Of a stretch of DNA of 64,000 bases, positions 1 to 64,000 are shown one piece after another. Under the pieces are notes generated by a model that did not search any database, was not told the origin of the DNA, and was given only the letters and a program-made list of their open reading frames with translations. Source of the stretch: K189A clade bacterium. Lineage in GTDB: Bacteria > Pseudomonadota > Gammaproteobacteria > Pseudomonadales > Azotimanducaceae. Numbering within the stretch: position 1 is the stretch's first letter; each line of letters starts with the position of its first letter. Made by a program: the position numbers and the translations under genes. Location: positions 1 through 64,000 of the forward strand of contig CACFGV010000003.1 of assembly GCA_902565895.1 (NCBI GenBank), in the 5' to 3' direction.

Positions 1-1704
<1,704 letters not shown>

Positions 1705-1785
1705 TTACCTTGGGTAGTGGAACCCTGTGGGGTCGAGCGTAACTCAGCCTCAATGGCTGGCTTCAAAAAAGAATGAGGAAAGATC

Positions 1786-4700
1786 GTGAAAGACTTACTT
1801 AACCTATTAAAGGCCCAAGGTGGCGTAGAAGAATTCGATGCACTGCGTATCGGTCTAGCATCACCGGAAATGATCAGATCTTGGTCTTTCGGTGAGGTGA
1901 AAAAACCGGAAACGATTAACTATCGAACCTTCAAGCCCGAACGAGATGGTTTGTTTTGTGCGCGAATCTTTGGGCCGACCAAAGACTACGAATGTCTCTG
2001 CGGTAAGTACAAGCGACTGAAGCATCGTGGCGTCATCTGCGAAAAATGCGGCGTTGAGGTAACCCTTACAAAAGTTCGTCGAGAGCGTATGGGCCATATT
2101 GAGCTAGCGTGTCCTACTGCACATATCTGGTTTTTAAAGTCTCTGCCGTCACGTATTGGTTTGTTACTGGACATGACCCTAAGGGACATCGAGCGGGTCT
2201 TGTATTTCGAATCCTTTGTGGTCATCGATGCAGGCCTTACTGACCTTGAAGTGGGGCAACTGCTGACAGACGAAGAGTATTACCAAAACCTTGAAGAATA
2301 CGGCGACGAGTTTGACGCGCGTATGGGTGCAGAAGCGGTACAGCAGCTATTGTTGAACCTTGATATGGACGCCGAGATCGCACAATTGCGGGAAGAAATT
2401 CCAGCGACCAATTCGGAAACCAAAATCAAGAAATTTTCCAAACGCCTTAAACTGATGGAAGCGTTTGTGAAGTCCGGTAATAAACCCGAATGGATGATCA
2501 TGACGGTATTGCCTGTATTGCCACCGGATCTACGCCCTTTGGTACCGCTCGAAGGCGGCCGGTTTGCTACGTCTGACTTAAACGATCTGTACCGTCGAGT
2601 CATCAACAGAAACAACCGCCTCAAGCGACTACTCGATCTGTCTGCGCCAGACATCATCGTGCGCAACGAAAAACGCATGCTGCAAGAATCAGTGGATGCG
2701 TTACTGGACAACGGTCGTCGCGGGCGCGCCATCACTGGATCTAACAAGCGACCGCTTAAGTCGTTAGCGGATATGATCAAAGGTAAGCAAGGGCGTTTCC
2801 GACAAAACTTGTTGGGTAAGCGAGTGGATTACTCTGGCCGTTCGGTCATCGTTTGTGGCCCAACACTAAAACTGCATCAGTGTGGCCTGCCCAAGAAGAT
2901 GGCCCTAGAACTCTTTAAGCCGTTCATCTTCGGCAAGCTCGAAGAGATGCAACTGGCAACGACCATCAAAGCTGCAAAAAAGATGGTGGAACGCGAAACA
3001 GCCGATGTATGGGACATTTTGGCCGGCGTTATTCGCGAGCATCCGGTGATGCTGAACCGCGCGCCAACTCTGCATCGATTGGGTATTCAGGCGTTTGAGC
3101 CGGTCCTGATCGAGGGTAAGGCGATTCAGCTCCACCCCTTGGTCTGTAGCGCTTACAACGCAGACTTTGACGGTGACCAAATGGCTGTGCATGTGCCATT
3201 GACCCTAGAAGCGCAGCTGGAAAGCCGCGCGTTGATGATGTCGACCAATAACATTCTGTCACCCGCCAGCGGTGAGCCGATCATCGTGCCGTCTCAAGAT
3301 GTCGTGTTAGGCATCTATTACATGACCCGTGAAAAGATTAACGCGCCGGGCGAAGGTGCTGCTTTTGCGAACATAGATGAAGTACACAGAGCCTTCCATG
3401 CCAAGCAAGTGGGTTTGCACGCCAAGGTTCGAGTGCGAGTGGAAGAACATTCTGCAGACGAAAAAGGCAACGTCACTGCGCAATCTACGGTTTACGACAC
3501 AACGGTAGGACGGGCGTTGTTGTACGACATCGTGCCAAAGATGTTGCCTTTCGAAATGGTCAACAAGGCCATGGATAAAAAGGCAATCTCTACGCTGATC
3601 AACGATTGCTATCGTCGTTGCGGATTGAAAGACACTGTCATATTTGCTGACCAACTGATGTATGCTGGCTTTGCCCGATCTACATCGTCAGGCGCATCCA
3701 TTGGTGTCGAAGACTTTGTGATTCCGCAAGCAAAGAGCCAGATTATTGCGGAAGCGGAGGCTGAGGTAGAAGAGATTGAATCTCAGTACGCTTCTGGCTT
3801 GGTAACTCAGGGCGAGAAGTACAACAAAGTTGTAGACATTTGGCTGCGTGCCAACGACTTGGTCGCTCGAGCAATGATGGATGGCATCTCTAAGGAGAGC
3901 GTTGTAAACAGAGAGGGCGAGACCGAAGAGCAACCCTCGTTTAACTCCGTATACATATATGCCGACTCAGGCGCGCGGGGTTCACCGGCACAGATTCGTC
4001 AGCTTGCGGGTATGCGCGGTTTGATGACCCGACCAGACGGCAGCATCATCGAGAACGCTATCACAGCAAACTTCCGAGAAGGTCTGACGGTTAACGAGTA
4101 CTTCATTTCAACCCACGGTGCTCGTAAGGGTCTGGCAGATACTGCACTGAAAACCGCGAACTCTGGTTACTTGACTCGACGCCTAGTCGATGTGGCGCAG
4201 GACGTGGTCATCACCGACCAAGACTGTGGCACGAAAGACGGCCTGTTCATTACCTCGGTTATTGAAGGCGGTGATGTTGTACTGCCCTTAGGTGCCCGCG
4301 TGTTGGGTCGAACGGTTGCTCAGGACATCTACGCAGCGGACGGTAAAGAACTGCTGATTGAGCGCGGTACGCTTATCGATGAAGCGTGGGTAGATCGTCT
4401 CGACGAAATGGGTATTGACGAAATGTGGGTACGTTCGGCGATTACTTGCGAAACAGCTCACGGCGTCTGCCGCGCGTGCTATGGCCGAGACCTGGCGCGA
4501 GGCCACTTTGTCAACGTCGGCGAGGCGGTAGGCGTGATTGCGGCCCAATCCATAGGCGAGCCTGGTACCCAGTTGACCATGCGTACCTTCCATATTGGTG
4601 GTGCTGCCTCTCGTGCGTCGGCTGTTGACAACATCCAGGTTAAGCATGGCGGTACGGTTAGGCTGCATAACCTAAAAACTGTGCAACGCGAAAGCGGTGA

Positions 4701-5997
4701 GCTTGTCGCCGTCTCTCGTTCTGGCGCGGTCGCTGTTGCAGACGATCATGGTCGCGAACGCGAACGTTATAAGTTGCCTTACGGCGCGGTATTGTCAGCC
4801 AACGAAGGTGATTCGGTCGATGCTGGTCAAGTCATAGCCCAGTGGGATCCTCTGACGCACCCGATCGTTGCGGAAGTGGCTGGCGTGATCGAGTTCCATG
4901 AAATGGAAGAAGGCCTGTCCATGAATCGTCAGACCGACGAACTGACAGGACTCAGCAACATTACGGTATTGGATCCGAAAGATCGCCCGAGTGCGGCGAA
5001 AGATCTTCGCCCGGCTGTTCGATTGGTCGATGCCAAAGGCAACGCTGTAATGTTGCCCGGCAGTGAAGTTCCGGCTAACTACTTCATGCCGAATAACGCG
5101 ATTTTGAACACTGAAAACGGTTCCAAGATCGGCATTGGTGACATTATTGCGCGTATTCCACAAGAAGGATCGAAGACTAGAGACATTACCGGTGGTCTAC
5201 CTCGTGTTGCAGACTTGTTTGAAGCTCGCAAGCCAAAAGAGCCTGCGATTCTGGCGGAGGCCACAGGTGCTGTGTCTTTTGGTAAAGAAACCAAGGGCAA
5301 GCGCCGCTTGGTGATCACACCCGCTGATGGTGATCCGGTGGAAACACTGATCCCGAAATGGCGAACAATCGGTGTATTCGATGGCGAGCAAGTTGAGAAA
5401 GGCGAAATGGTCTGTGATGGACCGTTTAGTGCCCATGACATCTTGCGGCTGAAGGGCGTTGAAGAACTGGCTCAATACATTGTCAACGAAATCCAAGAGG
5501 TCTATCGCCTCCAGGGTGTAACCATCAACGATAAACATATTGAAGTGATCGTTCGCCAGATGCTTCGCAAGGTCGAGATCACCCATTCCGGCGACTCGCA
5601 CCTGATTAGAGGTGAGCAGTTGGAGTACACGCGGCTTCGTGAAGTGAACGCAGAGTTGATCGCTGAAGGTAAGGCGCCAGCTGAGTATCAGCGCATATTG
5701 TTGGGTATCACCAAGGCGTCATTGGCGACGGAATCCTTCATATCAGCGGCGTCTTTCCAAGAGACCACGCGGGTCCTTACCGAAGCGGCGGTTACCGGAA
5801 AGAAAGACTACTTGCGCGGTTTGAAAGAGAACGTAGTTGTGGGCCGTTTGATTCCTGCTGGAACAGGCTTGACCTATCACGCTGACCGCAAACGTCAGCG
5901 TGAAGAAGAGCTGGCAGCCGGTGATCGTGAATCGGCGACAGCGGATGAGATCGAACAAGCATTGAGCGAAGCGCTGTCAGCACAGGGTTCGGAATAG
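1786..5997 (+). CDS. rpoC: RNA polymerase beta' subunit
   Basis: RpoC is the catalytic subunit of RNA polymerase. The product has 1403 residues, against 1407 in E. coli. The N-terminal zinc site is seen as [19 protein letters not shown] (about residues 70-88). The magnesium-binding active-site motif [10 protein letters not shown] starts at residue 458, placing the three aspartates at 460, 462 and 464 as in E. coli. The second zinc site uses the cysteine of DQDCGTKDG and those of [13 protein letters not shown]. The trigger-loop/bridge region is seen in [16 protein letters not shown]. The start is GTG at 1786, with GAGGAA 6 bases upstream. It is co-transcribed with rpoB and complete. Confidence 0.98.
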
Positions 5998-6042
5998 ACC
6001 GAACCCGCACTGCAGAGCGAAAAAAGCGCAAGGCAAGCAGTC

Positions 6043-6071
6043 TTGTGAATTGCACGGGGCGTGATTAGAAT
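6043..6071 (+). promoter_or_regulatory. Candidate sigma-70 promoter of the str operon
   Basis: TTGTGA at 6043-6048 and TAGAAT at 6066-6071 are separated by exactly 17 bases. They are followed at once by a GC-rich discriminator (GCGCCCGCC), the type expected of stringently controlled ribosomal promoters. The element lies in the 135-base rpoC-rpsL spacer, 62 bases upstream of the rpsL start. The hexamer matches are read directly; promoter function is inferred. Confidence 0.55.
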
Positions 6072-6132
6072 GCGCCCGCCGCGCGGGGACAGGTGTTCGG
6101 CGCGGAAATGAAAATCTGGAGAATGACGGAAC

Positions 6133-6504
6133 ATGGCAACAATTAGCCAGTTAGTGAGAAAGCCACGAAAGCGTAAAGTCGTTAAGAACATAGTGCCGGC
6201 GCTGCAGGCATGTCCACAAAAACGAGGCGTGTGCACGCGGGTCTATACCACGACACCGAAGAAGCCTAATTCAGCGCTGCGTAAGGTGTGTCGTGTACGG
6301 CTGACTAATGGTTACGAAGTAACGTCCTACATTGGCGGCGAAGGCCACAATCTACAGGAGCACTCAGTCGTTCTTATTCGTGGTGGTCGTGTTAAAGACT
6401 TACCGGGTGTTCGTTACCACACTATACGTGGCACGTTAGATACCTCAGGGGTTGCCGATCGTCGCCAGGGTCGATCCAAGTATGGCGCTAAGCGACCTAA
6501 GTAA
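6133..6504 (+). CDS. rpsL: 30S ribosomal protein S12
   Basis: S12 sits at the decoding centre of the small subunit and controls accuracy. The 123-residue product is almost the E. coli length (124 with the initiator). The decoding loops are seen as [21 protein letters not shown] and [13 protein letters not shown]. The lysines where streptomycin resistance usually arises are both lysine, so the sequence looks drug-sensitive. It is the first gene of the str operon and is followed by rpsG, fusA and tuf. Confidence 0.98.
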
Positions 6505-6530
6505 AAATCCATATCAAACACCACATCAAA

Positions 6531-6585
6531 GTGGGTTCAACCCACCAAAAAAACATATTCTCAGTAAGGCCCTAAGTATTTAGGG
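6531..6585 (+). promoter_or_regulatory. Two hairpins in rpsL-rpsG spacer, possible S7 site
   Basis: The 105-base spacer holds two perfect short hairpins. GTGGGT/ACCCAC has a 3-base loop (6531-6545) and CCCTAA/TTAGGG has a 4-base loop (6570-6585); the second ends 11 bases before the rpsG ribosome-binding site. Neither has a T tract, so they are not terminators. In E. coli the S7 protein represses the str operon by binding the S12-S7 intercistronic RNA. The same role is inferred here from position only. Confidence 0.4.
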
Positions 6586-6609
6586 AAGACCTGAAGAAAG
6601 GAGAAAAAC

Positions 6610-7080
6610 ATGCCAAGACGTCGCGTCATTGCTAAGCGGGAAGTGCTTCCTGATCCTAAGTTCAACAACCAAGTGGTTGCCAAATTCATTAACCACGTCA
6701 TGGTCAGTGGCAAAAAAGCGGTTGCAGAAAACATTGTTTACGGTGCTTTGGATCGTGTTCAAGCGCGGGACAATGCAGACCCAATCGAAGTCTTTGAAAA
6801 AGCGCTGGAAGCGATCGCGCCCATGGTGGAAGTGAAGTCCCGTCGTGTCGGCGGAGCAACGTATCAGGTCCCAGTAGAAGTTCGACCATCGCGTCGCCAG
6901 GCGTTAGCCATGCGCTGGTTGGTCGACAGCGCTCGTTCGCGGAGCGAAAAGTCAATGGCGGCTCGGCTCGCCGGAGAATTTTTGGATGCGGCGGAAGGCC
7001 GTGGCTCGGCGGTTAAGAAGCGTGAAGACACTCACCGTATGGCTGATGCGAACAAGGCGTTTGCTCACTACCGCTACTAA
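6610..7080 (+). CDS. rpsG: 30S ribosomal protein S7
   Basis: S7 nucleates assembly of the 30S head by binding the 3' domain of 16S rRNA and lines the E site. It has 156 residues, the usual length for the short form. It begins [18 protein letters not shown] and contains the conserved stretches [16 protein letters not shown] and [16 protein letters not shown] strong AAAGGAG lies 7-13 bases before the ATG. It is the second gene of the str operon, and S7 is the usual autogenous repressor of that operon. Confidence 0.97.
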
Positions 7081-7110
7081 GCTAACGCCCACTAATTCGA
7101 AACACTGCGT

Positions 7111-9204
7111 ATGCCTCGTTCCACGCCTATTGGTCGCTACCGCAATATAGGCATCGTCGCCCATGTAGATGCAGGCAAGACCACGACCACTGAGCGTGTA
7201 CTTTTTTATACCGGCTTGTCCCATAAGATCGGTGAAGTGCACGACGGTGCCGCGGTTATGGATTGGATGGAGCAGGAACAAGAGCGCGGCATTACGATTA
7301 CTTCGGCTGCTACGACCTGCTTTTGGCGCGGCATGTCGCAACAGTTCGATGAACATCGAATCAATATCATCGACACACCTGGACACGTTGACTTCACAAT
7401 CGAGGTAGAGCGCAGCCTGCGCGTTTTGGACGGTGCCGTGGTAGTTTTTTGCGGCACCTCAGGCGTAGAGCCTCAGTCTGAAACCGTGTGGCGCCAGGCC
7501 AACAAATACGAAGTGCCGCGCGTCGTCTTTGTTAACAAGATGGATCGCCAAGGTGCCGAATTCCCCCGCGTAATCGAGCAAATTCGCGAGCGTTTGGGTG
7601 CTAATCCAGTGCCGTTGCAGTTAGCGATTGGCTCTGAAGAAAATTTCAGTGGTGTAGTTGATCTAATCACCATGCGCGCAATCTATTGGAGTGAGGACGA
7701 CCAAGGGTTAAGCCACAGAACAGAAGATATACCGGAGGAACTGCTTGAGAGCGCTGAAGGTATGCGCGAGCAGTTGATGGAAGCTGCTGCTGAAGCCAAC
7801 GAAGAGCTCATGGACCGCTACCTTGAAGAAGGCGAATTGAGCGAAGCCGATCTTCGCCAAGGCATTCGCATTCGTACTCTGGCCAATGAGATTGTTCCAG
7901 CATTATGTGGTTCTGCGTTTAAGAACAAAGGTGTTCAGTCAGTATTAGATGCGGTGGTGGATTACCTGCCCGCACCTACCGAAGTAAAGGCTATTGAAGG
8001 AACAGTCAAAGATGGGGATACCGCTACCCGCGAAGCCGATGATGACGCGCCGTTTGCGGCCTTGGCATTCAAAATTGCTACAGATTCCTTTGTCGGCACT
8101 TTGACATTTTTTCGCGTTTACTCGGGCGTACTTAAGACCGGAGATCAGGTTTATAACCCGATCAAAGATAAGCGCGAGCGCATCGGTCGTATGGTGCAAA
8201 TGCATGCCAACAACCGAGAAGAGATCAAAGAAGTACGCGCTGGAGACATCGCCGCAGCGATTGGCATGAAAGATGTCACCACGGGTGAAACGTTGTGCAG
8301 TAAAGAAAAGGCCATAACCCTTGAGCGCATGGAGTTTCCCGATCCAGTGATCTCAGTGGCGGTGGAACCAAAATCTGTGGCCGATCAAGAGAAGCTAACA
8401 GTAGCGCTGAGCAAGCTCGCGCAAGAGGATCCATCTTTTAGGGTAGAAACAGACAAAGAAACCGGCCAGATGATTATTTCTGGGATGGGTGAACTGCACT
8501 TAGAAGTGATTGTTGATCGAATGCAGCGTGAATTCGGTGTCGCGGCAAATATCGGTAAACCTCAGGTCGCCTACCGCGAAACCATCCAGGCAACTATTGA
8601 ACACGAAGCAAAATTTGTTCGCCAGACTGGTGGCAGGGGTCAGTACGGTCATGTGAAGTTGCGTTTGGAGCCCTTGCAGGACGAGGACGGCACCTATAAC
8701 TATGAGTTTGTCGATGAAATTACCGGCGGCGTGATACCTCGGGAATACATCCCGTCAATTGATAAAGGCATTGCCGAACAAATGCAGAACGGAGTCATCG
8801 CCGGCCACCCCCTAATTGGTGTTAAAGCAACTCTAATTGATGGGTCGTTTCATGAGGTGGACTCTTCAGAAATGGCGTTTAAAATCGCAGCCGCTATGGC
8901 CCTTCGTGAAGGTGCCATGGCCGCGAGTCCAGTCCTGTTGGAGCCGGTGATGACCGTAGAGGTAGTAACCCCAGAGGACTACATGGGAGATGTTGTTGGC
9001 GACCTTAACCGGCGTCGCGGCATGATAAATGGCATGGAAGAAAACCCCGCCGGCAAGGTCGTGCGAGCGGAAGTACCGTTATCCGAAATGTTCGGATATT
9101 CAACGGATTTGCGCAGCAGCACCCAGGGAAGGGCGACGTACACCATGGAATTTGCAAAATACGCGGATGTCCCCGCTTCGGTAATGGATCGTATCCGAGC
9201 ATAG
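7111..9204 (+). CDS. fusA: Elongation factor G
   Basis: EF-G is the GTPase that drives tRNA-mRNA translocation on the ribosome. It has 697 residues, near the typical 700. The GTP-binding motifs are AHVDAGKT (17-24), DTPGH (about 88-92) and NKMD (142-145). Domain IV and the C-terminal region are seen in [15 protein letters not shown] and [11 protein letters not shown]. No clear Shine-Dalgarno precedes the ATG, only 30 bases after rpsG, so translation may depend on coupling. This is the str-operon copy; a second EF-G gene lies at 49303-51387 on the minus strand. Confidence 0.97.
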
Positions 9205-9229
9205 ATCCAAGTCACTTAAAGGAAAGGTA

Positions 9230-10450
<1,221 letters not shown>

Positions 10451-10471
10451 GGCTCACAAGCCAATACCAAG

Positions 10472-10497
10472 AAAGCCGGGCTTGCCCCGGCTTTTTT
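10472..10497 (+). terminator. Rho-independent terminator after tuf
   Basis: A perfect 9-base stem (AAAGCCGGG at 10472-10480, CCCGGCTTT at 10486-10494) has a 5-base loop and runs into a T tract. It lies 21 bases past the tuf stop and separates the str operon from the S10 operon. Confidence 0.9.
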
Positions 10498-10590
10498 GAT
10501 TCAGAGGAAGCGTAGACGGAACTGGTGGCTAACTGGCTATTGCGACCAAAATGCATGTTTAAAGTTGCTCACTTATCTCTAGAAGTGGTG

Positions 10591-10619
10591 TTGCTTGACC
10601 ATGAATCACTCTGTATAGT
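10591..10619 (+). promoter_or_regulatory. Candidate promoter of the S10 operon
   Basis: TTGCTT (10591-10596) and TATAGT (10614-10619) are 17 bases apart and are followed by a GC-rich stretch (TCGGCTCCCGC). A better -35, TTGACC at 10595-10600, would leave only 13 bases to the same -10. Transcription would start near 10626, about 220 bases before rpsJ. Confidence 0.45.
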
Positions 10620-10625
10620 TCGGCT

Positions 10626-10848
10626 CCCGCTTTCCAAGGGGTGTAGGGAATAAAGCGCGTCTTAGCGCGGTCAGCGATACAGCTGGCCGGGCGGTGCTGC
10701 TGCCCTAAACACTTTGCAGGGCGGCTATTAAGGTTAGGACCCTCAGATTGTTGGGGTCAGTTCTTTAACAGGAGAAACGTTCGGTTCGATCGCTTTTACG
10801 CAATAAAGCGTCGCGATCGGGCCTAGACCAATTGGGTGGAGTTCGTCC
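10626..10848 (+). promoter_or_regulatory. Structured 5' leader of the S10 operon
   Basis: This non-coding stretch can form several hairpins. They are CTGCCCT/AGGGCGG (10700-10724, with one G-U pair), GACCC/GGGTC (10738-10758) and, just upstream of rpsJ, CGATCGC/GCGATCG with an inner ACGC/GCGT (10787-10819). In gammaproteobacteria, ribosomal protein L4 controls the S10 operon through a leader of similar size. The position and folding fit that role, but L4 binding is inference. The stretch 10498-10590, between the terminator and the promoter, shows nothing recognisable. Confidence 0.5.
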
Positions 10849-11160
10849 GTGCAAAATCAGCGTATCCGCATTCGCTTGAAAGCCTTTGATCATCGTCTTA
10901 TCGATGTGTCGACGAAAGAGATTGTCGACACTGCAAAGCGAACGGGGGCGCAGGTCAAAGGACCTATCCCTTTACCGACGCGTAAAGAGCGCTACACGAT
11001 TTTGATATCGCCCCACGTCAATAAAGATGCACGTGACCAATATGAAATTCGCACCCATAAACGTCTCCTGGATATCGTAGAGCCAACAGAAAAAACAGTC
11101 GATGCGCTAATGAAGCTCGACCTTGCTGCTGGCGTAGAAGTGCAGATTAGTTTGAATTAA
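10849..11160 (+). CDS. rpsJ: 30S ribosomal protein S10
   Basis: S10 is part of the 30S head and also partners NusB in transcription antitermination. The 103 residues match E. coli S10 closely from [19 protein letters not shown] to the C-terminal [11 protein letters not shown]. The start is GTG at 10849 (no ATG fits), with GGTGGAG upstream. It leads the S10 operon. Unusually, 232 bases separate it from rplC, and that spacer is highly structured. Confidence 0.97.
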
Positions 11161-11175
11161 GACGGGCTGAATGCT

Positions 11176-11359
11176 CAGCGCGTAAGGCGCTGTGTGGATG
11201 GTTTGTTAAATGGCAAATCAAGCGCAGCGCATACGACCAAAAGGCTCCGATAGGGAGCCGGCGAAAGGTGTAAGCCAAGCTCATCTCCCAACGGACATTG
11301 GGAGGCGGAGCTTGGCACGCTGCGTTTTCGCGTAACGCCCTTGAGGGTAGTGCGCAGCG
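11176..11359 (+). ncRNA. Candidate structured RNA between rpsJ and rplC
   Basis: The spacer folds by simple pairing into a hairpin (CAGCGC 11176-11181 with GCGCTG 11187-11192) and then a three-way junction. The closing stem is 11220-11229 with 11318-11327 (ten pairs, one G-U). It encloses GGCTCC/GGAGCC (11243-11259) and a long arm, GCCAAGCTC plus CTCCCAA pairing with TTGGGAG plus GAGCTTGGC (11274-11316). The CGCAGCG of the closing stem recurs at 11353-11359, so CGCTGCG (11318-11324) has two competing partners. GCGCTG at 11187-11192 likewise could pair with CAGCGC at 11225-11230. There is no T tract. A cis-acting switch controlling rplC and downstream genes is inferred; an inserted repeat element is the alternative. 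Confidence 0.55.
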
Positions 11360-11392
11360 GATGTTTGAGACAGATTGATAGGACAAAGACCA

Positions 11393-12061
11393 ATGGCACT
11401 TGGACTGGTTGGTAAAAAAAGCGGCATGACACGCATCTTTAATGAAGAAGGCGTCTCCGTGCCGGTGACAGTTATCGAGGCTGAACCGAATCGTATTACC
11501 CAGGTTAAAAGCGTTGAAAGCGATGGATATACAGCGGTTCAGGTGACTACGGGCGAGCGCCGCTTGAGTCGTGTAAGCAAGCCGATGGCGGGCCATTTTG
11601 CCAAGGCCAATGCCGGTGCTGGCCGCGGTCTCTGGGAATTTCGTGCCCAGGCTACAGAGGGTTTAGACGTTGGTGGCGAACTCACGGTCGAGCAATTCAC
11701 CGCCGGTCAGCAGGTTGATGTTCAAGGCGTCTCCAAAGGTAAGGGTTACGCCGGGACCATTAAGCGCTGGAATTTTCGTGGTCAAGACAATACTCACGGT
11801 AACTCTATTTCCCACCGTGCTCCTGGATCAATAGGTCAATGCCAGACCCCAGGGCGGGTTTTTAAGGGTAAAAAAATGTCGGGCCAGATGGGTAACGTGC
11901 GTGTGACTACGCAGAACCTAGAGATCATAGAAGTCGACGTGGAACGAAACCTAATCATGGTTAAGGGAGCCGTCCCTGGACCCACTGGCGGCGATGTATG
12001 TATACGTCCAGCGATTAAGAGTGGTGGCGAAACTGCTGTCGCTGGCGGAGAAAGCGAATGA
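11393..12061 (+). CDS. rplC: 50S ribosomal protein L3
   Basis: L3 is an early assembly protein that reaches the peptidyl-transferase centre. From the ATG at 11393 it has 222 residues, starting [20 protein letters not shown] lies 9 bases upstream, and the longer TTG start at 11375 adds non-homologous residues. The conserved core includes [35 protein letters not shown] and [14 protein letters not shown], the latter containing the glutamine that is methylated in E. coli. A short acidic tail replaces the E. coli C-terminus. Its stop overlaps the rplD start (ATGA). Confidence 0.96.
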
Positions 12062-12663
12062 ATTTAGATTTAGCAGTTAGCGGTGGCAGCGTTGAGCTGG
12101 CCGAAACAGCCTTCGCTAGGGAGTATAACGAGGCCCTAGTCCACCAAGTCGTAGTGGCTTATATGGCTGCGGGACGCCAGGGATCCCGGGCGCAAAAGAA
12201 CCGCTCAGCGGTCAGTGGCGGTGGTAAGAAGCCATGGCGGCAAAAGGGTACGGGTCGCGCTCGTGCAGGAACGACGCGTTCGCCGATTTGGCGCTCGGGT
12301 GGCGTCACCTTTGCTGCTCAGCCGCAAGACCACTCCACAAAAGTGAACCGCAAAATGTACCGCGGCGCGTTGCGCTGTATCGTTTCAGAACTGATTCGTC
12401 AGCAACGCTTGATCGCTGTTGAATCCTTCGCGGTGGAAGCGCCAAAAACTAAGGCGTTGCTGACGCAGCTGAAAGAGTTGGAAATTTCTAACGGCTTGAT
12501 CATCACCGAAGAAGTCGATGAAAACCTGTTCTTGGCGGCGCGTAATGTAAAGGCAGTGGACGTTCGCGATGTCGAAGCAATCGACCCAGTTAGCCTCATC
12601 AGTTACGACAAGGTGCTGATCACCGTTCCGGCTTTGAAGAAACTGGAAGGAGTGTTGGCATGA
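12058..12663 (+). CDS. rplD: 50S ribosomal protein L4
   Basis: L4 binds 23S rRNA and lines the exit tunnel. In E. coli it is also the autogenous repressor of the S10 operon. It has 201 residues, the E. coli length. The tunnel-loop segment is visible in [19 protein letters not shown] and [19 protein letters not shown]. The start overlaps the rplC stop and its own stop overlaps rplW, indicating tight translational coupling. It is the obvious candidate regulator for the structured RNAs found before rpsJ and before rplC. Confidence 0.97.
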
Positions 12664-12956
12664 ACCAGGAACGTATTTATACGGTGCTACGCGAGCCTCA
12701 CATTTCGGAAAAGGTCTCCGTGCTCGGAGACATAGCTAATCAATACGCTTTCAAGGTTGCCCCTGATGCAACCCGTGCAGAGGTGCGCGAGGCGGTTGAA
12801 ACCATCTTTAAAGTATCTGTGACCAAGGTCACTACGGCCAATGTTAAGGGCAAGGTCAAGCGCAATGCCCGCGGTATTACGCGGAAAAAGAACTGGAAGA
12901 AGGCATACGTAACGGTGGTCGAAGGCCAGGAAATCGACTTTATGGTTACGGAATAA
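12660..12956 (+). CDS. rplW: 50S ribosomal protein L23
   Basis: L23 sits at the tunnel exit and is the docking site for trigger factor and the signal recognition particle. It has 98 residues (E. coli 100), beginning [18 protein letters not shown], with the extended loop [22 protein letters not shown]. It overlaps the rplD stop by four bases and is followed by rplB after 12 bases. Confidence 0.96.
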
Positions 12957-12968
12957 GGGAGCAGCGCT

Positions 12969-13796
12969 ATGGCAGTTGTAAAAACCAAACCAACCTCTGC
13001 AGGACGCCGTTTTGTCGTCAAGGTTGTAGATGCCGAATTGCACAAAGGTGCGCCTCACAAAGCGCTGCTGAGCAAGCAAAACAGCACCGGTGGGCGCAAC
13101 AACGCAGGCCGTATAACCACACGCCATCGCGGTGGTGGCCACAAGCAACACTACCGAATTATTGACTGGAAGCGCACCAAAGACGGCATCCCAGCGGTTG
13201 TTGAGCGCCTTGAATATGATCCGAACAGAACCGCGAACATCGCATTGCTGAAGTATGCGGACGGTGAGCGTCGTTACATTATCGCCCCCAAGGGGGTGCA
13301 TGCCGGTGACGAGCTCATGAGTGGCGGCAGTGCGCCAATTCGCTCAGGCAATACCCTGGCCTTGCGCAACATTCCAGTGGGTAGTGTTATCCATTGTGTG
13401 GAACTCAAGCCAGGCAAAGGCGCACAAATGGTGCGCAGTGCTGGCGGTTCTTGTCAGTTGGTTGCGCGCGAAGGCACCTATGCCACTTTGCGTATGCGCT
13501 CAGGTGAAATGCGTCGAGTGCTCAGCGAATGCCGCGCGACGCTTGGCGAGGTAGGCAACAGTGAGCATAGCCTGCGTTCGTTGGGTAAAGCGGGTGCCAA
13601 CCGCTGGCGCGGCAAGCGACCGACAGTGCGCGGGGTCGCTATGAACCCAGTTGATCACCCACATGGCGGTGGTGAAGGCAAAACGTCTGGAGGACGTCAT
13701 CCAGTGTCACCATGGGGCATGCCAACGAAAGGGTTTAAAACCCGTAAGAACAAGCGCACGGATGGACTCATTGTTCGTCGGCGTGGAAAGCGCTAG
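12969..13796 (+). CDS. rplB: 50S ribosomal protein L2
   Basis: L2 is needed for subunit association and peptidyl-transferase activity. It has 275 residues (E. coli 273). Conserved blocks are [27 protein letters not shown] and the active-site-proximal [17 protein letters not shown], which carries the conserved histidine. The C-terminus reads [16 protein letters not shown]. It is an S10 operon member with GGGAGC before the ATG. Confidence 0.98.
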
Positions 13797-13848
13797 GGCG
13801 CAATTGAACGAGATTTGCTGAGCAATAACGGTAAACGGAGAAAGGTAA

Positions 13849-14124
13849 GTGCCACGATCATTATTTAAAGGGCCATTCGTTGATACCCATCTGCTGAAAA
13901 AGGTGGAAACGGCAGCGGCTAACAATGAGCGCCGCCCGATTAAAACTTGGTCTCGACGCTCTATGGTCATGCCGGAGATGGTGGGTTTGACCATCGCCAT
14001 TCATAACGGCAGACAGCATGTTCCAGTACTTATTAACGAAGACATGGTGGGCCACAAACTGGGCGAGTTTGCGCCTACGCGAACCTACCGTGGTCACGCA
14101 GCAGATAAAAAAGCTAAGCGTTAA
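13849..14124 (+). CDS. rpsS: 30S ribosomal protein S19
   Basis: S19 is in the 30S head next to S13 and contacts 16S rRNA near the A site. It has 91 residues from GTG at 13849: [18 protein letters not shown], then [22 protein letters not shown] and [27 protein letters not shown] gives a ribosome-binding site. It lies 52 bases after rplB, with no structure seen in the gap. Confidence 0.97.
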
Positions 14125-14148
14125 GCAACCGAGGCATAGAGGAAGAAC

Positions 14149-14481
14149 ATGGAAGTCAGTGCAATTGCCAAACGCCTACAAATCTCGCCGCAAAAGGTCC
14201 GATTGGTGGCGGATCAAGTACGTGGTAAGCCGGTTGCGGATGCGCTGGATATATTGAATTTCAGCACGCGTAAGGGAGCGCTGTTAGTGCGCAAAGCCGT
14301 TGAGTCCGCGATCTCTAATGCGGAGCACAACGAAGGGGCTGACGTTGACGATCTGCGAATATCAGAGATCTACGTCAACGAAGGTATGACCATGAAACGC
14401 ATTCGCCCACGGGCAAAGGGGCGGGCGGATCGAATTTTAAAGCGTAGCTGTCACATCACCGTGACGGTTTCCGACAGCTAA
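14149..14481 (+). CDS. rplV: 50S ribosomal protein L22
   Basis: L22 lines the narrowest part of the exit tunnel. It has 110 residues, the E. coli length. It begins [26 protein letters not shown]-like, and the tunnel hairpin includes [18 protein letters not shown], the region mutated in some macrolide-resistant strains, here of ordinary sequence. GAGGAAG precedes the ATG. Confidence 0.97.
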
Positions 14482-14493
14482 GAAGAGAAGACT

Positions 14494-15156
14494 ATGGGTC
14501 AGAAAGTACATCCAACAGGTATTCGGCTCGGCATTGTAAAAGACCATACGTCAGTCTGGTTTGCTGATAAAAAGAATTATCCCAAGTATCTGCTCAATGA
14601 TATCGAGGTGCGTGAGTTTTTGCGTAAGCGTTTGGCGGACGCCTCGGTTGCACGCATTGAAATTGAGCGGCCTGCGCAAACGGCCAAGGTAACGATCCAC
14701 ACGGCGCGACCAGGCATCGTCATAGGGAAAAAGGGCGAGGATGTTGAACGTTTGCGTGCCCAATTATCCTCGATGATGGGTGTACCCGTGCATGTCAACA
14801 TCGAAGAGATCCGTAAGCCAGAGTTGGATGCCACTTTGGTAGCGCAGAATGTCGCCCAGCAGCTTGAGCGCCGAGTGCAATTTCGCCGGGCCATGCGTCG
14901 GGTGATCCAGAATGCCATGCGGTTGGGTGCTGAAGGCATCAAGGTGCGGGTTGCGGGCCGCTTAGGTGGCGCCGAGATTGCACGTTCTGAGGTTTACCAC
15001 GAAGGTCGGGTGCCGCTGCACACATTACGAGCTGATATCGACTACGCAACCTGGGAAGCCGAAACCACCTACGGAATTCTAGGTATCAAAGTTTGGATAT
15101 TTAAGGGTGAAATTATTGGCCCGCAAGAAACTGCACAAGCGCCCCAACAGGCCTAA
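14494..15156 (+). CDS. rpsC: 30S ribosomal protein S3
   Basis: S3 forms part of the mRNA entry channel and its helicase activity. It has 220 residues (E. coli 233, the difference being in the C-terminal tail). It shows [20 protein letters not shown], the KH-domain motif [15 protein letters not shown] and the S3 C-domain segment [22 protein letters not shown]. It is followed by rplP after 21 bases. Confidence 0.97.
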
Positions 15157-15177
15157 CGATAAGGGTTTAGTGCGAAA

Positions 15178-15591
15178 ATGTTACAACCAAAACGTACAAA
15201 ATTTAGAAAGCAGCATAAAGGCCGTAACCGTGGTCTGGCGCTGCGCGGTAGTCGAGTGAGCTTTGGCGAGTTTGGACTTAAGGCCGTTGGTCGTGGTCGC
15301 CTAACAGCACGACAAATAGAGGCAGGACGGCGCGCGATGACACGCCGTATTCGTCGAGGCGGCAAAATTTGGATTCGAGTATTTCCCGATAAGCCCATAA
15401 CGAAGAAGCCGCTGGAAGTTCGGCAGGGTAAGGGTAAAGGCAGTGTCGAATACTGGGTCGCGCTCGTGCAGCCGGGAAAGGTGCTCTACGAGATGCAAGG
15501 CGTACCAGAGGATGTAGCTCGCGAAGCGTTGACTTTGGCGGCAGCAAAGCTGCCCTTCAAGACGGTATTTGTTAAGCGGACAGCAATGTAA
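15178..15591 (+). CDS. rplP: 50S ribosomal protein L16
   Basis: L16 helps position the A- and P-site tRNAs and is one of the last proteins added to the 50S subunit. It has 137 residues (E. coli 136), beginning [19 protein letters not shown], with [18 protein letters not shown] and [22 protein letters not shown]. Its stop shares one base with the rpmC start (TAATG). Confidence 0.97.
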
Positions 15592-15782
15592 TGAAAGCCA
15601 CGGATTTAAGAGCAAAAAGCGCGGATGAATTGCAGGCAGAAGTGTTGCGACTGCAAAAAGAACATTTCGCACTGCGAATGCAGCGCGCCAGCGGACAGCT
15701 TGGCCAGTCACATTTGTTAAAAGAAGTTCGGCGTGACCTAGCGCGTGTGAAAACAATCATGAAGGAGGCATCGGATGTCTGA
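15591..15782 (+). CDS. rpmC: 50S ribosomal protein L29
   Basis: L29 is a small two-helix protein at the tunnel exit next to L23. It has 63 residues, as in E. coli. It reads [19 protein letters not shown], with the conserved [14 protein letters not shown] and the C-terminal [11 protein letters not shown]. It overlaps rplP by one base and rpsQ by eight, so it is tightly coupled on both sides. Confidence 0.95.
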
Positions 15783-16056
15783 TACAGAAGTCCAGGCCCA
15801 AGAGAAAAATCCGCGAGCCGTATCTGGCGTAGTGGTCAGTGACCGCATGTCGAAGTCGATTACGGTGAAGATCGAGCGTCGCGTTAAGCACCCGGTGTAC
15901 GGCAAGTTCGTGAGGAAGTCGACAAAGATCCACGCACATGATGAAGAAAACCAATGTCAGGTAGGCGATACGGTAACAGTTGTTGAGTGTCGTCCGATTT
16001 CAAAGACCAAGACGTGGACGCTGCAAAGCATCGACGTCCGAGCTGCCGGAGTCTAA
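15775..16056 (+). CDS. rpsQ: 30S ribosomal protein S17
   Basis: S17 is a primary 16S rRNA-binding protein with an OB fold. It has 93 residues (E. coli 84), with a slightly longer N-terminus ([18 protein letters not shown]). The core shows [23 protein letters not shown], the KIHAHDEEN loop and [23 protein letters not shown] lies 8-12 bases before the ATG, inside rpmC. Confidence 0.96.
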
Positions 16057-16062
16057 GAAGCC

Positions 16063-16431
16063 ATGATTCAGACAGAAACAATGCTCGACATCGCAGATAA
16101 CAGCGGCGCTCGCAAGGTCCAATGCATCAAAGTGCTGGGCGGCAGTCATCGGCGTTACGCAGGAATCGGCGATGTCATAAAGGTCACGGTCAAGGAAGCG
16201 ATTCCAAGAGGCCGGGTAAAAAAAGGCCAAGTCATGGATGCGGTAGTCGTGCGCACACGAAAAGGGGTGCGTCGTGCAGACGGTTCCCTGATTAAGTTCG
16301 ACCAAAATGCCGCAGTGTTATTGAACGCGCAAAAGCAACCGGTTGGAACACGCATCTTTGGGCCAGTAACGCGCGAGCTTCGTACAGAGAATTTCATGCG
16401 CATCGTATCGCTTGCGCCGGAGGTGCTCTAG
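16063..16431 (+). CDS. rplN: 50S ribosomal protein L14
   Basis: L14 forms intersubunit bridges and is the binding site of the silencing factor RsfS, whose gene is also in this window. It has 122 residues, near the E. coli 123. It begins [28 protein letters not shown] and ends with [13 protein letters not shown] and [12 protein letters not shown]. In E. coli this gene starts the spc operon; here it follows rpsQ after only 6 bases. Confidence 0.97.
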
Positions 16432-16592
16432 GCCTGGCGCAATGGCTTTTTCGCTGCAGGGTTGCTGACAATGGAAAACAAGCGCAACAGAACGAAAATA
16501 GATCCACTGATGCAAATGAGGCTCAGTCGATCAGCTAAAAGAACACGTTGGCCCCATGGTCGGCACGGAAAGGAAACGGATCGAGAGACGGC
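16432..16592 (+). promoter_or_regulatory. rplN-rplX spacer with one hairpin
   Basis: This is an unusually long gap for a ribosomal operon (161 bases). It can form GATC-C-ACTGA pairing with TCAGT-C-GATC (16501-16532, nine pairs with one C-C mismatch). In E. coli the S8 repressor site lies between rplX and rplE, but here those two genes are two bases apart. A relocated control site is possible. No convincing promoter was seen. Confidence 0.3.
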
Positions 16593-16910
16593 ATGTTAAA
16601 GATCAAAAAAGATGACGAAGTGGTTGTGATCGCCGGTCGCGATAAGGGCCGACGCGGTGAAGTACTGCGGGTGCTTAAGGACGGTCGTCTAATGGTTGCT
16701 GGCATCAATATGGTAAAGAAGCATCAGCGGCCTAATCCGAATGCAGGAGAGCAAGGCGGCATTATTTCCCAAGAGGCGCCAATACAGGCGTCAAACGTGG
16801 CGATCTGGAACGACGAAGACGAGCGCGCTGATCGAGTTGGCGTGCGGATCGAAGAAGACGGAACGAAAACCCGCTTTTTCAAATCAAATGGTAAAGCAAT
16901 CGAAGGCTAG
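16593..16910 (+). CDS. rplX: 50S ribosomal protein L24
   Basis: L24 initiates 50S assembly and has a KOW motif. From ATG at 16593 it has 105 residues (E. coli 104): [24 protein letters not shown], then [32 protein letters not shown] and the terminal [15 protein letters not shown] longer frame extends upstream but lacks homology. GAGAG before this ATG supports the choice. rplE starts two bases after its stop. Confidence 0.95.
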
Positions 16911-16912
16911 TT

Positions 16913-17452
16913 ATGGCGAACCTATACCAAAAGTACCGCGATGAAATTCGCCCGAAGCTGCAAAAAGATCTCGACATCAAGAATCCCATGGCAGTGCCGA
17001 AGATAACTAAGATCACGATCAACATGGGCGTGGGCGAAGCCATTGCAGACCGTAAAGTGATGGAGGCAGCTGTCGCAGATATGACCGCGATCGCGGGTCA
17101 GCAGCCTGTGGTTTGCCTAGCCAGACGCTCTGAAGCTGGCTTTAAAATCCGTGAGGGCTACCCTATCGGCTGTAAGGTGACCCTGCGTCGGCAACGCATG
17201 TACGACTTTATCGAGCGGCTGGTAGACATCGCGATTCCTCGTATTCGCGACTTCCGTGGCCTTAACCCTAAAGCGTTTGATGGCCGCGGTAACTTCAGCA
17301 TGGGGCTCTCTGAGCAAATCGTTTTTGCTGAGATTGACTACGACAAGATCGATAAGATTCGTGGAATGGACATCTGCGTGACCACCTCCGCACAAACAAA
17401 CGAAGACGCACTGGAACTGCTAAAGGCGTTCAAGTTCCCGTTCCGTACCTAA
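16913..17452 (+). CDS. rplE: 50S ribosomal protein L5
   Basis: L5 binds 5S rRNA and contacts the P-site tRNA. It has 179 residues, the E. coli length. It begins [17 protein letters not shown] and shows [54 protein letters not shown]-like and [10 protein letters not shown]. It is an spc operon member. Confidence 0.97.
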
Positions 17453-17466
17453 CGAGAGAAAGATTT

Positions 17467-17772
17467 ATGGCCAAGCGCTCAATGATAGAGAGAGAAAAAA
17501 AGCGTAGTCGGGTACGCGCAAAATACATGCAAAAGCGTATGGCGCTGAAAGCGATTATTTCAGACCGCAACGTATCCGACGAAGAACGTTGGGAGGCGCA
17601 ACTGAAATTGCAGGCGCTACCACGCGACTCAAGCTCAGTGCGTGAGCAACGGCGATGCGGCGTCACTGGTCGCCCACACGCGGTTTACCGCAAATTTGGA
17701 TTGGCTCGTAACAAGCTGCGTGAAGCCGCAATGCGTGGTGACGTTCCGGGTCTTGTTAAGGCGAGTTGGTAG
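17467..17772 (+). CDS. rpsN: 30S ribosomal protein S14
   Basis: S14 lies in the 30S head near S3 and S10. It has 101 residues and is the long, zinc-independent form: the CxxC pairs of the zinc-binding paralogue are absent. It begins [20 protein letters not shown] and ends [45 protein letters not shown] precedes the ATG. Confidence 0.97.
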
Positions 17773-17782
17773 GAATTAGTTC

Positions 17783-18175
17783 ATGACAATGCAAGATCCC
17801 ATCGCTGACCTGTTAACGCGTATGCGTAACGCGCAAATGGCCGGCCACGTGACCGTAGAAATTCCGAACTCGAAAGCCAAGCAGGCGATTCTGCAGGTGT
17901 TGCTCGACGAAGGTTACATTACGGGTTTTTCGGTTTCCGATGACATTAAGAGCACGATTACCGTTGATCTGAAATATCACCAAGGTTTGCCGGTGATCGA
18001 AGAGATCGCACGTGTTAGCCGTCCTGGGCTGCGTATTTATAAAGAAAGCAATGAATTGCCGAAGGTCCGAGGTGGTTTGGGCGTGGCGATTGTAAGTACT
18101 AACAAAGGTGTGATGACAGATAAAGCAGCGCGAGCCCACGGCGTGGGTGGCGAAGTTTTGTGCACGGTTTTTTAG
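17783..18175 (+). CDS. rpsH: 30S ribosomal protein S8
   Basis: S8 binds the central domain of 16S rRNA. In E. coli it also represses the spc operon at the rplX-rplE junction. It has 130 residues, beginning [21 protein letters not shown], with [19 protein letters not shown] and the C-terminal rRNA-binding [20 protein letters not shown]. The usual repressor site cannot exist at the two-base rplX-rplE gap here. Confidence 0.97.
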
Positions 18176-18184
18176 AGGTTATTT

Positions 18185-18718
18185 ATGTCTCGCGTAGCAA
18201 ATAGTCCGGTAGCCATTCCAGCAGGCCTAGAAGTCAGTCTTAATGGCCAGGAGTTCTCGGTAAAGGGAAAGAAAGGCGAGCTGCAACTCGTTATTCATGA
18301 TTCAGTGGCGCTCACCCAAGAAGAGGGCGAGTTGAAGCTGGCGGCGAAGTCCGAAGAAACGTCGGCGCGAGCCCTTGCCGGTACTATGCGTGCGCTGGTG
18401 CAAAACATGGTGACGGGCGTTACCGATGGTTTTGAAAAAAAACTAGAGCTACAAGGGGTTGGCTACCGAGCCCAGGCCCAGGGCAATAAGTTGACCTTAC
18501 AGTTGGGGTTCTCGCATCCGGTGGAGTACCAACTACCCGAAGGGGTGAAAGCGGAAGCAACCAGCCAGACAGAAATTGTTATATCTGGCGTAGATAAACA
18601 AAAAGTTGGACAGGTTTGCGCAGAAATTCGCGCCTTCCGTCCACCAGAGCCTTACAAAGGTAAGGGTGTTCGCTATGCCGGTGAGTATGTGCGTCGTAAG
18701 GAAGCTAAAAAGAAATAA
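18185..18718 (+). CDS. rplF: 50S ribosomal protein L6
   Basis: L6 is near the factor-binding site of the large subunit. It has 177 residues, the E. coli length. It begins [19 protein letters not shown] and has two repeated L6 domains. The second carries [29 protein letters not shown]-like sequence and the motif [26 protein letters not shown]. An 88-base gap without recognisable structure follows. Confidence 0.97.
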
Positions 18719-18806
18719 CTAGACCGTAAAACCGCGACGGATAGCGGCCAGATTACAGAGTGGAGCGTATGCGTTCGCACAACTCGAAATTGGAGTGGAT
18801 TCAGGA

Positions 18807-19157
18807 ATGAATGAAAAAAAGAGCAGTAGACTTCGTCGCGCGCGACGTAGCCGCATGAAGATGCGTGAACTGGGTGCTGTTCGACTCAGCGTCAACAGAA
18901 CACCTCGGCACATTTACGCCCAGGTGATAGCCGCAGATGGCGGCGAGATTTTGGCCCAGGCGTCAACATTAGAAGCAGATCTGCGCGGTGGTGCTACGGG
19001 TAATGTCGCGACAGCGGAAAAAGTCGGCAAATTAATCGCCGAGCGAGCGAAAAAGGTTGGCATTACGAATGTTGCGTTCGATCGTTCTGGGTTCAAGTAC
19101 CACGGCCGGGTAAAGGCGTTGGCAGATGCAGCACGCGAAGGCGGATTGGAGTTTTAA
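18807..19157 (+). CDS. rplR: 50S ribosomal protein L18
   Basis: L18 delivers 5S rRNA to the large subunit together with L5. From ATG at 18807 it has 116 residues (E. coli 117): [19 protein letters not shown], then [20 protein letters not shown] and [30 protein letters not shown] at 18795 would add four residues. The Shine-Dalgarno signal is poor for either start, so the start is only probable. rpsE begins on the next base after the stop. Confidence 0.93.
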
Positions 19158-19661
19158 ATGGCATATTCCGAAGAGATACGCGAAGAAGGACTGGTTGAGA
19201 AGCTTGTCCAGGTCAACCGGGTAGCAAAGGTTGTAAAAGGCGGACGGATTTTTGGTTTTACCGCGCTCACCGTTGTAGGAGATGGTAACGGCAAGGTTGG
19301 GTTCGGGCGTGGTAAAGCACGCGAGGTGCCCACGGCGATCCAGAAAGCTATGGAAGCTGCCCGTCGTAACATGGTCGATGTTGATTTAAACGGCGACACT
19401 CTTTGGTACGCAACCACAGCTCGCCACTCAGCGTCAAAGGTATATATGCAACCGGCCTCAGAAGGTACTGGTGTCATTGCTGGGGGCACAATGCGGGCGG
19501 TACTAGAAGCCGCTGGTGTACAAAACGTATTGGCGAAGTGCTATGGCTCGACTAATCCAGTGAATGTTGTGCAGGCAACTTTTAAGGCATTGCGAGCTGC
19601 GCGTTCACCAGAACGTATTGCGCAAAAACGCGACAAGGCCGTCGAAGACGTCGTTGCGTAA
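19158..19661 (+). CDS. rpsE: 30S ribosomal protein S5
   Basis: S5 lines the mRNA entry channel and affects decoding accuracy. It has 167 residues, the E. coli length. It shows the dsRBD-like [41 protein letters not shown] region, [18 protein letters not shown] and [12 protein letters not shown]. It directly abuts rplR. Confidence 0.97.
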
Positions 19662-19686
19662 CGGCTGGCACAGGTAGGAAGCACAA

Positions 19687-19875
19687 ATGAGCGATAAAAC
19701 TGTAACAGTGACCCTGACCAAGAGTCCGATTGGTCGATTAAAAAATCACAAGGCCTGTGTACAAGGCTTGGGGCTGCGTCGTATTGGGCACACCGTGACG
19801 GTGCAAGATACACCGTCAGTACGCGGCATGATCAATCGCATAAGTTATATGTTGCGAGTCGAGGGAGAATCCTAA
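19687..19875 (+). CDS. rpmD: 50S ribosomal protein L30
   Basis: L30 is a small 50S protein that binds 5S/23S rRNA. It has 62 residues (E. coli 59) and contains [40 protein letters not shown] and [13 protein letters not shown]. Its stop shares one base with the rplO start. Confidence 0.95.
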
Positions 19876-20411
19876 TGCGCATGAACGAACTGCAACCCGC
19901 CGCTGGCAGCCGTAAGAGCAAGCGACGTGTTGGGCGCGGGCCGGGCTCTGGCTTTGGTAAGACGGCTGCGCGTGGTCAAAAGGGACAAAAAGCTCGCTCT
20001 GGCGGTGGCGTAAGGCCAGGCTTTGAAGGTGGGCAGTTGCCATTACAAATGCGCATTCCAAAGTTTGGATTTCGCTCGCGCGTGGCTCTGAGCACAGCCG
20101 AGGTTCGACTGAGTGAATTGGCCAAAGTTGAAGGCGAGCAAATCACTCTAGATAGCTTAAAGCAAGCTAACGTTGTTCGTCGTGACATGAAGCGCGTGCG
20201 CATAATGTTGTCTGGCGAAATCGCTAGAGCGGTTGCTGTGGAAGGCGCAAACATTGCGGTCACTAAGGGCGCTAAGGCGGCTATCGAAGCTGCTGGTGGC
20301 AAAGTAGTTTTTGCAGAAAAAGCCCCAACTGCGGAGAAAAAAGCCGCACCTAAAGCTGCAGCTGAAGAACCAGCCGCAGATGCACCAAGCGAAAACAAAG
20401 ACGCTGAATAG
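19875..20411 (+). CDS. rplO: 50S ribosomal protein L15 with extended tail
   Basis: L15 is a late assembly protein of the large subunit. The core begins [18 protein letters not shown], followed by [37 protein letters not shown] and the C-terminal [19 protein letters not shown]. The product has 178 residues against about 144 in E. coli. The extra 34 residues are an alanine-, lysine- and glutamate-rich tail ([20 protein letters not shown] and onward). The tail is in frame and ends in a normal stop before secY, so it looks real. Confidence 0.95.
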
Positions 20412-20440
20412 CGCATAAATATAGAAACGAAAACGTAACG

Positions 20441-21775
20441 ATGGCACGCAATCAAACCGAAATGGCCAATCAATTGGCAGGCAATCAGGCCGGAGTCGCT
20501 GAACTCCGTAGCCGATTGCTGTTCGTGCTGTTTGCGCTGATCGTATATCGGGTAGGTACACACATACCCGTTCCGGGAATCGATCCCGGCCAATTGCAGG
20601 CGCTGTTTAACCAAAACCAGGGCGGCATTTTAGAACTGTTTAATATGTTCTCTGGTGGCGCATGGGAACGTATGAGTATTCTCGCCCTGGGTGTTATTCC
20701 ATACATTACCGCCAGCATCATTATGAACCTGCTGACCATGATGTACCCGCAGTTCCAGCAGTGGCGTAAGGAAGGCGATGCAGGCCGAAGAAAAATCACC
20801 AAGGCCACCCGATACCTCACCCTGGGCATTGCTCTCATTCAAGGCACTTCACTGGCTGTGACGTTAGGAAATCAGGGCCTAGCTTTTGATGCTGGGTTCA
20901 CCTTTTTGTTTGTAGCGACGCTAACGCTGGTAACCGGATCCATTTTTATGATGTGGCTAGGTGAACAAATCACCGAGCGCGGGGTAGGTAACGGAATCTC
21001 GCTATTGATCTTCGCCGGCATCGTATCCGGCTTTCCTGCAGCGATTGGTCAGATGTTTGAATCTGCTCGCCAGGGCAACCTGAACATTATTGTGTTGCTG
21101 GCTATGGCAGCAATTGCCATCGCTCTGGTTTGGTTTGTGGTACGCGTAGAGCGCGGACAACGCCGCATTACAGTGAACTATGCAAAGAAACAACAAGGAC
21201 GCCGAGTATTTCAGGCCCAAAGCAGTCACCTGCCACTGAAAATCAACATGGCGGGCGTTATCCCTGCAATTTTTGCCTCCAGTCTATTGCTCGCCCCGGC
21301 GTCTATGGCGAGTTGGTTCGGCAGCAATCCAGGCATGGACTGGTTACAACAAGTGTCCTTAGTGCTGTCGCCAGGGCAACCGCTGTACATCATGATGTTC
21401 GCCGCCGGGATCATCTTCTTTAGTTTCTTCTACACCGCGATCATGTTCGATCCAAAAGATGTTGCAGACAACTTGAAGCGCCAAGGCGCCTACGTACCCG
21501 GAATTCGCCCAGGCCAACAAACCTCCAAATACATTGACGACGTTATTACTCGGTTAACAGTGTTCGGTGCGTTGTATGTGACGCTTGTATGCCTACTGCC
21601 GGAATTTATGGTGGTGTTTTTTGACGCCTCATTCCAGCTTGGTGGTACGGCGGTGTTGATCGTTGTCGTGGTGGCAATGGACTTCATGTCCCAGGTGCAG
21701 TCGCACTTGATGAGCAGCCAGTACGCGAAGTTGATGGAAAAATCGAATTTACAGAACTACGGACGGCGTCGTTAA
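20441..21775 (+). CDS. secY: Preprotein translocase subunit SecY
   Basis: SecY is the inner-membrane protein-conducting channel, working with SecE, SecG and SecA. It has 444 residues (E. coli 443) with ten hydrophobic segments. Landmarks are the plug and TM2 region ([39 protein letters not shown]), [10 protein letters not shown] and the cytoplasmic loop [12 protein letters not shown]-like ([19 protein letters not shown]). A later one is [23 protein letters not shown]. Its place between rplO and rpmJ is standard. Confidence 0.98.
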
Positions 21776-21797
21776 AACGCCGCGTAGGTAAGGAATC

Positions 21798-21914
21798 ATG
21801 AAAGTTAGAGCATCAGTAAAGAAAATTTGTCGAAACTGCAAAATCGTAAAGCGCAAAGGTGTGGTGCGAGTAATTTGCAGTGCAGAACCGCGTCACAAGC
21901 AGCGTCAAGGGTAA
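21798..21914 (+). CDS. rpmJ: 50S ribosomal protein L36
   Basis: This is a 38-residue ribosomal protein of the zinc-binding form: [20 protein letters not shown] and onward, ending HKQRQG. Zinc ligands are C11, C14, C27 and H33. AAGGA precedes the ATG. It lies between secY and rpsM, its usual position. Confidence 0.97.
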
Positions 21915-21920
21915 CATTGA

Positions 21921-21940
21921 CGTTTAAGTGGCCTTAAACG
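21921..21940 (+). promoter_or_regulatory. Hairpin upstream of rpsM
   Basis: A perfect 8-base stem (CGTTTAAG/CTTAAACG, 4-base loop) ends at the rpsM ribosome-binding site. In E. coli, S4 represses the alpha operon by binding RNA at the rpsM start. Position suggests a related role, but the E. coli pseudoknot is not evident. There is no T tract, so it is not a terminator. Confidence 0.35.
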
Positions 21941-21950
21941 GAGCGAATAA

Positions 21951-22307
21951 ATGGCACGTATTGCCGGAATAAACATACCGGATAACAAACACGCAAGGAT
22001 CTCGTTGACGTATATCTACGGCATCGGACGTACAGCGGCAGACAAGATTTGTGCAGCGGCTGGAGTAAATCCTGATGCAAAGATTGGTGAACTGGACGAA
22101 GCCAATCTCGACGCAATTCGCACCGAGGTGGGTAATTTCACGGTTGAAGGCGACCTGCGTCGAGAAACTTCCATGAACATCAAGCGATTGATGGACCTTG
22201 GTTGCTATCGCGGTATGCGTCACCGGCGGCATTTGCCGGTGCGCGGTCAGCGAACCAAAACTAATGCGCGCACCCGCAAGGGACCAAAGCGTCCCATTCG
22301 TCGATAG
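21951..22307 (+). CDS. rpsM: 30S ribosomal protein S13
   Basis: S13 is in the 30S head and forms bridges to L5 and contacts with the P-site tRNA. It has 118 residues, the E. coli length. It begins [26 protein letters not shown] and ends with [22 protein letters not shown]-like basic tail sequence. It is the first gene of the alpha operon segment. Confidence 0.97.
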
Positions 22308-22325
22308 GCTTAGGTAGGAACTGAT

Positions 22326-22700
22326 ATGGCCGAGAAGAAAAAATCGAAACGAGTCGTAGTGGATGGGTTGGCGCACATTCATGCGTCTTTCAATAACACC
22401 ATCATTACGATTACCGATCGACAAGGTAATGCACTGAGTTGGGCAACCTCTGGCGGTTCTGGTTTCCGCGGATCACGTAAGAGCACGCCCTTTGCCGCAC
22501 AGGTAGCGGCCGAGCGAGCGAGTAATGTTGCAGTTGAGTTCGGCATGAAGAGTGTCGATGTATTCGTGAAAGGACCCGGTCCAGGCCGTGAGTCGGCGGT
22601 TCGAGCCATCAACGCAGCGGGCCTGAAGATCAATAGCATTGCTGACGTTACACCGATCCCGCACAACGGCTGTCGGCCACCCAAGCGCCGTCGCGTGTAG
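22326..22700 (+). CDS. rpsK: 30S ribosomal protein S11
   Basis: S11 forms the platform of the small subunit near the mRNA exit. It has 124 residues (E. coli 129). Conserved stretches are [24 protein letters not shown]-like, [32 protein letters not shown] and [24 protein letters not shown] precedes the ATG. Confidence 0.97.
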
Positions 22701-22733
22701 CGGCTTGCAAAGAACTCGAACGGAGAAGTAGGA

Positions 22734-23354
22734 ATGGCCCGATATCTAGGACCAAAACTAAAACTAAGTCGTCGTGAAGGCACGGATCTATACCTCAAGA
22801 GTGGGGTTAGACCGATTGACTCGAAATGTAAGATTGACAACGCGCCGGGTCAGCATGGTATCCGCAGAGGACGTCTCTCAGACTACGCAGTTCAGCTGCG
22901 CGAGAAGCAAAAAGTCAGACGCCTTTATGGTGTACTGGAAAAGCAATTCCGCAACTACTACAAAAAAGCAGATCGCAAACGCGGTGCCACCGGCGAGAAT
23001 CTGCTAAAGCTTTTGGAAAGCCGACTGGACAATGTAGTTTATCGTATGGGATTCGGCTCCACCCGGGCGGAATCGCGGCAATTGGTATCGCACAAATCAA
23101 TCACTGTTAACGGCGGATTGGTAAACGTCGCGTCCTATCAGGTGCAGCCTGGTGATGTGGTCGCAGTGCATGAAAAGTCACGCAATCAGTTACGCATTCA
23201 GGCGGCACTGCAGTTGGCGAGCCAGCGTGGCGAGATAGATTGGGTTGATGTAAATGCTGGGAATTTTGAAGGTGTATTTAAACGCCTACCAGACCGCGAG
23301 GAATTGCCGGCAGAAATCAACGAAAACCTCATCGTCGAGCTCTACTCGAAGTAA
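22734..23354 (+). CDS. rpsD: 30S ribosomal protein S4
   Basis: S4 nucleates 30S assembly, shapes the mRNA entry and represses the alpha operon in E. coli. It has 206 residues, the E. coli length. It reads [19 protein letters not shown], then [21 protein letters not shown]-like, and the S4 RNA-binding domain [20 protein letters not shown] followed by [13 protein letters not shown]. The N-terminal region has no zinc cysteine cluster. Confidence 0.97.
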
Positions 23355-23389
23355 GTGATCTGGCGCATTGCGCCATAGGAGAGAACAAC

Positions 23390-24388
23390 ATGTCACAGTT
23401 GGCAAACGAGTTCATGACACCGCGAACCATAGAGGTTCAGTCAGACAGCCCATGTCGCGCGAAAGTTACCTTAGAGCCACTAGAACGCGGATTCGGCCAT
23501 ACGCTGGGCAACACCCTGCGCCGTATCTTGCTGTCTTCAATGCCTGGTTGTGCTATCACTGAGGTACAAATCGACGGTGTACTGCATGAATACAGCACCC
23601 TTGAGGGCGTCCAGGAAGATGTTATCGACATTTTACTGAATCTAAAGGACATCAGCGTGATCCTGCATAATCAGGACGAAGCAGTAATTACCTTAGCGGT
23701 CTCTGGCGCTGGAAAAGTTACTGCGGGGGATTTCCAACTTACCGAAGACGTCGAAATCGCTAACCCCGAGCATGGGGTGTGCACGTTGAACGAAAGTGGC
23801 TCCATTCGTATCGAAGCAAAAGTAACGAAGGGTCGCGGTTACGTACCGGTTGACGCCCGGGACACAGCAGAAAGCGGTGAAGAGACCCGTGCAATTGGTG
23901 TGTTGCGCTTAGATGCGTCATACAGCCCATTGCGTCGGGTGGCATATAGCGTGGAAAGCGCTCGTGTTGAGCAACGTACTGACTTGGATAAATTAATCCT
24001 GGATCTTGAAACGAACGGCACCATTGATCCTGAAGAAGCCATCCGCCGTGCTGCAACGATCTTGCAGCATCAATTGGCGGTATTCGTCGACTTGGATAAC
24101 GAAGGCGAACAGGTCGTTGAAGAGAAAGATGATGAAGTAGATCCGATTCTTATTCGTCCCGTGGATGACCTGGAGCTCACCGTACGTTCAGCGAACTGTT
24201 TGAAAGCAGAGAATATCTATTACATTGGTGACCTCATTCAGCGCACGGAAGTGGAACTTTTAAAAACCCCTAACTTGGGCAAGAAGTCGCTGACAGAAAT
24301 CAAGGACGTACTGGCTGCTCGAGGCCTTTCCTTGGGTATGCGCCTAGAGAATTGGCCGCCACCTAATTTGCATGGTGGCCGTATCTAG
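23390..24388 (+). CDS. rpoA: RNA polymerase alpha subunit
   Basis: Alpha dimers start polymerase assembly, and the C-terminal domain contacts UP-element DNA and activators. It has 332 residues (E. coli 329). The N-terminal domain shows [20 protein letters not shown]. After the acidic linker ([24 protein letters not shown]) the C-terminal domain has [20 protein letters not shown] and [21 protein letters not shown] 6-base hairpin, TGGCGC/GCGCCA (23361-23375), lies between rpsD and rpoA. A 7-base hairpin, GGTGGCC/GGCCACC (24374-24394), spans the stop codon. Confidence 0.98.
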
Positions 24389-24442
24389 GCCACCGCGATT
24401 GGCATAATTTAAGAAATACCAGACAAGGCATAGGAACGAACC

Positions 24443-24949
24443 ATGCGTCATCGAAAGAGTGGCAGACAGCTCAATAGGAACAGTTCGCATCGTCAAGCAA
24501 TGTTCCGCAATATGGCGGCGTCGCTGATAGAAAGCGAAGTCATCAAGACAACGCTGCCGAAAGCTAAAGAGTTGCGTCGCGTAGCGGAACCGTTGATTAC
24601 GCTGGCGAAGGAAGATTCTGTGGCGAACCGGCGTTTGGCATTCTCGCGTACTCGCAGCAAAGCCGCTGTAGGTAAATTGTTTGCAGAGCTGGGGCCGCGC
24701 TATCAGGCCCGCCCGGGTGGCTATACGCGAATACTTAAGTGTGGACACCGTGTAGGCGATGCAGCGCCTATGGCTTTCGTTGAGTTGGTTGACCGACCCA
24801 TTGTGGATGCTGAAGCGCTAGACGACGACTACGAAGGTGCTCAAGAAGTGGAAACTGACGCTGTCGAAGCTGCCGAGGAAACCACTGCAGAGGTGGTTGA
24901 AGAGCCAGAAGTCGAGTCGGAAGCTGAGTCCGACGCAGAGAAGAAGTAA
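24443..24949 (+). CDS. rplQ: 50S ribosomal protein L17 with acidic tail
   Basis: L17 sits near the tunnel exit. The core (about 120 residues) shows [44 protein letters not shown] and [28 protein letters not shown]-like sequence. The product is 168 residues against 127 in E. coli. The extra C-terminal part is very acidic ([16 protein letters not shown] at the end). No terminator follows; the aminotransferase gene starts six bases after the stop. Confidence 0.95.
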
Positions 24950-24955
24950 CTTCCC

Positions 24956-26068
24956 ATGGGCGCTAGTTTTCATCCAACCCCCAGAACGCTTATGGGCCCG
25001 GGCCCGTCGGACGTGCATCCGCGAGTATTGGGCGCAATGGGCAAAGCAACGATTGGGCACCTTGATCCTGATTTCGTCGCCTTGATGGAGGACATCAAGG
25101 AACTGTTGCGCTACTGCTTCAAGACCAAAAACACTCTGACTTTGCCACTGTCGGCCCCCGGTTCCGCAGCTATGGAAGCAGCCTATGCCAATTTATTGGA
25201 GCCAGGGGATAAGGCGATTGTTTGCATCAACGGTGTTTTCGGCATGCGCATGGCAGAGAACGTGCGTCGAATGGGTGGTGAATTGGTCACTGTTGAGGAC
25301 GAGTGGGGTACGCCGGTAAGTGCAGACAAGCTCAAGGCCGCATTGCAACAGCACCCAGACGCCAAAATCGTTGGATTCGTGCACGCAGAAACCTCTACTG
25401 GCGTGTGTTCTGATGCCAAAACACTGTGTGCGCTGGCCCGGGAAGCGGACTGCCTAACCATCGTAGATTCTGTAACCGGTTTGGCTGGGGTGGAATTGTT
25501 GGTTGACGAATGGGGCGCTGATGTGACGTATTCGGGCACCCAAAAGTGTTTGTCTGCGCCCCCTGGAATCAGTTTGATTACCTTCAGCGAAAAAGCCGCA
25601 GCACACGTGCAGGCGCGAAACACGCCGGTTCAGAGCTGGTTCTTAGATTTATCCTTGTTAATGGCTTATTGGCAGGGCGATGGCGCTCGTACCTATCACC
25701 ATACGGCTCCGGTCAACGCGATGTACGGCCTTCACGAAGCGCTGTTGATGGTGCAGGAAGAGGGCCTGGAAAACTCTTGGCAACGGCATCGTGCGATGCA
25801 TGACGAATTGGCGAAGGGTGTTCAGGACCTTGGACTTAGTTTTGTCGTGGACGCAGAACATCGCCTGCCCCAGTTGAACTTAGTGCGGTGCCCTGAAGGC
25901 ATCGACGAAGCTGCGGTGCGCAAGCGTTTACTGCAAGAGTACAACCTAGAAATAGGCGCTGGACTTGGCGCTTTCTCAGGCAAGGTCTGGCGAATCGGGC
26001 TTATGGGTTATTCTGCACGCTTGGAGAACATTCAGCTTTGCATTAGCGCGCTGCGCAACTGCATCTAA
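24956..26068 (+). CDS. Alanine-glyoxylate/serine-glyoxylate aminotransferase family protein
   Basis: This is a class V PLP-dependent aminotransferase of 370 residues. The cofactor lysine is K197 in TYSGTQKCLSAPPG. Other family features are GPGPSDVHPRVLGAM, SAPGSAAMEAA, VHAETSTGV and VDSVTGLAGVELLVDEWG. Relatives transfer amino groups from alanine or serine to glyoxylate, in photorespiratory-like glyoxylate and serine metabolism; the exact donor cannot be read here. It begins six bases after rplQ with only a weak ribosome-binding site inside the rplQ tail, so it probably shares the ribosomal transcript. It converges on uvrA with 7 bases between stops and no clear terminator. Confidence 0.9.
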   Translation: MGASFHPTPRTLMGPGPSDVHPRVLGAMGKATIGHLDPDFVALMEDIKELLRYCFKTKNTLTLPLSAPGSAAMEAAYANLLEPGDKAIVCINGVFGMRMAENVRRMGGELVTVEDEWGTPVSADKLKAALQQHPDAKIVGFVHAETSTGVCSDAKTLCALAREADCLTIVDSVTGLAGVELLVDEWGADVTYSGTQKCLSAPPGISLITFSEKAAAHVQARNTPVQSWFLDLSLLMAYWQGDGARTYHHTAPVNAMYGLHEALLMVQEEGLENSWQRHRAMHDELAKGVQDLGLSFVVDAEHRLPQLNLVRCPEGIDEAAVRKRLLQEYNLEIGAGLGAFSGKVWRIGLMGYSARLENIQLCISALRNCI

Positions 26069-26075
26069 ACGGCAG

Positions 26076-28904
26076 CTAGTGCTTCAACAGAGGGCCTAAA
26101 AACCTTCCGGTGTGGGACTTTTTGACCTTAGCCACTTGTTCTGGGGTGCCCGTAGCGATGATTTCGCCACCTCCTGATCCGCCCTCTGGACCCAGATCGA
26201 TAACCCAATCTGCGGTTTTCACCACATCTAAGTTATGTTCGATCACAACGATGGTATTGCCCTGGTCCCGCAGGCGATGCAAGACCTCTAACAATTGTGC
26301 AATGTCTTGAAAATGTAAGCCGGTTGTTGGCTCGTCGAGTATGTACAAAGTTTGGCCAGTGTCGCGTTTTGATAATTCACGAGAGAGTTTAACCCGCTGG
26401 GCCTCACCGCCAGACAGCGTAGTCGCAGACTGGCCTAGTCGAATGTAAGACAGACCGACATCTACCAAGGTTTCTAATTTGCGGGCAAGCATTGGTACTG
26501 CGGAAAAAAACTCATGAGCTTCTTCGATGGTCATTTCCAGCACTTCGTTGATGTTTTTGCCCTTGTAACGAATATCCAAAGTTTCGCGGTTATAACGTTT
26601 GCCGTGGCAGACATCGCACGACACGTAGATGTCGGGCAAGAAATGCATTTCTACTTTTATAACGCCATCACCTTGGCAAGCCTCGCAGCGCCCCCCTTTG
26701 ACGTTAAAACTAAAGCGTCCTGGTTTATACCCTCGCGCTCTTGCCTCGGGCACCTGAGCAAACAGTTCGCGAATTGGGGTAAACAGTCCCGTGTACGTAG
26801 CCGGATTAGACCGAGGGGTGCGCCCAATAGGGCTTTGATCAATGTCTACCACTTTATCCAGGTGATGTAGACCGTCGATTGCCTCGAAGGGACGGGGTTT
26901 CAGTGTGGTTGCTTTATTAAGCTCAGTGGCTGCCAAGGGATACAGTGTGTGGTTTATGAGGGTAGATTTGCCGGATCCGGACACCCCGGTTATGCAGGTG
27001 AAGAGCCCGCATGGGATGTTAAGACTGACGTTTTGCAGATTGTTCCCCGTCGCGCCACTTAAGATAAGTAATTTCTCTTGGTCAATAGCCGTACGCTTTT
27101 TTGGAACGGTAATTTGTTTTTTGCCACTTAAATATTGCCCGGTAATGGAGGTTTTATTGGCTGCGACTTCTTTGAAGGTACCCTGTGCAATGATGTTACC
27201 GCCATGCACACCGGCACCTGGACCAATGTCGATCAAATGATCCGCCCGTCGCATGGCTTCCTCGTCGTGTTCCACCACCAGTACGGTATTGCCGAGATCC
27301 CGCAAATGCTCCAGAGTCTTCAGCAAGCGCTCGTTATCCCTTTGATGCAAACCAATAGAGGGTTCATCGAGAATGTACATAACCCCCACGAGACCAGCAC
27401 CGATTTGGCTGGCTAAACGTATGCGCTGGGCTTCACCGCCGGACAGGGTCTCTGCACTCCGATCAAGCGTCAAGTAGTTCAGGCCAACATCCACTAAAAA
27501 TTGTAGTCGCGCTTGAATTTCTTTGAGGATCTTCTCCGCGATGGTGGCTTTTTGGCCACGCAGTTTGAGTTTGGCAAAGTGATCCAGAGTTGCTGCGACC
27601 GATCCGTGAGTTACGTCTGGCAGGTTGGTTCCCCCAATAAAGACATGACGAGACTCTTCTCGCAAGCGTGTGCCGCTGCAATCAGGGCAATCTGCTACGC
27701 GCAGGTATTTCTGCAGGTTTTCTCTAACCATTGAAGAATCGGTTTCGCGGAAGCGACGCTCCATATTCGGCAGCACACCCTCAAAACGGTGGCGGCGCCG
27801 AATAATGTCGCCGCGATCATTGGCGTAGCTAAAGTCGATCTGTTGTTTGCCGCTGCCATGCAGAATGGCATCGCGGTGTTTTTTGCTGAGTTTCTTAAAG
27901 GGCACCTCAACGTTAAAACCAAAGTGATCGGCTAATGAGCTGAGCATATGAAAGTAGTAAATGTTGCGCCGATCCCAACCGCGGATTGCACCCTCGGCAA
28001 GGGTCAGATCCGGATCAGCAACCACCAAGTCCTCGTCGAAAAATTGCGTAACCCCTAGACCATCACAACTGCCGCAGGCTCCCGCCGGATTGTTGAATGA
28101 GAACATCCGGGGTTCCAGCTCGGCAATCGCGTAACCGCAACTTGGGCAGGCGAACTTAGCGGAGAAGACGATGGGATCGGCAGACTCATCATCCATATCC
28201 ATGACCAACGCGACACCATCAGACAGCTCGAGCGCAGTTTCAAAGCTCTCCGCCAAACGTTGAGCTACATCATCGCGTACCCGTACTCGGTCAATCACCG
28301 CCTCAATAGAGTGCTTTTTGTTCTTGTCTAAAGCTGGAGCCTCGTCGAGATCTACCACCAGACTGTTGATGCGCACGCGCACAAAACCGTTGCTGCGAAG
28401 TTCTTGGAAGACGTGTAAATGTTCGCCTTTGCGCTCGTCAACGATGGGCGCCAGAACCATGACCCGCTTGTTGTCTAGCTGCTCCAATACCAGATCGACC
28501 ATTTGGCTGACGGTTTGCGCGTCCAATGGTAAGTCGTGGGTGGGGCAGCGAGGCTCACCGACCCGGGCGTACAGCAAGCGCAAATAGTCGTATATTTCGG
28601 TGATCGTACCCACGGTGGAGCGCGGGTTGTGCGAGGTCGATTTTTGTTCGATCGAAATGGCTGGTGACAGTCCCTCAATGTGGTCAACGTCAGGTTTTTC
28701 CATCATCGACAAAAACTGTCTTGCGTAAGCGGACAAAGATTCTACATATCGACGTTGGCCTTCAGCGTACAGTGTGTCGAATGCGAGAGACGATTTTCCG
28801 GATCCGGAGAGACCGGTAATGATGACCAGCTTGTCTCGAGGAATGTCTAAATCAACATTGCGTAGGTTGTGTGTGCGTGCGCCTTTGACCGATATAGTGT
28901 CCAA
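26076..28904 (-). CDS. uvrA: Excinuclease ABC subunit A
   Basis: UvrA is the damage-recognition ATPase of nucleotide excision repair. From a TTG at 28904 it has 942 residues (E. coli 940) and starts [17 protein letters not shown], matching the family N-terminus exactly. An ATG at 29033 would add 43 residues with no homology. Walker A motifs are GLSGSGKSS (31-39) and, in the second half, [10 protein letters not shown]. The ABC signatures are LSGGEAQR, twice. Zinc modules are [13 protein letters not shown], with CGSC, and CEACQGDG with CDVC. ssb is transcribed divergently. I see no canonical LexA box between them. Confidence 0.96.
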
Positions 28905-29010
28905 CGTAGTCGCTCTCGATGATGATGTTGAAGGCGATCCAACATAACTGGATCGTGGTATGCCAGCAACAGTATGCGAGCGTCGGTGTGATGGTTGTGT
29001 GCAAATGTGT

Positions 29011-29039
29011 TTGGTTAGGACCAACAGCGGCATTACACT
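29011..29039 (+). promoter_or_regulatory. Weak candidate promoter for ssb
   Basis: TTGGTT (29011-29016) and TACACT (29034-29039) are separated by 17 bases, 34 bases upstream of the ssb start. The hexamers match the consensus only in part, so this is tentative. Confidence 0.25.
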
Positions 29040-29072
29040 ACCTGCATTGGTATTGCACTGGCGGAGAACAAC

Positions 29073-29543
29073 ATGGCGAGAGGCGTTAACAAAGTCATCT
29101 TAGTGGGCAACCTTGGCCGTGATCCAGAAACTCGTTATGCGCAAAACGGCACCGCTGTTACGCGTTTTAGCGTAGCGACATCAGAATCTTGGCGTGACCG
29201 AACGTCTGGCGAACAACAAGAGCGAACGGAATGGCACAACGTTGTTTGTTTTGCGCGATTGGCAGAAATAGCCGGCGAGTATTTGCGCAAAGGTTCTAAG
29301 GTCTATATCGAAGGGCAGCTAAGAACGTCGAGTTGGGAAGCCGACGGGCAAAAGAAATACCGAACTGAGGTGAACGCACGCGAAATGCAAATGCTCGACA
29401 GTCGTAGCAGCATGGATGCCGGTTCGGGCGCACCTCCATCTGGCTTTAGCCCTGCACCGTCTCAGGCGCCTGCAGGCATGTCTATGGACAATGCACCCAC
29501 ATTGTCAGATGACACCGATTTCGAAGACGACATTCCGTTCTGA
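29073..29543 (+). CDS. ssb: Single-stranded DNA-binding protein
   Basis: SSB coats single-stranded DNA in replication, recombination and repair. It has 156 residues. The OB fold starts [22 protein letters not shown], followed by [36 protein letters not shown] and [13 protein letters not shown] Pro/Ala/Ser-rich linker leads to the acidic tip [11 protein letters not shown], the protein-interaction tail that binds partners such as Exo I and RecQ. GGAG precedes the ATG. The gene is divergent from uvrA and convergent with uppP (8 bases apart). Confidence 0.97.
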
Positions 29544-29550
29544 TCGCAAA

Positions 29551-30384
29551 TCAGTTGGTCCACGCAATGATAGAAAAGAGCGTGAGCCCCAGAGCTATGC
29601 GGTAATAGACATAAGGGCGCATCCCAGTGCGCTCTACTAAGCGAATAAAAACGTGTATGCAGGCGTAGGCACTGATGCCAGCCAGTGCTGCAGCGCTGAG
29701 CATAGTCACGGCCTCCGCAAGCATTTCCTTAAGACTGATATCTAACAGCATCAACATTTGCGCACCCAGAATGGTGGGAATAGCCAACAAAAATGAGAAC
29801 CGTGCGCTCTGAGAGCGGCCCAAACCGATGAGCAGCGCGGCAGTCATAGTAATGCCTGAACGTGATGTACCTGGTATCAGAGCAATGCACTGGGCCAGAC
29901 CAATCCAACCAGCGACGGAAAAAGACATGGTCTTGTGTTGCTGGGGACGCGTGTCTGCGTACCAAAGCACTAAGCCAAAGAGCAGTGTCGTAGTGGCAAT
30001 AACAGTGATCGAGCGAAGTTCGCTATCAATAAAATCTTTGGCAACGAAACCGATAATGACGATGGGGAGCGTGGCGAACGCCAGTTGCAAAACCTGACGC
30101 AGTTGAGGATCGCCCGCAGTTGCGCTGAGCGTAGATCTGAATCCGTAACGTCTCACTTGGGAAGGCGCACTAAGAGTAGCTTGCAGCATGTCTACAAGTT
30201 CGGTCTTAAAGTAGACCACTACCGCCACAAGGGTGCCAAAGTGAACCGCCACATCAAAAGCCAAGCCTTGGTCAGGCCAATCAGACAGTTGAGCGGGAAG
30301 GATCAAATGCGCGGAGCTAGAGATCGGTAAAAACTCGGTGATACCCTGAATCAAACTCAGAACGATGAGTTGTAACCAATCCAT
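29551..30384 (-). CDS. uppP: Undecaprenyl-diphosphatase
   Basis: This integral membrane enzyme (277 residues) dephosphorylates undecaprenyl diphosphate, recycling the lipid carrier for peptidoglycan and other envelope polymers. The family motifs are IQGITEFLPISSSAHLIL near the N-terminus and PGTSRSGITMTAALLIGLGRS in the C-terminal half, which together form the active site. Several hydrophobic segments follow. GAGGA lies 9 bases before the ATG on the minus strand. Also known as bacA; extra dosage gives bacitracin tolerance in E. coli. Confidence 0.95.
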   Translation of the reverse strand: MDWLQLIVLSLIQGITEFLPISSSAHLILPAQLSDWPDQGLAFDVAVHFGTLVAVVVYFKTELVDMLQATLSAPSQVRRYGFRSTLSATAGDPQLRQVLQLAFATLPIVIIGFVAKDFIDSELRSITVIATTTLLFGLVLWYADTRPQQHKTMSFSVAGWIGLAQCIALIPGTSRSGITMTAALLIGLGRSQSARFSFLLAIPTILGAQMLMLLDISLKEMLAEAVTMLSAAALAGISAYACIHVFIRLVERTGMRPYVYYRIALGLTLFSIIAWTN

Positions 30385-30386
30385 AG

Positions 30387-30410
30387 GGACATGTCCTCAA
30401 TTGACGTCAA
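30387..30410. repeat. Two perfect 10-base palindromes in a divergent region
   Basis: GGACATGTCC (30387-30396) and TTGACGTCAA (30401-30410) lie four bases apart between uppP (minus) and the LON-domain gene (plus). The first overlaps the uppP ribosome-binding region. Such symmetric sites are typical of dimeric repressor operators; no regulator is known. Confidence 0.35.
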
Positions 30411-30435
30411 GCGAGAGCAGCGTCGAAGCATAGCA

Positions 30436-30465
30436 TTGGCAGTCACTGAACATCGCGGATATAGT
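30436..30465 (+). promoter_or_regulatory. Candidate promoter for the LON-domain gene
   Basis: TTGGCA (30436-30441) and TATAGT (30460-30465) are 18 bases apart, each matching the sigma-70 consensus at five of six bases. Transcription would start about 20 bases before the GTG at 30493. Confidence 0.6.
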
Positions 30466-30492
30466 TTCGGCCTATTTTAACGCGAGAATCCA

Positions 30493-31125
30493 GTGTCAAA
30501 GGAGCCACAAACAGTCGTCGACGGCCAGATTAACATGCCAATCTTTCCGTTACGCACCGTATTGTTTCCTGGTGGCATTCTGCCTTTACGTATTTTTGAA
30601 CCCAGATACGTCGATATGATTCGGTGGTGTATGCGTGAACAAGCAACCTTTGGGGTGGTGTTATTGCGTCAGGGTAGTGAAGTGAATACGCCTGCTGGCG
30701 CAGCTGGTAATGATCGAGAACTTTTTAAGATCGGAACCGAGGCGGAAATTATTGACTTTAATCAGGCCGACAACGGTCTTTTAGGTATCGTTGCCCAAGG
30801 GCGACGAAAGTTCTCGATCGTCGACACCAACGAAAAAAAAGATGGTCTGTTGTTGGCGAGCGTACAGTATTTGCCCGAAGAAGCCGTTGGCGAACTTACT
30901 GACGAACACGAAACCCTAGTCGCGGTGCTAAAAGACCTGTTGCAACATCCGTTGATCCAGCAACTGAACCCAGAGGTGGATTTGCAACAAGCGCGTTCCG
31001 TGAGTTATCGACTGGCTGATCTTTTACCGCTAGAGCCGGAAATAAAACAAGCTCTGCTCCAAATGAATTGGCCCAAGGAACGTCTCAGTGAACTGCGTCG
31101 ATTGGTGGGCAAATTTCGTGGCTAG
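30493..31125 (+). CDS. LON substrate-binding domain protein
   Basis: This 210-residue protein consists of the N-terminal (substrate-binding) domain of Lon protease only. Typical sequence is MPIFPLRTVLFPGGILPLRIFEPRYVDMIRWC, here within residues 15-46. There is no AAA+ or serine-lysine protease domain. Stand-alone LON-domain proteins are widespread in proteobacteria and their role is not settled. The start is taken as GTG at 30493; an internal ATG at 30535 would begin directly at MPIFPLRTV. It precedes proA by 27 bases. Confidence 0.85.
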   Translation: MSKEPQTVVDGQINMPIFPLRTVLFPGGILPLRIFEPRYVDMIRWCMREQATFGVVLLRQGSEVNTPAGAAGNDRELFKIGTEAEIIDFNQADNGLLGIVAQGRRKFSIVDTNEKKDGLLLASVQYLPEEAVGELTDEHETLVAVLKDLLQHPLIQQLNPEVDLQQARSVSYRLADLLPLEPEIKQALLQMNWPKERLSELRRLVGKFRG

Positions 31126-31152
31126 CGGTCAAAGGATCCTTATAATTACTGC

Positions 31153-32415
31153 ATGAACCAGATAACTATCCCGACGATGCAAGAAATGGGCGCCGCCGCC
31201 CGAAGCGCGTCACGCGCGCTGGCGGTAGCTTCTACCGCGACCAAATCGGCGGCCTTGGTTGCCATAGCAAATGCCCTTGATGCTGACCGTGAGCCTATAA
31301 AACAAGCAAATGCCGCTGACATGGCGGCAGCGGATGATAACAACGTGGATCAGCCGTTGGTAGACCGCTTGTTTCTTGGCGACAAAGGCATCGATCAGAT
31401 GATTGAAGGCTTAATGCAAATTGATGCGCTGAAGGATCCCATTGGCGAAGTTACAGACCTCAACTATAGACCCACGGGTATTCAGATCGGCAAGATGCGT
31501 GTGCCCCTGGGTGTGATCGGAATGATTTATGAATCACGTCCAAATGTAACTGTCGATGCAGCCGCGTTGTGCCTCAAAGCAGGCAATGCATGCATTTTGC
31601 GAGGCGGCTCCGAGGCGTTTTCGTCGAATCAAGCTATTGCCAAGTGTGTAACCGCAGGCATCACCGCCGCTGGGCTGCCGAAAGCGAGTGTACAGTTAGT
31701 GGCTACAACAGATCGTACCGCTGTGGGTGAACTGTTGAAGTTGGACGAATTTGTGGACGTGATAGTTCCCAGAGGCGGAAAAGGCCTAATCGAACGGGTC
31801 AGCAACGAGACGCGCATTCCTGTTATCAAACATCTGGACGGGATTTGCCATGTTTACATCGATTCTGAAGCCGATCCGAATAAGGCCGTAGCGCTGGCTT
31901 TTAATTCCAAGGCTGAAAAATTCGCAGTATGTAATGCGATGGAGACGCTGTTGGTCCACAAGGATATCGCGCCAACAGTATTACCGCCGTTGGCAGAAAT
32001 GTTGGCAACTGCCGATGTTGAGTTGCGAGGCTGTGAAAAAGCCCGGGCGATTGTACCGATGAATGCCGCCAGTGCAGCGGACTGGACGGAGGAATACTTG
32101 GGGCCGATTCTGGCTATCAAGGTGGTCGACGACTTAGCGGTTGCGGTAGATCATATCAATCAATTCGGTTCAGGGCATACCGACGTTATCGTCACTGAGA
32201 ACTACAGCCACTCAAGAGCGTTCATTCAGGCAGTAGATTCCGCCTCGGTTATGGTCAACGCCTCGTCGCAATTCGCCGACGGGTTTGAATACGGCTTGGG
32301 TGCTGAAGTCGGTATCTCAACGGATAAGCTGCATGCGCGCGGTCCGGTTGGTCTTGAGGGTCTGACATCCCAGAAGTACGTTGTTTATGGCAGTGGTGAA
32401 ATTCGTAAGCGCTAG
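31153..32415 (+). CDS. proA: Glutamate-5-semialdehyde dehydrogenase (gamma-glutamyl phosphate reductase)
   Basis: ProA reduces gamma-glutamyl phosphate with NADPH to glutamate semialdehyde, the second step of proline synthesis. It has 420 residues (E. coli 417). Family motifs are [26 protein letters not shown]-like, [21 protein letters not shown], the catalytic cysteine in [13 protein letters not shown] and [19 protein letters not shown] perfect TATAAT at 31141-31146 lies 6 bases before the ATG, so a very short or absent 5' leader is possible. AAGGAT lies too far upstream (15 bases) to be an ideal ribosome-binding site. Confidence 0.96.
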
Positions 32416-32433
32416 CTGTTCGGGCGCCTGCAG

Positions 32434-33084
32434 ATGCTGATTGGCCTTTATGGAGGCACCTTCGATCCGGTGCACCTTGGGCACCTAAATGCTGCAAGTG
32501 CGGTTAAACAATATTTGGGTTTAGACGAGGTCCGATTAGTGTTGAATGCCCAACCGGCTCATAAACAAGCCGAGTGTGCGTCAGCTGAGCATCGTTGGTC
32601 TATGTTGTATGCAGCCTGTGCCAATAGAGCGGGGCTGGTTGCTGACAATACGGAACTGCTGCGAGGCGGCCGATCCTATACCATCGACACACTGCGAACC
32701 GTGCAGCAGCAAAATCCAAGCGCCGTTTTATGTTGGATCGTCGGCGAAGATTCTTTTGCAACACTGCCTTCCTGGCATCGTTGGCAAGCTATGTTGGACT
32801 ATTGCAACTTTGTCGTACTTAACCGACCAGGGCAGGTCGTGGGATGGCCATTGCAGCTCACCGCACTGTATAACAAGCGTCGATGCCTTCAGCTTGATCC
32901 ATCCCACAGTGGCCAAGTATTGAAGCTAGATTTGCCGATGCTCGAGATTTCGTCAACGGAAATACGTCAGCGGATTGCTTCAGGCCGGTGTTGCGGTGAC
33001 ATGATCGACGCTGACGTCGATGAATATATCCGCGATAATCATCTATACATAAATCATTCACCAACGAGGGAGACCCCGATTTGA
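32434..33084 (+). CDS. nadD: Nicotinate-nucleotide adenylyltransferase
   Basis: NadD converts nicotinate mononucleotide and ATP to deamido-NAD. It has 216 residues. The nucleotidyltransferase signatures are GGTFDPVHLGH (7-17, including the HxGH active site) and ISSTEIRQRI near the C-terminus. The mid-region RGGRSYTIDTLRTV and WIVGEDSFATLPSWHRW is typical. Its stop overlaps the TTG start of rsfS. Confidence 0.95.
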   Translation: MLIGLYGGTFDPVHLGHLNAASAVKQYLGLDEVRLVLNAQPAHKQAECASAEHRWSMLYAACANRAGLVADNTELLRGGRSYTIDTLRTVQQQNPSAVLCWIVGEDSFATLPSWHRWQAMLDYCNFVVLNRPGQVVGWPLQLTALYNKRRCLQLDPSHSGQVLKLDLPMLEISSTEIRQRIASGRCCGDMIDADVDEYIRDNHLYINHSPTRETPI

Positions 33085-33425
33085 CGCCCAGTGAATTGTG
33101 CAAAAGCATGGTTGCAGCGCTTGAGGACATGAAAGGCCAGGAAATACTGTCAATCAACGTATCGAAATTGACGCCAATGACCGACCACATGATTTTAGTA
33201 AGCGGTGGCTCGAATCGGCACGTAAAAGCTCTGGTGGATGCCGCCACTGAATCGTCGAAAGCCCTTGGTGTTCAGCCACTTGGCGTGGAGGGCCGCGAGA
33301 ATTACGAGTGGGTATTAGTGGATCTGGGTGATGTACTGATCCATGTCATGAACGCAGAAGCACGAGGTTTTTACGAGCTGGAAAGACTCTGGGCCGATAC
33401 TGCTCCGGACAGCGGGCAGCTGTAG
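33081..33425 (+). CDS. rsfS: Ribosome silencing factor RsfS
   Basis: RsfS binds L14 and blocks subunit joining under nutrient limitation. It has 114 residues from a TTG start at 33081 that overlaps the nadD stop. Conserved sequence includes LEDMKGQEILSINVSKLTPMTDHMILVSG-like, NRHVKALVD and YEWVLVDLGDVLIHVMNAEARGFYELERLW-like. The nadD-rsfS-rlmH arrangement is conserved in gammaproteobacteria. Confidence 0.95.
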   Translation: MTPSELCKSMVAALEDMKGQEILSINVSKLTPMTDHMILVSGGSNRHVKALVDAATESSKALGVQPLGVEGRENYEWVLVDLGDVLIHVMNAEARGFYELERLWADTAPDSGQL

Positions 33426-33427
33426 TA

Positions 33428-33892
33428 GTGCAGTTGCGTATCCTGTCCATTGGGAGTAAGTCACCCGGATGGGTACAAACAGGTTATGAAGATTATTCTC
33501 GTCGGCTAAAAGGCGGTTTAAAGCTCACCTTAGAAGAAATTCCAGCGCCCAAGCATCACGCAGACCAAAATAAAATCAAAGCTCAAGAAGGCGAGAAACT
33601 GCTCCTCCGAGTTGCTGACCGGGACTGGGTGGTAGCTTTGGATGAGCATGGACGTCAAACCTCCAGTACCGAGTTGGCGCAGCGCGTGCAGGATTGGCAA
33701 ATGCAACACATGTCTGTTGCGCTGCTAATTGGTGGTGCCAACGGACTAGATAAAACGGTGTTGGCTCGTGCAAACGAGTGCATATCTTTGTCAAAATTAA
33801 CGTTGCCGCATTACTTGGTGCGTGTCGTTTTAGCAGAAGCGTTATATCGCGCTGCCAGCATTAATGAGGGGCACCCCTATCATCGGATTTAG
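33428..33892 (+). CDS. rlmH: 23S rRNA (pseudouridine1915-N3)-methyltransferase
   Basis: RlmH is a SPOUT-class enzyme that methylates pseudouridine 1915 in helix 69 of 23S rRNA. It has 154 residues (E. coli 155). It begins with GTG and MQLRILSIGSKSPGWVQ. The knotted SAM-binding C-terminus shows ALLIGGANGLD and LPHYLVRVVLAEALYRAASINEGHPYHR-like sequence. It starts two bases after rsfS. Confidence 0.95.
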   Translation: MQLRILSIGSKSPGWVQTGYEDYSRRLKGGLKLTLEEIPAPKHHADQNKIKAQEGEKLLLRVADRDWVVALDEHGRQTSSTELAQRVQDWQMQHMSVALLIGGANGLDKTVLARANECISLSKLTLPHYLVRVVLAEALYRAASINEGHPYHRI

Positions 33893-33901
33893 AGGTAAAA
33901 A

Positions 33902-35788
33902 TTGGCTGTAGCGTTAGCCATTAAAGATCCAAACAAAGAGAAGGAGATGATCGTTGGGCGAGCGATCGCTTTCTTTGTTGTCGTGGTGTTATGCGTCTGC
34001 ATTCTGGTTGCGCGTTTTGTGCAGCTGCAAATTTATGAGCATGAGAGTTACCAATCTCGATCCGACAAAAATCGCATTCAAGTGCAACCACTGGCGCCGC
34101 CTCGGGGCCTGATATACGACACCAACGGTATATTGCTGGCCGACAACCGCCCTTCATCTGCCTTGGGCATTGTGGTTGAGCGCACTGATGAATTGGATGC
34201 GGTAATTGCGGAGCTGCGCGAAATTATTGCCTTGTCAGACGAACAAGTTGAGCAGTTTCACGAAGCAAAAAAGCGCGCTAGACGCCCGGGCGAAGCAGTA
34301 GTCATAGCGGACAACCTCTCTGACGCCGACATCGCAGCGCTGGCGGTAAATAGACACCGCATTACTGGTGTTGAAGTGATTACCCAATTGCAACGTTATT
34401 ACCCCCTAGGCGCTATTGCTGCACATGCTGTGGGTTCGGTTCGGAGGATGACTGAGCGCGATGTGCAGCAAAACGACGAAGCGGCGTACCGCGCAACTCA
34501 GTTCATCGGTAAACGCGGCGTAGAGGCCTACTATGAAGAGACCCTGCACGGGCGACCAGGGTTTCAGCAAGTAGAAACAGACGCCCATGGACGCATTCGT
34601 AAAGTCATCGACAGCGATCCGCCCACGGTGGGTAAAAATCTCACCCTGCACCTAGATGCTCGTCTACAGCAAGCTGCCGTAGATGCACTTGGAGAGCAAC
34701 GGGGCGCCATTGTCGCCATCGATCCGAAAACCGGCGGAGTGCTCGCTCTGGTCAGCAAACCCAGCTATGACCCAAACCAATTCATAGTAGGTATGACGGA
34801 TGCACAGTTTCAGGCTCTGAGTGGGTCAGTCTATGTTCCGCTGTTTAACCGTGCGACCAATGGCCAGTACGCCCCAGGCTCCACATTCAAACCGGTTGTT
34901 GGTCTTGCAGGTATTGCTAGCGGTGCCATGCAGTGGGATACCCAAATAGACGATAACGGTTCTTTTCGATTGCCTGGCGGAGAGCGTGAATATCGTGATT
35001 GGTCTTGGACTGTAGATAACTCCGGTGGCCAAGGCGTGGTGGATTTGCGCCGAGCAATATACCGTTCTTCAAACGTTTACTTTTATGACGTCGCGTCGCG
35101 TCTCGACGTAAATTATTTGGCAGGTTTTGCCGAGGATTTTGGATTTGGTCGTAACCTCGCCGTTGACATCAGTGATGCCAGTCGTGGCTTGGTGCCAGAT
35201 TCAGAGTGGAAGCTCGGGGCGAAGGGCGAAAAGTGGTACCAGGGCGATTCAGTGAACATGGGCATTGGTCAGGGTGATTTGCTGGTAACACCACTGCAAA
35301 TAGCGACCTATGTCGCGATGATTGCCAATGGTGGTAAAACGGTGCGTCCGCGCATGGTCAAGGGTCCGGAGGCTGCGCCGGTGTCTGACGCGGCGTCTTA
35401 TGAGCCCACTCACCTGACGAGCCTGACCGATGATGACTGGCTGCGACTGATCGCGTCTATGGAAGACGTAGTGCATTTGGGAGGGCAAGGTTTCCGCGGT
35501 AACGGCACAGCCTGGGCCTACATCGGCCAGGACATTAGCTACCGCATGGCGGGAAAGTCAGGTACCGCCCAGGTCGTAGAAATCCGTCAAGGAGAGGAAT
35601 ATAACGAAGAAGAATTGTCAGAGTTCCGGCGCAAGCATGCCTGGTTTATGGCTTTTGCTCCGGTAGATGATCCGCAAATAGCCTTGGCGGTATTGGTGGA
35701 AAACGGTGGTGGTGGCAGCTCGGTAGCGGCGCCAGTGGCGCGCAAGGTAGTGGATGCCTATTTGGGTAGTCCCGTGGTGATGCAGTAA
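33902..35788 (+). CDS. mrdA: Penicillin-binding protein 2
   Basis: PBP2 is the transpeptidase of the elongasome that makes lateral-wall peptidoglycan. It has 628 residues (E. coli 633). A cytoplasmic tail and a single membrane anchor (about residues 20-42) are followed by the dimerisation domain (PLAPPRGLIYDTNGILLADN). The catalytic serine is S327 in PGSTFKP; the second motif is SSN in place of SxN/SAD variants, and the third is KSGTA. The start is TTG at 33902, with GAGG 7 bases upstream. It is followed by its partner glycosyltransferase gene rodA. Confidence 0.96.
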   Translation: MAVALAIKDPNKEKEMIVGRAIAFFVVVVLCVCILVARFVQLQIYEHESYQSRSDKNRIQVQPLAPPRGLIYDTNGILLADNRPSSALGIVVERTDELDAVIAELREIIALSDEQVEQFHEAKKRARRPGEAVVIADNLSDADIAALAVNRHRITGVEVITQLQRYYPLGAIAAHAVGSVRRMTERDVQQNDEAAYRATQFIGKRGVEAYYEETLHGRPGFQQVETDAHGRIRKVIDSDPPTVGKNLTLHLDARLQQAAVDALGEQRGAIVAIDPKTGGVLALVSKPSYDPNQFIVGMTDAQFQALSGSVYVPLFNRATNGQYAPGSTFKPVVGLAGIASGAMQWDTQIDDNGSFRLPGGEREYRDWSWTVDNSGGQGVVDLRRAIYRSSNVYFYDVASRLDVNYLAGFAEDFGFGRNLAVDISDASRGLVPDSEWKLGAKGEKWYQGDSVNMGIGQGDLLVTPLQIATYVAMIANGGKTVRPRMVKGPEAAPVSDAASYEPTHLTSLTDDDWLRLIASMEDVVHLGGQGFRGNGTAWAYIGQDISYRMAGKSGTAQVVEIRQGEEYNEEELSEFRRKHAWFMAFAPVDDPQIALAVLVENGGGGSSVAAPVARKVVDAYLGSPVVMQ

Positions 35789-35831
35789 TGGTCATAACAA
35801 TGCAGGAAGTCGATTTTTTGAGAGCTATGCC

Positions 35832-36962
35832 ATGAGTAGCGACTTTCAACGCCAGATGCCTAGCGCGCAAAACGCCAATCAAAGCCGTTGGCTATACAAG
35901 GTACATTTAGACCCCATACTGTTGGCCTTGGTCAGTGTCGTTCTTTGTTTCGGCCTGGTGGTGTTGTTCAGTGCAGCTGGCGATCAAACCAGCATGTTTG
36001 ATGCCCAGTGTCAGCGGGTCCTTGCGGCTATGGCAATGCTTGTAGTCGCCGCGCAGCTGCCCCCAGGGGTTTACTTGCGTTGGGCTCCTTTTGTGTATTT
36101 GCTGGGGCTTATCCTTCTGGTGCTGGTGCTTTTTGTTGGCGTGACGGTAAAGGGCTCGCAGCGCTGGCTAGAAATACCTGGTGTGTTGCGTTTCCAGCCA
36201 TCGGAGTTAATGAAGATCGCCGTGCCCATGGCTTTGGCGTGGTATCTACAACAGCGCGTGCTGCCACCGTCTCCAAAGCATGTCTTTTTTTCGCTGTTGA
36301 TTATAGCTTTGCCTGCACTGGCTATTGCGGTGCAGCCAGATCTGGGCACGGCGATTCTCGTCGCTGGTGCGGGCTTCGCGGTACTCATGCTAGCGGGCTT
36401 GTCTTGGCGTTATTTAATCTTTGCGGGGGCCTTGATTGCCGCCGCTGCGCCGCTGCTTTGGCAGTTTGCGCTGCAGGGATATCAACGTCAGCGAATCATC
36501 ACCTTATTTGATCCAGAGAGTGACCCGTTAGGTGCAGGATGGAACATCATTCAGTCGACAACTGCTATTGGTTCTGGTGGTTTGTTTGGTAAGGGTCTAT
36601 TGCAAGGCACTCAGAGTCATTTGGATTTTCTGCCTGAGGCCAGAACCGATTTTATTATTGCGGTGGTAGGGGAGGAGCTTGGTTTGGTGGGTGTCGTGTT
36701 CTTGCTGTTGATGTACTTGTGTATCATCGCGCGTGGGCTGGTACTTGCGGTATCTGCCCAGAGCACCTTTGCGCGGTTATTCGCCGGCGCCTTAACCCTA
36801 ACTTTTTTTATTTATTTGTTCGTCAACATCGCCATGGTCAGCGGGCTGTTGCCGGTAGTGGGTGTGCCGCTACCCCTAGTGAGTTACGGTGGTACTTCAA
36901 TCATCACCCTGATGGCCAGTTTCGGCATAATCATGTCCATGCGCACGCACAAAGCGTGGTAA
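35832..36962 (+). CDS. rodA: Peptidoglycan glycosyltransferase RodA
   Basis: RodA is the SEDS-family glycan polymerase that works with PBP2 in cell elongation. It has 376 residues (E. coli 370) with about ten membrane spans. SEDS hallmarks are GSQRWLEIPGVLRFQPSELMKIA-like, VQPDLGTAILV, LFDPESDPLGAGWNIIQS, the long loop LLQGTQSHLDFLPEARTDFI and VGVPLPLVSYGGTS. It starts 43 bases after mrdA. Confidence 0.96.
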   Translation: MSSDFQRQMPSAQNANQSRWLYKVHLDPILLALVSVVLCFGLVVLFSAAGDQTSMFDAQCQRVLAAMAMLVVAAQLPPGVYLRWAPFVYLLGLILLVLVLFVGVTVKGSQRWLEIPGVLRFQPSELMKIAVPMALAWYLQQRVLPPSPKHVFFSLLIIALPALAIAVQPDLGTAILVAGAGFAVLMLAGLSWRYLIFAGALIAAAAPLLWQFALQGYQRQRIITLFDPESDPLGAGWNIIQSTTAIGSGGLFGKGLLQGTQSHLDFLPEARTDFIIAVVGEELGLVGVVFLLLMYLCIIARGLVLAVSAQSTFARLFAGALTLTFFIYLFVNIAMVSGLLPVVGVPLPLVSYGGTSIITLMASFGIIMSMRTHKAW

Positions 36963-37004
36963 TTGTCAGCTCGGTTAATGCGCGCAGCGTAAGAGGGGGA
37001 CCCC

Positions 37005-38015
37005 ATGTCAAAACAAGTACTGAAATCGGTCATGGTCGCTTGTGCACTTCTGAGTGCAGCCTCCGCCAGCAACGTTTACGCCGAGCCTTATCTGCAGCGA
37101 GAGGATATTGACGCTTTCATCAACGAGCTGGTGCAGCAGCATGACTTTTCGCGCGCAGAGTTAGAAGAAGTGTTTGCAGCGGCGCAACGGCGCCAGGACA
37201 TCATAGATCTGATTAGCCGGCCAGCGGAGCGGCGTCTCAACTGGCAGGAATACAGTAAAATTTTTCTCGACGAGCAGCGTATAGCCCGCGGCGTTGAGTT
37301 TTGGGTTCAAAATAAAGAAACCCTCGAGCGTGCTGAGCGGCAATATGGTGTGCCGCCGGAGGTAATCGTTGCAATCATCGGTGTGGAAACCCGCTACGGC
37401 AGGGTGACCGGTGGACACCGAGTGGTCGATGCCTTAACAACGCTGGGTTTTGATTATCCGCCGCGCGCTAAATTTTTCCGCAAAGAATTGACGCAGTTTT
37501 TGTTGCTGGCGCGAGAGGAAGGTAAAAATCCGCTCAGCCTCAAAGGCTCTTATGCTGGAGCCATGGGGTTCGGGCAGTTTATTCCATCAAGCTACCGTCA
37601 CTATGCGGTAGATTTTGACAACGATGGTGTCAGGGACATTTGGCAAAATCGGGTTGACGCTATTGGAAGTGTCGCCAACTATTTTAAGCGCCACGGCTGG
37701 CAAGGCGATGCAGCGGTTGCTGTACCGGTGCAGGTGCAAAACGAAACGCCGGAGCTATTGAAGCTGGCAAATGACTCTTTGAAACCAACCCACTCGATTG
37801 CCGAAATGGCCCGGTTAGGGGTAGAAGTAGAGGATCTAGATCCAGAAGCGCGAGTGCTTTTGCTGCGGCTCATGGGTGGCGATGAACCAGAATATTGGTT
37901 GGGCTTTGACGACTTTTATGTCATCACTCGATACAACCACTCGAGGCTGTATGCAATGGCGGTTTATCAACTGGGCCAAGCCATTATGAAAAGGCATAAA
38001 ATCACTGTTGGCTAA
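37005..38015 (+). CDS. mltB: Membrane-bound lytic murein transglycosylase B family
   Basis: This enzyme cleaves peptidoglycan to 1,6-anhydromuropeptides. It has 336 residues, with a signal peptide ending VYA before EPYLQ (about residue 28). It lacks a lipobox, so it may be soluble in the periplasm rather than lipid-anchored as in E. coli. The catalytic glutamate is E128 in IIGVETRYGRVTG. The family segment GSYAGAMGFGQFIPSSYRHYAVDFDNDG-like follows. GGGGG/GAGGGG precedes the ATG. It overlaps the next gene, rlpA, by 8 bases. Confidence 0.94.
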   Translation: MSKQVLKSVMVACALLSAASASNVYAEPYLQREDIDAFINELVQQHDFSRAELEEVFAAAQRRQDIIDLISRPAERRLNWQEYSKIFLDEQRIARGVEFWVQNKETLERAERQYGVPPEVIVAIIGVETRYGRVTGGHRVVDALTTLGFDYPPRAKFFRKELTQFLLLAREEGKNPLSLKGSYAGAMGFGQFIPSSYRHYAVDFDNDGVRDIWQNRVDAIGSVANYFKRHGWQGDAAVAVPVQVQNETPELLKLANDSLKPTHSIAEMARLGVEVEDLDPEARVLLLRLMGGDEPEYWLGFDDFYVITRYNHSRLYAMAVYQLGQAIMKRHKITVG

Positions 38016-38799
38016 ATTTTCCGGCAGCTTTACCGCTATCGTTCTTGGCTCCTTGTTGCTCGTCGGCTGCGCGTCGCCCATAGGGTCACCCCAGTCACGA
38101 GATGTAGAGCGTGATTCAGCACCAGTGCTAGGAGCCGCTGAGCTCGCGCGGCTAGCCCAGCTGCCGGATCCCGAGGTCGTTTTTCTGCCACCAAGCGCAT
38201 TAGGAAACGGTCCCACCTATGAGGTATGGGGTCAGCAATATCGAGTGTTACCCAGCGCTGAAGGCTACCGCCAATCAGGTGGTGCCTCATGGTACGGGGT
38301 AAAGTTTCACGGTCGATTAACGTCGAGTCGGGAACCCTTTGATATGTACCAACTCACAGCGGCACATCGTTCTTTGCCAATTCCATCTTTTGTGCGGGTT
38401 ACTAACCTACAGAACGACAAAGCCACTGTAGTTCGCGTTAACGATCGCGGGCCATTCCACAGCGAGCGGATTATCGATTTGTCCTATGCGGCGGCGGTTA
38501 AACTGGGTTTCCATGAGCAAGGAACAACCCAAGTCTTAGTCGAAGCGCTCAGTGCCGACTCGCCTCCCGTTGCGCCGCCGCTGTTGCAGGTAGGCGAATA
38601 CCCTGGGCGTAGCCAAGCACTGGCCGCTTTGCAGCAACTACAGTCGGTGATTGATGTATCGGCTGAGGTTGTGCAGGGCCCAGCAAATTTGTTCAGCGTG
38701 AGAATCGGGCCGTTGATACCGGGGCCAGAACTTGAAAGAGTCAAAGCGTTGCTAACGACTATGGATTACGGTCGGATTACAGTTCTGTCGCCGCAGTAA
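38008..38799 (+). CDS. rlpA: Septal ring lytic transglycosylase RlpA
   Basis: RlpA is an outer-membrane lipoprotein that, in Pseudomonas, cleaves denuded glycan strands at the septum. It has 263 residues from a TTG at 38008. The lipobox is LLVGC, with lipidated C21. The double-psi beta-barrel domain contains GGASWYGVKFHGRLTSS, EPFDMYQLTAAHRSLP and VRVNDRGPFHSERIIDLS. The C-terminus (LLQVGEYPGRSQALAALQQL onward) is a SPOR domain that binds denuded peptidoglycan. It lies in the conserved mrdA-rodA-mltB-rlpA-dacA row. Confidence 0.94.
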   Translation: MAKFSGSFTAIVLGSLLLVGCASPIGSPQSRDVERDSAPVLGAAELARLAQLPDPEVVFLPPSALGNGPTYEVWGQQYRVLPSAEGYRQSGGASWYGVKFHGRLTSSREPFDMYQLTAAHRSLPIPSFVRVTNLQNDKATVVRVNDRGPFHSERIIDLSYAAAVKLGFHEQGTTQVLVEALSADSPPVAPPLLQVGEYPGRSQALAALQQLQSVIDVSAEVVQGPANLFSVRIGPLIPGPELERVKALLTTMDYGRITVLSPQ

Positions 38800-38865
38800 T
38801 CTCGCGCTGGTTAATCCTGATGTTAGAATGCCGCGCGTAATTAAATGAGGTGTGGAATCACTGTA

Positions 38866-40047
38866 ATGCAGCAATCCTCGATTGAATGGCTCGGCCGTGG
38901 TGTTTGGTTTCTTATTTTTTCGATTGCAGTCATTATGCCCAGGGTTTACGCCGCACCGATCATTCCGCCTCCGCCTTCGATAGCGGCATCTTCTTATTTG
39001 TTGATTGATGCGAAATCAAAAAAAGTTTTGGTCGAGAAGAATTCCGCCCAGCGGCTACCGCCAGCAAGCCTGACCAAGATCATGACTGCTTACATCGTCG
39101 AGGAAGAGATTAAATCGGGCAGACTCAAAATGGATGAAGCCGCGCCGATCAGTGTAAAAGCGTGGCGCACTGGCGGCTCAAAAATGTTTATCCGTGAAGG
39201 CACTGAGGTAGCGGTGAGTGATCTACTCAAGGGCGTCATAATTCAATCAGGCAATGACGCCAGCGTAGCCTTGGCTGAACACATCGCGGGCAGTGAAGAC
39301 GCTTTTGCTGACATGATGAATCAACAAGCCGTTGCTCTTGGTCTGACAAATACGAATTTCCTCAACGCCACCGGCCTGCCCGACGAAGAGCATTACAGCA
39401 CCGCAGAAGATTTAGCCCAGCTAACGATTGCGCTGATTCAGAACCATCCTGAGCAGTATCAGCTGTACGCCCAACGCAGTTACAAGTTCAATAACATCGA
39501 TCAGCCCAACCGCAATAAGTTGCTTTGGCGCGATCGCTCTGTTGATGGGGTGAAGACGGGTTATACCTCAGCGGCGGGCTACTGCTTGGTTGCATCCGCC
39601 GAGCGAAACGGCGTGCGATTGGTGAGTGTGGTCATGGGTACTGATAGCGACGAGGCAAGAATGCGCGAGAGCCAGAAGTTACTGTCTTACGGATTCCGCA
39701 ACTTTGACACGCAGACGTTGTATCAAGAGGGCATAAACCTACAGCAGCTAGACATCTACTTTGGCCAGTCCGAAAAGATCGACCTAGGCGTCGGCGAAGA
39801 CATTACGGTTACTTTTCCTCGTGGCTACTATGACGACATTCAAGTAGAAATGGTTCTGCCAGAATATCTGGAGGCGCCTATTGCAGTCGCAACACAGGTA
39901 GGGGAAATACGGCTCACGTTAGATGACGAGTTACTCTACAGCGCGCCTTTGCAAACGCTGCAAGCTGTGGAGGAATCGAATTTCTTCAGTCGCTTGGGTG
40001 ATTCTATCTATCTTTTTTATGCGTCCATTTTCAGCGATGACGGATAA
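38866..40047 (+). CDS. dacA: D-alanyl-D-alanine carboxypeptidase (PBP5/6 family)
   Basis: This low-molecular-weight penicillin-binding protein trims the terminal D-alanine of pentapeptides. From ATG at 38866 it has 393 residues. The signal peptide ends VYA before APIIPPP. Catalytic motifs are SLTK (S68), SGN (IQSGNDASVA) and KTG (VDGVKTGYTS). The PBP5 C-terminal beta domain and a terminal amphipathic anchor segment follow. An ATG at 38845 lacks a ribosome-binding site; GAGGTG serves the chosen start, though at 13 bases. Its end overlaps ybeD by 11 bases. Confidence 0.95.
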   Translation: MQQSSIEWLGRGVWFLIFSIAVIMPRVYAAPIIPPPPSIAASSYLLIDAKSKKVLVEKNSAQRLPPASLTKIMTAYIVEEEIKSGRLKMDEAAPISVKAWRTGGSKMFIREGTEVAVSDLLKGVIIQSGNDASVALAEHIAGSEDAFADMMNQQAVALGLTNTNFLNATGLPDEEHYSTAEDLAQLTIALIQNHPEQYQLYAQRSYKFNNIDQPNRNKLLWRDRSVDGVKTGYTSAAGYCLVASAERNGVRLVSVVMGTDSDEARMRESQKLLSYGFRNFDTQTLYQEGINLQQLDIYFGQSEKIDLGVGEDITVTFPRGYYDDIQVEMVLPEYLEAPIAVATQVGEIRLTLDDELLYSAPLQTLQAVEESNFFSRLGDSIYLFYASIFSDDG

Positions 40048-40300
40048 ACCCAAAATAGAATTTCCTTGCCGCTATCCAATCAAAATCATTGCGACGGCTC
40101 AGGAAGGTGTGGCAAGCAGAGTCATCAGCATCGTCCGTAATCACGCACCAGATTTAACTCCAGATGACGTAAGCACTCGCCATAGCAGTGGTGAAAAATT
40201 CCTCGCGGTCAGAGTAACTCTTATCGCGCAAGGGGATGAGCAGTTGCGTAGATTGTATGCTGAACTCATGGCCGATACGGCCGTGCGCATGGTGTTTTAG
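40037..40300 (+). CDS. ybeD: DUF493 family protein YbeD
   Basis: This is a small conserved protein of 87 residues, the E. coli YbeD length. Sequence includes [16 protein letters not shown] and [25 protein letters not shown]-like; the fold is ferredoxin-like and ACT-related. Its function is unknown, but it is almost always placed between dacA and lipB, as here. The ATG at 40037 lies inside the end of dacA in another frame. Confidence 0.92.
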
Positions 40301-40304
40301 GCTG

Positions 40305-40943
40305 ATGAGTCAACAGAGTGTAATGGTTCGTAGGTTGGGCATCACCGCTTATGAACCCGTGTTGCTAGACATGCAAGCATTCACCCGTGAGCGCGGGGCG
40401 GAAACCCAAGATGAAATCTGGTTAACCCAACATCAGCCCGTATTCACCCAAGGTCAAGCAGGTAAGGCCGAGCATGTACTATTGCCCGGCGACATTCCGG
40501 TCGTGCAATCTGATCGTGGGGGTCAAGTGACTTATCACGGGCCGGGACAAATCACCGCCTATCTACTATTTGATTTGCGGCGATTAGGTATTGGTGTAAG
40601 GGATCTTGTTTGCGGAATTGAGCGCGCCATGCTGCAAACCTTAACGGCCTATGACGTGGAAGGTTATGCGCGACAGGACGCGCCGGGGGTTTATGTGGGC
40701 AACAATAAGGTGGGCTCACTGGGCTTAAGAGTTCGGCGCGGATGCAGTTACCATGGCCTAAGTTTGAATGTGGATATGGATTTAGAGCCCTTTAGTCGCA
40801 TCAATCCTTGTGGGCTCAGTGATATAGGGATCGCTCAGTTGAGTGATTTGTCCGCAGCGGACTTTGATGGGGCAGAGCTCGTATTGCTCAAAACGATTGC
40901 TGAACAATTCAAGCTCGATCTGCGCATACCGGACAGTCTTTAA
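40305..40943 (+). CDS. lipB: Octanoyl-[acyl-carrier-protein]:protein octanoyltransferase
   Basis: LipB moves octanoyl groups from acyl carrier protein to lipoyl domains, the first step of lipoate assembly. From ATG at 40305 it has 212 residues (E. coli 213). Motifs are [33 protein letters not shown], the catalytic lysine in [15 protein letters not shown] and the cysteine of RINPCG. Its 3' end overlaps the convergent moeB by 35 bases. The usual partner lipA does not follow and is not in this window. Confidence 0.95.
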
Positions 40944-41661
40944 GCACGGGTAGTCGCAGCCTGCGCCATTCCATATATTTGCCGTCCAAATAAAGAACGT
41001 ATCCGGCTAATGAGGGCTTAACGCCAGCCAAGTACTTTATTCCCTCCAGTGCCTGACAACTGCCGATGATTCCAACCAGTGGTGCGATCACACCGTTTTC
41101 CGCACAATTTAATTCGTTCGCAGTTGGGTCATCTGGATACAAACAGCGATAGCAGGGTGAGTCTCCATCGTTAGGATCAAAGAGAGTAATTTGCCCTTGC
41201 CATTGAATTGCGGCACCCGATACCAGTGGAACTTGATTGCGCCAACACACCTCATTAATCATGTGGCGGGTTGCCAAGTTATCCGTGGCGTCAAAGACGA
41301 TGGTGGTGTCAGCCAGCAATGTGTTTATCTCGAACTGCGTCAGTCGGTGGGTGATGGTGTTTACTTTGCAGTCGTTATTCAGCGCGTGCAGGGTCAGAGC
41401 CGCTGATTCTGCTTTGTTCGTGCCGATGCGCGCTTCGTTGTGGATGATTTGGCGCTGCAGATTAGAAAGATCCACGTCATCGTCATCGACCAATGTAATT
41501 TCGCCGACCCCTGCGCTGGCTAAATAGAGAGCAATAGGTGAACCCAGCCCGCCAAGGCCAATGACCAGCGCTTTGGCAACGGATAGCTTCTGTTGGCCGG
41601 CAATGTCCAATTCTGGCAGCATGATTTGGCGGCTGTACCGCAACAGCTCTTGATCATTCAC
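40909..41661 (-). CDS. moeB: MoeB/ThiF-family adenylyltransferase
   Basis: An E1-like enzyme that adenylates the C-terminal glycine of a sulfur-carrier protein (MoaD in molybdopterin or ThiS in thiamine synthesis). It has 250 residues. The nucleotide-binding loop is GLGGLG (35-40). The conserved [14 protein letters not shown] and the zinc cysteines CYRC and CPVC are present. Context next to prmC-prfA-hemA is the standard MoeB (HesA/ThiF) location in gammaproteobacteria. The substrate partner cannot be read from sequence. It overlaps prmC by 8 bases. Confidence 0.9.
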
Positions 41662-42487
41662 AGTAGCAACCTTGGGTCACTCGTTCTATCGAAGCTAAGT
41701 CAGTAAAGGATTCAACTTTTGAGAATCCACGCTTAAACATAGCAGATCGAATGGCTGTTGCCTGATCATAGCCATGTTCAAGCAGCAGCCACCCCCCTGG
41801 TTGAAGAAATCTTGGACTTTCCTCAATGATGGTCAGTAGATCCGCCAAACCGTTGTTCTCGGCGATTAACGCTGTTGGGGGCTCCGCTGCAAGAGCGTCT
41901 AGATGCGGATCGTTGGGTGCAATATAAGGGGGATTGCTCACAATCATATGCCATCGAGTAACAGGCAGGCTGCGAAACCAATCACTGAGATGGAAGTTGA
42001 TCGCGACCTTGTGGAGCCGTGCGTTTTCTTCGGCAACGGCTAATGCGCTTTGACTGTTATCACTGGCATCCACCAACAGCTGTAATGGGCTAGCGGCCAG
42101 AGCGACAGCAATGGCACCGCTGCCAGTGCCGACGTCCAGCACCCCGTCGGTAGGGTTAAGGCGCTGTAACGCCAGCTCGACCAACAGCTCGGTCTCAGGG
42201 CGTGGCACAAGCACCGAAGAATTAACTCTGAGCGATAAGCCGAAGAATTCTTTTTCGCCCAGCACATAAGCTAACGGGGTGCCGTCGCAAAGTGCCAGGC
42301 TCAATTGGTCCAGTTTTAGCGTTTGTGCTTTGTTTAACGGCTGTTCTGGGTGTGCTAAAACTTGCACACGAGACATTTTAGTTACGTGAGCGATCAGCAA
42401 ATCGCTTTCAAGCCGCGACAGGTGTTGTTGGTTGAGGCGCCATTGGTTAAATGTGGGAAGAGTCAACGCGGCGCGCCCCAGGCTCAC
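41654..42487 (-). CDS. prmC: Peptide chain release factor N5-glutamine methyltransferase
   Basis: PrmC methylates the glutamine of the GGQ motif in RF1 and RF2. It has 277 residues (E. coli 277). The SAM-binding fold shows [16 protein letters not shown] and the catalytic NPPY at residues 185-188. The N-terminal helical domain is present ([13 protein letters not shown]). Its start overlaps the prfA stop by 4 bases, coupling it to its substrate gene. Confidence 0.95.
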
Positions 42488-43575
42488 TCTTCAGCGAGAT
42501 TCTGCAGTTGATCTGCCTGGTGTTCCTGCACCAGTGGCTGCACCAAGGCGTCTAGATTGCCCTCAATCACTTCGTCAAGTTTGTATAACGTGAGATTAAT
42601 TCGATGGTCCGTCACTCTGCCCTGGGGAAAGTTATAGGTTCTAATGCGCTCAGAGCGATCGCCAGAACCTACCAGTTGGCGACGATTTTCGGCTTGTTCG
42701 CTTTGCTGCTTTGACTGAGCCGCATCCAGCAGTCGCGCTTGCAGCAGCGACAAAGCACGAGCGCGGTTTTTATGCTGGGATCGTTCATCCTGGCACTCCA
42801 CCACCGTGCCGGTGGGCAGGTGGGTCAGTCTGATTGCTGAGTCTGTTTTGTTTACGTGCTGGCCACCGGCGCCAGAAGCGCGAAAGGTGTCCTCGCGAAT
42901 ATCTTTTTTGTCGATGTCTATAGAGTCAATTTCGTCGACCTCGGGCATGATCGCCACAGTGCACGCCGATGTATGAACTCGGCCCTGGGATTCAGTCTCT
43001 GGTACGCGTTGCACTCTGTGGGCACCAGACTCAAATTTCAGTTGGCTATAGACTTCCTTGCCCTCGATGCGCGTAATGATTTCCTTAAAGCCGCCGTGCT
43101 CGCCAGGGCGCTCGCTCATTATTTCGACCCGCCAACCCTTGTTCTCGGCGAACTTGCTGTACATGCGAAATAGATCGCCAGAAAAGATCGCGGCTTCATC
43201 GCCTCCGGTGCCGGCGCGTATTTCAAGAAATACGTTGGACTGATCGTTAGGGTCCCTGGGCAGCAACAGCGTCTGTAGTTGCGCAAATAGAACTGCCATT
43301 TGGTCTTTTGCCTCAGCGATTTCTTGCTCGGCCAGTTCTCGCAGGTCGGGGTCTTCGTCGTCTAAGAGCAGGGTATTTTCTTCAAGGCTGTCTTGTAGCA
43401 CCGTGACTTTTTGGTAGCAAAGAACAACCGGCTCGATTTCGGCGAATTCCTTCGATAACGCAGTGAACTTTTCTCGATCTGCCATTGTTTCGGCGTCTGA
43501 TAACAAAGCCGATACTTCTTCAAAACGATCATTGAGGTCGCCAAGCTTTGCGACCATCGAAGCAGATAATTCCAT
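42484..43575 (-). CDS. prfA: Peptide chain release factor 1
   Basis: RF1 reads UAA and UAG and releases the finished chain. From ATG at 43575 it has 363 residues (E. coli 360): [18 protein letters not shown]. The stop-codon recognition tripeptide is P-E-T, in [19 protein letters not shown]. The catalytic GGQ is at about residues 237-239, in [21 protein letters not shown] longer frame upstream has no homology and overlaps hemA. The chosen start lies one base past the hemA stop. Confidence 0.96.
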
Positions 43576-43576
43576 A

Positions 43577-44887
43577 TTAGGTGTCGTTATCCGATGTATT
43601 GTCAGAACTTTTCGCTGAATTTGCAGCAGGATCGGGTTGCAATTGATAAACCTCGCGTAGTTGATCGATGAGGTCTGTCTTGCCATCGGCGCTGGCTGAT
43701 CGGAGTGCAGCAGTCGGAGGATGAATGAGTTTGTTGGTTAAGCTCTTGCTTAACAGCGTCATCGCTGCCTCAGCATCGCCGGTTTTTTCCAACACGCTTA
43801 ATGCTTTTTCGAGTTCAGACATGCGAGTTTGCTCTGCCTGATCGCGTAGTTGGGTCAGTATGGCCTTATCACTCTGGATTCGGCGTTCTCGTTCGTAACG
43901 TTCGCTACCCATGTCGACGATCACCTCAGCACCCCTGGCGGCCTGTTGGCGCTGCTCTATGTTTACTTGCACGATGTTACTTAGATCGTCAATGGTGTAC
44001 AGATAAACGTCAGGTAGTTCAGCAACTTCGCTTTCAATGTCCCTCGGCACGGCGATGTCCACCATAAAAATGGGTTTACGCTTGCGTTTCTTGATGGCCG
44101 CCTCCACCGCGCCTTTACCGAGCACCGGCAAACTGCTGGCGGTAGAACTGATTACAACATCGTAGTTGGCGAGTTCGTTTGCAACGTCGCTCAATTGTAG
44201 GGCTGTAGCGTCGTACTTTGCCGCCAGCAATTGTGCATTGGCTAAGGTTCGATTAGCGATAGCCATGCCAGCGATACCCTTCGCTTTAAGGTGTTCAGCG
44301 ACCAGGCTAATTGTGTCGCCTGCTCCCAACAACAGCGCGCGCTTGGTTTTTAAATCGGCAAAAATTTGAGTCGCCAAAGAGACCGCGGCATAGGCGACGG
44401 ATATTGGATTGCGGCCAACATCCGTTTGACTGCGAATGTCCTTGGCGGTGCGTATGGTCATACGTGACAGTAGATCCAACTCCGGACCAAGGGTGCCGGT
44501 TCTGCGCGCCAGATCGTACGCGGCTTTTACCTGTCCCATGATCTGTGGTTCACCAAGCATTTGGGAATCCAAGCCGGCGGCGACGCGAATCATGTGTTTA
44601 GCTGCGTCTTTGTCCCAATGCTGATAGCTCGCACCTTCAAGTTCTGAAACAGCCACTGGTCGTGTGGTACTGAGCCAGTGGCTAAGGTCTTGGGTATTGT
44701 CGTCGCTTAACGAGCAATACAACTCCGTGCGGTTGCAGGTAGACACAATAGCGGCTTCGCGAATGTTGCTCAGATCTTGGGTAAGTTGCCTTAACACAGT
44801 CCCAAGACTTTCTTCTGGAAAGGCAATACGCTCCCGCAGCTCTACTGAAGCTGTGCGATGATTAAGACCGTATGCCACTATGCTCAT
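43577..44887 (-). CDS. hemA: Glutamyl-tRNA reductase
   Basis: HemA reduces glutamyl-tRNA to glutamate-1-semialdehyde, the first committed step of the C5 haem pathway. It has 436 residues (E. coli 418). The catalytic cysteine is C51 in [10 protein letters not shown]. The N-terminal [36 protein letters not shown] and the NADPH-binding [16 protein letters not shown] are typical. The dimerisation domain ends in a short Asp/Ser-rich tail. It is divergent from lolB and heads the hemA-prfA-prmC-moeB run. Confidence 0.96.
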
Positions 44888-44926
44888 GAAGCAATGTTCA
44901 AAATTTCGGGCGCCAATAATAGCAGA

Positions 44927-45541
44927 ATGAGCCTTATGCCTTTAGCAACAATTCGTTTAACTCCGCCCAAAATAGACCCATCGCGATGGGCCAGCCTGTG
45001 TGGCTTATGGCTGCTTAGCGGCTGCGCAACCATTGCACCAGGCTCCGCGGTTACAGACTTCGAATTCATTGTTCAGGGGAAGTTACTTCTTACCCTCGCT
45101 GACGAAAAAACCGCCCTGCAGTTTTCCTGGCAACAAAATCAGGATGACTATGTGATTGATGTGTGGGGTGCATTTGGTCAAGGACGAACGCAACTGCGCG
45201 GCACTGGGGAAAAAATGCAGGTTATGAGGGGGCAGAAAGTGATTGTTGCGGGGCCGCCAGAACTAGTGATGCAACAACAGTTGGGTTGGAGCATGCCAGT
45301 GGAGGCGATGCGCTACTGGATACTGGGACAGCCTCAGCCGAATATCCGCTTTGCAGACTACGCCATTGACGAAGCGCAGAGTAGTATACGTTTTCGCCAG
45401 AGTTCTTGGGCAGTGACTGCGGTATTGGTAAATGGCGCGAATACAGCTAGGCAAAATCCACATCCTAAGCAAGTGGAGCTGATTCGTGACGACGTGGCGG
45501 TGCGCGTTAAAGTCAGTAAATACAGCCGCAACACGCGTTAA
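44927..45541 (+). CDS. lolB: Outer-membrane lipoprotein LolB
   Basis: LolB receives lipoproteins from LolA and inserts them into the outer membrane. From ATG at 44927 it has 204 residues; an ATG at 44936 is an alternative. The lipobox LLSGC puts the lipidated cysteine at C33. The unclosed barrel is suggested by FEFIVQGKLLLTLADEKTALQFSW and YVIDVWGAFGQGRTQLRG. It is weakly conserved, as usual, and its identity rests on lipobox, length and the position divergent from hemA. The gene normally next in line, ispE, is missing. Confidence 0.85.
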   Translation: MSLMPLATIRLTPPKIDPSRWASLCGLWLLSGCATIAPGSAVTDFEFIVQGKLLLTLADEKTALQFSWQQNQDDYVIDVWGAFGQGRTQLRGTGEKMQVMRGQKVIVAGPPELVMQQQLGWSMPVEAMRYWILGQPQPNIRFADYAIDEAQSSIRFRQSSWAVTAVLVNGANTARQNPHPKQVELIRDDVAVRVKVSKYSRNTR

Positions 45542-45546
45542 CGCGT

Positions 45547-45575
45547 TTGACACTCACAGGTGTGATCCGGACAAT
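45547..45575 (+). promoter_or_regulatory. tRNA-Gln promoter
   Basis: A perfect TTGACA (45547-45552), a 17-base spacer and GACAAT (45570-45575) are followed by a GC-rich discriminator (ACGCGCTCGC). It starts just 6 bases after the lolB stop and 85 bases before the tRNA end of the -10. The tRNA-Met promoter at 58989 has the same two hexamers and spacing. Confidence 0.75.
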
Positions 45576-45659
45576 ACGCGCTCGCTGGAGACAGTAGGCT
45601 CGAGCATTGGGGTAAATAGCCTCGAAACGTGGGCAGACAAATACACGTTCACCAGAAAT

Positions 45660-45734
45660 TGGGGTGTCGCCAAGCGGTAAGGCACCGGGTTTTGATCCCG
45701 GCATGCGCAGGTTCGAATCCTGCCACCCCAGCCA
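45660..45734 (+). tRNA. tRNA-Gln (anticodon TTG)
   Basis: A 75-base cloverleaf, TGGGGTGTCGCCAAGCGGTA at the 5' end, is nearly identical to E. coli glutamine tRNA. Anticodon stem CCGGG/CCCGG holds TTTTGAT with anticodon TTG. The T arm is GCAGG-TTCGAAT-CCTGC. The acceptor ends CCCCA-G-CCA with CCA encoded. It lies between lolB and prs, a common gammaproteobacterial position. Confidence 0.97.
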
Positions 45735-45776
45735 TTTTCTACGCGACCATCGAAGCAATGGAATGAGGGGCAAGCG

Positions 45777-46721
45777 TTGGCCAATTTGATGCTATTTTCG
45801 GGTGGATCTAACCCTGATCTTGCAAAACGTGTGGCCGCGGAATTACACGTTGAGCTTGGCCATGCGGATGTGGGCCGGTTCAGTGACGGTGAGGTCACTG
45901 TGGAGGTCCACGAAAACGTTCGCGGCAAAGATGTTTTCCTGCTGCAGTCCACGAGCGCACCGACCAACGACAGCGTCATGGAATTGCTAATTATGGCGGA
46001 TGCGCTGCATCGTGCCTCGGCGCAACGGGTCACTGCTGTGATTCCCTACTATGGCTACGCGCGGCAAGACCGTCGCCCGCGTTCGGCGCGTGTTGCAATC
46101 AGCGCCAAAGTGGTCGCAGATATGATCAGCTCGGTAGGAATCGACCGCATACTGACCGTAGATCTGCATGCGGATCAAATTCAGGGCTTCTTTAACATCC
46201 CTGTGGATAACATTTACGGATCACCGGTGCTGGTTGATCACATATTGGCGCAGAATTACCAAAACCCGATCGTGGTATCACCTGATGTTGGTGGTGTCGT
46301 TCGAGCAAGAGCAATTGCCAAACAGATCGATGATCTAGACTTGGCGATTATCGACAAACGTCGACCCCGAGCGAACGAAACCAAGGTGATGAACATCATC
46401 GGTGATATCAGGGGTAAGACTTGCATCATGGTTGACGACATCGTCGACACCGCAGGCACCCTATGCACGGCTGCTTCGGCATTGAAAGAAGAGGGTGCTG
46501 CGGCGGTCGTTTGTTACATTACTCATGCTGTGTTGTCCGGAGCGGCAATCGAGCGTATTGAAAATTCAGAATTGGATGCCATGTTGGTGACCGACACTAT
46601 TGCACTCTCTGACCAGGCGAAAGCGTGCAGCAAAATAACCCAACTTAGCCTGGATCGCTTACTGGCAGAATCGATCCGCCGGGTAAGCAACGAAGAATCG
46701 ATCAGCGCTATGTTTCGCTAG
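45777..46721 (+). CDS. prs: Ribose-phosphate pyrophosphokinase
   Basis: Prs makes PRPP from ribose-5-phosphate and ATP for nucleotide, histidine, tryptophan and NAD synthesis. It has 314 residues (E. coli 315). The start is TTG at 45777, with GAGGGG 6 bases upstream. Motifs are [29 protein letters not shown]-like ([16 protein letters not shown]), [12 protein letters not shown] and the PRPP loop [11 protein letters not shown]. It ends with [13 protein letters not shown]. Confidence 0.97.
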
Positions 46722-46739
46722 CGTTGAAAGGTGAAAGGC

Positions 46740-46764
46740 TGGCGAACTGGTCGCAAGTTCGCCA
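46740..46764 (+). promoter_or_regulatory. Nine-base hairpin between prs and rplY
   Basis: TGGCGAACT pairs perfectly with AGTTCGCCA across a 7-base loop, 27 bases before the rplY start. No T tract follows. It may protect the prs 3' end or modulate rplY translation; both are guesses. Confidence 0.35.
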
Positions 46765-46791
46765 AATTAAAATCTAAATTGGAGACAGCAC

Positions 46792-47463
46792 ATGTCAGAC
46801 ACAATCACGCTGACCGCTACTGTCCGAACAGACGTGGGGAAAGGAGCGAGCCGCCGCCTACGTCGTTTGGAAGATAAGGTACCTGCCATTATTTATGGTG
46901 GAGAAGCCGAACCACAAAAATTGACCCTGTCAGGCAATGACATTCTCAAAGCGTCGCAGTCCGAGGCGTTTTATTCGCAAATTCTCGACGTCTCTGTAGA
47001 TGGCCAAATTCAACCTGCGGTTATTAGAGACCTGCAACGCAATCCAGCCAATGGTCGCGTTCAGCATATTGATTTTCAACGCGTCAGTGCCGACAAAGAA
47101 ATCAACGTTAACGTGCCATTACACTTCATCAACGAAGCCGCTTGTGTGGGTGTGAAGATGTCTGGGGGCACTCTCACTCATAACCTAACAGAGGTAGAGA
47201 TCACCTGTTTACCCGCAAACCTGCCCGAGTTCATCGAAGTAGATATGCTCGAGGTTGAAGCTGGAACTTCAGTGCACCTCAGTGATCTTGTACTGCCTGA
47301 GGGTGTCACGGTCGTGGCGCTCACGTTCGGTGAGGACCGCGATATTCCAGTGGCCAGCGTGACTGCTCGTCGTGGCGCCAGTGAAGACGTTGCTGATAAT
47401 GCAGAGGCTGCGGCTGAGGAAGGCGAAGCACAGGCCGCAGATGATGAAGGCGGCGAAGACTAG
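46792..47463 (+). CDS. rplY: 50S ribosomal protein L25/general stress protein Ctc
   Basis: This protein binds 5S rRNA. It has 223 residues, the long Ctc/TL5 form with a second beta domain, unlike the 94-residue E. coli L25. The N-terminal domain shows RTDVGKGASRRLRRLEDKVPAIIYGG and the middle part shows VQHIDFQRVSADKEINVNVPLHF-like sequence. A Glu/Ala-rich tail (EEGEAQAADDEGGED) follows. GGAGAC precedes the ATG. Confidence 0.94.
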   Translation: MSDTITLTATVRTDVGKGASRRLRRLEDKVPAIIYGGEAEPQKLTLSGNDILKASQSEAFYSQILDVSVDGQIQPAVIRDLQRNPANGRVQHIDFQRVSADKEINVNVPLHFINEAACVGVKMSGGTLTHNLTEVEITCLPANLPEFIEVDMLEVEAGTSVHLSDLVLPEGVTVVALTFGEDRDIPVASVTARRGASEDVADNAEAAAEEGEAQAADDEGGED

Positions 47464-47513
47464 AGAGTCATCCGCTAGGACTGATTGTCTTCAGCCACCG
47501 TCGGCATAAAGCG

Positions 47514-48149
47514 TTGAGTGGGTTAAAATTGATTGTTGGCCTAGGCAATCCTGGGCCGGCATACGCCGACACCCGCCATAATGTCGGCGCGGTCTGGGTG
47601 CGAGAACTGGCCCGCCGCTATTTAATCAGTCTTGGTGTTGACACTAAATTTAAAGGCGAAATCGGTCGCGGGCTCATTGGCGGTACTGATGTACGCTTGC
47701 TGTTACCCAGCACATTCATGAATAACAGCGGCGAATCAGTAGGCGCAGTAAGCCGATTCTTTAAACTTGAACCCCAAGAGATCCTTGTTGCTTACGACGA
47801 AGTGGCCTTCGAGCCGGGTGTTGTAAAGTTAAAGCAAGGCGGCGGCAGCAACGGCCATAACGGGGTTAAAAGCGTGATTGCAGGACTTGGTAATCGTGAC
47901 GAGTTCGTCAGGTTGCGCATTGGCGTAGGCCATCCAGGTTCCAAGGCCCAGGTTATTCCCTACTTGACCAAGCAGACGCCTCGGCAAAGTGAGCGCGAAC
48001 AAATCGCAGCAGCTGGTGATTTTTCTGACGCCCTAATTGCTGACATGATGCGCGGCGAGTGGCAATTGGCGATGACTACTTTGCACGCGCCCGAGACAGA
48101 ACCGGCTAAAGCGCCAGAAAAAGCAAAACCAAACCCTGGAGAAACTTAA
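47514..48149 (+). CDS. pth: Peptidyl-tRNA hydrolase
   Basis: Pth frees tRNA from peptidyl-tRNA that has dropped off the ribosome. It has 211 residues from a TTG at 47514; no better start exists before the conserved [20 protein letters not shown]. Catalytic H22 and N12 are in that motif. Further conserved pieces are [36 protein letters not shown] and [11 protein letters not shown] Lys/Pro/Ala-rich tail extends the C-terminus. Its stop shares one base with the ychF start. Confidence 0.94.
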
Positions 48150-49240
48150 TGGGATTCAACTGCGGTATTGTAGGAATGCCTAATGTGGGTAAGTCGACAT
48201 TGTTCAATGCGCTGACCCGGGCGGGCATTGATGCTGAGAACTTTCCGTTTTGTACTATCGACCCGAACACTGGTGTAGTTCCTGTACCTGATCCGCGACT
48301 GAATCAATTGGCAGACCTAGTGTCGCCGCAAAAGGTCATTCCAACCTCTATGGAATTTGTAGACATCGCCGGTTTGGTTGCTGGTGCGTCTAAGGGTGAA
48401 GGTTTGGGTAATCAATTTCTTGCCCACGTGCGTGAAACCCATGCCATTGCCCACGTGGTGAGATGTTTTGAAGATGAAAATGTCGTACACGTATCAGGTC
48501 GTGTGTCCCCGGCGGATGACATCGAAGTCATTAATACTGAACTGGCTTTAGCCGATTTGGACACGTTAGAAAAAGTCTATGAACGTAATCGTCGGGTCGC
48601 GTCTTCCGGAGACAAAGAGGCGCGCAGCATGATGGCGGTGTTAGAAAAGGTTCGGGTCGCCCTGGAAGAGGGTGATCCGGTGCGCTCCATAGAATTGAGT
48701 GATGACGAAAAACTCATGCTTCGCGAATTTCACTTTATAACCGCCAAACCAGTGCTGTATATCGCCAATGTTGCCGAGGACGGCTTAGAGAACAATCCGC
48801 TGGTAACGATTGTTGAAGATATTGCCCAGGCGGAAGGTGCTGAGGTGGTGGTAGTGAGCAATAAAATTGAATCCGAAGTAGCAGAACTAGAAGACGAAGA
48901 ACGCATTGAGTTCTTGCAGGCGTTAAATCTGAGCGAACCGGGTCTGCATCGCGTCATCCGCGCAGGCTACAAACTACTAGGACTGCATCAATACTTTACT
49001 GCCGGGCCAAAAGAAGTGCGCGCGTGGACCATTCCAATAGGTGCTAAAGCGCCGGCTGCAGCTGGGGTGATCCATACCGACTTCGAGAAAGGATTTATCC
49101 GTGCTGAAGTGATTGGTTTTGAAGATTACGTGGCGCTAGGTGGCGAACAGCAAGCCAAGGATGCTGGCAAGTGGCGCTTAGAGGGTAAGGAGTACGTGGT
49201 TGCAGATGGCGACGTCGTACACTTTCGCTTCAATGTATAA
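48149..49240 (+). CDS. ychF: Redox-regulated ATPase YchF
   Basis: YchF (OLA1 family) is a ribosome-associated Obg-like P-loop protein that prefers ATP. It has 363 residues, the E. coli length. The P loop is GMPNVGKST (9-17). In place of the G4 motif NKxD it has NVAE, the feature behind its ATP preference. The C-terminal TGS domain contains [27 protein letters not shown]-like sequence and [13 protein letters not shown]. The pth-ychF pairing is standard. Confidence 0.97.
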
Positions 49241-49247
49241 CTAAGCC

Positions 49248-49268
49248 GGGGCTTGTTGGACAAGCCCC
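49248..49268. terminator. Hairpin between convergent ychF and fusA2
   Basis: GGGGCTTG pairs perfectly with CAAGCCCC around a 5-base loop, in the 62 bases between the two convergent stops. No T run follows on either strand, so termination strength is uncertain. Confidence 0.4.
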
Positions 49269-49302
49269 AGACTTAATTCGCTAGATCAAAGGTAATGCCG
49301 AA

Positions 49303-51387
49303 TCAGCTATTAGCCTTTCGTTCTTTCACTTCTTGCACAACCTGATCAGCAACATTGCTTGGACACGGTGCGTAGTGCGAGAACTCCATAGAGAACTGAC
49401 CACGTCCTGAGGTCATGGTGCGCAAGTCACCGATGTAGCCAAACATTTCTGCCAGTGGGCAATCTGCCTTGACGCGCACACCGGTCACACCGGCTTCTTG
49501 CGACTTGATCATGCCACGGCGACGATTCAAGTCACCGATCACGTCACCAACGTGGTCGTCAGGCGTGAACACATCTACTTTCATCACCGGTTCAAGCAGC
49601 TGCGGCGAAGCCTTAGGCACGGATTGTCGATAAGCTGCTTTAGCGGCCAGTTCGTAAGCGATGGCTGATGAGTCGACAGCGTGGAAGCCGCCGTCCATCA
49701 AAGTCACTTTAACGTCTAACAGTGGGAAGCCGGCCAGGGTGCCTTCTTCCATAGAGACACCAAATGCTTTTTCGATGGCAGGCCAGAATTCACGAGGAAC
49801 GTTACCGCCAGTCACCTTAGACTCGAACTCATAACCGCTGCCGACCTCGCCAGGCTCGATGACGTAATCGATCTTAGCGAATTGGCCAGAACCACCAGTT
49901 TGTTTTTTGTGGGTGTAGGTGTCTTCAACGGTTTGCGTGATGGTTTCACGATAAGCCACCTGCGGCTTACCCACATCAACTTCCACGCCGTGGGTGCGCT
50001 TCAAGATATCGACCTTGATATCTAAATGCAGTTCGCCCATGCCTTTCATGATGGTTTCGCCAGACTCCTCGTCGGTTTCGACGTAAAAAGAGGGGTCCTC
50101 TTGGATCATCTTAGACAGAGCGATACCCATCTTCTCGGCGCCCGCCTTATCCCGTGGCGCTACGGCGATAGAGATCACTGGGTCTGGGAAGACCATGGGC
50201 TCTAAGGTTGCAGGGTTGTTTGGGTCACAGAGAGTATGGCCGGTTTGGGTGTTCTTCATACCTAGTAACGCTACAATATCTCCTGCTTGGGCAACTTCCA
50301 GCTCTTCTCTCGAATCGGCGTGCATTTCTACGATGCGACCAATACGCTCTGTTTTACCGGTAAAGGTATTCAAAACGTTATCGCCTTTCTGGATTTTGCC
50401 AGAATAGATTCGGGTAAAGGTCAGGGCGCCATAGCGGTCGTCCATGATCTTGAACGCCAACGCGCGCAGTGGGCCAGCGGGGTCGACGATCGCACGTTCA
50501 CCCGTTTCGTTACCTTCCAGATCGACTTCCGGTTGCGCCTCGACTTCGGTCGGATTGGGCAAATAGTCGACCACAGCATTCAATACAATCTGAATGCCTT
50601 TGTTCTTGAACGCCGAGCCGCAGAATGTGGGGAAGAAGGCCAGTTCGCGCGTGCCTTTGCGGATGCAGCGCTTTATGTCGTCTATCGCCGGCTCCTCGCC
50701 CTCCAGGTAGGCTTCCATTAAGTCGTCGTCCTGCTCCAGCGCTGTCTCAATCAGGGCTTCACGATACTCAGCCGCTTGGTCCTGAAGGTCCTCAGGTATG
50801 TCTATAATCTCGTAGGCTTCCGGGTCGCCGGAATCGTCCCAGACCCAAGCGTTTTGATTAAGCAAATCAACAACACCTTTAAAATCGTCCTCTTCGCCGA
50901 TGGGGAGGGTCATGACCAGCGGGTTAGCACCCAGCACATCTTTAACCTGGTCCACCACGCGGTAGAAGTTCGCACCTAAGCGGTCAAGCTTGTTAACAAA
51001 GATTAACCGTGCAACTTCAGATTCGTTTGCGTATCGCCAGTTGGTCTCAGATTGAGGTTCAACGCCGCCAGAGCCGCAGAACACGCCAACACCGCCATCC
51101 AGAACCTTCAGCGAGCGGTATACCTCAATGGTGAAGTCCACGTGCCCAGGCGTATCGATGATGTTCAAGCGGTGGTCATTCCACATGCAGCTTGTAGCCG
51201 CAGACTGAATGGTGATGCCTCGTTCTTGCTCTTGTTCCATGAAGTCCGTAGTCGCGGCACCGTCGTGAACTTCACCGATCTTATGGATCTTGCCTGTCAG
51301 CTTTAAAATTCGCTCTGTTGTTGTGGTTTTGCCAGCATCCACATGGGCGAAAATGCCGATATTGCGATAGCGAGTCAGGTCTTTCAT
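49303..51387 (-). CDS. fusA2: Second elongation factor G
   Basis: This is a full-length EF-G paralogue of 694 residues. GTPase motifs are [23 protein letters not shown] and NKLD. It differs clearly from the str-operon EF-G (for example [36 protein letters not shown]). Its domain IV has [23 protein letters not shown], and it ends [23 protein letters not shown]. In bacteria with two EF-Gs the second copy may specialise in recycling or translocation; which applies here is unknown. It is monocistronic. The 192 bases upstream hold short inverted repeats (TTCGA/TCGAA and GCAGCG/CGCTGC) but no convincing promoter. Confidence 0.93.
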
Positions 51388-51579
51388 GTTTTTTCTCTAA
51401 AAGGCTCTTGCAGCGACGCTGCGTTTCTGTAAGTTATTGAATTTTATAGATATTTCGAAAGGCTCGAAATGAAGATGGCGTATCTTACTACCGAACCTGC
51501 GAAACCTCACGCGAAAAATTAGTAGCTCTCTTCCGCAGTTCCAGCCATGAGCCAAGGAACCGGCAGGAAGCGGTGAGGT

Positions 51580-52365
51580 CTATATATTCAAGTCGGCGAA
51601 CACAGGTGCGTGATCCGAAGCGGTCAAATCTTCGATTTTGCGACGATAATCGCGATCAATAATGACTTCTGTCGTTGCGTCCACCAGAGGCTGGGTCGCC
51701 AGTAGAAAATCAATACGCAAGCCGTGCTTGCGATGGAACGCACCGCCTCGATAGTCCCACCAAGAAAACTCTTGACGGTCTGGATAGCGATTACGAAACA
51801 AGTCCGTCAGCCCGAGATCAACGAAGTCTTGAAGGTGCTGCCGCTCCTCTTTGGTATAAAAAATCGTGCCTTCGCCTTGTTCACCGCGCCAACCGTCTAT
51901 AGCCTCAGGGACGATATTAAAGTCGCCGCAAATAAGATGTTTTGCCACCGCATTTTGTTGCCAGTAGGCATTAAGGCTCTTATACCATTCGAGTTTGCGC
52001 CCGAAGTCGGCGTGCTCAAGAGTTTTGCCGTTGGGGCAATACACGGTGGTGAAATCAAAAACAGTGCCTTTGGGTGTGGTGACTTCTGCGGTGATCAAGC
52101 GCGCGCCAAAGTCCTCCTGATCCTGCAAGCCTTGTTGTTTCAAAGTCATTGGGTGTTTGGCAAGGATCGCCACGCCGTTCCAACTCTTCTGTCCGTGCAC
52201 CAAGGCCTGGTAGCCTAGCGCCTCAAAGTGCTCGTGAGGGAATACGTCGTCAGGCGTTTTCAGCTCTTGTAGGCCTACTATATCGGGTTGTCGGTCCTGC
52301 AACCAAAGGTCAATGTAGTCAAGGCGAGCGCGTAGCCCGTTCACATTCCAGGTGGCCAATCGCAT
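51580..52365 (-). CDS. xthA: Exodeoxyribonuclease III
   Basis: XthA is the main AP endonuclease and 3'-repair exonuclease of base excision repair. It has 261 residues (E. coli 268). It begins MRLATWNVNGLRARL. The metal ligand glutamate is in VGLQELK and the catalytic Asp/Asn pair in CGDFNIVP. The final active-site Asp-His are in TASDHAPVFADL, and GLRIDFLLAT is also typical. It lies between fusA2 and the B12 transport genes on the same strand. Confidence 0.95.
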   Translation of the reverse strand: MRLATWNVNGLRARLDYIDLWLQDRQPDIVGLQELKTPDDVFPHEHFEALGYQALVHGQKSWNGVAILAKHPMTLKQQGLQDQEDFGARLITAEVTTPKGTVFDFTTVYCPNGKTLEHADFGRKLEWYKSLNAYWQQNAVAKHLICGDFNIVPEAIDGWRGEQGEGTIFYTKEERQHLQDFVDLGLTDLFRNRYPDRQEFSWWDYRGGAFHRKHGLRIDFLLATQPLVDATTEVIIDRDYRRKIEDLTASDHAPVFADLNI

Positions 52366-52427
52366 GAGATAAATTCCTCAGAAGTTGCGCGAGATAATAA
52401 CCGTCTAAACGTAAAAAAATCATCCGT

Positions 52428-53225
52428 TCAGTCGTCTTTGCAATTCCACAGCGATACATTTAGACCCGTTGCCTCTGGGTTCTTAGGCGGACGTATGTTG
52501 TAGGCCTGTAGGAGGTTTGCAGGCGTAAGCACGTCCAGCGGGTCACCCCAGGCCAAGACCTCGCCCTCATGCAACAGCAGTAGGTTATCGCAATACCGCG
52601 CAGCTAAATCCAGGTCGTGCAACACCGCTATCACGGTACTTTGGTGATCCCGCGCACGTGCGCCCAAAGCTTCAAGGCATCGAATCTGATGAAAAGGATC
52701 CAAGCTATTGATAGGTTCGTCAGCCAGCATGATTGGTGCATTAACTGCAAACATACGCGCTAAGTGGACGCGCATTTGCTCGCCATTAGACAGCGAACGC
52801 ACCGGTCGTTGCGCAAACGGGTCGCATCGGGTGGCTGTCATGGCCGCTTGGACTGCCGACCGATCTGTCTCGTTGGTTGCGTTAAACCAGTTAAATTGGG
52901 GTTGATGAGGGATGCGCCCTAGAGCCACCACTTGCTGTGCGGTTAAGTCCCAGTACACCTCGGGGTTTTGGGGCAAAAAAGCGATATGCTTGGCACGCTC
53001 CAATAGCGACAGGTTTTCTAAGGGGCAAGCGTCAAGTGCGACCTCTCCTGTGTAATGGGTTTGCAATCCGCCAAGAATACTTAACAGCGTCGACTTACCC
53101 GCGCCATTGGCGCCGATAATGCCGGTAACCTTGCCCGGCTCTGGAGCGAGGGAAACATTATGCAGCACCCTATCATTGCCTAGTTCACAGGTTATGTTGC
53201 GAGCAAAGAGTGTTGGCGAGGTCAA
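52428..53225 (-). CDS. btuD: ABC transporter ATP-binding protein, probable vitamin B12 import
   Basis: This is the ATPase of a FecCD-type importer, 265 residues. Walker A is GANGAGKST (38-46). The ABC signature is degenerate, SNGEQ in place of LSGGQ. Walker B is IMLADEPINSLDP, with the H-loop in VIAVLHDLDLAARYCDN. It follows the permease gene with one base between coding regions. Substrate assignment to cobalamin rests on the linked BtuB-like receptor; haem or a siderophore remains possible. Confidence 0.8.
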   Translation of the reverse strand: MTSPTLFARNITCELGNDRVLHNVSLAPEPGKVTGIIGANGAGKSTLLSILGGLQTHYTGEVALDACPLENLSLLERAKHIAFLPQNPEVYWDLTAQQVVALGRIPHQPQFNWFNATNETDRSAVQAAMTATRCDPFAQRPVRSLSNGEQMRVHLARMFAVNAPIMLADEPINSLDPFHQIRCLEALGARARDHQSTVIAVLHDLDLAARYCDNLLLLHEGEVLAWGDPLDVLTPANLLQAYNIRPPKNPEATGLNVSLWNCKDD

Positions 53226-53226
53226 T

Positions 53227-54234
53227 TTATAGCTCCAGCCGTCTGACCTTGAAGATCAGGTACAAAAACATGGGCGCACCGATCAGCGCGGTCACGACAC
53301 CGAGTTTAAGTTCAGCAGTAGTGGGTATGCAGCGCACGGCAATGTCTGCTGCAAGCAATAAGCTTGCACCACCCACGGCGCTAGCCCACATCAGTTGTGC
53401 TGGATCGTTGTTGCAGGCCCGACGCAGCAAATGTGGAACAACCAAGCCAACAAAACCAATGATGCCGGTCACAGCGACACCGGCGCCTACACATAATGCG
53501 GTGCCCAGGATAACTTTTCGCTGGGTCGCGCGTACGTCAACACCCAGGCTGTTGGCGGTGACTTCGCCTAGACTCAGCCCTCGGGTTGCGGGCGCGGCGT
53601 GTAAGATCAAAAGCCAGCCCACGACCATCAGCGGCGCACTGAGTTGCAGATGCTGCATGCTGCGATCCGCCAAAGAACCCATTTGCCAAAAGATGATCTC
53701 CATGGCCGCGAAAGGATTTGGCGACAAGTTAAGGGTCAAGGTGGTGAGGGCGCCAGCGATGGCGTTTAGGGCGATACCTGCCAGTAGCAGTGTCGCTGTA
53801 GTTGCGTACTTGCCAGCGACTATAAACAGCAGTATCACTGCCGCTAACGCTCCTGCTATGCCGCCTAAAGGTAAGGCTAACGGCGCCACCGACGCCAAAC
53901 CGGTATAAAAGGTCAGTGTCGCACCTAAGGCCGCGGTACCGGAAACTCCGACAACGCCAGGTTCGGCCAAAGGATTACGTAGCAATCCTTGCATGGCGGC
54001 ACCAGCGAGGCCCAAACTCGCGCCCACCAGCATCGCCAGACAAGCGCGTGGAATGCGCAGCTCAATAAGAATAATGCGAGCGATATCTGCATCTACTGTA
54101 AACAGTTCTTGCAATAAAAACCCTGACCCAGTGTTCGGCCCGCCGAGCGTACCGGGCATGAATAGGCTCAACAAAAACAGCGCTATGGAGGTTACCGCCA
54201 GCAGCCAAGACCAGTGAATGAAACTGATTTTCAC
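53227..54234 (-). CDS. btuC: FecCD-family permease, probable vitamin B12 import
   Basis: This inner-membrane permease of a TonB-linked ABC importer has 335 residues with about ten hydrophobic spans. Family signatures are LRIPRACLAMLVGASLGLAGAAMQGLLRNPLAEPGVVGVSGTAALG-like and GFVGLVVPHLLRR, the latter near the ATPase-contact loop. It overlaps the binding-protein gene by 4 bases and abuts the ATPase gene. Confidence 0.85.
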   Translation of the reverse strand: MKISFIHWSWLLAVTSIALFLLSLFMPGTLGGPNTGSGFLLQELFTVDADIARIILIELRIPRACLAMLVGASLGLAGAAMQGLLRNPLAEPGVVGVSGTAALGATLTFYTGLASVAPLALPLGGIAGALAAVILLFIVAGKYATTATLLLAGIALNAIAGALTTLTLNLSPNPFAAMEIIFWQMGSLADRSMQHLQLSAPLMVVGWLLILHAAPATRGLSLGEVTANSLGVDVRATQRKVILGTALCVGAGVAVTGIIGFVGLVVPHLLRRACNNDPAQLMWASAVGGASLLLAADIAVRCIPTTAELKLGVVTALIGAPMFLYLIFKVRRLEL

Positions 54235-55085
54235 AGGCGACCGATTTGATCTCTTTTTTCCGCAAGTGCGGAAACGACTTTAGCGACTCGAGTGGTACCG
54301 CAGATCAACTCTGCCGGGGCTATTTCATAAAAATGAGCGACGTTTGAGAACGCTGGATGCTCAAGCAGTTGTTGTGCAAGGGCAGGATAGTGTCGTTGGC
54401 GTTTTGGCACGATCAGCAAATCTGGATTAACGCGCAACAAACTCTCCAACGGGAATTGCTGGTAGGTTTGCAAGCCGATTGAGGTTGCTGCGTTGTGGAA
54501 ACCTGCGTGGTTGAGTAATTCATCACTGAGGCTGCCCGACCCTACGGTCAGGCCGTTGGATTGAATAAAGGCAGCGTTGGGCCATAGCGTGACAGGCTTG
54601 CTAGCTGCCCGCCTTAGATCCCTGGTGAGGGATTCGGTCATCAATTGTAAAGAGCGCTCACCTCGTTGTGTTTGACCTATGGCATGAGTCAGTGAGTGCA
54701 CATTTGTGTAAATCTCGGCGATCGAGCGGCTGTCAGCGATGTACAAAGTGGCCACACCCAAGCGTTTTAAGAGGGCAAGCGTAGTGGGTGAAGTGCTCGG
54801 TCCGGTCAGCACCAAATCAGCGGACAGTTTTATTATGTCCTCGGCATGGCCACGGTTGTGGTGAAACAGCTGCGCTTTTGCAGCATAAGGTGACAGTCCT
54901 GGATCTGTTGACAACCAGGTTATAGACGCGATCTGTTCAGGATCGGCGTATTGCATCAACAGCGTATCAGCACACAGGTTAAGTGAAGCAACTCGCGGCT
55001 TTTTTGAGTCGGCCAAGCTTGCAGTCGCTGTCAGCAACCCAACGCTCAAAGCGACGAAAAGTCTAAAGACTGCGAACCCATTCAT
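54231..55085 (-). CDS. btuF: Periplasmic substrate-binding protein, BtuF-like
   Basis: This class III (helical-backbone) binding protein has 284 residues. A signal peptide ends about residue 25 (TATASLADS). The core starts PRVASLNLCADTLLMQYADPEQIASITWLS-like, a pattern common to cobalamin and related binding proteins. DLVLTGPSTSPTTLALLKRLG and NPDLLIVPKR follow. It would hand its ligand to the overlapping permease gene product. The ligand is inferred from context. Confidence 0.8.
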   Translation of the reverse strand: MNGFAVFRLFVALSVGLLTATASLADSKKPRVASLNLCADTLLMQYADPEQIASITWLSTDPGLSPYAAKAQLFHHNRGHAEDIIKLSADLVLTGPSTSPTTLALLKRLGVATLYIADSRSIAEIYTNVHSLTHAIGQTQRGERSLQLMTESLTRDLRRAASKPVTLWPNAAFIQSNGLTVGSGSLSDELLNHAGFHNAATSIGLQTYQQFPLESLLRVNPDLLIVPKRQRHYPALAQQLLEHPAFSNVAHFYEIAPAELICGTTRVAKVVSALAEKRDQIGRL

Positions 55086-55116
55086 AACGTTGGCTAGAAT
55101 GCCCAGGCAGCGAGTT

Positions 55117-57072
55117 TCAGTCGAGATTTAGTTTGACACCAAGACTCACACAGCGCCCCGGTGAGTTGTAGCCAAACACCTGCTGGTATTCGGTACCGGT
55201 TAAGTTTTCAGCACGCACGGTCAACATCAGGTTGGGTTGCAGTTCGTAGCTCACTCCAATATTGGTCAGAGTATAGGGTTGCAAATCTACCCGAGTTTCG
55301 GGGGTTGCATAAATGAACTCGCTGTCGCTGCGCCGCCCGTTGTGTAAAAACTGAATGCTGGCGCGTCCTCGGTCGTCGGCAAAGTTTCGCGACAGTCGGA
55401 TCTGTCCGCTGTGGCGCGGGCGGCGTACTTCTTCTATCCGGTTTTCGCGCGCGCGCAGTCGTGTATAGGCAGCGCCAAGCTGCCAGTTTTCGCCTAAGTT
55501 AGCGTCTGCTGAAATTTCAATCCCTGAACGTTTACTGTCTGTTTCCAAGTTGACGGGCGTAGACATGAAGTTGCTGTCGTAGACCGTTGTGATCTCATTC
55601 TGTAAATCAGCGGTGAAATAAGTGACATCAATGTTCCAAAGAGTATCTTGGCCCACAACGTTCGCCGCAAAAGATTGTGACCAACCGAGGTCAAAACTGG
55701 TGCTTTCTTCCGGCTCCAAGTCAGGGTTGCCGATAAAGGTCGCAGGTGCAAAACCAAAAAGCTCAAAGAAGCTTGGATTGGTTATGCCCTGCCCGAAACT
55801 GACATGCAGGCGGCTTTGGGCTGCATCGGAACGCAACAAAATATGGCTGGCTGTGCCTCGGGCTGTGGTGGCGTTGGCAAAGCGGTCGTTCCAATCCCTG
55901 CGAACACTAAGGGCTAAATGAGTGCGATCGAGACCTAGCAAATACTCAGCAAATAAGGAGTTTTGCGCGTCGTCCGCTCGGTAATTTGCAGCGTCGTAGC
56001 CAATAAAGATGTTTTCGAAATCTCTTTGCTCGCGTTGCAGGCCAAAGTTCACCGACTGATCTGTGACGCCGACAGCAAAGCTGCGGCTCCCTTGCAGTTC
56101 TAACAGAAGGCGTTCGCCTCTTAGACCGCTGGCTCGGGCTCCATTGCTGAGATAGTCCGTGCTGCTCAGTGAGCGTGTAAGCGCAGCGTCGTATTGCCAA
56201 TTTCCCGCTGTTTGAGAATACGCCAAGTAGAGGTGTCGTTGCTGGCTGTCCACGCGCTCATCGGCATCAACAATTAAGCCCTGGGTAGCGGTGGTTGGAA
56301 AATCGAAGTCCTGCTTGTCGCCCTCGCTTTGCGTGTTCACCTGGCGCAGATTTACACGCAGGGTGGCAGTTGCAGACAGGTCTAAGAGGGCCCTGGCGTT
56401 GATATGAGTGTTGCGAAACCCATCCAGTTCGTTCCCCGACGGTGACGCATCAATGCCGTCAGTGTCGAGTCGATTAATGTTGAGCTGCGCACTCCAGCTG
56501 CCCGTGTCCTTAACTGCCGAACGAAAACCAAGACGCCCACCAAGATCTTGGGTATTGAACTGGCCAAGACCTAAGTTAGCTTGGCCATGCCAGCCGGCAG
56601 ACTCAGATTCTTGGGTGAATATGCCAATCACACCGCCAATAGCGTCACTGCCGTACCGTGCACTTTGTGGGCCGCGTAATACTTCTATGTGGCTGATGTC
56701 AGCATTAGTGATCTGGGCAAAATTAAACTCTGAACCCAGACTTACGTCGTTAACACGCACACCATCAATTAAAACCAAAGTGTGGTTCGCCTCTGCGCCG
56801 CGCATCCGCACCTGGGTAAGAGCACCCATCGGGCCGCTCTGGTTAACGCTGATTCCTGCAACGTTGCGAAGCAGATCGGCTGCATTTGTGCTGGTGTGAG
56901 TGGACAACTCATCTGCATCGATACGGCTAATCGCACTACCAATTTGGCTTAAAGTTTGGGGTTGATGACTGGCAATGACGAGGACTTCCTCGATCACCTC
57001 TGCCGTCGCAGGTGTGGTCAGACATAACAGTAACGCAGGTAACACAAGACGCGTTTTGGAGGCTGTGGACAT
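55117..57072 (-). CDS. btuB: TonB-dependent receptor, BtuB-like
   Basis: This outer-membrane receptor has 651 residues from ATG at 57072. A signal peptide ends PATA before EVIEEVLVIAS, which contains the TonB box (about residues 25-32). The plug domain shows DLLRNVAGISVNQSGPMGALTQVRMRGAE and IEVLRGPQSARYGSDAIGGVIGI-like sequence. The barrel has the TonB-receptor motif NPSFFELFGF and NPDLEPEESTSFDLG. It ends GVKLNLD, lacking the usual terminal aromatic residue that guides barrel insertion. It heads a receptor-binding protein-permease-ATPase row, best matched to vitamin B12 uptake. Confidence 0.82.
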   Translation of the reverse strand: MSTASKTRLVLPALLLCLTTPATAEVIEEVLVIASHQPQTLSQIGSAISRIDADELSTHTSTNAADLLRNVAGISVNQSGPMGALTQVRMRGAEANHTLVLIDGVRVNDVSLGSEFNFAQITNADISHIEVLRGPQSARYGSDAIGGVIGIFTQESESAGWHGQANLGLGQFNTQDLGGRLGFRSAVKDTGSWSAQLNINRLDTDGIDASPSGNELDGFRNTHINARALLDLSATATLRVNLRQVNTQSEGDKQDFDFPTTATQGLIVDADERVDSQQRHLYLAYSQTAGNWQYDAALTRSLSSTDYLSNGARASGLRGERLLLELQGSRSFAVGVTDQSVNFGLQREQRDFENIFIGYDAANYRADDAQNSLFAEYLLGLDRTHLALSVRRDWNDRFANATTARGTASHILLRSDAAQSRLHVSFGQGITNPSFFELFGFAPATFIGNPDLEPEESTSFDLGWSQSFAANVVGQDTLWNIDVTYFTADLQNEITTVYDSNFMSTPVNLETDSKRSGIEISADANLGENWQLGAAYTRLRARENRIEEVRRPRHSGQIRLSRNFADDRGRASIQFLHNGRRSDSEFIYATPETRVDLQPYTLTNIGVSYELQPNLMLTVRAENLTGTEYQQVFGYNSPGRCVSLGVKLNLD

Positions 57073-57234
57073 CGTTGGCTCTAAAAATAAAGGTGCAGCG
57101 TATCCGAGCCCGCCTAAGGCGTCGACAAACAGCACTCATAATTAACATGAATGTCCAGGTTGTCAGCGAGCAGCAGTGGCATTTCGTTCAAGCATAGACG
57201 GATAATGAGGTTTCCCAGCTCAGAATGATCGACT

Positions 57235-58971
57235 TTGCACACAATCACGCGCCTGGTTTTACACGAGCCCACGCTCGACACTTGGTTTGTTTATTCAGAC
57301 TTACAAGCCATGGTGTTGGCACATCGCCCAGATGAGGTAGCAGCGGCGATAGAGCGCACTGAACGCAGGGTAAATGAAGACGGTCTCACTGCAGCTGGCT
57401 TTGTATGTTACGAAGCGGCTGCGGGGTTCGATGCCGTTTTAACCACGCAACACGAAGACAAGTTGCCCTTGGTGTGTTTTGGGCTGTTTGCTCGAGTTGA
57501 AGCGTGTGGACGACCACAGACAATCGAAGCGCAAGGCAATGAATCTTGGCGATTGGATACTCAGCATCACGAATATCTAGCGGATATTGTAAAAATACGA
57601 GAATTGATCGCAGCGGGTGAGGTCTACCAAATAAACCACACGTTACGGCTGAACACACAGCTTACTGATGCGTGGCGGCTCTTTTGCCAGATTGCGGTCG
57701 ACGCACCCTTTGCGGCATTTATTGAAACAGATGACTTTGCAATTGTTTCGGCATCGCCAGAACTATTCTTTCGTCTTGAGGGTAATCATCTGCGCTCCCG
57801 ACCCATGAAGGGAACAGAGGCGCGGCGCGAAGATCCTGAAGCCGACAAACGAACCTCAAACTGGCTTGGCTCGTCGCAAAAGAATCGTGCTGAAAACTTA
57901 ATGATTACCGACATGGTAAGAAACGACCTCGGTAGAATAGCGGAAACGGGCAGCGTCGATGTGAGTGGGCTATTTGCGGTAGAAGCCTACCCAACCGTAT
58001 GGCAAATGACGTCCACCGTGCACGCACAAACTAAGGCCAGTTTGGTAGATATTTTCCGTACGCTGTTCCCAGCCGCTTCAATAACCGGTGCGCCTAAACG
58101 CGCTGCGATGAGCCACATAGCACAGCTAGAAAAAACGCCCAGGGGTATCTACACCGGAGCGATTGGTTACATCGCACCGAATCGTAAGGCTCAATTCAGC
58201 ATAGCGATCCGTACAAGTTCGGTGGACAAAGCCGCGGGTAGCGCACGCTACGGTGCAGGCGGCGGCATTGTTTGGGATTCAACCCCGGCCCAAGAATACC
58301 TAGAGATGCAGGCGAAGACGCGAATACTTGGCACGCTGCAAGAACAACAAAATATGGAGCTTTTTGAAACTCTACGTTGGACGCCTAGTGAGGGATTCAG
58401 TCGGTTGCAAAGGCATTTGCGACGCATGGCCAAGAGCGCGGCTGTGTTTGGGTACCCTATGGACGAACAGCAGGCAGAAGTCGCTTTGCAGCAAGCAGTG
58501 AATGGCAGTACCACCCCGGCGTTAAGAGTGCGCCTGAGCCTCACCGTAGAGGGAGACTATAAAGTTGATACCGCCGAACTGCCCAGTGATAGCCAATTTC
58601 GAAACAGCCAGGCAATTTGTCTGGCAACAACGCCGGTATGTTCAACCGACTTGTATTTGATTCACAAAACCAGTCATCGCCACGTCTATGATCGAGCCGC
58701 AACAGAGGTGCCAACCGACGTTGAGCCAATACTGTTTAACGAACTTGGTGAAATCACGGAAAGCAGCATTGCCAATGTTGTGTATAAATTCGGCGACGAC
58801 TGGTTCACCCCGCCTGTAGAGAGTGGATTACTGCCGGGGATACTGCGTGAGGAATTGCTAGAGCAAGGGAAAGTCAAGCAGCGCAAGCTGCTGACGGATG
58901 AATTGGCCGAAGTTTCAGAGATCCAATTGGTAAACGATCTGCGAGGCTGGCGCCGCGCGCATTGGATCTGA
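57235..58971 (+). CDS. pabB: Fused aminodeoxychorismate synthase component I/aminodeoxychorismate lyase
   Basis: This is a 578-residue fusion for p-aminobenzoate (folate) synthesis. Residues about 1-370 are the chorismate-using PabB domain, with the reactive lysine K192 in RPMKGTEARR, then TDMVRNDLGRIA, PTVWQMTS, PAASITGAPK and RYGAGGGIVWDS. From about 375 follows a class IV aminotransferase-type PabC domain, with the PLP lysine K478 in IHKTSHRHVYDRA and NELGEITESSIANVV. The start is TTG at 57235, because an in-frame TGA sits at 57226. An ATG at 57225 is out of frame. It is divergent from btuB. The glutaminase subunit pabA is not nearby. Confidence 0.9.
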   Translation: MHTITRLVLHEPTLDTWFVYSDLQAMVLAHRPDEVAAAIERTERRVNEDGLTAAGFVCYEAAAGFDAVLTTQHEDKLPLVCFGLFARVEACGRPQTIEAQGNESWRLDTQHHEYLADIVKIRELIAAGEVYQINHTLRLNTQLTDAWRLFCQIAVDAPFAAFIETDDFAIVSASPELFFRLEGNHLRSRPMKGTEARREDPEADKRTSNWLGSSQKNRAENLMITDMVRNDLGRIAETGSVDVSGLFAVEAYPTVWQMTSTVHAQTKASLVDIFRTLFPAASITGAPKRAAMSHIAQLEKTPRGIYTGAIGYIAPNRKAQFSIAIRTSSVDKAAGSARYGAGGGIVWDSTPAQEYLEMQAKTRILGTLQEQQNMELFETLRWTPSEGFSRLQRHLRRMAKSAAVFGYPMDEQQAEVALQQAVNGSTTPALRVRLSLTVEGDYKVDTAELPSDSQFRNSQAICLATTPVCSTDLYLIHKTSHRHVYDRAATEVPTDVEPILFNELGEITESSIANVVYKFGDDWFTPPVESGLLPGILREELLEQGKVKQRKLLTDELAEVSEIQLVNDLRGWRRAHWI

Positions 58972-58988
58972 AATTACCGCGATCCACA

Positions 58989-59017
58989 TTGACAAGGGTC
59001 AGAGTGGTAAGGACAAT
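58989..59017 (+). promoter_or_regulatory. tRNA-Met promoter
   Basis: A perfect TTGACA (58989-58994), a 17-base spacer and GACAAT (59012-59017) are followed by TCGCCCGC. The layout is the same as the tRNA-Gln promoter at 45547. The predicted start is about 25 bases before the tRNA. Confidence 0.75.
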
Positions 59018-59047
59018 TCGCCCGCTTTGGCGACCGCCAAATGCAGT

Positions 59048-59124
59048 GGCTAGGTAGCTCAGCTGGTTAGAGCGCAGGATTCATAATCCTGAGGTCGGGA
59101 GTTCAAGTCTCCCCCTAGCTACCA
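59048..59124 (+). tRNA. tRNA-Met (anticodon CAT), elongator type
   Basis: A 77-base cloverleaf: acceptor GGCTAGG with CCTAGCT, D arm GCTC/GAGC, anticodon stem CAGGA/TCCTG with loop TTCATAA (anticodon CAT), T arm GGGAG-TTCAAGT-CTCCC, and encoded ACCA end. The first acceptor pair is G1-U72, which is unusual. The 5' half resembles elongator methionine tRNA more than the CAT-reading isoleucine tRNA, but that alternative is not excluded. Confidence 0.9.
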
Positions 59125-59152
59125 TTTTAGGCTTGGTGCATACCGAAGACAG

Positions 59153-59189
59153 AGGTAACACTTTATACCGGAAACATAGGTTACAGTTT
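59153..59189. repeat. Short direct repeats resembling an insertion-sequence end
   Basis: AGGTAACACTTT (59153-59164) and AGGTTACAGTTT (59178-59189) agree at 10 of 12 bases, with starts 25 bases apart. Tandem sites of this kind occur at transposase-binding ends of insertion sequences. No intact transposase for it is seen. They lie 28 bases past the tRNA-Met. Confidence 0.3.
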
Positions 59190-59236
59190 CGGGACCTACT
59201 CACTTAACGGGGTATAGCTGGTATTAACTAAAAACC

Positions 59237-59545
59237 CTAAACACGGTTGAAAATGCCACCCCACCCGCAATGAGTTAAGAACCTCAACCGATAATTCTCA
59301 AAATTCCTAAAGCCATAAGCACGTTTGCCCATCATTTCCACTTTGTTTTGGAACCCTTCCGTGATGCCGTTACTCTTGCTGAGCCGCCACATTGCAACAA
59401 TGGGTTCAAGCCAAGATCTAAGGGTGTGCTGAAGTGCAGCAGAGCGCACCGGTAGCATGATCCAATAGTGAAGCCCTTTAACGAAACGTCCCAGCCCTGT
59501 GGCTCGGTGAGTGGATTGAAAATATGCTTGAATTATAGGGATAGG
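59237..59545 (-). pseudogene. ISL3-family transposase, C-terminal remnant
   Basis: The minus strand encodes the tail of an ISL3-type transposase: RSWLEPIVAMWRLSKSNGITEG, then AYGFRNFENYRLRFLTHCGW and a stop at 59237. The same frame stays open upstream through LGRFVKGLHYWIMLPVRSA to about 59545, with no start codon and no catalytic N-terminal part. Only about the last 100 residues survive. The rest of the gap to 59613 shows no gene. Confidence 0.75.
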
Positions 59546-59613
59546 GGTTAGACCAAATACGCAGCCTCGCTGGCTCCGGCACAGTTAGAGTTGCAGGCTA
59601 ATTAGGAGGAAAA

Positions 59614-60798
59614 ATGGGACCGCTAAACGGATTAAAAGTTGTTGACCTGACCAGTATGGTCTCAGGGCCTGTGGCGGCGATGATGCTTGCCGATCAGGGC
59701 GCAAGTGTAATCAAAGTTGAGCCGCTGCACGGCGAACAAATGCGGTTTCTCGGGCCACCTGTTAATGGATTGCCGCCGAGTTTTTACTCGTGTAATCGCG
59801 GTAAAGAGTCGATTGCGCTTGATCTTAAAAGCGCAGAGGGCAAGGCCGTGCTCTGGCAGTTGATTGAGGAAGCCGATGTTCTGCTGCAAAACTTCCGGCC
59901 GGGCGCGATGGAACGCATGGGTTTTGGGGAAGATGCAGTTCGCGCTAGGAACGAGGGTATCGTATACGTCTCGATCAGCGGTTTTGGCGAGACCGGTCCC
60001 TACGCAAATCAGCGCGTTTATGATCCGGTAATTCAAGCGCTTTCCGGCGCGACGGATATTCAGGCCAACAGAATCACTCGAGACCCAGAGATGTTTCGGG
60101 TCATTATTGCTGACAAAGTGACCTCTCTTACCGCAGCGCAGGCGGTCTCCAGTGCGCTTTATCACCGCGCGCAGACCGGTGAGGGCCAGCACATCAAACT
60201 GTCCATGTTAGATGCGATGTTAGCGTTCCTCTGGCCTGAGGGAATGGCCGGGCTTACGTATGCAGAAGACGAGTTTGATCCGGCGAATGGGTCTGGGTCG
60301 ATGGATCTCATCTACCCCACAAAAGACGGTTTTATCACCGCTGGTGTCATTTCGGACAAAGAATGGGTTGGTATGTGCAAAGCTTTAAAGCGCGAAGATC
60401 TAATGGATGACGAGCGCTTTTCGACTGCTCGAGCGCGCGGTCAAAACGCACAGGTACGTAAAGAGATCACACTCGATGAAATCGCGAAGTGGCCATCGGC
60501 AGAGATTCTGCAGCGGCTGAGGGAAAATGATGTACCTAGCGCGCCGCTCCTGCGGCGATCCGAGTTGCTTGCTAATGAGCAAATCGTAGCAGCTGGATCC
60601 GTACTGCGAACTGAGCACGAGGGTTTCGGTGAGGTGCGACAAGCGCGTCCTGCTGCCCAGTTTACTAAAACACCGAGTGAGATCAGTGGCCCTGCTCCAA
60701 AATTGGGTGAGCAGTCGACGACGATTCTTAGACGCTTGGGCTACGGCGAGGAGCAGATAAAAGAACTGATCGACGCTGGGGTACTGATCAGCAGTTGA
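59614..60798 (+). CDS. CaiB/BaiF family CoA transferase
   Basis: This class III CoA transferase has 394 residues. It moves CoA between an acyl-CoA and a free acid through an aspartyl-CoA intermediate. The catalytic aspartate is probably D137 in RVYDPVIQALSG. Other family sequence is LKVVDLTSMVSGPVAAMMLADQGASVIKVEP-like, NRGKESIALDLKS and FRPGAMERMGFG. A strong ribosome-binding site (AGGAGGA) lies just before the ATG. The substrate is unknown. Neighbours (an oxidoreductase remnant and a monooxygenase) suggest a catabolic setting. Confidence 0.9.
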   Translation: MGPLNGLKVVDLTSMVSGPVAAMMLADQGASVIKVEPLHGEQMRFLGPPVNGLPPSFYSCNRGKESIALDLKSAEGKAVLWQLIEEADVLLQNFRPGAMERMGFGEDAVRARNEGIVYVSISGFGETGPYANQRVYDPVIQALSGATDIQANRITRDPEMFRVIIADKVTSLTAAQAVSSALYHRAQTGEGQHIKLSMLDAMLAFLWPEGMAGLTYAEDEFDPANGSGSMDLIYPTKDGFITAGVISDKEWVGMCKALKREDLMDDERFSTARARGQNAQVRKEITLDEIAKWPSAEILQRLRENDVPSAPLLRRSELLANEQIVAAGSVLRTEHEGFGEVRQARPAAQFTKTPSEISGPAPKLGEQSTTILRRLGYGEEQIKELIDAGVLISS

Positions 60799-61030
60799 TC
60801 ATCTGTACAGGTAAGGTCGGCAGAAAGGTTAACGCAGTAGGGCGCAAATGTTGTCATCGCTGATGCTTATTCAGTAGTTTTACAAGCAGAGACATCGGTG
60901 TTGGATCAAAGTGAGACTGCACGCCGCGGGCTAGAAACCAGAAAGGTGAATTTGGCACCGGTCTGCCAGTGCTGAAGGTAAGTTTTTCCACCATTTGGCG
61001 ATATCGCAGGCCTAACGGACAACGACTTTA

Positions 61031-61563
61031 TGAGCGCTGGTAGGGGTACGTTCGACAACCTGGATGCTTTGTGAAGAGTTGTGGTGGTTATTCACGGCGC
61101 AAGCGTTCGTCCCGGCGCTCATCAAACAAGACAAACCCGCCATGGTGATTAATACCGGATCCACACAAGGCATTACGAATCCACCAGAAAGTCCGGCCTA
61201 CAACCTCACCAAGGCTGGTGTCCGACCGATAACAGAATCTTTGGGCCGTGAACAGCGAGAGTTGAATGATTGTCCAGTCAGCACCCGCTTAATTATTCCT
61301 GGATTCACATGCACTGGAATGATTAGGCGGGTTGTACCGGAACCCCCCCAACCGCGTGGACACCTAATCAAGTCGTTGACCACATGATAGAGGCTTTGTC
61401 GCGAGGGGACGTTTACATTCTCTGCCCCAATAACGACGTGACCACAGAAATGGACCACAGACGCATTCAATGGAATGTGGGAGACATTGTGGAAAATAGG
61501 CCAGCATTGTCCCGGTGGCATATCGATTACGCAGGTGAATACCAACAGTTCATCGATCTATGA
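61031..61563 (+). pseudogene. Short-chain dehydrogenase/reductase, broken
   Basis: Pieces of one SDR protein lie in different frames. First comes SAGRGTFDNLDA (about 61031-61070). Then AQAFVPALIKQ, VINTGSTQGITNPPESPAYN and LTKAGVRPITESL follow in the 61064 frame, with the YxxxK active-site motif as YNLTK. After a run of seven C at 61343-61349 the frame moves. It continues as AWTPNQVVDHMIEALSRGD, VYILCPNNDV, GDIVENRPALSRWH and ends TGA at 61563. The N-terminal NAD-binding region is not recognisable between 60799 and 61030. At least two frame breaks make a working product unlikely. Confidence 0.8.
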
Positions 61564-61747
61564 ATGGACCTCAGCAAAAGAGAGGTATGCGTGTGCGAAC
61601 GGGCTGATTCGCAGAGGTTAAACAAGCTTGCCTGTGCTTCGTAACCTGCACGTGACTAATGGTAAATGGGACATGGAGGCCGAAGCTTGTACCACTAGTC
61701 TCGAGGCTCTGCTCCCAGTGAAGAAAAAAATCTAAATGATTGGAGAG

Positions 61748-61775
61748 GTAGCAAGCAGCGAAACTGGCTTGCTAC
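61748..61775. repeat. Nine-base inverted repeat downstream of the DUF1566 gene
   Basis: GTAGCAAGC and GCTTGCTAC pair perfectly across 10 bases. On the minus strand it lies just after the DUF1566 stop, with a T run only some 20 bases further on, so it may be a weak terminator. The rest of 61564-61794 shows no recognisable gene. Confidence 0.4.
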
Positions 61776-61794
61776 TCGCGTTGGTTTTAGCTCT

Positions 61795-62349
61795 TTATTC
61801 GACGTTGGCGACCAGCAGGGTGGGGTTCGTAGATGATGGGCTGATTTGGCAGAACTGCACACCATCCCGCAGCCGCGTACCGCAGGCGAAATCTTCATTC
61901 CTGCCGTCAGAGCTAGACCAATAAAATGTGTTGGACTTGGCGTCCGGGAAGGCTACAACATCGATTTTAGGGCTGTGGCAGGGAACTGCTGTGAGTGTTG
62001 TGTATTCCTCCTGAGTGGGTATCCGCCAGTCTAAATCTGGCGCCTGTGGTGAAGAAACCACGGGCAGATTTTGTAGGGCGGTGTTCGTTGCATCGAAGCT
62101 AAGATTCAACGGGTCGTCTTTGCATTTGCCGTCTACATAACGTTGGCCAGCATTGCACCGGTACCAATAGAGGTTGGAGGTGGTGTCGTGAACGATGCCA
62201 TTGCTCAACGTCTTTAGACTAGACGGTGTTGTTTTGAAGTATTCGGTGCAGGTGATATCAAGGCTGCCGTCGCCGCATGCCGCGCAGAGCCAGGTAGTGG
62301 TTAAGATCAAGAAAGTAGCTCGTAGTTTTCCTTTGACTACATTAAACAT
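61795..62349 (-). CDS. DUF1566 domain lipoprotein
   Basis: This is a predicted lipoprotein of 184 residues. The signal peptide ends in LCAAC, with the lipidated cysteine at C25. The DUF1566 (Lcl C-terminal-like) pattern is present: DTTSNLYWYRCNAGQ, a cysteine-containing KCKDDPLNL segment, DLDWRIPTQEEYTTL and TFYWSSSDG near the C-terminus. The family is found on the surface or in the periplasm; its role is unknown. A good ribosome-binding site (GGAAGGAG) precedes the ATG. It is isolated between the SDR remnant and a long gap. Confidence 0.8.
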   Translation of the reverse strand: MFNVVKGKLRATFLILTTTWLCAACGDGSLDITCTEYFKTTPSSLKTLSNGIVHDTTSNLYWYRCNAGQRYVDGKCKDDPLNLSFDATNTALQNLPVVSSPQAPDLDWRIPTQEEYTTLTAVPCHSPKIDVVAFPDAKSNTFYWSSSDGRNEDFACGTRLRDGVQFCQISPSSTNPTLLVANVE

Positions 62350-62457
62350 GGGATAACTCCTTCCGCATCACTTTCACATTGTCTCGGCTGATAACGCCTA
62401 TTTGGGCGAAAAGCTGGTTGCGGAGACGCCAAAAGCGCGGCGGTGTCACAAAAATAT

Positions 62458-62476
62458 TGTCAACTTTCGGTTGACA
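62458..62476. repeat. Inverted repeat in the 62350-62840 gap, possible operator
   Basis: TGTCAAC and GTTGACA form a perfect repeat with a 5-base centre, about 110 bases upstream of the DUF1566 gene. A second stem, ACGCCC/GGGCGT, lies at 62526-62544. Neither sits at a convincing promoter. The remainder of this 490-base gap shows no coding sequence I recognise. Confidence 0.35.
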
Positions 62477-62840
62477 TTTTAACTAAAATTTTTTCGTCTA
62501 GAAAGTGCATCATTTTGGTGAGCTGACGCCCTTAAATGGGGCGTATTTTGACACTAATTGGACGCAGTCGATGCGATCTGCGAATAGCAACGCAATGTTA
62601 TGTGATGAACGATGTAGCAGAAGCGTCCGTCTTTGCTGGTGTTAGGCATTGCGAGCGCGGGTCTTTGTGAAGGTGGCTCAGCACCCGCAGGGGGCGGGCG
62701 ATCAGTTCCTTAGCTGTCCAATTCCTCACAGGCACCCATCGCAGAGTAAGTCACGTGCCCATAACTGGCACAACGAACGGGCAAGGCTATAACGCTGTAA
62801 CTTGCGGTTGGGCCCCGGGAGGAGTGGGTATGATTGCGAC

Positions 62841-64000
62841 CTATGCCGCAGCTTGCTCTGCTTTCTGAGGTTCCGCCTCAATTGTTTCTAATGGCAATGC
62901 GCCAAACAACAGTGCGCCGTCCTCAAGAGGTGCCTTGCGGATGATCTTTTTGTCCAGCGCGTAGTTCTGCGTGTTGCGCCAGGGATCCTTGCTACCCTGT
63001 TTTGGCATCAAATCCATGGTTCGCTGCATATACCCTGCGGAAAAGTCCTGAATCCATGGACCTAAACTCATATCTGCATCTTCGGCTCGCAATCGGGGCG
63101 TGCATTGGTTAACGCCCAGACGATCCATGTGATTGAGCACACGGCAAGCGTACTCTGCGGTCAGGTCCGCGCGCAGGGTCCACGAAGCGTTGATGTAGCC
63201 AAAAGTTTGAATGAGATTGGGGATCTCCGCGTACATCATGCCCTTATAGGTAACGGTGTTCGCAAAATTGACAGCGCAACCGTCGATAAAAAATTCTGTG
63301 CCTCCCATAACTTGCATGTTCAGCCCAGTCGCCGTGACGATGATGTCCGCTGTCAGCTCTTCGCCTGATTTAAGTTTGATACCGGTAGCAGTGAATTCGT
63401 CGATGCTGTCGGTAACAATTTCAGTCTTACCGTTCTTGATTGAAGCAAAGAGATCGCCATTTGGAATTAGGCACAAGCGTTGGTCCCATGGGTTGTACTT
63501 GGGAGTGAAGTGTTTGTCGACGTCGTAGTCTGGCCCAAGAGCCTCGCGCACCAGGCCGATCAACCCCTTTTTCATTTTTAGGGGCTGCTTGCGCATACGT
63601 TGATACATGAAATGTTGAAGTTGAGTGTTTTTGAAGCGAGTCAATGCGTAGGCGATGGAGTCGGGCAGCAGTTTACGCAGAGTATTGGCGATTTTGTCTT
63701 GATCTGGACGTGACACCACGTAAGTCGGCGAGCGCTGTAGCATGGTTACGCTTTCGGCTTCATCGGCCATGGCCGGAACCAGCGTCATGGCGGTAGCACC
63801 ACTGCCGATTACCACAACTTTTTTGCCCTTATAGTCTAGATCTTTGGGCCAGTGCTGGGGGTGGATTACGGTGCCTTGGAAGTTTTCTTGGCCCTGGAAG
63901 TCGGGCGTATATGGAGTGTCGTAGTTGTAATAACCGCTGCACATCATCAAGAAGTTGCAGCAAAATTGTTCGGTTTTACCGCCGTGATCGGTGGTTACTG
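62841..64000 (-). CDS. Flavin-containing Baeyer-Villiger-type monooxygenase (5' end beyond window)
   Basis: This is the C-terminal part, about 385 residues, of a FAD/NADPH monooxygenase related to EthA. The Baeyer-Villiger fingerprint FxGxxxHxxxW is seen as FQGTVIHPQHW, followed by the NADPH-binding VVVIGSGATAMTLVPA. Further family sequence is MLQRSPTYVVSRPDQD, HFTPKYNPWDQRLCLIPNGD, ATGLNMQ and PNLIQTFGYINASWTLRADL. The open frame continues upstream past 63950 (EQFCCNFLMMCSGYY) to the window edge, so the start and the FAD-binding N-terminus are missing here. Such enzymes insert oxygen into ketones; the substrate is not known. Confidence 0.88.
   Translation of the reverse strand, partial: VTTDHGGKTEQFCCNFLMMCSGYYNYDTPYTPDFQGQENFQGTVIHPQHWPKDLDYKGKKVVVIGSGATAMTLVPAMADEAESVTMLQRSPTYVVSRPDQDKIANTLRKLLPDSIAYALTRFKNTQLQHFMYQRMRKQPLKMKKGLIGLVREALGPDYDVDKHFTPKYNPWDQRLCLIPNGDLFASIKNGKTEIVTDSIDEFTATGIKLKSGEELTADIIVTATGLNMQVMGGTEFFIDGCAVNFANTVTYKGMMYAEIPNLIQTFGYINASWTLRADLTAEYACRVLNHMDRLGVNQCTPRLRAEDADMSLGPWIQDFSAGYMQRTMDLMPKQGSKDPWRNTQNYALDKKIIRKAPLEDGALLFGALPLETIEAEPQKAEQAAA

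Follow-up and report, generated by a model that had tools for sequence, protein, structure and literature searches.

The S10 operon of a K189A clade bacterium raises the question of what is encoded in the long stretch between rpsJ and rplC. We examined it within a window of 64,000 nucleotides (contig CACFGV010000003.1, positions 1 to 64,000 of the forward strand), to which all coordinates refer unless a locus is named. A sequence-only reading of this DNA had called the gap unusually wide, and it measures 232 bases here vs. 32, by annotation, in E. coli (locus L344). The explanation that we regard as likely, judging from sequence comparisons, is that the mRNA segment 11233-11328 is an autoregulatory leader of the S10-leader type, set between rpsJ and rplC, with ribosomal protein L4 as its presumed controller.

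The rpsJ-rplC gap and its predicted RNA

The genes and RNA features of the gap are as follows.

10849..11160, + strand: rpsJ (S10), open reading frame with GTG start, 5′ of the element
11162..11183, + strand: first 5′ hairpin, from the predicted fold; its sequence varies among relatives
11187..11230, + strand: second 5′ hairpin, from the predicted fold; its sequence is not kept in alignment A1
11233..11326, + strand: leader core kept in relatives, as in covariance model R1
11243..11259, + strand: conserved hairpin GGCTCC-GATAG-GGAGCC, with compensatory changes; matched to the first hairpin of the E. coli S10 leader
11267..11276, + strand: small hairpin GGT-GTAA-GCC, competing with the base of the long stem
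11274..11316, + strand: long stem, from the predicted fold; matched to the second hairpin of the E. coli S10 leader
11318..11324, + strand: CGCTGCG, with possible partners at 11223-11229 and 11353-11359; these alternatives are not kept
11325..11328, + strand: T run after the long stem, a possible attenuation site
11379..11383, + strand: TAGGA, likely ribosome-binding site of rplC, from sequence
11393..12061, + strand: rplC (L3), open reading frame with ATG at 11393
12058..12663, + strand: open reading frame that we take to be rplD (L4) from its place among the genes and its sequence; proposed regulator

The spacer has a predicted folding energy of -101.3 kcal/mol, compared with a shuffle mean of -76.9 kcal/mol (z = -5.52), and none of 200 shuffles folded as well. 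The fold proposed earlier, a hairpin followed by a three-way junction with long stems, was recovered in part: the hairpin at 11243-11259 and the long stem at 11274-11316 are predicted, while the three-way junction is just one alternative. In the predicted minimum fold, 11318-11324 pairs with the downstream copy at 11353-11359 and not with 11223. The repeats themselves had been placed correctly (CGCAGCG at 11223-11229 and 11353-11359, CGCTGCG at 11318-11324). The suggestion that CGCTGCG chooses between its two CGCAGCG partners describes a peculiarity of this genome, the alternatives not being kept in seven close relatives. In L003-L009, which are near relatives, upstream pairing extended to 4-6 pairs at best (upstream DNA is lacking for L009), and in every case, upstream and downstream alike, at least 5% of shuffles paired as well. 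The T run after the long stem is present in 8/8 of the closest sequences and, by a similar rule, in none of the other genus spacers. The small hairpin carries a GNRA-type loop across much of the genus, and several relatives have a terminator-like hairpin with a T run at the place of the first 5′ hairpin.

No promoter was found by consensus between 10400 and 12100 (1.1 in shuffles). Further upstream, a strong hairpin with T runs lies at 10472-10494, 3′ of tuf and 5′ of rpsJ, in a tuf-rpsJ gap of ~400 bases, and rpsJ may therefore have a leader and promoter of its own. Against Rfam 15, the gathering score was reached across the whole window by two tRNAs only; around the spacer nothing reached it, and the best of seven permissive matches had an E value of 0.12. 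The E. coli S10 leader likewise has no Rfam match up to E 1, which explains the empty result for the window.

Occurrence and covariation in the genus and family

With a query that included the ends of both genes, 39 of 58 related genomes matched some part of the region. The pattern AAGRYYCCGAYAGGGRRYYNNYGNNNGGC, run over the genome contigs, returned 26 loci, all 26 of them between rpsJ and rplC (24 with both genes, one with rpsJ only and one with rplC only), and had no match among viral contigs. These loci belong to marine Gammaproteobacteria, including the K189A clade and HTCC2089, itself placed in the K189A clade. R1, built from 29 genus sequences, matched 33 of 40 genus genomes at E 0.01, 31 of them at E 1.4e-10 or better. 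One genome, G004, holds two copies of the region on contigs C36 and C46 (L004 and L040), one near a contig end; its contamination is 6%, and the double copy probably reflects a strain mixture.

The family sample comprised 130 distinct rpsJ-rplC spacers, part of which came from 150 genomes, 127 with rpsJ, through the reading of 30 loci and 80 stretches (110 places in all). A rule based on flank and loop recognized the conserved hairpin in 63/130 spacers (0.68 expected in shuffled spacers), and a rule that also required pairing recognized it in 61 (0.46 expected); counts of 61, 62, and 63 reflect differing rules. With pairing required, it was absent from all 88 spacers taken from the order's other families. 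All 63 hairpin-bearing spacers are at least 141 bases long, and 46 of the 130 family spacers measure 70 bases or less. The hairpin is absent from 19 of the 82 spacers of at least 100 bases and from all shorter ones. Where present, it starts 95-240 bases 5′ of the rplC start codon (median 139). A simple script placed a terminator-like hairpin downstream of rpsJ and upstream of the element in 26 of these 63 spacers, so that the two genes may be transcribed separately; the one that the script lists for the window is unconvincing. Terminator-like hairpins with a T run lie directly 3′ of rpsJ in, for example, the spacers of L047 (2059-2268), L121, L123, and L141. Nine family spacers of 101-191 bases without the conserved hairpin (L129, L134, L136, L137, L139, L154, L155, L204, and L206) seem to be mainly terminator-like hairpin. 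Over the rest of the order, R1 matched 42 of 390 genomes at E 0.01; six of the 30 loci inspected lie beside rpsJ and rplC, and the other 24 look like chance.

Collecting the spacers of relatives, building a covariance model and testing covariation, the check that the sequence-only reading had recommended, revealed compensatory changes in the hairpin at 11243-11259. In the genus alignment the helix 11243-11248/11254-11259 is paired in all cells, with three pairs changed on both sides, the would-be junction-closing helix is 89.7% paired, and the base of the long stem 46-79%. RNAalifold recovered the first hairpin and the small GGC-GNRA-GCC hairpin only. In 49 distinct family sequences, picked by flank and loop and not by pairing, 98.6% of the hairpin's cells are paired and 49 cells show double changes, whereas shuffles gave 15.8 and sliding the partner strand gave 1 to 16; the count of double-changed pairs was matched by 58 of 500 shuffles. 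A second stem, CCGTTTACC/GGTAAACGG, is kept in other genera of the family (21 sequences), with 99.1% of cells paired and 39 double-change cells vs. 12.1 in shuffles. Counts of further pair types did not exceed shuffles (288/500 were as high for the genus alignment, and 500/500 for the alignment of R3, a second model described below). Alignment A4 retains one row, L176, with a misplaced hairpin. The expectation of a conserved cis-acting RNA before rplC-rplD has thus been borne out, with compensatory changes.

Likeness to S10 leaders and to 23S rRNA

According to a review, L4 controls the E. coli S10 operon at the levels of both transcription and translation by way of a leader of this kind (PMC10931766). 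When R1 was run on the rpsJ locus of E. coli (L344, 1701 bases, rpsJ at 700), its best match fell at 586-678, in the leader before rpsJ (12.5 bits, E 0.0004 in 1.7 kb). The predicted fold of this leader contains both hairpins, which we take to be those named D (first) and E (second), and R1 aligns end to end with S10 leaders. The hairpin at 11243-11259 has a loop that starts with GA, one of the two openings (GA or AA) expected of the S10-leader type.

R1 was also run over 37 loci (73 kb) chosen from 74 gammaproteobacterial rpsJ loci, all six hairpin-bearing ones included, and gave 12 matches at E 2. The three best matches lie upstream of rpsJ, in Klebsiella (E 0.003), L346 (0.004), and E. coli (0.017), and ranks 5 and 6 were the S10 leaders of Proteus (0.21) and L345 (0.27), with rank 4 elsewhere; the E values in 73 kb are roughly calibrated and the individual matches are weak (E 0.003-0.27). 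The Aeromonas S10 leader was missed at E 2. R3, whose 21 source leaders come from other genera of the family, placed Klebsiella, Proteus, E. coli, and L345 at ranks 2-5, L346 eighth, and Aeromonas thirteenth, its rank 1 being a false match inside rpsJ; over a previous set of 29 loci, the E. coli and L345 leaders took ranks 1 and 2 with this model and the L346 leader rank 5.

A similar hairpin lies 102-118 bases 5′ of rpsJ in 6 of the 74 loci (0.73 expected in shuffles), flanked by ACA in five and by ATAA in Proteus. These counts follow from a loop rule widened to a final T after L345 and L346 had been seen; by the stricter rule E. coli alone passes among 30 loci (0.095 expected). Elsewhere the hairpin pattern has two extra matches each in E. 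coli and Aeromonas, at other distances, and it has none in the rpsJ-rplC spacers of the 74 class loci. Two of the 74 come from the order itself and one pair shares the same spacer sequence; for 51 of them all 260 bases upstream of rpsJ were available.

Taken together with the gene order, this kinship suggests how the element could work. Surplus L4, made from the second gene downstream, would bind the hairpin and the long stem, and the bound leader would reduce the output of rplC, rplD, and the genes after them, because transcription stops near the T run at 11325-11328, because rplC is translated less readily, or through both effects. S10 would escape this control because rpsJ lies upstream of the element. 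We infer the L4 mechanism from position and kinship.

The same gap holds a different RNA in much of the remaining order. Reading 85 places in a sample of 105 genomes, 97 with rpsJ, together with four loci collected earlier, yielded 88 distinct spacers, all from the order's other families. In 73 of them a loose pattern identified a near copy of 23S rRNA, at ~285-337 in E. coli numbering as reckoned from a marker. We take helices 19-20 of domain I of 23S rRNA to be the L4 site. The copy lies just 5′ of the ribosome-binding site of rplC, for example at 437-501 in L282 and at 365-429 in L264. A fragment of 23S domain I has been used as a known L4 target (PMC7186457). In the alignment of model R2, built from 56 of these spacers, 97.2% of cells are paired and 7 of 13 pairs show double changes. 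Searched against 33 loci with 23S rRNA (four from the genus and 29 from the order), R2 matched this same site in 32 loci with E values no higher than 0.0001, and the remaining locus (E 0.14) is cut by a contig end. When spacers were compared with ~3 kb round the 23S site, the best local match fell on the site in 8/8 order spacers, with scores that no more than 0.7% of shuffles equaled; for seven of these the 23S came from the same genome and for one from another. Over 45 order loci R2 found 30, of which 12 were not used in building it (one of the 12 shares a used spacer). A strict pattern for the 23S-like leader, which recovers 47 of the 88 order spacers, occurred in one of 369 genomes of the class (5 of the order), so that absence of the leader outside the order is weakly indicated.

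Many genus leaders gave a likeness to another part of 23S, ~916-968 bases after the marker, among them L002 and L005 (two of four tested against shuffles) and also L011. The best 23S scores of the four leaders tested were reached by 1.7% to 78% of shuffles. Given these shuffle scores, the lack of independence among genus leaders and the inability, by eye, of that 23S stretch to form the conserved hairpin, this likeness was set aside as probably due to chance.

A third arrangement occurs elsewhere in the class. The apical loop TCAATCGNAAT of the second E. coli hairpin, also present in the leaders before rpsJ of Klebsiella and Proteus, lies between complementary flanks in the rpsJ-rplC gap of 12 of the 74 class loci (11 distinct spacers; L353, L354, L355, L359, L361, L366, L380, L386, L389, L390, L398, and L407). 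It was found in none of the 130 family spacers and none of the 88 order spacers.

Competing explanations and comparison with known systems

The leader could instead respond to another product of the operon, L3, L23, or L2, with its hairpin resembling that of S10 leaders by convergence. This is unlikely, in our view: rplC is indeed the first gene downstream, the individual matches to S10 leaders are weak and the E. coli apical loop is missing, but models from two separate leader sets both favor S10 leaders over other loci, and the end-to-end alignment of R1 points the same way. We give very little credence to a small-molecule riboswitch or another undescribed switch. The strong fold and the conserved loop and flank would suit one, but the proposed switching pairs are not kept, the likeness is to a protein-binding leader, and among the loci examined the element is confined to this ribosomal-protein gap. 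The sequence-only reading had favored an undescribed switch, which is not supported, the element resembling the known S10 leader; a ribosomal-protein autoregulatory site, its other suggestion, is supported as the likeliest kind of element, and so is L4 as a ligand candidate.

It is similarly improbable that the window element is a copy of the 23S L4 site like those in other families of the order. The gap and genes are the same, and the site score of one family leader, L123, was reached by just 2.7% of shuffles; against this, R2 had no significant match in the window region (best E 0.57) and none at E 1 among 82 family loci, R1 misses the site in the 33 loci with 23S, and the best 23S match fell at the site in 0 of 11 family leaders tested. 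The E. coli S10 region likewise gave no significant R2 match (best E 7.1). A gap with strong hairpins might further suggest a mobile repeat or a functionless structural relic, an explanation that we consider close to untenable. The element has one copy in its own genome (69% complete), which refutes a scattered mobile repeat, and its fixed place in many genomes and its compensatory changes argue against a relic as well.

The S10-leader-type reading bears on L4 control beyond this family. According to the review, an E. coli-like L4 site is not found in Pseudomonas (PMC10931766). A literature search, with subscription papers mostly outside its reach, found no paper on an rpsJ-rplC leader in Pseudomonadales and none on a 23S-like leader there, which is not proof of novelty. 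Judging from the spacers compared here, the L4 target of this order may lie ahead of rplC and not of rpsJ. More broadly, and here we see the arguments as evenly balanced, L4 control of the S10 operon could be widespread in Gammaproteobacteria, including Pseudomonadales, with an RNA target that often lies between rpsJ and rplC and is built of modules that can replace one another: this family would use an S10-leader unit, much of the remaining order a close copy of the L4 site in 23S rRNA, and some other lineages the TCAATCGNAAT hairpin. S10 would thereby be freed from control by its own operon. L4 regulation of the S10 operon in Pseudomonadales is now directly testable, and the order provides a natural series of different RNAs that may recognize one protein, with rpsJ outside the control.

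Several structured RNAs of ribosomal-protein operons invite comparison. The 23S-like leaders of the order share the gap and the genes with the window element and probably the regulator, while no sequence or model match connects them. Compared by description, a candidate L4 leader of Archaeoglobi likewise precedes rplC, but it is archaeal and carries a question mark from its authors (PMC7247131). The Peptostreptococcaceae rpsJ motif, also compared by description, is a structured RNA of the S10 operon, but it belongs to Firmicutes and to the 5′ UTR of rpsJ (PMC11109978). The closest counterpart is the E. coli S10 leader, with which the element shares two hairpins in the same order and in the same operon, the first having in both cases a 6-bp stem, a 5-nt loop, and an A-rich 5′ flank. 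Unlike the E. coli leader, it lies before rplC and not rpsJ, and its second stem is longer, different, and without the TCAATCGNAAT loop. The element is thus probably an L4-responsive unit of the S10-leader type placed before rplC, and not a new class.
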